In this document: in pieces, positions 1 to 12,238 of the stretch
Position numbering within the stretch: the first letter of the stretch is position 1
Layout: the number at the start of each line of letters is the position of its first letter
Assembly: GCA_003554945.1 (NCBI GenBank)
Contig: PWHN01000020.1
Span: 1-12,238, forward strand
DNA from: a bacterium
GTDB lineage: Bacteria; T1Sed10-126
Length of the DNA stretch: 12,238 nucleotides
Reading direction: 5' to 3'
Notes under the pieces: generated by a model
The model's database searches: none
Told to the model about the DNA's origin: nothing
Seen by the model: only the letters and a program-made list of their open reading frames with translations
Position numbers and translations under genes: made by a program

Positions 1-95
1 ATTCTCGGTCCCTATCGGGACGTGTGTTTGCTTTGCCTATTTTTATGATCACAGGAGGTTAGAGCCCCATAGATATCGTGGAAGGAAAAAGCCTC
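1..95. repeat. Terminal direct repeat, left copy (95 bp, exact)
   Basis: Bases 1-95 are identical to bases 12144-12238, so the sequence begins and ends with the same 95 bp. The repeat carries a small hairpin (GTCCC 8-12, loop TATC, GGGAC 17-21) and no convincing reading frame. Exact terminal identity is what an assembler produces at a circular join, or when a unique segment lies between two copies of a dispersed repeat. The sequence alone cannot separate these. Essential genes inside the segment favour the second. Confidence 0.9.
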
Positions 96-126
96 CATTG
101 CTAAATGGTCCAGGCAACCTCTGAGG

Positions 127-172
127 TATAGCCGGTTGCAAACCAGGCCATCGTGGCCTGCAACCGGCTATA
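127..172. other. 46-nt near-perfect hairpin upstream of leuS
   Basis: Bases 127-138 (TATAGCCGGTTG) pair perfectly with 161-172. An inner 7-bp stem (CAGGCCA 144-150 with TGGCCTG 154-160, loop TCG) continues the helix after a five-base bulge at 139-143. No T-tract follows on either strand, so it does not look like an intrinsic terminator. Its left flank (123-143) recurs with 19 of 21 matches at 4578-4598, which suggests a dispersed element rather than a leuS-specific regulator. Confidence 0.75.
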
Positions 173-177
173 ATTCC

Positions 178-248
178 GAAAAACACCTGCAGGTAGCTCC
201 CTATATGCTGCCAAAGAGACACCTTCAATATTTTCTATGCTCGATTGA
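178..248 (-). repeat. Inverted-repeat arm, partner of 12079-12141
   Basis: The reverse complement of 178-200 matches 12119-12141 at 20 of 23 positions (shared core ACCTGCA followed by TGTTTTTC). The nonamer CTCGATTGA at 240-248 is the exact inverse of TCAATCGAG at 12079-12087. The two blocks have the same order and roughly the same spacing in both arms. If the terminal repeats represent one element, these arms would be its outer inverted ends, as in a MITE. No transposase is present. Confidence 0.55.
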
Positions 249-341
249 GTGTTTGGTCCTCAGAATGGGGAAAACGAAAAACTTTAGTCAAATTTCTACT
301 TGTCTGCAATTTATTACAGATACAGGGTGATATATAGAGCT

Positions 342-2777
342 ATGACTGATTATGATTACGAGGAAATAGAGAAAAAGTGGCAGGACTACTGGGAAAAAAA
401 TCGTAAATATGAAGTTGAGGATAAGGCAGAAAATCCATTTTATGTGCTGGTGATGTATCCTTATCCATCCGGTCGCATTCACATGGGTCACGTTCGTAAC
501 TATACGATTGGAGATGCCATCGCCCGTTTCCGGCGTAAACAAGGGTATGACGTTATGCATCCGATGGGCTGGGACGCCTTTGGTTTACCTGCCGAAAACG
601 CTGCTATTGAGCGTGACGCTGATCCAGGTGAGTGGACTTATGACAACATTGAGGAGATGAAAGAACAGCTTGCCAGGCTTGGCTTTTCCTACTGCTGGGA
701 GCGTGAAATAACCACCTGCACCCCTGAATACTACCGCTGGAATCAGAAGATATTTCTCGAGATGCTCCAGGAAGATCTGGCATATAGAGACACCACTGCT
801 GTTAATTGGTGTCCCGAGTGTGAGACTGTTCTTGCCAATGAACAGGTGCAAGATGATCTTTGCTGGCGCTGTGACAGCGTCGTGGAAGAAAAAGAACAGC
901 ATGGCTGGTTCCTTAAGACAACCGCTTATGCCGAGCAACTGTTAGAAGATATGGAACAGTTGGGGGGCTGGCCGGAGCGGGTGCTGGAAATGCAGCGCAA
1001 CTGGATCGGTCGCTCCCCGGGGGCCCGGATAGAGTTTGACCTGGATGAGCAGGAAGAGAAGCTGACCGTTTTTACAACCAGGGCTGACACTCTTTACGGG
1101 GCGACGTTTATGGCTCTGTCACCACAGCATCGTCTGGCTCGTGAACTTGCCCGTGGAACCGGTCAGGAACAATCGGTTGAACGGTTTCTTGAACGCTGGG
1201 AATCGGGCGAAGAGATGTCGACAAAGGATGGGGTTTTCACCGGGCGTTATGCTGTAAATCCAATAAATGTCGAAGAAATACCGATCTATATAGCGGATTA
1301 CGTTCTGATAGAATACGGAACCGGAGCGATTATGTCCGTGCCTGCTCACGACGAGCGTGACTTTGAATTCGCGCGTCACAATGATATATCAATCAAGCCG
1401 GTTATATCCCCGGCCGGCAAAAAACCGCCGCAGCCGCTTGAGGAGGCCTACACCGGCGAGGGAGAGCTAATCAATTCAGGTTCTCACAGCGGACTGGATT
1501 CCGAAACAGCGCGTGCTAAAATCGCCAACTGGTTAGAGGAGCGTAATCTGGGTGCTGCGACCGTCAGTTATCGACTGCGGGACTGGGGGATAAGCAGGCA
1601 GCGTTACTGGGGGACGCCGATTCCGATCATTTACTGCGAGGAGTGCGGAGTTGTTCCTGTCCCCGACGAACAGTTGCCGGTAGAGCTGCCCGAAGATGTG
1701 GAGTTTACACACGGCGAAAACATTCTCGAGTCAAGTGGCGAGTTTGTAGAGACACAGTGTCCCGACTGTGGTCGGTCAGCGCGTCGTGAAACTGATACGA
1801 TGGATACGTTTGTAGACAGTTCCTGGTATTATGCGCGTTATTGTTCACCAAAGGAAAGTAGCCAGCCATTTGACAGCGAGCTGGCAAACAACTGGGTCCC
1901 GGTGGATCAGTATATAGGTGGGATTGAGCACGCCTGTATGCATTTGCTTTATGCCCGTTTTTTTCACAAGGTGATGCGAGATTTTGGTTGGCTGGATAGT
2001 GATGAACCGTTTACCCGTTTGCTCACCCAGGGTATGGTTCTGCTGGACGGTGAAAAAATGTCTAAAAGCAAGGGAAACGTTGTTGATCCAGAAGAGATGC
2101 AAGGCGAGTATGGAGCCGATACAGTACGTCTGTTCACGCTTTTTGCCGCGCCGCCGGAGAAGGACCTGGATTGGGACGAGGAAGGGGTCCAGGGAGCGCA
2201 TAGATTTTTAAAACGGCTCTGGAATTTTTTGCAGGAAAATAAGGAGCAGCTAAGCGCCAGGACAATCAAGGCCCCGGTGGAGCCGGAGCTTTCAGGAGAA
2301 GCAAGTAAAGAGCTTTTCAGGAAGACACACGAGACGATAGGACGGGTCACCAGAGATTTAGAACAGTCCTACCAGTTCAACACGGCAATTGCCGCCTGCA
2401 TGGAGCTCTACAACTCACTGCAAGATAATTTTACTCCTGAAGTAGGAGCCTGGAGCTATGCTGTTCTGCTTGATCTACTCTATCCGATTGCCCCGCACTT
2501 CTGTAACGAGGTTGCCGAGCTTTTAGGTCACGAAGAGCTGCCCGGAGAGCGCGACTGGCCGGAGTGGTCAGAAGAGGCGGCGACAGCGGACGAAATTGAA
2601 GTAGTCATCCAGGTTAACGGTAAAGTTCGCGACCGGATAAGTGTTCCGGCGGGCTGTCCCAAAGAGATGATGGAGGAACGAGCTTTGGAAAGCTCTCGGA
2701 TTCAGAAATACCTCGACGGCTCGAAACCTAAAAAGATTATTGTTGTTCCCGACAAACTGGTAAACGTGGTTGTCTAA
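342..2777 (+). CDS. leuS: Leucyl-tRNA synthetase (LeuRS)
   Basis: Class Ia cytoplasmic enzyme that charges tRNA-Leu with leucine using ATP. The 811 residues are normal for a bacterial LeuRS. Visible signatures are the HIGH motif as HMGH at 47-50 within the YPYPSG block (39-44), a zinc-type knuckle CPEC/CWRC at 157-177, the threonine-rich CP1 editing motif (TVFTTRADT, 242-250), the conserved editing Asp in HDERD (about 340), a further Cys pair region (432-476) and KMSKS at 572-576. The end carries the usual VNGKVR anticodon/C-terminal block (758-763). I chose ATG 342 because GGGTGA lies 11 bases upstream and the protein then starts like its family. An in-frame TTG at 300 would add 14 unfamiliar residues. 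Composition is acidic, as in halophiles. ychF starts two bases after the stop. Confidence 0.97.
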
Positions 2778-2779
2778 CT

Positions 2780-3877
2780 TTGGAACTTGGTATTGTCGGT
2801 CTCCCCAACGTCGGAAAATCAACTCTTTTCAACGCTTTAACCGAAAATCAGGTTGCAGCGGAGAACTACCCCTTTTGCACGGTTGACCCAAACGTTGGGG
2901 TGGTGCAGGTGCCAGACGAGCGACTTGACGACATAGCCGGCTGGGTCGACAGCGAAGCAGTTACACCTGCGTCAATCAGGTTTCTTGACGTTGCTGGCCT
3001 GGTGCGCGATGCCAGCGAAGGTGAGGGGCTGGGAAATCAGTTTCTAAGTCAAATACGGGGGGTGGACGCGGTTTGCCACGTGTTGCGTTTTTTTAAAGAT
3101 AACAACGTCAGCCACGTTGAAGGGGAGGTGGATCCGCTTCGAGACCTGGAGATAATTGAGACTGAGTTTGCGCTCTCCGACCTCGAGGTTGTCTCGCGCC
3201 GTCTGGACAAACTGGAAAAAGAGTCGCGGTTGGCCGGCGAGGATGTAAAAACGGAGGTCAACCTGTTGAGGAAACTCGAGGAGCATCTTGCGGGCGGCGA
3301 GCGGCTGTCTGCCGATATGTTCCCCGAAGGAAGCCAGGAATTATTGAAAGAGATATCCTTGTTGACAATGAAACCCGTGCTTTACGTTTTGAACGTCGAC
3401 GAGGGGATTTTTGCGGAGCGGCGCTCAAATCCTGACTACAGACGGGTAACAGAATATATTGAAACAGAGTCAGGCAGCGATTACGTAACTATTTGCGCCG
3501 AACTAGAGGCCGAAATGCAGGGAATGAGCTGGGAGGACAAGCAGATGTTTCTGGAAGATTTAGGTCTGGAGGAGACGGGGCTGCAGCGGTTGGTTAAGAA
3601 GGCGTATGAGTTGTTGGACTTGATTACCTTTTTTACTTACAACGAAAATGAATTACGGGCCTGGTCACTAATTGAGGGTTCAACAGCGCCGCAAGCCGCG
3701 GGCAAGGTGCATTCGGACTTTGAAAAGGGATTTATTAGCGCTGAGACGATTAATTACCATAAATTCAAGCGTTATAAATCCTGGTCAGAGGCAGGGGCCG
3801 ACGGTGCGGTTAGAACGGTAGGAAAGGATTACGTGGTTCGTGACGGTGACATACTTCTTTTTCGTTTTAACCTGTAA
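2780..3877 (+). CDS. ychF: YchF, Obg-family redox-regulated ATPase
   Basis: Ribosome-associated P-loop NTPase of the Obg family; known YchF/OLA1 proteins prefer ATP and are linked to translation and stress responses. The 365 residues match the family length. P-loop GLPNVGKST is at 7-15, G3 DVAG at 70-73, and the altered G4 NVDE at 205-208 is the family's explanation for ATP preference. A helical coiled insertion covers about 115-175, and a TGS domain closes the protein (about 282-364, ending GDILLFRFNL). The start is TTG at 2780, giving MELGIVGLPN, where the family begins. It lies two bases after the leuS stop with no strong ribosome binding site of its own, so translational coupling to leuS is likely. 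Confidence 0.96.
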   Translation: MELGIVGLPNVGKSTLFNALTENQVAAENYPFCTVDPNVGVVQVPDERLDDIAGWVDSEAVTPASIRFLDVAGLVRDASEGEGLGNQFLSQIRGVDAVCHVLRFFKDNNVSHVEGEVDPLRDLEIIETEFALSDLEVVSRRLDKLEKESRLAGEDVKTEVNLLRKLEEHLAGGERLSADMFPEGSQELLKEISLLTMKPVLYVLNVDEGIFAERRSNPDYRRVTEYIETESGSDYVTICAELEAEMQGMSWEDKQMFLEDLGLEETGLQRLVKKAYELLDLITFFTYNENELRAWSLIEGSTAPQAAGKVHSDFEKGFISAETINYHKFKRYKSWSEAGADGAVRTVGKDYVVRDGDILLFRFNL

Positions 3878-3888
3878 GGAGGGAGAAA

Positions 3889-4509
3889 ATGAATTATCCA
3901 CGTCTTATCGGGATAGTAAAGCTGAAGCGTTTTTTAATTGAAGAAGAGGGTTTTGCCAGTCCGCCGTTTGTATTTGATTTTGATATAACCTGGCCCCGAC
4001 CGACTGTTAGCAACTCAAGACGTGAGCTGGTTGTGGGGGAGTCAGCCGGTAGTGAGGTGGATTGGAGTGACCGTTCGTTCAGGGAACAGCTTATATTCAA
4101 GGAGATACTGGAGGGACCTGTTTCTTTAGGTGTGAGCGTATATCCCGCCGACATAGGAGTTGTGGCGAATTTGAATGATCTCGTTGGCCGGCTGGGAGCC
4201 GAGATGGCAGCTAATTTTATCAACCTTAGACTTTCAACGTTGAATCGTATAACGGATCTTGTCCAGGAGACAGGGGTGGGAGAGTTTGTAGAAGCTATGG
4301 AGAAGAGTATCGCCGCCGGTTCTACCCGTCTTGATCTTGAATCACCGCGCGAAAAATTTGTTCTCCGGCTGCCGCTAATTGCGCCGGAAAATATTGAAAA
4401 TCCAGCCCCCGAGAGAAGACGTGTGCGGGAAGAAGAACCAGATCTGCTGAAGCGGGCGGGAGAGGAGAACGGTTTTGTTGAATTAGAAATAGAGCTAATG
4501 GATCGATAA
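3889..4509 (+). CDS. Unrecognised 206-residue protein, third gene of leuS-ychF operon
   Basis: I do not recognise this protein. It is well supported as a gene: AGGAGGG ends seven bases or so before ATG 3889, it starts 11 bases after ychF, and its codon style matches its neighbours. No signal peptide or membrane segment is visible. Residues 1-75 alternate hydrophobic and polar positions, suggesting beta strands (for example PPFVFDFDITWPRP at 25-38). Residues 70-150 look more helical, and a charged, proline-containing tail (about 165-195) ends in a short hydrophobic/acidic segment. No cysteine, catalytic motif or nucleotide-binding loop stands out. Its place behind leuS and ychF may be simple co-transcription. 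It could be a lineage-restricted structural or adaptor protein. Confidence 0.8.
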   Translation: MNYPRLIGIVKLKRFLIEEEGFASPPFVFDFDITWPRPTVSNSRRELVVGESAGSEVDWSDRSFREQLIFKEILEGPVSLGVSVYPADIGVVANLNDLVGRLGAEMAANFINLRLSTLNRITDLVQETGVGEFVEAMEKSIAAGSTRLDLESPREKFVLRLPLIAPENIENPAPERRRVREEEPDLLKRAGEENGFVELEIELMDR

Positions 4510-4547
4510 CCCGTAATTATACCCGTTGTGATGCAGGATATTTTGTA

Positions 4548-4598
4548 TCATTCTCGCTTGACCTGATGTCAATCTGCGAGGTATAGCCAGTAGCAAAC
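4548..4598. repeat. Short copy of the terminal element (51 bp)
   Basis: This starts TCATTCTCG as at 12142-12150 and ends with GAGGTATAGCC, GT and GCAAAC as at 123-143 (19 of 21 identical). The middle is only about 20 bases and unrelated, so it looks like an internally deleted or alternative-core copy. CTCGC (4553-4557) and TTGAC (4558-4562) pair with GTCAA (4568-4572) and GCGAG (4576-4580), giving a bulged hairpin 43 bases after the preceding stop codon. There is no T-tract, so a terminator role is weakly supported. Confidence 0.45.
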
Positions 4599-4647
4599 CC
4601 CCCCTTCTGTCTTTCCCCCCTTGAAGGGGGGAAAAGAAAAGGGGGGG
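4598..4647. repeat. Nested C-tract/G-tract hairpin
   Basis: TTTCCCCCC (4612-4620) pairs with GGGGGGAAA (4626-4634) around the loop TTGAA. The outer run of seven C (4598-4604) plus TT pairs with AA plus seven G (4639-4647). A related C5/G5 palindrome is at 10184-10203, so this is a dispersed intergenic hairpin type. Repeats of this sort are common in bacterial genomes. Confidence 0.7.
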
Positions 4648-4652
4648 AGAAA

Positions 4653-4682
4653 ATGGATTGTCCGGTCAAGCCGGGCAATGAG
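4653..4682 (-). repeat. REP-like hairpin 1
   Basis: ATTGTCCGG (4657-4665) and CCGGGCAAT (4671-4679) form a 9-bp stem with one G-T wobble and loop TCAAG. The flanks TGGATT and AATGA match those of the two related hairpins downstream, so it belongs to the same family in minus orientation. Confidence 0.65.
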
Positions 4683-4734
4683 AGGGGCATTAGCAGTGCT
4701 TAGTCACGATTGAATTTTCGGGTTGTCCCTTGCC

Positions 4735-4764
4735 GTCATTGCCCAACTTGATTGGGCAATCCAG
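4735..4764 (+). repeat. REP-like hairpin 2
   Basis: ATTGCCCAA (4738-4746) and TTGGGCAAT (4752-4760) form a perfect 9-bp stem with loop CTTGA, framed by GTC and CCAG. It is the plus-orientation member of the family formed with 4653-4682 and 4851-4877. Confidence 0.75.
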
Positions 4765-4769
4765 TGACT

Positions 4770-4793
4770 TTGACCTTGATCTTGATGTTGAAC
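4770..4793. repeat. Hexamer array, TTGANN x4
   Basis: Four consecutive hexamers, TTGACC, TTGATC, TTGATG and TTGAAC, run directly into the heptamer array. No coding function is visible. Confidence 0.6.
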
Positions 4794-4843
4794 TACCGAA
4801 GTTACCGATCACCGACTACCGATTACGGATCACCGATCACGGA
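4793..4843. repeat. Degenerate heptamer array, YYACSGA x7
   Basis: CTACCGA (4793-4799) is followed after AG by six contiguous heptamers: TTACCGA, TCACCGA, CTACCGA, TTACGGA, TCACCGA and TCACGGA (4802-4843). GAAGTT (4798-4803) and AACTTC (4843-4848) frame the six as a small inverted repeat. The period is not a multiple of three, and no protein reads through it. Confidence 0.7.
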
Positions 4844-4850
4844 ACTTCCG

Positions 4851-4877
4851 CTGGATTCCCGCTTCCGCGGGAATGAC
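4851..4877 (-). repeat. REP-like hairpin 3, dRS3-type
   Basis: The 20-mer ATTCCCGCTTCCGCGGGAAT (4855-4874) has perfect 8-bp arms and fits the ATTCCC-N8-GGGAAT pattern of the dRS3 repeats known from Neisseria and the similar repeats common in many genomes. The flanks CTGG and GAC match hairpin 2 in opposite orientation. Confidence 0.75.
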
Positions 4878-4901
4878 AACCGAAAAACGGATAAAAGAGA
4901 G

Positions 4902-4921
4902 GTCACATTTTCGACTGTGAC
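4902..4921. promoter_or_regulatory. Inverted repeat GTCACA-N8-TGTGAC, possible operator
   Basis: The six-base arms at 4902-4907 and 4916-4921 overlap the proposed -35 box of the next gene. The arms are in the opposite sense to a CRP site, so the binding factor is unknown. An operator role rests on position and symmetry only. Confidence 0.3.
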
Positions 4922-4939
4922 TGAGCAGTAGGTTATTAT
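4911..4939 (+). promoter_or_regulatory. Probable sigma-70 type promoter of the MazG-like gene
   Basis: -35 TCGACT (4911-4916) and -10 TATTAT (4934-4939) are separated by 17 bases; they match the consensus at four and five of six positions. The start of transcription would fall near 4946, giving a leader of about 20 bases that carries AGGAAG (4953-4958). Confidence 0.45.
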
Positions 4940-4965
4940 AAAAAATTTAGATAGGAAGTGTAACG

Positions 4966-5298
4966 ATGGAAATAGGAGAATATAGCAAGCAGGCGAAAAA
5001 AACGGCAGTCTATCCGGACAAAGGCGAGGGGAATTTTGTTTATCCGGCGCTGGGACTGGCCGGTGAAGCGGGTGAGGTGGCGGAAAAAATAAAAAAGATA
5101 TTACGCGATGACGGGGGAGAGCTCACAACGTCCAAGCGGGAGCAACTAAGCGGCGAGCTTGGTGACGTGTTATGGTATTGGGCGACCCTCTGCCGGGAGC
5201 TGAACCTGGACCCGGCAGAGGTGGCCCGACGAAACGTAGAAAAGTTAAACGACCGTGCGGAAAGAGGTTGCATCAAAGGCAGCGGAGACCGCCGCTGA
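4966..5298 (+). CDS. MazG-type nucleotide pyrophosphohydrolase
   Basis: Small all-alpha NTP-PPase expected to hydrolyse a (d)NTP to the monophosphate and pyrophosphate with Mg2+, a house-cleaning role in the cytoplasm. At 110 residues it is a single-domain form. The metal-binding pattern ExxE...ExxD is visible as E34-xx-E37 (GEAGEVAEK) and E64-xx-D67 (GELGDVLWYW), the arrangement of the short MazG-like group. Substrate preference cannot be read from the sequence. AGGAAG lies seven bases before ATG 4966. The gene stands alone between the repeat mosaic and the convergent ygeW, with its own probable promoter. The tail after about residue 100 is basic and looks disordered. Confidence 0.88.
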   Translation: MEIGEYSKQAKKTAVYPDKGEGNFVYPALGLAGEAGEVAEKIKKILRDDGGELTTSKREQLSGELGDVLWYWATLCRELNLDPAEVARRNVEKLNDRAERGCIKGSGDRR

Positions 5299-5333
5299 GA
5301 GTCTCAGCAAGTTAAAGGCTGTGTCACTCTCAG
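5295..5333. other. Hairpin between convergent genes
   Basis: CTGAGAGT (5295-5302) pairs perfectly with ACTCTCAG (5326-5333) across the short gap between the MazG-like gene and the end of ygeW. A smaller alternative hairpin is CTGAGA/TCTCAG at 5295-5307. No T-tract follows on either strand, so a shared terminator is possible but weakly supported. Confidence 0.3.
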
Positions 5334-5343
5334 GGGATTGAGA

Positions 5344-6552
5344 TTAGCTTTCAAAAGAACCTGCCCGGCGGTTACGCTTCCGGTAGAGATAATCAAGCAG
5401 AGATATGGGGTTTCGAAAGCGAGCCCCAATAATCATGGCTGCAATGATATAAGGTTTGTAGCGGGCCTCGTAGTAAGTGTTGATACGGGCCTGCTCAAAT
5501 ACTTCCTCAGTGACCTCGCCATGTTCACAGGAGACCCCCGATATGTCGGCGGGCAGACAGTGCATATAAAGAGCGTCGCCGTCCCGGGTTAAATCCATCA
5601 TCTCCCGGTTGCATTCCCAATCTATGTGCTGTTTGTTGCGCTCCAGGCACTGCTGCTCAAGTTCCTCAAGGCCTGATTCGTTTTCTTCCTCAAGAAGTTT
5701 TGTCTTCTCCTCCATAACGCTGTAGGGCGCCCAGCTCTTCGGATAAACAACGTCGGCGTCCTCAAAGGCAGCCTCCATGGAGTTTGACTGTGTAAAACTA
5801 CCTCCGCTCTCTTCAGCGTATTGTTTGGCTTTGTCCATTGTGTCATCCATCAGGTCATAGCCTTCAGGATGAGCCAGGTGGACATCCATACCGAAGCGGC
5901 TCATCAGGGTGATAATACCCTGGGGAACTGATAGCGGTTTGCCGTAGCTGGGTGAGTAGGCCCAGGTCATGGCAATTTTTTTACCTTTTAAATCTTCCAG
6001 ACGTCCGCCGCAGTAGCGCTTTAAATGGAGAATATCAGTGAGGGTTTGAGTCGGATGATCAACGTCACACTGCAGATTCACAATTGCCGGCCGATGACCG
6101 AGAACTCCCTCAGCGAATCCCTCGTCCAGAGCCTCGCCTACAGTTTTCATATACTGATGGCCCTGCCCGATGAACTTGTCGTGTCGGATGCCAATAACCT
6201 CAGACAGGAAAGAGATCATATTTGAGGTCTCGCGCAGCGTCTCCCCGTGTGAAACCTGGGTCTTTGTCTCATCAAATTCGTTCAGAGTCAGCCCCAGCAA
6301 ATTAGCAGCAGAGGCGAAAGAAAAGCGAGTACGGGTCGACTTGTCTTTAAAAATCGAAATTGCCAGCCCGGTCTGAAAGAAGCGGGTGGAAATATTGTTT
6401 CGATAAAGAGTGCGAAGGAGCTGAGCCATTTTTATTGTGGCTTTAATATCCTCCCGGGTTTTGTCAGTTGTCAGTAAAAAGTCCTTGCGGTAGGTGTCAA
6501 AATCTAAGTTGCGAAGTTGATTTAGCTCATCAAGAAAACTTTCCATTTTCAA
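5344..6552 (-). CDS. ygeW: Knotted carbamoyltransferase YgeW
   Basis: Member of the aspartate/ornithine carbamoyltransferase superfamily, in the YgeW group with a C-terminal knot. The carbamoyl-phosphate site is clear: STRTR at 72-76, HPTQ at 166-169 and HCLPA at 331-335. Long blocks such as AMTWAYSPSYGKPLSVPQG (194-212) are typical of YgeW. Length, 402 residues, is close to the E. coli protein (about 396). Its true substrate is not settled; in anaerobic purine-degrading clusters it is proposed to remove a carbamoyl group from a ureido compound, making carbamoyl phosphate. The start is TTG 6552, six bases after AGGAGGAG; ATG 6546 would be 12 bases away. It is the last gene of the operon, 30 bases after ygeY. 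Confidence 0.95.
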   Translation of the reverse strand: MKMESFLDELNQLRNLDFDTYRKDFLLTTDKTREDIKATIKMAQLLRTLYRNNISTRFFQTGLAISIFKDKSTRTRFSFASAANLLGLTLNEFDETKTQVSHGETLRETSNMISFLSEVIGIRHDKFIGQGHQYMKTVGEALDEGFAEGVLGHRPAIVNLQCDVDHPTQTLTDILHLKRYCGGRLEDLKGKKIAMTWAYSPSYGKPLSVPQGIITLMSRFGMDVHLAHPEGYDLMDDTMDKAKQYAEESGGSFTQSNSMEAAFEDADVVYPKSWAPYSVMEEKTKLLEEENESGLEELEQQCLERNKQHIDWECNREMMDLTRDGDALYMHCLPADISGVSCEHGEVTEEVFEQARINTYYEARYKPYIIAAMIIGARFRNPISLLDYLYRKRNRRAGSFES

Positions 6553-6582
6553 TTAAATCTCCTCCTGTAAGATAGGTGTTAA

Positions 6583-7800
6583 TTAAGAGTTAGTAGTGTT
6601 CAAATAATTTTCAGGAAATCGGGCATACCAGGCTGCCGCCTTGATCAAATCATCCACGGCTACCTGTTCGTTTACCGTGTGAGCATAGACTTCGTTGGCG
6701 GGCCCAAACCCAATTGTTGGAACTTCAAACATTCCCATGGTGGCGACTCCGTTTGTGGAGAATGTCCATTTGTCGACCAGAGGCTCCTCGTCGAAGACGT
6801 CACGGTAAGTCTTAACTGCTTTTTTACAAAGTTCGTGTTCTTCGGGGAGAACCCAGACAGGATAATATTTTTCTGTCGGATAACGAAAACCGGTGTAGCT
6901 GGGCGTGTCGTAGTTGAGGATTTCGACCTCAACCTTATCAGTATCAACCCCGGCTTTTTCGATTGCTTCGCGTACCTCTTCAACAGCAGATTCTTTTGTT
7001 TCGCCGGCGGTAAGTCGTCGGTCGAGGTGAATGTAAGCCTCATCGGGGACGGCACAGAGCGAAGGGGTTTTGCAGTCAATATAGCTAACAGTTACCGTCC
7101 CTTTACCCAGAAAATCGTCGACCAGCAATCGTTCGTTTAACTTTTCAATTTCAGCAACAATTTTAGCCATCCGATAGATAGCATTCTCGCCGCGCTCTGG
7201 AGCGGAACCGTGGCAGGAGACCCCGCTGGCCCGAACTCCAATCTCCATGCGACCGCGCTGTCCGCGGTATATATTTAAGTTGGTTGGTTCAGTTATTACA
7301 ACACAGTCGGGATCCATTTCAGTCTCGTTTAGAATATATTGCCAGGGGAGGCCGTCACAGTCCTCTTCCTGGACGCTACCGACGATGTAAAGTGTATAAT
7401 CGTCACGGAGGTCAAGGTCGTTTATAACCTGGCCGGCGTAAACCATTGAAGCCATTCCGGCGAGCTGGTCGGTAGCGCCGCGTCCGTAAATTACTCCGTC
7501 TTCAAATTTGCCCTCAAAAGGGTCCCACTCCCATTCATCAAGACTTCCGGTGTCCACGGTATCGATATGCGCGTCCATAGCTATAGTAGTCGAACCGCTG
7601 CCAATTTTACCGATTACGTTGCCCATTTTGTCGATCTTGACTTCGTCGAAGTCACATTTGGTCATTTCATCGGCAATGCGTTCGACAACTTCTTTTTCTT
7701 CGCAACTGATACCGGGGATCCTGATTAAATCTCGCATAAATTGTATTAATTCGTCTTCGTATTCGTTCAGTCTGTCAAAAATTTGAGCAGTTGTTGTCAT
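6583..7800 (-). CDS. ygeY: YgeY, M20-family metal-dependent hydrolase
   Basis: Cytoplasmic amidohydrolase/deacylase of the M20/ArgE-DapE superfamily, in the YgeY group annotated as selenium-metabolism-linked from its co-occurrence with selenium-dependent molybdenum hydroxylases. Di-metal ligands are visible: H78-x-D80 (DAHIDT), D111 (GRGATDQ), catalytic E145-E146 (VQEED), E171 (EPT) and H374 (YAHTVNE). The lid/dimer motif HGSAPERG is at 197-204. The 405 residues are close to the family size. ATG 7800 has AAGGAG eight bases upstream. It lies between the SerK-like gene (108-base gap) and ygeW (30 bases). The substrate is unproved; an acyl or ureido derivative of a diamino acid is the usual proposal. 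No in-frame UGA or missing ligand was seen. Confidence 0.95.
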   Translation of the reverse strand: MTTTAQIFDRLNEYEDELIQFMRDLIRIPGISCEEKEVVERIADEMTKCDFDEVKIDKMGNVIGKIGSGSTTIAMDAHIDTVDTGSLDEWEWDPFEGKFEDGVIYGRGATDQLAGMASMVYAGQVINDLDLRDDYTLYIVGSVQEEDCDGLPWQYILNETEMDPDCVVITEPTNLNIYRGQRGRMEIGVRASGVSCHGSAPERGENAIYRMAKIVAEIEKLNERLLVDDFLGKGTVTVSYIDCKTPSLCAVPDEAYIHLDRRLTAGETKESAVEEVREAIEKAGVDTDKVEVEILNYDTPSYTGFRYPTEKYYPVWVLPEEHELCKKAVKTYRDVFDEEPLVDKWTFSTNGVATMGMFEVPTIGFGPANEVYAHTVNEQVAVDDLIKAAAWYARFPENYLNTTNS

Positions 7801-7908
7801 TAAAAAAACTCCTTTTTAAAAAAATATATATTGACTGAGCCTGCGATATGTACAGCAGCTTGTCCTGCAGTTGATAAGCAGAAAAAAATAAATTAAGAGT
7901 AGCTCGAC

Positions 7909-8343
7909 TCAGGGGAGCAGTTTATCCAGTGGATAATCGACCCGCTGTTCGGGGAACTGAAGCACGTGGCGCGTACTTTTTGCCGGAAAAACATCATCGC
8001 TGAGACCCATTCTTAAAATTGACTGCTTGGTTAACGGATCAATCGGACAATTCGGCCGAGGTTCGACAATTATTTGCGAGCGATCGAAGTAATCGACCCG
8101 GATAATAGGAGTCCGTCGGGCGCCCAGGGTTCGCATGGCCATAGCCCGGTGATGACCGTCCAGGATGACGTTAAAATCATTATCAACCAGTATTGGGTAG
8201 TCGACAAATCCCATCTCTTTGATCTGCTTAACAATCTCGTCACGCCGATCCGGATAGGTTTGCTCGTGCTCGCGCAAATGGTGAGGACTAACCAGTTCCA
8301 CCTCATGCGCAAGCTCGCATAAATCTGTATTATTTAGTTTCAA
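7909..8343 (-). CDS. ParB/sulfiredoxin-fold protein resembling free serine kinase (SerK/SbnI-like), short form
   Basis: A 144-residue ParB N-terminal-fold protein. Counting from the TTG start, HEQ lies at about 26-28 and DGHHRAMAMRTLGARR at 62-77, followed by VDYFD (83-87). The C-terminus reads STRHVL (123-128) and ends VDYPLDKLLP. From memory, Thermococcus SerK has the same three blocks (HEQ with the catalytic Glu, DGHHR, and a TTRHVL-type end), but with about 100 more residues between the last two. SerK and SbnI phosphorylate free L-serine. Here the middle is shortened, so kinase activity is uncertain. The start is TTG 8343, six bases after GAGGAG; ATG 8349 directly abuts that site. Its place between a PLP enzyme and ygeY argues for a metabolic role rather than plasmid partition. 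It could instead be an amino-acid sensor or regulator. Confidence 0.75.
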   Translation of the reverse strand: MKLNNTDLCELAHEVELVSPHHLREHEQTYPDRRDEIVKQIKEMGFVDYPILVDNDFNVILDGHHRAMAMRTLGARRTPIIRVDYFDRSQIIVEPRPNCPIDPLTKQSILRMGLSDDVFPAKSTRHVLQFPEQRVDYPLDKLLP

Positions 8344-8372
8344 ATTCATCTCCTCACAGGGATAATGGTAAT

Positions 8373-8404
8373 TGCGGGTCCCGCTTGCGTAAGCAGGACC
8401 CGCA
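8373..8404. other. Intercistronic hairpin in the minus operon
   Basis: TGCGGGTCC (8373-8381) pairs with GGACCCGCA (8396-8404), and an inner GCTT/AAGC extends the stem after one mismatch. It lies in the gap between the PLP-enzyme gene and the SerK-like gene. T5 follows it only on the plus strand, so it is not a good terminator for the minus transcript. It may stabilise or divide the operon mRNA, or be a dispersed repeat. Confidence 0.6.
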
Positions 8405-8433
8405 GTTTTTCCAGCGATAACCAGGGGGTTACG

Positions 8434-9912
8434 TTAGAGCAAGCCGACGCGGTCGTTAAAGTTCTCAATCAGCTCGTTAATTTCTTCGCCCTGCTGGTGA
8501 ATTTCATTCCAGTATTCGGGCCAGCGATCCCACTGTTCGTCCAGATCGTCGGCGTCAAGGCCCTGTTGTTCAATCCAGGTAAAATATTTGAGGTTGTGGA
8601 TGCGTCGTTTTTCCTCGTGTTTGAGGTCGAGCACGAATTCTGTATCCTGGCCGAGCACGCTGCGTTCAAAGTCTCGCGCCGCGTCATCCTGTTCGTAGCC
8701 TGGGTTGGCCTCGCGCATCTCCTCAAGTCGTGAACCGTAGAGCTGCATGGAGTCTGTCCAGACGGTAACCAGTGCGTCATTTTCCGAAAGTTCATACTTC
8801 TTGGCGTATTTTATACAACCGAGAACGTTGGCAATGCCAGAGATACCCATCAGGTCCAGGTTGTCTACCACTTCCGAATCAACGCCCTTGTTTTTGAGGA
8901 AGTCTCGGCCCTTAGGCTCATTGAAAAAGCGAACAAGGTCCATGCAGTCGTTGTCGTCAATTCCGACTACTGCATCAGTGCTGCGGACGTTGTGAATCCA
9001 GGGCACATGTTTATCGCCAATACCCTCGATACGGTGGGCTCCGTAACCGTTTTCAAGCAATGTCGGGCACTGAAGGGCTTCACCAACAGCAAGCTTGCTG
9101 CCCGGGAACTCGTCCTTCATACGTTCACCGCTGCCCAGGGTGCCGGAGGAACCGGACGTGAGCACTGTGGCAGCCAGCCGCTGTCCATCTTCCAACTCAG
9201 CTTCAAGAACGTCTTTCATCGCTTCACCGGTAACTTCGTAATGCCAGAGGTTATTGCCAAATTCGTCAAACTGGTTGAAGATGACAATGCGATCTTTATA
9301 TTCGGGGTCTTCGCGCAGCTCCCAGCACTTGTCAAAAATTTCCTTGATGTTGGCTTCTCCGCCCGGAGTGGTGAATGTCTCGCCGGCCACCTTCTCCAGC
9401 CATTCGAAACGCTCCTTGCTCATTTCTTCGGGCAGAATGGCTATGGAATCACAGGCCAGAAGGGCAGAGTTGTAGGCGCCACCGCGGCAGTAGTTGCCGG
9501 TTGAAGGCCAGACAGCCATCTCGTTTACAGGGTCAAACTGACCGGTCGTCAGCCGTGGGGCCAGACAGCCAAAAGTGGCGCCAACCTTGTGGGCGCCGGT
9601 CGGGAACCATTTTCCGACCAGACAGAATATTCGGGCGTCAACCCCGGTCAGTTCGGAAGGTAGTTCGACATAGTTTATGCCGTCGTAAAGACCACCTTTT
9701 TCCACCGGTTCGTTTTGCCAGGTGATGCGAAATAAATTCCGGGGATGAACCTCCCAGAGTCCGATATCTTTTAGTTCTTCCTTCACACTATCCGGTATTA
9801 ATTCCGGGTTTTTCATCTGCTCAAGCGTGGGAATAATAATGTTGCGTTCACGGGCGACTTCCACCGACTTTTCGAGCTGTTTTTCATTAATGCTAAGGTC
9901 TATCATTGTCAA
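8434..9912 (-). CDS. Fold-type II PLP-dependent enzyme (TrpB-like), first gene of the ygeY-ygeW operon
   Basis: A 492-residue enzyme of the tryptophan-synthase-beta/cysteine-synthase fold. The probable Schiff-base lysine is K109 in PTGAHKVGATFG, close to the TrpB motif TGAHK. The substrate loop is STGNYCRGG (137-145), the glycine-rich phosphate loop TSGSSGTLGSG (252-262), and GISGIAN sits at 356-362. About 60 residues precede the core, and an acidic, Trp-rich tail of roughly 120 follows. It is not YgeX: E. coli diaminopropionate ammonia-lyase is about 100 residues shorter with different motifs. A beta-elimination or beta-replacement on a serine- or diaminopropionate-type substrate is likely; the exact reaction is unknown. 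The start is TTG 9912, six bases after AAAGGAG; ATG 9906 is the alternative. The leader is about 110 bases long. Confidence 0.85.
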   Translation of the reverse strand: MTMIDLSINEKQLEKSVEVARERNIIIPTLEQMKNPELIPDSVKEELKDIGLWEVHPRNLFRITWQNEPVEKGGLYDGINYVELPSELTGVDARIFCLVGKWFPTGAHKVGATFGCLAPRLTTGQFDPVNEMAVWPSTGNYCRGGAYNSALLACDSIAILPEEMSKERFEWLEKVAGETFTTPGGEANIKEIFDKCWELREDPEYKDRIVIFNQFDEFGNNLWHYEVTGEAMKDVLEAELEDGQRLAATVLTSGSSGTLGSGERMKDEFPGSKLAVGEALQCPTLLENGYGAHRIEGIGDKHVPWIHNVRSTDAVVGIDDNDCMDLVRFFNEPKGRDFLKNKGVDSEVVDNLDLMGISGIANVLGCIKYAKKYELSENDALVTVWTDSMQLYGSRLEEMREANPGYEQDDAARDFERSVLGQDTEFVLDLKHEEKRRIHNLKYFTWIEQQGLDADDLDEQWDRWPEYWNEIHQQGEEINELIENFNDRVGLL

Positions 9913-10028
9913 TCATATCTCCTTTCAAAAAATAGGGGGTGTTAGGAAAGTCGTAAGTTGACTGTGAATTGGATTCCAGATGGCCACTTAAGGGGGGCGC
10001 TCTTCCCTTTTTTTTAGAGTAGATATAG

Positions 10029-10057
10029 AAGATAGCCGTAAAGCGAACCTTTGTCAA
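10029..10057 (-). promoter_or_regulatory. Sigma-70 type promoter of the PLP-ygeY-ygeW operon
   Basis: On the minus strand TTGACA (10057-10052) is a perfect -35 box, followed after exactly 17 bases by TATCTT (10034-10029), four of six to the -10 consensus. Transcription would start near 10022 and run into the PLP-enzyme gene. Confidence 0.65.
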
Positions 10058-10070
10058 GAGAATTCTTGAC
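10053..10070. promoter_or_regulatory. Operator-like inverted repeat on the -35 box
   Basis: GTCAAGA (10053-10059), four bases, and TCTTGAC (10064-10070) form perfect 7-bp arms. The left arm covers most of the minus-strand -35 box, a position suited to a repressor or a promoter-proximal activator. No regulator gene for this operon lies in the window except the divergent iscR. Confidence 0.45.
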
Positions 10071-10170
10071 CTTTTCTACATAATTATATTCGGTTCAATT
10101 TTGCTCAAGGTCCTTTTTGGTAGTCTTTGGACTGTGTAAATCCCCTGTGATACTTGATTTGATATAGAAT

Positions 10171-10224
10171 CTATCAACTCATCTTTCCCCCTTAAGGGGG
10201 AAACCCAATGGGGGGATTTGATAG
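10171..10224. repeat. Hairpin repeat with 20-bp palindromic core
   Basis: The core TTTCCCCCTTAAGGGGGAAA (10184-10203) is a perfect palindrome. The outer arms CTATCAA (10171-10177) and TTGATAG (10218-10224) pair around it, and a further run of six G lies at 10210-10215. It resembles the C/G-tract hairpin at 4598-4647 and sits just upstream of the iscR promoter. Confidence 0.7.
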
Positions 10225-10232
10225 TTGATTTC

Positions 10233-10261
10233 TTTACAACAGGCTAATTATTGGTTAAACT
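10233..10261 (+). promoter_or_regulatory. Probable promoter of iscR-iscS
   Basis: -35 TTTACA (10233-10238, five of six) and -10 TAAACT (10256-10261, four of six) are spaced by 17 bases. Transcription would start near 10268, about 35 bases before the iscR ATG. Confidence 0.5.
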
Positions 10262-10282
10262 GTTCTACCAATTCAATAGAAC
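10262..10282. promoter_or_regulatory. Inverted repeat GTTCTA-N9-TAGAAC, possible IscR operator
   Basis: The six-base arms (10262-10267 and 10277-10282) directly follow the -10 box and cover the expected start point. Rrf2/IscR regulators usually control their own operon, so an autoregulatory site is a reasonable guess from position. The sequence has not been matched to a defined IscR motif. Confidence 0.4.
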
Positions 10283-10301
10283 TGATAGAGGTGTAATTTA
10301 C

Positions 10302-10709
10302 ATGCAAATGTCTACTCGCGGTAGATACGGGTTGCGGGCGATGGTTGAGCTTGCCGAAAATCCCGATCAACCGCTTTTGCTAAAAGAGATAGCCGCGAAC
10401 CAGGACATATCGATGAAATACCTCGGACGTATAATTAGCGCTTTAAAGTCAGCAGGATTAATTTCGCGAGTTTCTGACGGGTATCTTTTGACCCGTGCGC
10501 CCGGCGAGATTAGCTGCCGGCAGGTAATAAACACTCTTGAAGGGTCGCTGGCTCCTGCCGATTGCGTGGACAATCCGGAGATTTGTGACAGGCTCAGTGA
10601 GTGTGTGGTGGTCGATTTATTTTCCAGGTTGAAATCAACCTGGGAGGAGGAGCTGGAAGCGACGAGCCTGGCTGACTTAGTTGATCGAAAGAACTCAAAA
10701 GATAGATAG
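10302..10709 (+). CDS. iscR: Rrf2-family transcriptional regulator, IscR type
   Basis: A 135-residue winged-helix regulator of the Rrf2 family, expected to sense Fe-S cluster status and control the isc operon. The N-terminus MSTRGRYGLRAMVELA (3-18) and the recognition helix region (ISMKYLGRIISALKSAGL, 36-53) are typical. Three cysteines, C88, C95 and C101 (pattern C-x6-C-x5-C), fit the [2Fe-2S] ligand set of IscR, so a cluster-binding rather than apo-only regulator is likely. ATG 10302 has GAGGTG about eight bases upstream; ATG 10308 is an alternative. An in-frame TTG at 10251 would add 17 residues unlike the family and lies within the promoter. iscS begins 19 bases after the stop. Confidence 0.92.
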   Translation: MQMSTRGRYGLRAMVELAENPDQPLLLKEIAANQDISMKYLGRIISALKSAGLISRVSDGYLLTRAPGEISCRQVINTLEGSLAPADCVDNPEICDRLSECVVVDLFSRLKSTWEEELEATSLADLVDRKNSKDR

Positions 10710-10728
10710 AAAACAGGAGGTTTTAACA

Positions 10729-11895
10729 GTGGAAGACGAGATAATTTATCTGGACCATAACGCGACAACCCCCGTAGACCCAAGGGTTAAGGAAGAAATG
10801 TTGCCTTATCTTGGAGAGGAGTATGGTAACCCCTCCAGTCTCTACCGCCTGGCCCGAGGGGCTTCACAGGCAGTAGACAGGGCCCGCGAACAGGTCGCTG
10901 GTGTGTTAGGGTGCAAGCCGGAAGAAGTCATATTTACTGGTTGTGGAACGGAGGCCGATAACCTGGCCATTAAAGGGGTAGGTATGGCCCTGAGAAGTAA
11001 AGGGAATCACATAATTACCAGTGAAATTGAACACCACGCGGTGCTAAAAGCCTGCGAGTGGATGGAAAAACAGGGGTTCGATGTGACCTATCTTGGAGTT
11101 GATGAGTATGGGCGTGTTTCACCCGAAGATGTTAAGTCGGCCCTCCGGGATGAAACTATTCTTGTTTCAATAATGCATGCCAATAACGAAGTGGGAACAA
11201 TCCAACCGCTGGAAGAAATAGGCAGGTTGTTAGCGGATCGTGATGTCTATTTTCACACGGACGCGGTGCAGACGTTTGGAAAGCGTTCATACAGTGTGGA
11301 TGATTTGGGAGTGGATTTACTCTCTCTGTCGGCCCATAAAATTTATGGACCTAAAGGTGTTGGTGCCCTTTATTTACGCCGGGGCACAAAAATCGAAACA
11401 CTGTTGCATGGCGGTGGACATGAGAACAACCGCCGGTCGGGAACGGAAAATGTTGCCGGTATTGTTGGACTTGGAAAAGCGGCCCAGCTTTCTGAACAAT
11501 ACATCGAAGAAGAGGCCGGCCGGCTAAAAAAACTTCGTGATCGTCTTGAGGAAGGAATATTAGAGTCCATTGATGAAGTCACAGTTAACGGGCATAAAGA
11601 CCACAGGATGGAGCATACCCTGAGCGTCTGTGTCCGGTTTATAGAGGGTGAATCAATGCTCTTGCATCTGGACAGCAAGGGAGTGGCCGCTTCCAGCGGC
11701 TCCGCCTGCACCTCAGGAACACTGGACCCCTCCCATGTTCTGCTGGCCATGGGCATTCCAGCCGAAGTGGCTCATGGTTCACTCCGACTCAGCCTGGGAC
11801 GGTCAAATACCCGGGAACAGATAGACTACGTCGTTGAAATACTGCCTGAAATTGTTCAGAGGTTACGGGATATGTCTCCACTTTATAAAAAATAA
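10729..11895 (+). CDS. iscS: Cysteine desulfurase (IscS/NifS family)
   Basis: PLP-dependent enzyme that takes sulfur from cysteine as an enzyme persulfide for Fe-S cluster and thio-tRNA assembly. The 388 residues are typical. Visible are YLDHNATTPVDP near the start (7-18), the PLP-stacking His in EHHA (101-104), D178 and Q181 (HTDAVQ), the Schiff-base lysine K204 in SAHKIYGPKG, HGGGHENNRRSGTEN (227-241) and the active-site Cys327 in SSGSACTSG. GTG 10729 is the start: AGGAGG ends eight bases upstream and the protein then begins as its relatives do. An in-frame TTG at 10681 overlaps iscR and is not needed. The scaffold gene iscU/nifU, normally next, is not seen before the window ends. Confidence 0.95.
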   Translation: MEDEIIYLDHNATTPVDPRVKEEMLPYLGEEYGNPSSLYRLARGASQAVDRAREQVAGVLGCKPEEVIFTGCGTEADNLAIKGVGMALRSKGNHIITSEIEHHAVLKACEWMEKQGFDVTYLGVDEYGRVSPEDVKSALRDETILVSIMHANNEVGTIQPLEEIGRLLADRDVYFHTDAVQTFGKRSYSVDDLGVDLLSLSAHKIYGPKGVGALYLRRGTKIETLLHGGGHENNRRSGTENVAGIVGLGKAAQLSEQYIEEEAGRLKKLRDRLEEGILESIDEVTVNGHKDHRMEHTLSVCVRFIEGESMLLHLDSKGVAASSGSACTSGTLDPSHVLLAMGIPAEVAHGSLRLSLGRSNTREQIDYVVEILPEIVQRLRDMSPLYKK

Positions 11896-12078
11896 ACGTC
11901 CAACAAGCCGGTTATTTAAATTTTCTTCTCAAAGGTCTATAATAGTTGGCAATTTATCTGCCAGTCTAATTTTTGCCCGTGTCGTTAACTACAGTTCTAT
12001 GAGCAATTTGTTTGGTTCTACAGTTTGCGTTTTGTAAGGAAGATGGTCCGTATCTTATTTTCATATTCTTCCGAGCAG

Positions 12079-12141
12079 TCAATCGAGAATGTGATGAGAA
12101 GTGAGTTTACGCTATTACGGAGCCACCTGCAAATGTTTTTC
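12079..12141 (+). repeat. Inverted-repeat arm, partner of 178-248
   Basis: TCAATCGAG (12079-12087) and the 23-base block at 12119-12141 recur in reverse complement at 240-248 and 178-200, with three mismatches in the longer block. The arm ends one base or so before the TCATTCTCG that opens the terminal repeat. Confidence 0.55.
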
Positions 12142-12143
12142 TC

Positions 12144-12238
12144 ATTCTCGGTCCCTATCGGGACGTGTGTTTGCTTTGCCTATTTTTATGATCACAGGAG
12201 GTTAGAGCCCCATAGATATCGTGGAAGGAAAAAGCCTC
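12144..12238. repeat. Terminal direct repeat, right copy (95 bp, exact)
   Basis: Identical to bases 1-95 over its whole length and ending exactly at the last base of the window. See the left copy for the two possible meanings. Confidence 0.9.

Follow-up and report, generated by a model that had tools for sequence, protein, structure and literature searches.

By its sequence, the minus-strand gene at 7909..8349 of the window (the whole 12,238-nt stretch of contig PWHN01000020.1 that we analysed) encodes a compact ParB-fold protein of the SerK/SbnI type and not a DNA-binding ParB. On the same grounds it is a novel, shortened form of a familiar kind of enzyme, set in a ygeY-ygeW operon in which the gene order on the minus strand is PLP enzyme, compact SerK, YgeY and YgeW; in the literature searched, we found no description of a compact SerK in such a context. 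The initial annotation had taken the gene for a minimal SerK/SbnI-like enzyme or sensor linked to diaminopropionate or ureido-amino-acid metabolism. That interpretation appears right in kind and is partly supported, with the kinase function remaining putative. Quite possibly, the protein is a free-serine kinase that supplies O-phosphoserine to the adjacent PLP enzyme.

The open reading frame starts with an ATG at 8349 and encodes 146 aa. An alternative in-frame TTG start at 8343 (codon 3) gives a protein of 144 aa; GAGGAG lies six bases 5′ of it, a better spacing than for the ATG, and the homologue at L003 is TTG-started as well. The feature first called at 7909-8343 is real and corresponds to this TTG version on the minus strand, the plus-strand reading frame at 7909-8343 being closed. 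The protein shares 58% identity with its homologue in another genus of the phylum, and the 144 aligned codons differ at 50 first, 27 second and 98 third positions, a concentration at third positions that indicates purifying selection. The HEQ, DGHHR, VDYFD and STRHVL motifs listed initially are all found in the protein, and the accompanying match to the NCBIfam SerK model (NF053625, E=8.6e-19, 67.6 bits, in two stretches) takes the resemblance beyond chance, although the score is far under the SerK equivalog cut-off of 380 bits.

Other family models gave lesser matches, with E=6.7e-5 for NCBIfam SbnI (NF033589) and a weak E=0.059 for canonical ParB (TIGR00180), and a Pfam scan of the protein returned no match. 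When the protein was compared with PDB sequences by phmmer, SerK was found again (1vk1, 5e-11; TkSerK 5x0b, 5e-10), in two co-linear pieces covering SerK residues ∼23-96 and 204-241. SerK residues ∼97-203 (about 107) have no counterpart in the compact protein, which agrees with the longer SerK middle part noted in the initial annotation. A profile of 15 compact homologues (A2), run against PDB sequences, matched SerK at 6.8e-21 (1vk1) and 1.4e-20 (5x0b) and SbnI at 4e-12, compared with 0.006 for a ParB-domain nuclease and 0.016 or worse for ParB-family chains, and the proposed likeness to SerK and SbnI over DNA-binding ParB is borne out. For the single protein and the compact profile alike, SerK is the top family and the top PDB match, which favors a kinase. 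The features of canonical ParB (an HTH domain, a C-terminal dimer domain and a ParA-binding motif) were not found in the 144 aa. The window's own genome has a separate ParB-like gene, at G000:C117, whose product carries a GLGRGLDALLPE motif.

The residues expected of a kinase are kept. In the alignments, E29 (codon at 8263..8265, minus strand) corresponds to the catalytic Glu, TkSerK E30 and SbnI E20; the DGHHR loop (residues 64-68; 8146..8160, minus strand) places D64 at TkSerK D69 and SbnI D58; and the C-terminal K124-S-T-R-H128 block (7966..7980, minus strand) falls on TkSerK 221-225, a second stretch with an E of 3e-5 with the compact profile. Six positions (E29, D64, H67, R68, K124 and H128) do not vary among the 15 compact members, so that the catalytic Glu and DGHHR loop are retained as had been proposed, and the anticipated C-terminal likeness is seen in the match to the KTTRH of SerK. 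This block is conserved despite the loss of the ∼107 residues before it, a further point in favor of a kinase. E20 and D58 of SbnI are reported as necessary for kinase activity in PMC9641203, which cites Verstraete 2018. Two TkSerK PDB entries carry Gln or Ala in place of Glu at position 30, the position aligned with E29; as these are not the wild-type residue, the depositors must have mutated Glu30. One position departs from the pattern. TkSerK Trp102, which we take to line the serine site, is common to SerK and SbnI and is shared by the majority of the rhizobial compact proteins, and it is Pro97 in the window protein; because of this replacement, the acceptor may not be serine. A structure predicted from two input sequences was of too low confidence to be of use (pLDDT 35, pTM 0.22).

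Two characterized enzymes frame the comparison. SerK (TK0378/PF0380; NF053625; PDB 5x0b, 1vk1) is an ADP-dependent free serine kinase of 242 aa that has in common with the 146-aa protein the ParB-fold domain, the catalytic Glu, the DGHHR loop and a KTTRH-type C-terminal block, in co-linear order. The compact protein differs in lacking the 97-203 segment, in its Trp102-to-Pro exchange, in being bacterial and in having the genes for a PLP enzyme, YgeY and YgeW as its operon partners. SbnI (NF033589; PDB 5ujd, 6nr6) is a serine kinase for staphyloferrin B synthesis, with which the compact form shares the E20/D58 equivalents and a genetic link to a cysteine-synthase-fold enzyme and diaminopropionate chemistry. 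SbnI is longer (∼254 aa) and ends in a VTRFNI block where the compact protein has STRH, and its known context is a siderophore operon rather than urate genes.

The first gene of the operon encodes a cysteine-synthase-like fold type II PLP enzyme of 492 aa (8434..9912, minus strand). The compact gene follows and is in turn followed by genes for a YgeY family M20 hydrolase (6583..7800, minus strand; TIGR03526, 581 bits) and the knotted carbamoyltransferase YgeW (5344..6552, minus strand; TIGR03316, 596 bits), with gaps of 84, 108 and 30 nt. Both scores exceed the curated cut-offs, and the initial placement of the gene inside a ygeY-ygeW operon stands. A promoter-like TTGACA-17-TATCTT, recognized by consensus match only, lies 5′ of the operon (10029..10057, minus strand), and no terminator-like sites were found on the minus strand from 10300 to 5000. 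A strong hairpin (GCGGGTCC...GGACCCGC) occupies about 8374-8404, in the gap that separates the compact gene from the PLP gene. We do not claim a regulatory role for it, as no such hairpin was seen at the homologous locus and it lacks a T-run in the direction in which the operon reads. An Rfam scan of the window gave no match.

A search at order, class and phylum level provided one other genome of the phylum for comparison, G001, from another genus (its contig corresponds to PWOD01000160.1 of MAG CSSed10_354m). The PLP, compact and YgeY genes are found there in the same order, and the contig stops after YgeY, before YgeW. When genome contigs were searched for the compact protein, there were no matches outside the same-phylum MAG. 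The conserved linkage to ygeY/ygeW, which the initial annotation had named as a check, is confirmed for ygeY only in this phylum, in two genera, and the second contig ends before ygeW. Similarly, the new functional link to these genes holds as an operon context within one phylum, whereas the rhizobial compact genes are tied to SbnA-like genes instead.

In Escherichia coli, the reductive uric acid pathway comprises ssnA, ygfK, ygeW, ygeY and ygeX; YgeW and YgeY take the ureido groups off 2,3-diureidopropionate to give 2,3-diaminopropionate, which YgeX converts to pyruvate and ammonia (PMC12507026). The window's genome also encodes SsnA (G000:C104, 511 bits, over cut-off), adjoining a YgfK/PreA-like fusion, and a diaminopropionate ammonia-lyase, YgeX (G000:C45, 520 bits against NF006058), each on a contig other than the window's. 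Because these accompany them, YgeW and YgeY of the window most likely belong to reductive urate breakdown, and the operon is more aptly regarded as one portion of a reductive-urate set, with a cysteine-synthase-like PLP gene in addition, to which the initial annotation had given no weight. Unlike in E. coli, the PLP enzyme and compact SerK head the operon and the pathway genes are spread over several loci. An XdhC-like gene was also seen in this genome. In both genomes of the phylum, a glyA-like (serine hydroxymethyltransferase) gene is found close to ssnA, separated from it by an FtsH-like gene (L136 3786-10692, L144 6123-11260), and in the f29 family it directly adjoins ssnA (L145-L147). A further locus of the window's genome (L139 2502-7811, G000:C100) has, in a row, two more carbamoyltransferases of the ornithine/acetylornithine type, an apparent carbamate kinase, a threonine-synthase-like PLP enzyme and another transcarbamylase-like ORF. 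In other phyla, genes of these kinds are again found close to the PLP family.

The PLP enzyme itself scores far under every curated cut-off. A plain cysteine synthase is less likely (75 versus a cut-off of 351), as the genome has a separate CysK that is over its cut-off (462 bits), and the enzyme is not needed as a missing YgeX, which is present. Of 386 genomes, 63 carry a member of its family at E<=1e-20, one of them by a weak match; a PF00291 neighborhood count alone cannot separate this family from diaminopropionate ammonia-lyase. SsnA (E<=1e-95) is found in 51 of the 63 carriers, leaving 12 genomes with the PLP family only, 10 with SsnA only and 313 with neither (Fisher p=1e-41 over the 386 genomes, a correlation uncorrected for phylogeny). 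Diaminopropionate ammonia-lyase was not found at E<=1e-40 in 38 of the 40 genomes with both PLP family and SsnA that were tested; both exceptions, the window's genome and G001, belong to this phylum, and the G001 copy is in two fragments at contig ends. The lyase is present in G022, which has SsnA without the PLP family, and was not found in G119, which also lacks the family. These correlations in the sampled genomes suggest that many phyla use the PLP family in place of YgeX. As 58 other sampled genomes have the PLP family without a compact SerK, O-phosphoserine is not an obligate partner of the enzyme. At three loci of the f29 family (L109, L110, L112), the PLP-family gene lies directly before panB and panC of pantothenate synthesis.

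Compact relatives occur on plasmids, where 93 records contain a match. These proteins, annotated as "ParB N-terminal domain-containing" in rhizobial, Methylocystis, Nitratireductor and Serratia hosts, resemble the window protein in length and invariant residues at ∼26-35% identity; most keep the Trp102 equivalent, and no link to ygeY/ygeW appears in the neighborhoods seen. We examined 13 annotated neighborhoods, which come mostly from related rhizobia and hence are not independent events. In eight (seven rhizobial/Nitratireductor/Serratia operons and one from A. vitis), a cysteine-synthase-family (SbnA-like) gene adjoins or is near the compact gene, and SbnA was the best NCBIfam match for both such neighbors tested. 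One Agrobacterium operon has annotated sbnA and sbnB with the compact gene in the sbnI position, together with three IucA/IucC genes, an SbnG-like aldolase and an SbnH-like decarboxylase. A further two likewise have a staphyloferrin-type layout with sbnA/B not in view, one is at an NRPS locus and one is without any such genes. A link to diaminopropionate metabolism, suspected at the outset, is thus seen for the compact form in general, through plasmid relatives beside SbnA-like or staphyloferrin-type genes. The Sinorhizobium fredii CCBAU 45436 protein (L152 6986-7411) has DDYHR for DGHHR and is possibly a decayed copy. A search of viral contigs gave three matches of ∼35 residues each, and Vibrio phage Va2 encodes a compact SerK-like protein (L173 2947-3399) near the start of its 128-kb genome.

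Among whole genomes the compact form is rare, being found in six of the 386 (G000, G001, three of the f29 family and G200). It occurs together with YgeW in four genomes (of 6 and 23; p=1.3e-4), with SsnA in five (of 6 and 61; p=4.5e-4) and with the PLP family in five (of 6 and 63; p=5e-4), p-values that overstate the evidence, since two families account for all five genomes. In the second of these, f29, genes for YgeW, SsnA and the PLP enzyme accompany the compact gene, but on different contigs. There the compact gene adjoins a gene for a pyruvoyl-dependent arginine decarboxylase (L035, L036, L038), with an arginase-family (agmatinase-type) gene next in two of the three loci (L036, L038).

A free-serine kinase coupled to the PLP enzyme is consistent with the homology, the kept catalytic residues, the operon order and the compact relatives that occupy the sbnI position of diaminopropionate/siderophore clusters. 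In such an enzyme, the ParB/Srx-fold domain would bind the nucleotide, E29 would activate the serine hydroxyl, and the DGHHR loop would help to place the nucleotide and its phosphate, with the active site closed by the C-terminal K-[ST]-T-[RK]-H block. The product, O-phospho-L-serine, would be an activated serine for the cysteine-synthase-like PLP enzyme encoded upstream, which may carry out β-replacement (or β-elimination) on it and pass its product to a 2,3-diaminopropionate/ureido-amino-acid pool shared with YgeY and YgeW. We infer serine as the substrate, the roles of single residues, the coupling to this particular PLP enzyme and which nucleophile takes part. In favor of the coupling, the window's compact gene comes after a same-strand PLP gene of cysteine-synthase-like type, much as its plasmid relatives stand beside or near SbnA-like genes; against it, the f29 compact gene sits beside the arginine decarboxylase and agmatinase-type genes instead.

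The same fold and chemistry could serve a substrate other than serine, such as a ureido- or hydroxy-amino acid or another small hydroxy- or amino acid, which we consider possible but rather improbable. The f1 and f29 compact proteins form one clade (support 0.987, FastTree on 126 columns, with the SerK/SbnI rows taken from printed alignment pieces); the Trp102 equivalent is missing from this entire subgroup, and the loop after that position is three residues longer. All five subgroup genomes have SsnA and the PLP family, and four have YgeW over cut-off. However, this co-occurrence comes from two families only, the catalytic Glu, DGHHR and STRH are unchanged, and the assayed relatives use serine (SerK, PMC5120207; SbnI, as cited in PMC9641203).

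It is unlikely that the protein is a non-catalytic sensor or regulator whose ParB fold binds nucleotide or serine to control the operon or the PLP enzyme. A regulatory role is ascribed to SbnI and EdeB as well (PMC9641203), but the window protein has no HTH, its 144 aa leave little space for a DNA-binding domain, and a pure sensor would not require the Glu that is invariant across 15 divergent members. A role in serine assimilation has a similarly small chance. Here SerC and SerA would convert O-phosphoserine to 3-phosphoglycerate and bring serine/glycine carbon into central metabolism, with the operon position reflecting co-regulation only. This role was proposed for TkSerK (PMC5120207), a full-length SerK-like gene directly follows serC- and serA-like genes in G269 (L037 6480-9171), and glyA-like genes lie near ssnA in both phylum genomes and next to it in f29; yet the window is without serA or serC, and the plasmid compact forms sit with PLP β-substitution enzymes rather than with these genes. 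An orphan DNA-binding ParB/partition protein, which would account for the fold and the weak TIGR00180 match, is very improbable and is rejected at the sequence level by profile E-values of 7e-21 for SerK versus 0.006 or worse for ParB-type proteins, by the missing HTH and C-terminal dimer domains and by the ParB-like gene elsewhere in the genome.

If a serine kinase is indeed encoded here, serine would be phosphorylated by a minimal kinase of about 130 residues. "ParB N-terminal domain" annotations beside SbnA-like enzymes would then be a usable marker for O-phosphoserine-fed pathways, among them those for siderophores, diaminopropionate and possibly purine nitrogen catabolism. More tentatively, and with some doubt, free-amino-acid kinases of 130-146 aa may form a widespread family, one branch of which was recruited to the reductive urate/diaminopropionate pathway, where it would supply O-phosphoserine or a related phospho-amino acid to a PLP enzyme that in most other phyla substitutes for YgeX. 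The PLP family, which follows SsnA across many phyla, could catalyze the final reaction of reductive urate breakdown in organisms that lack YgeX.
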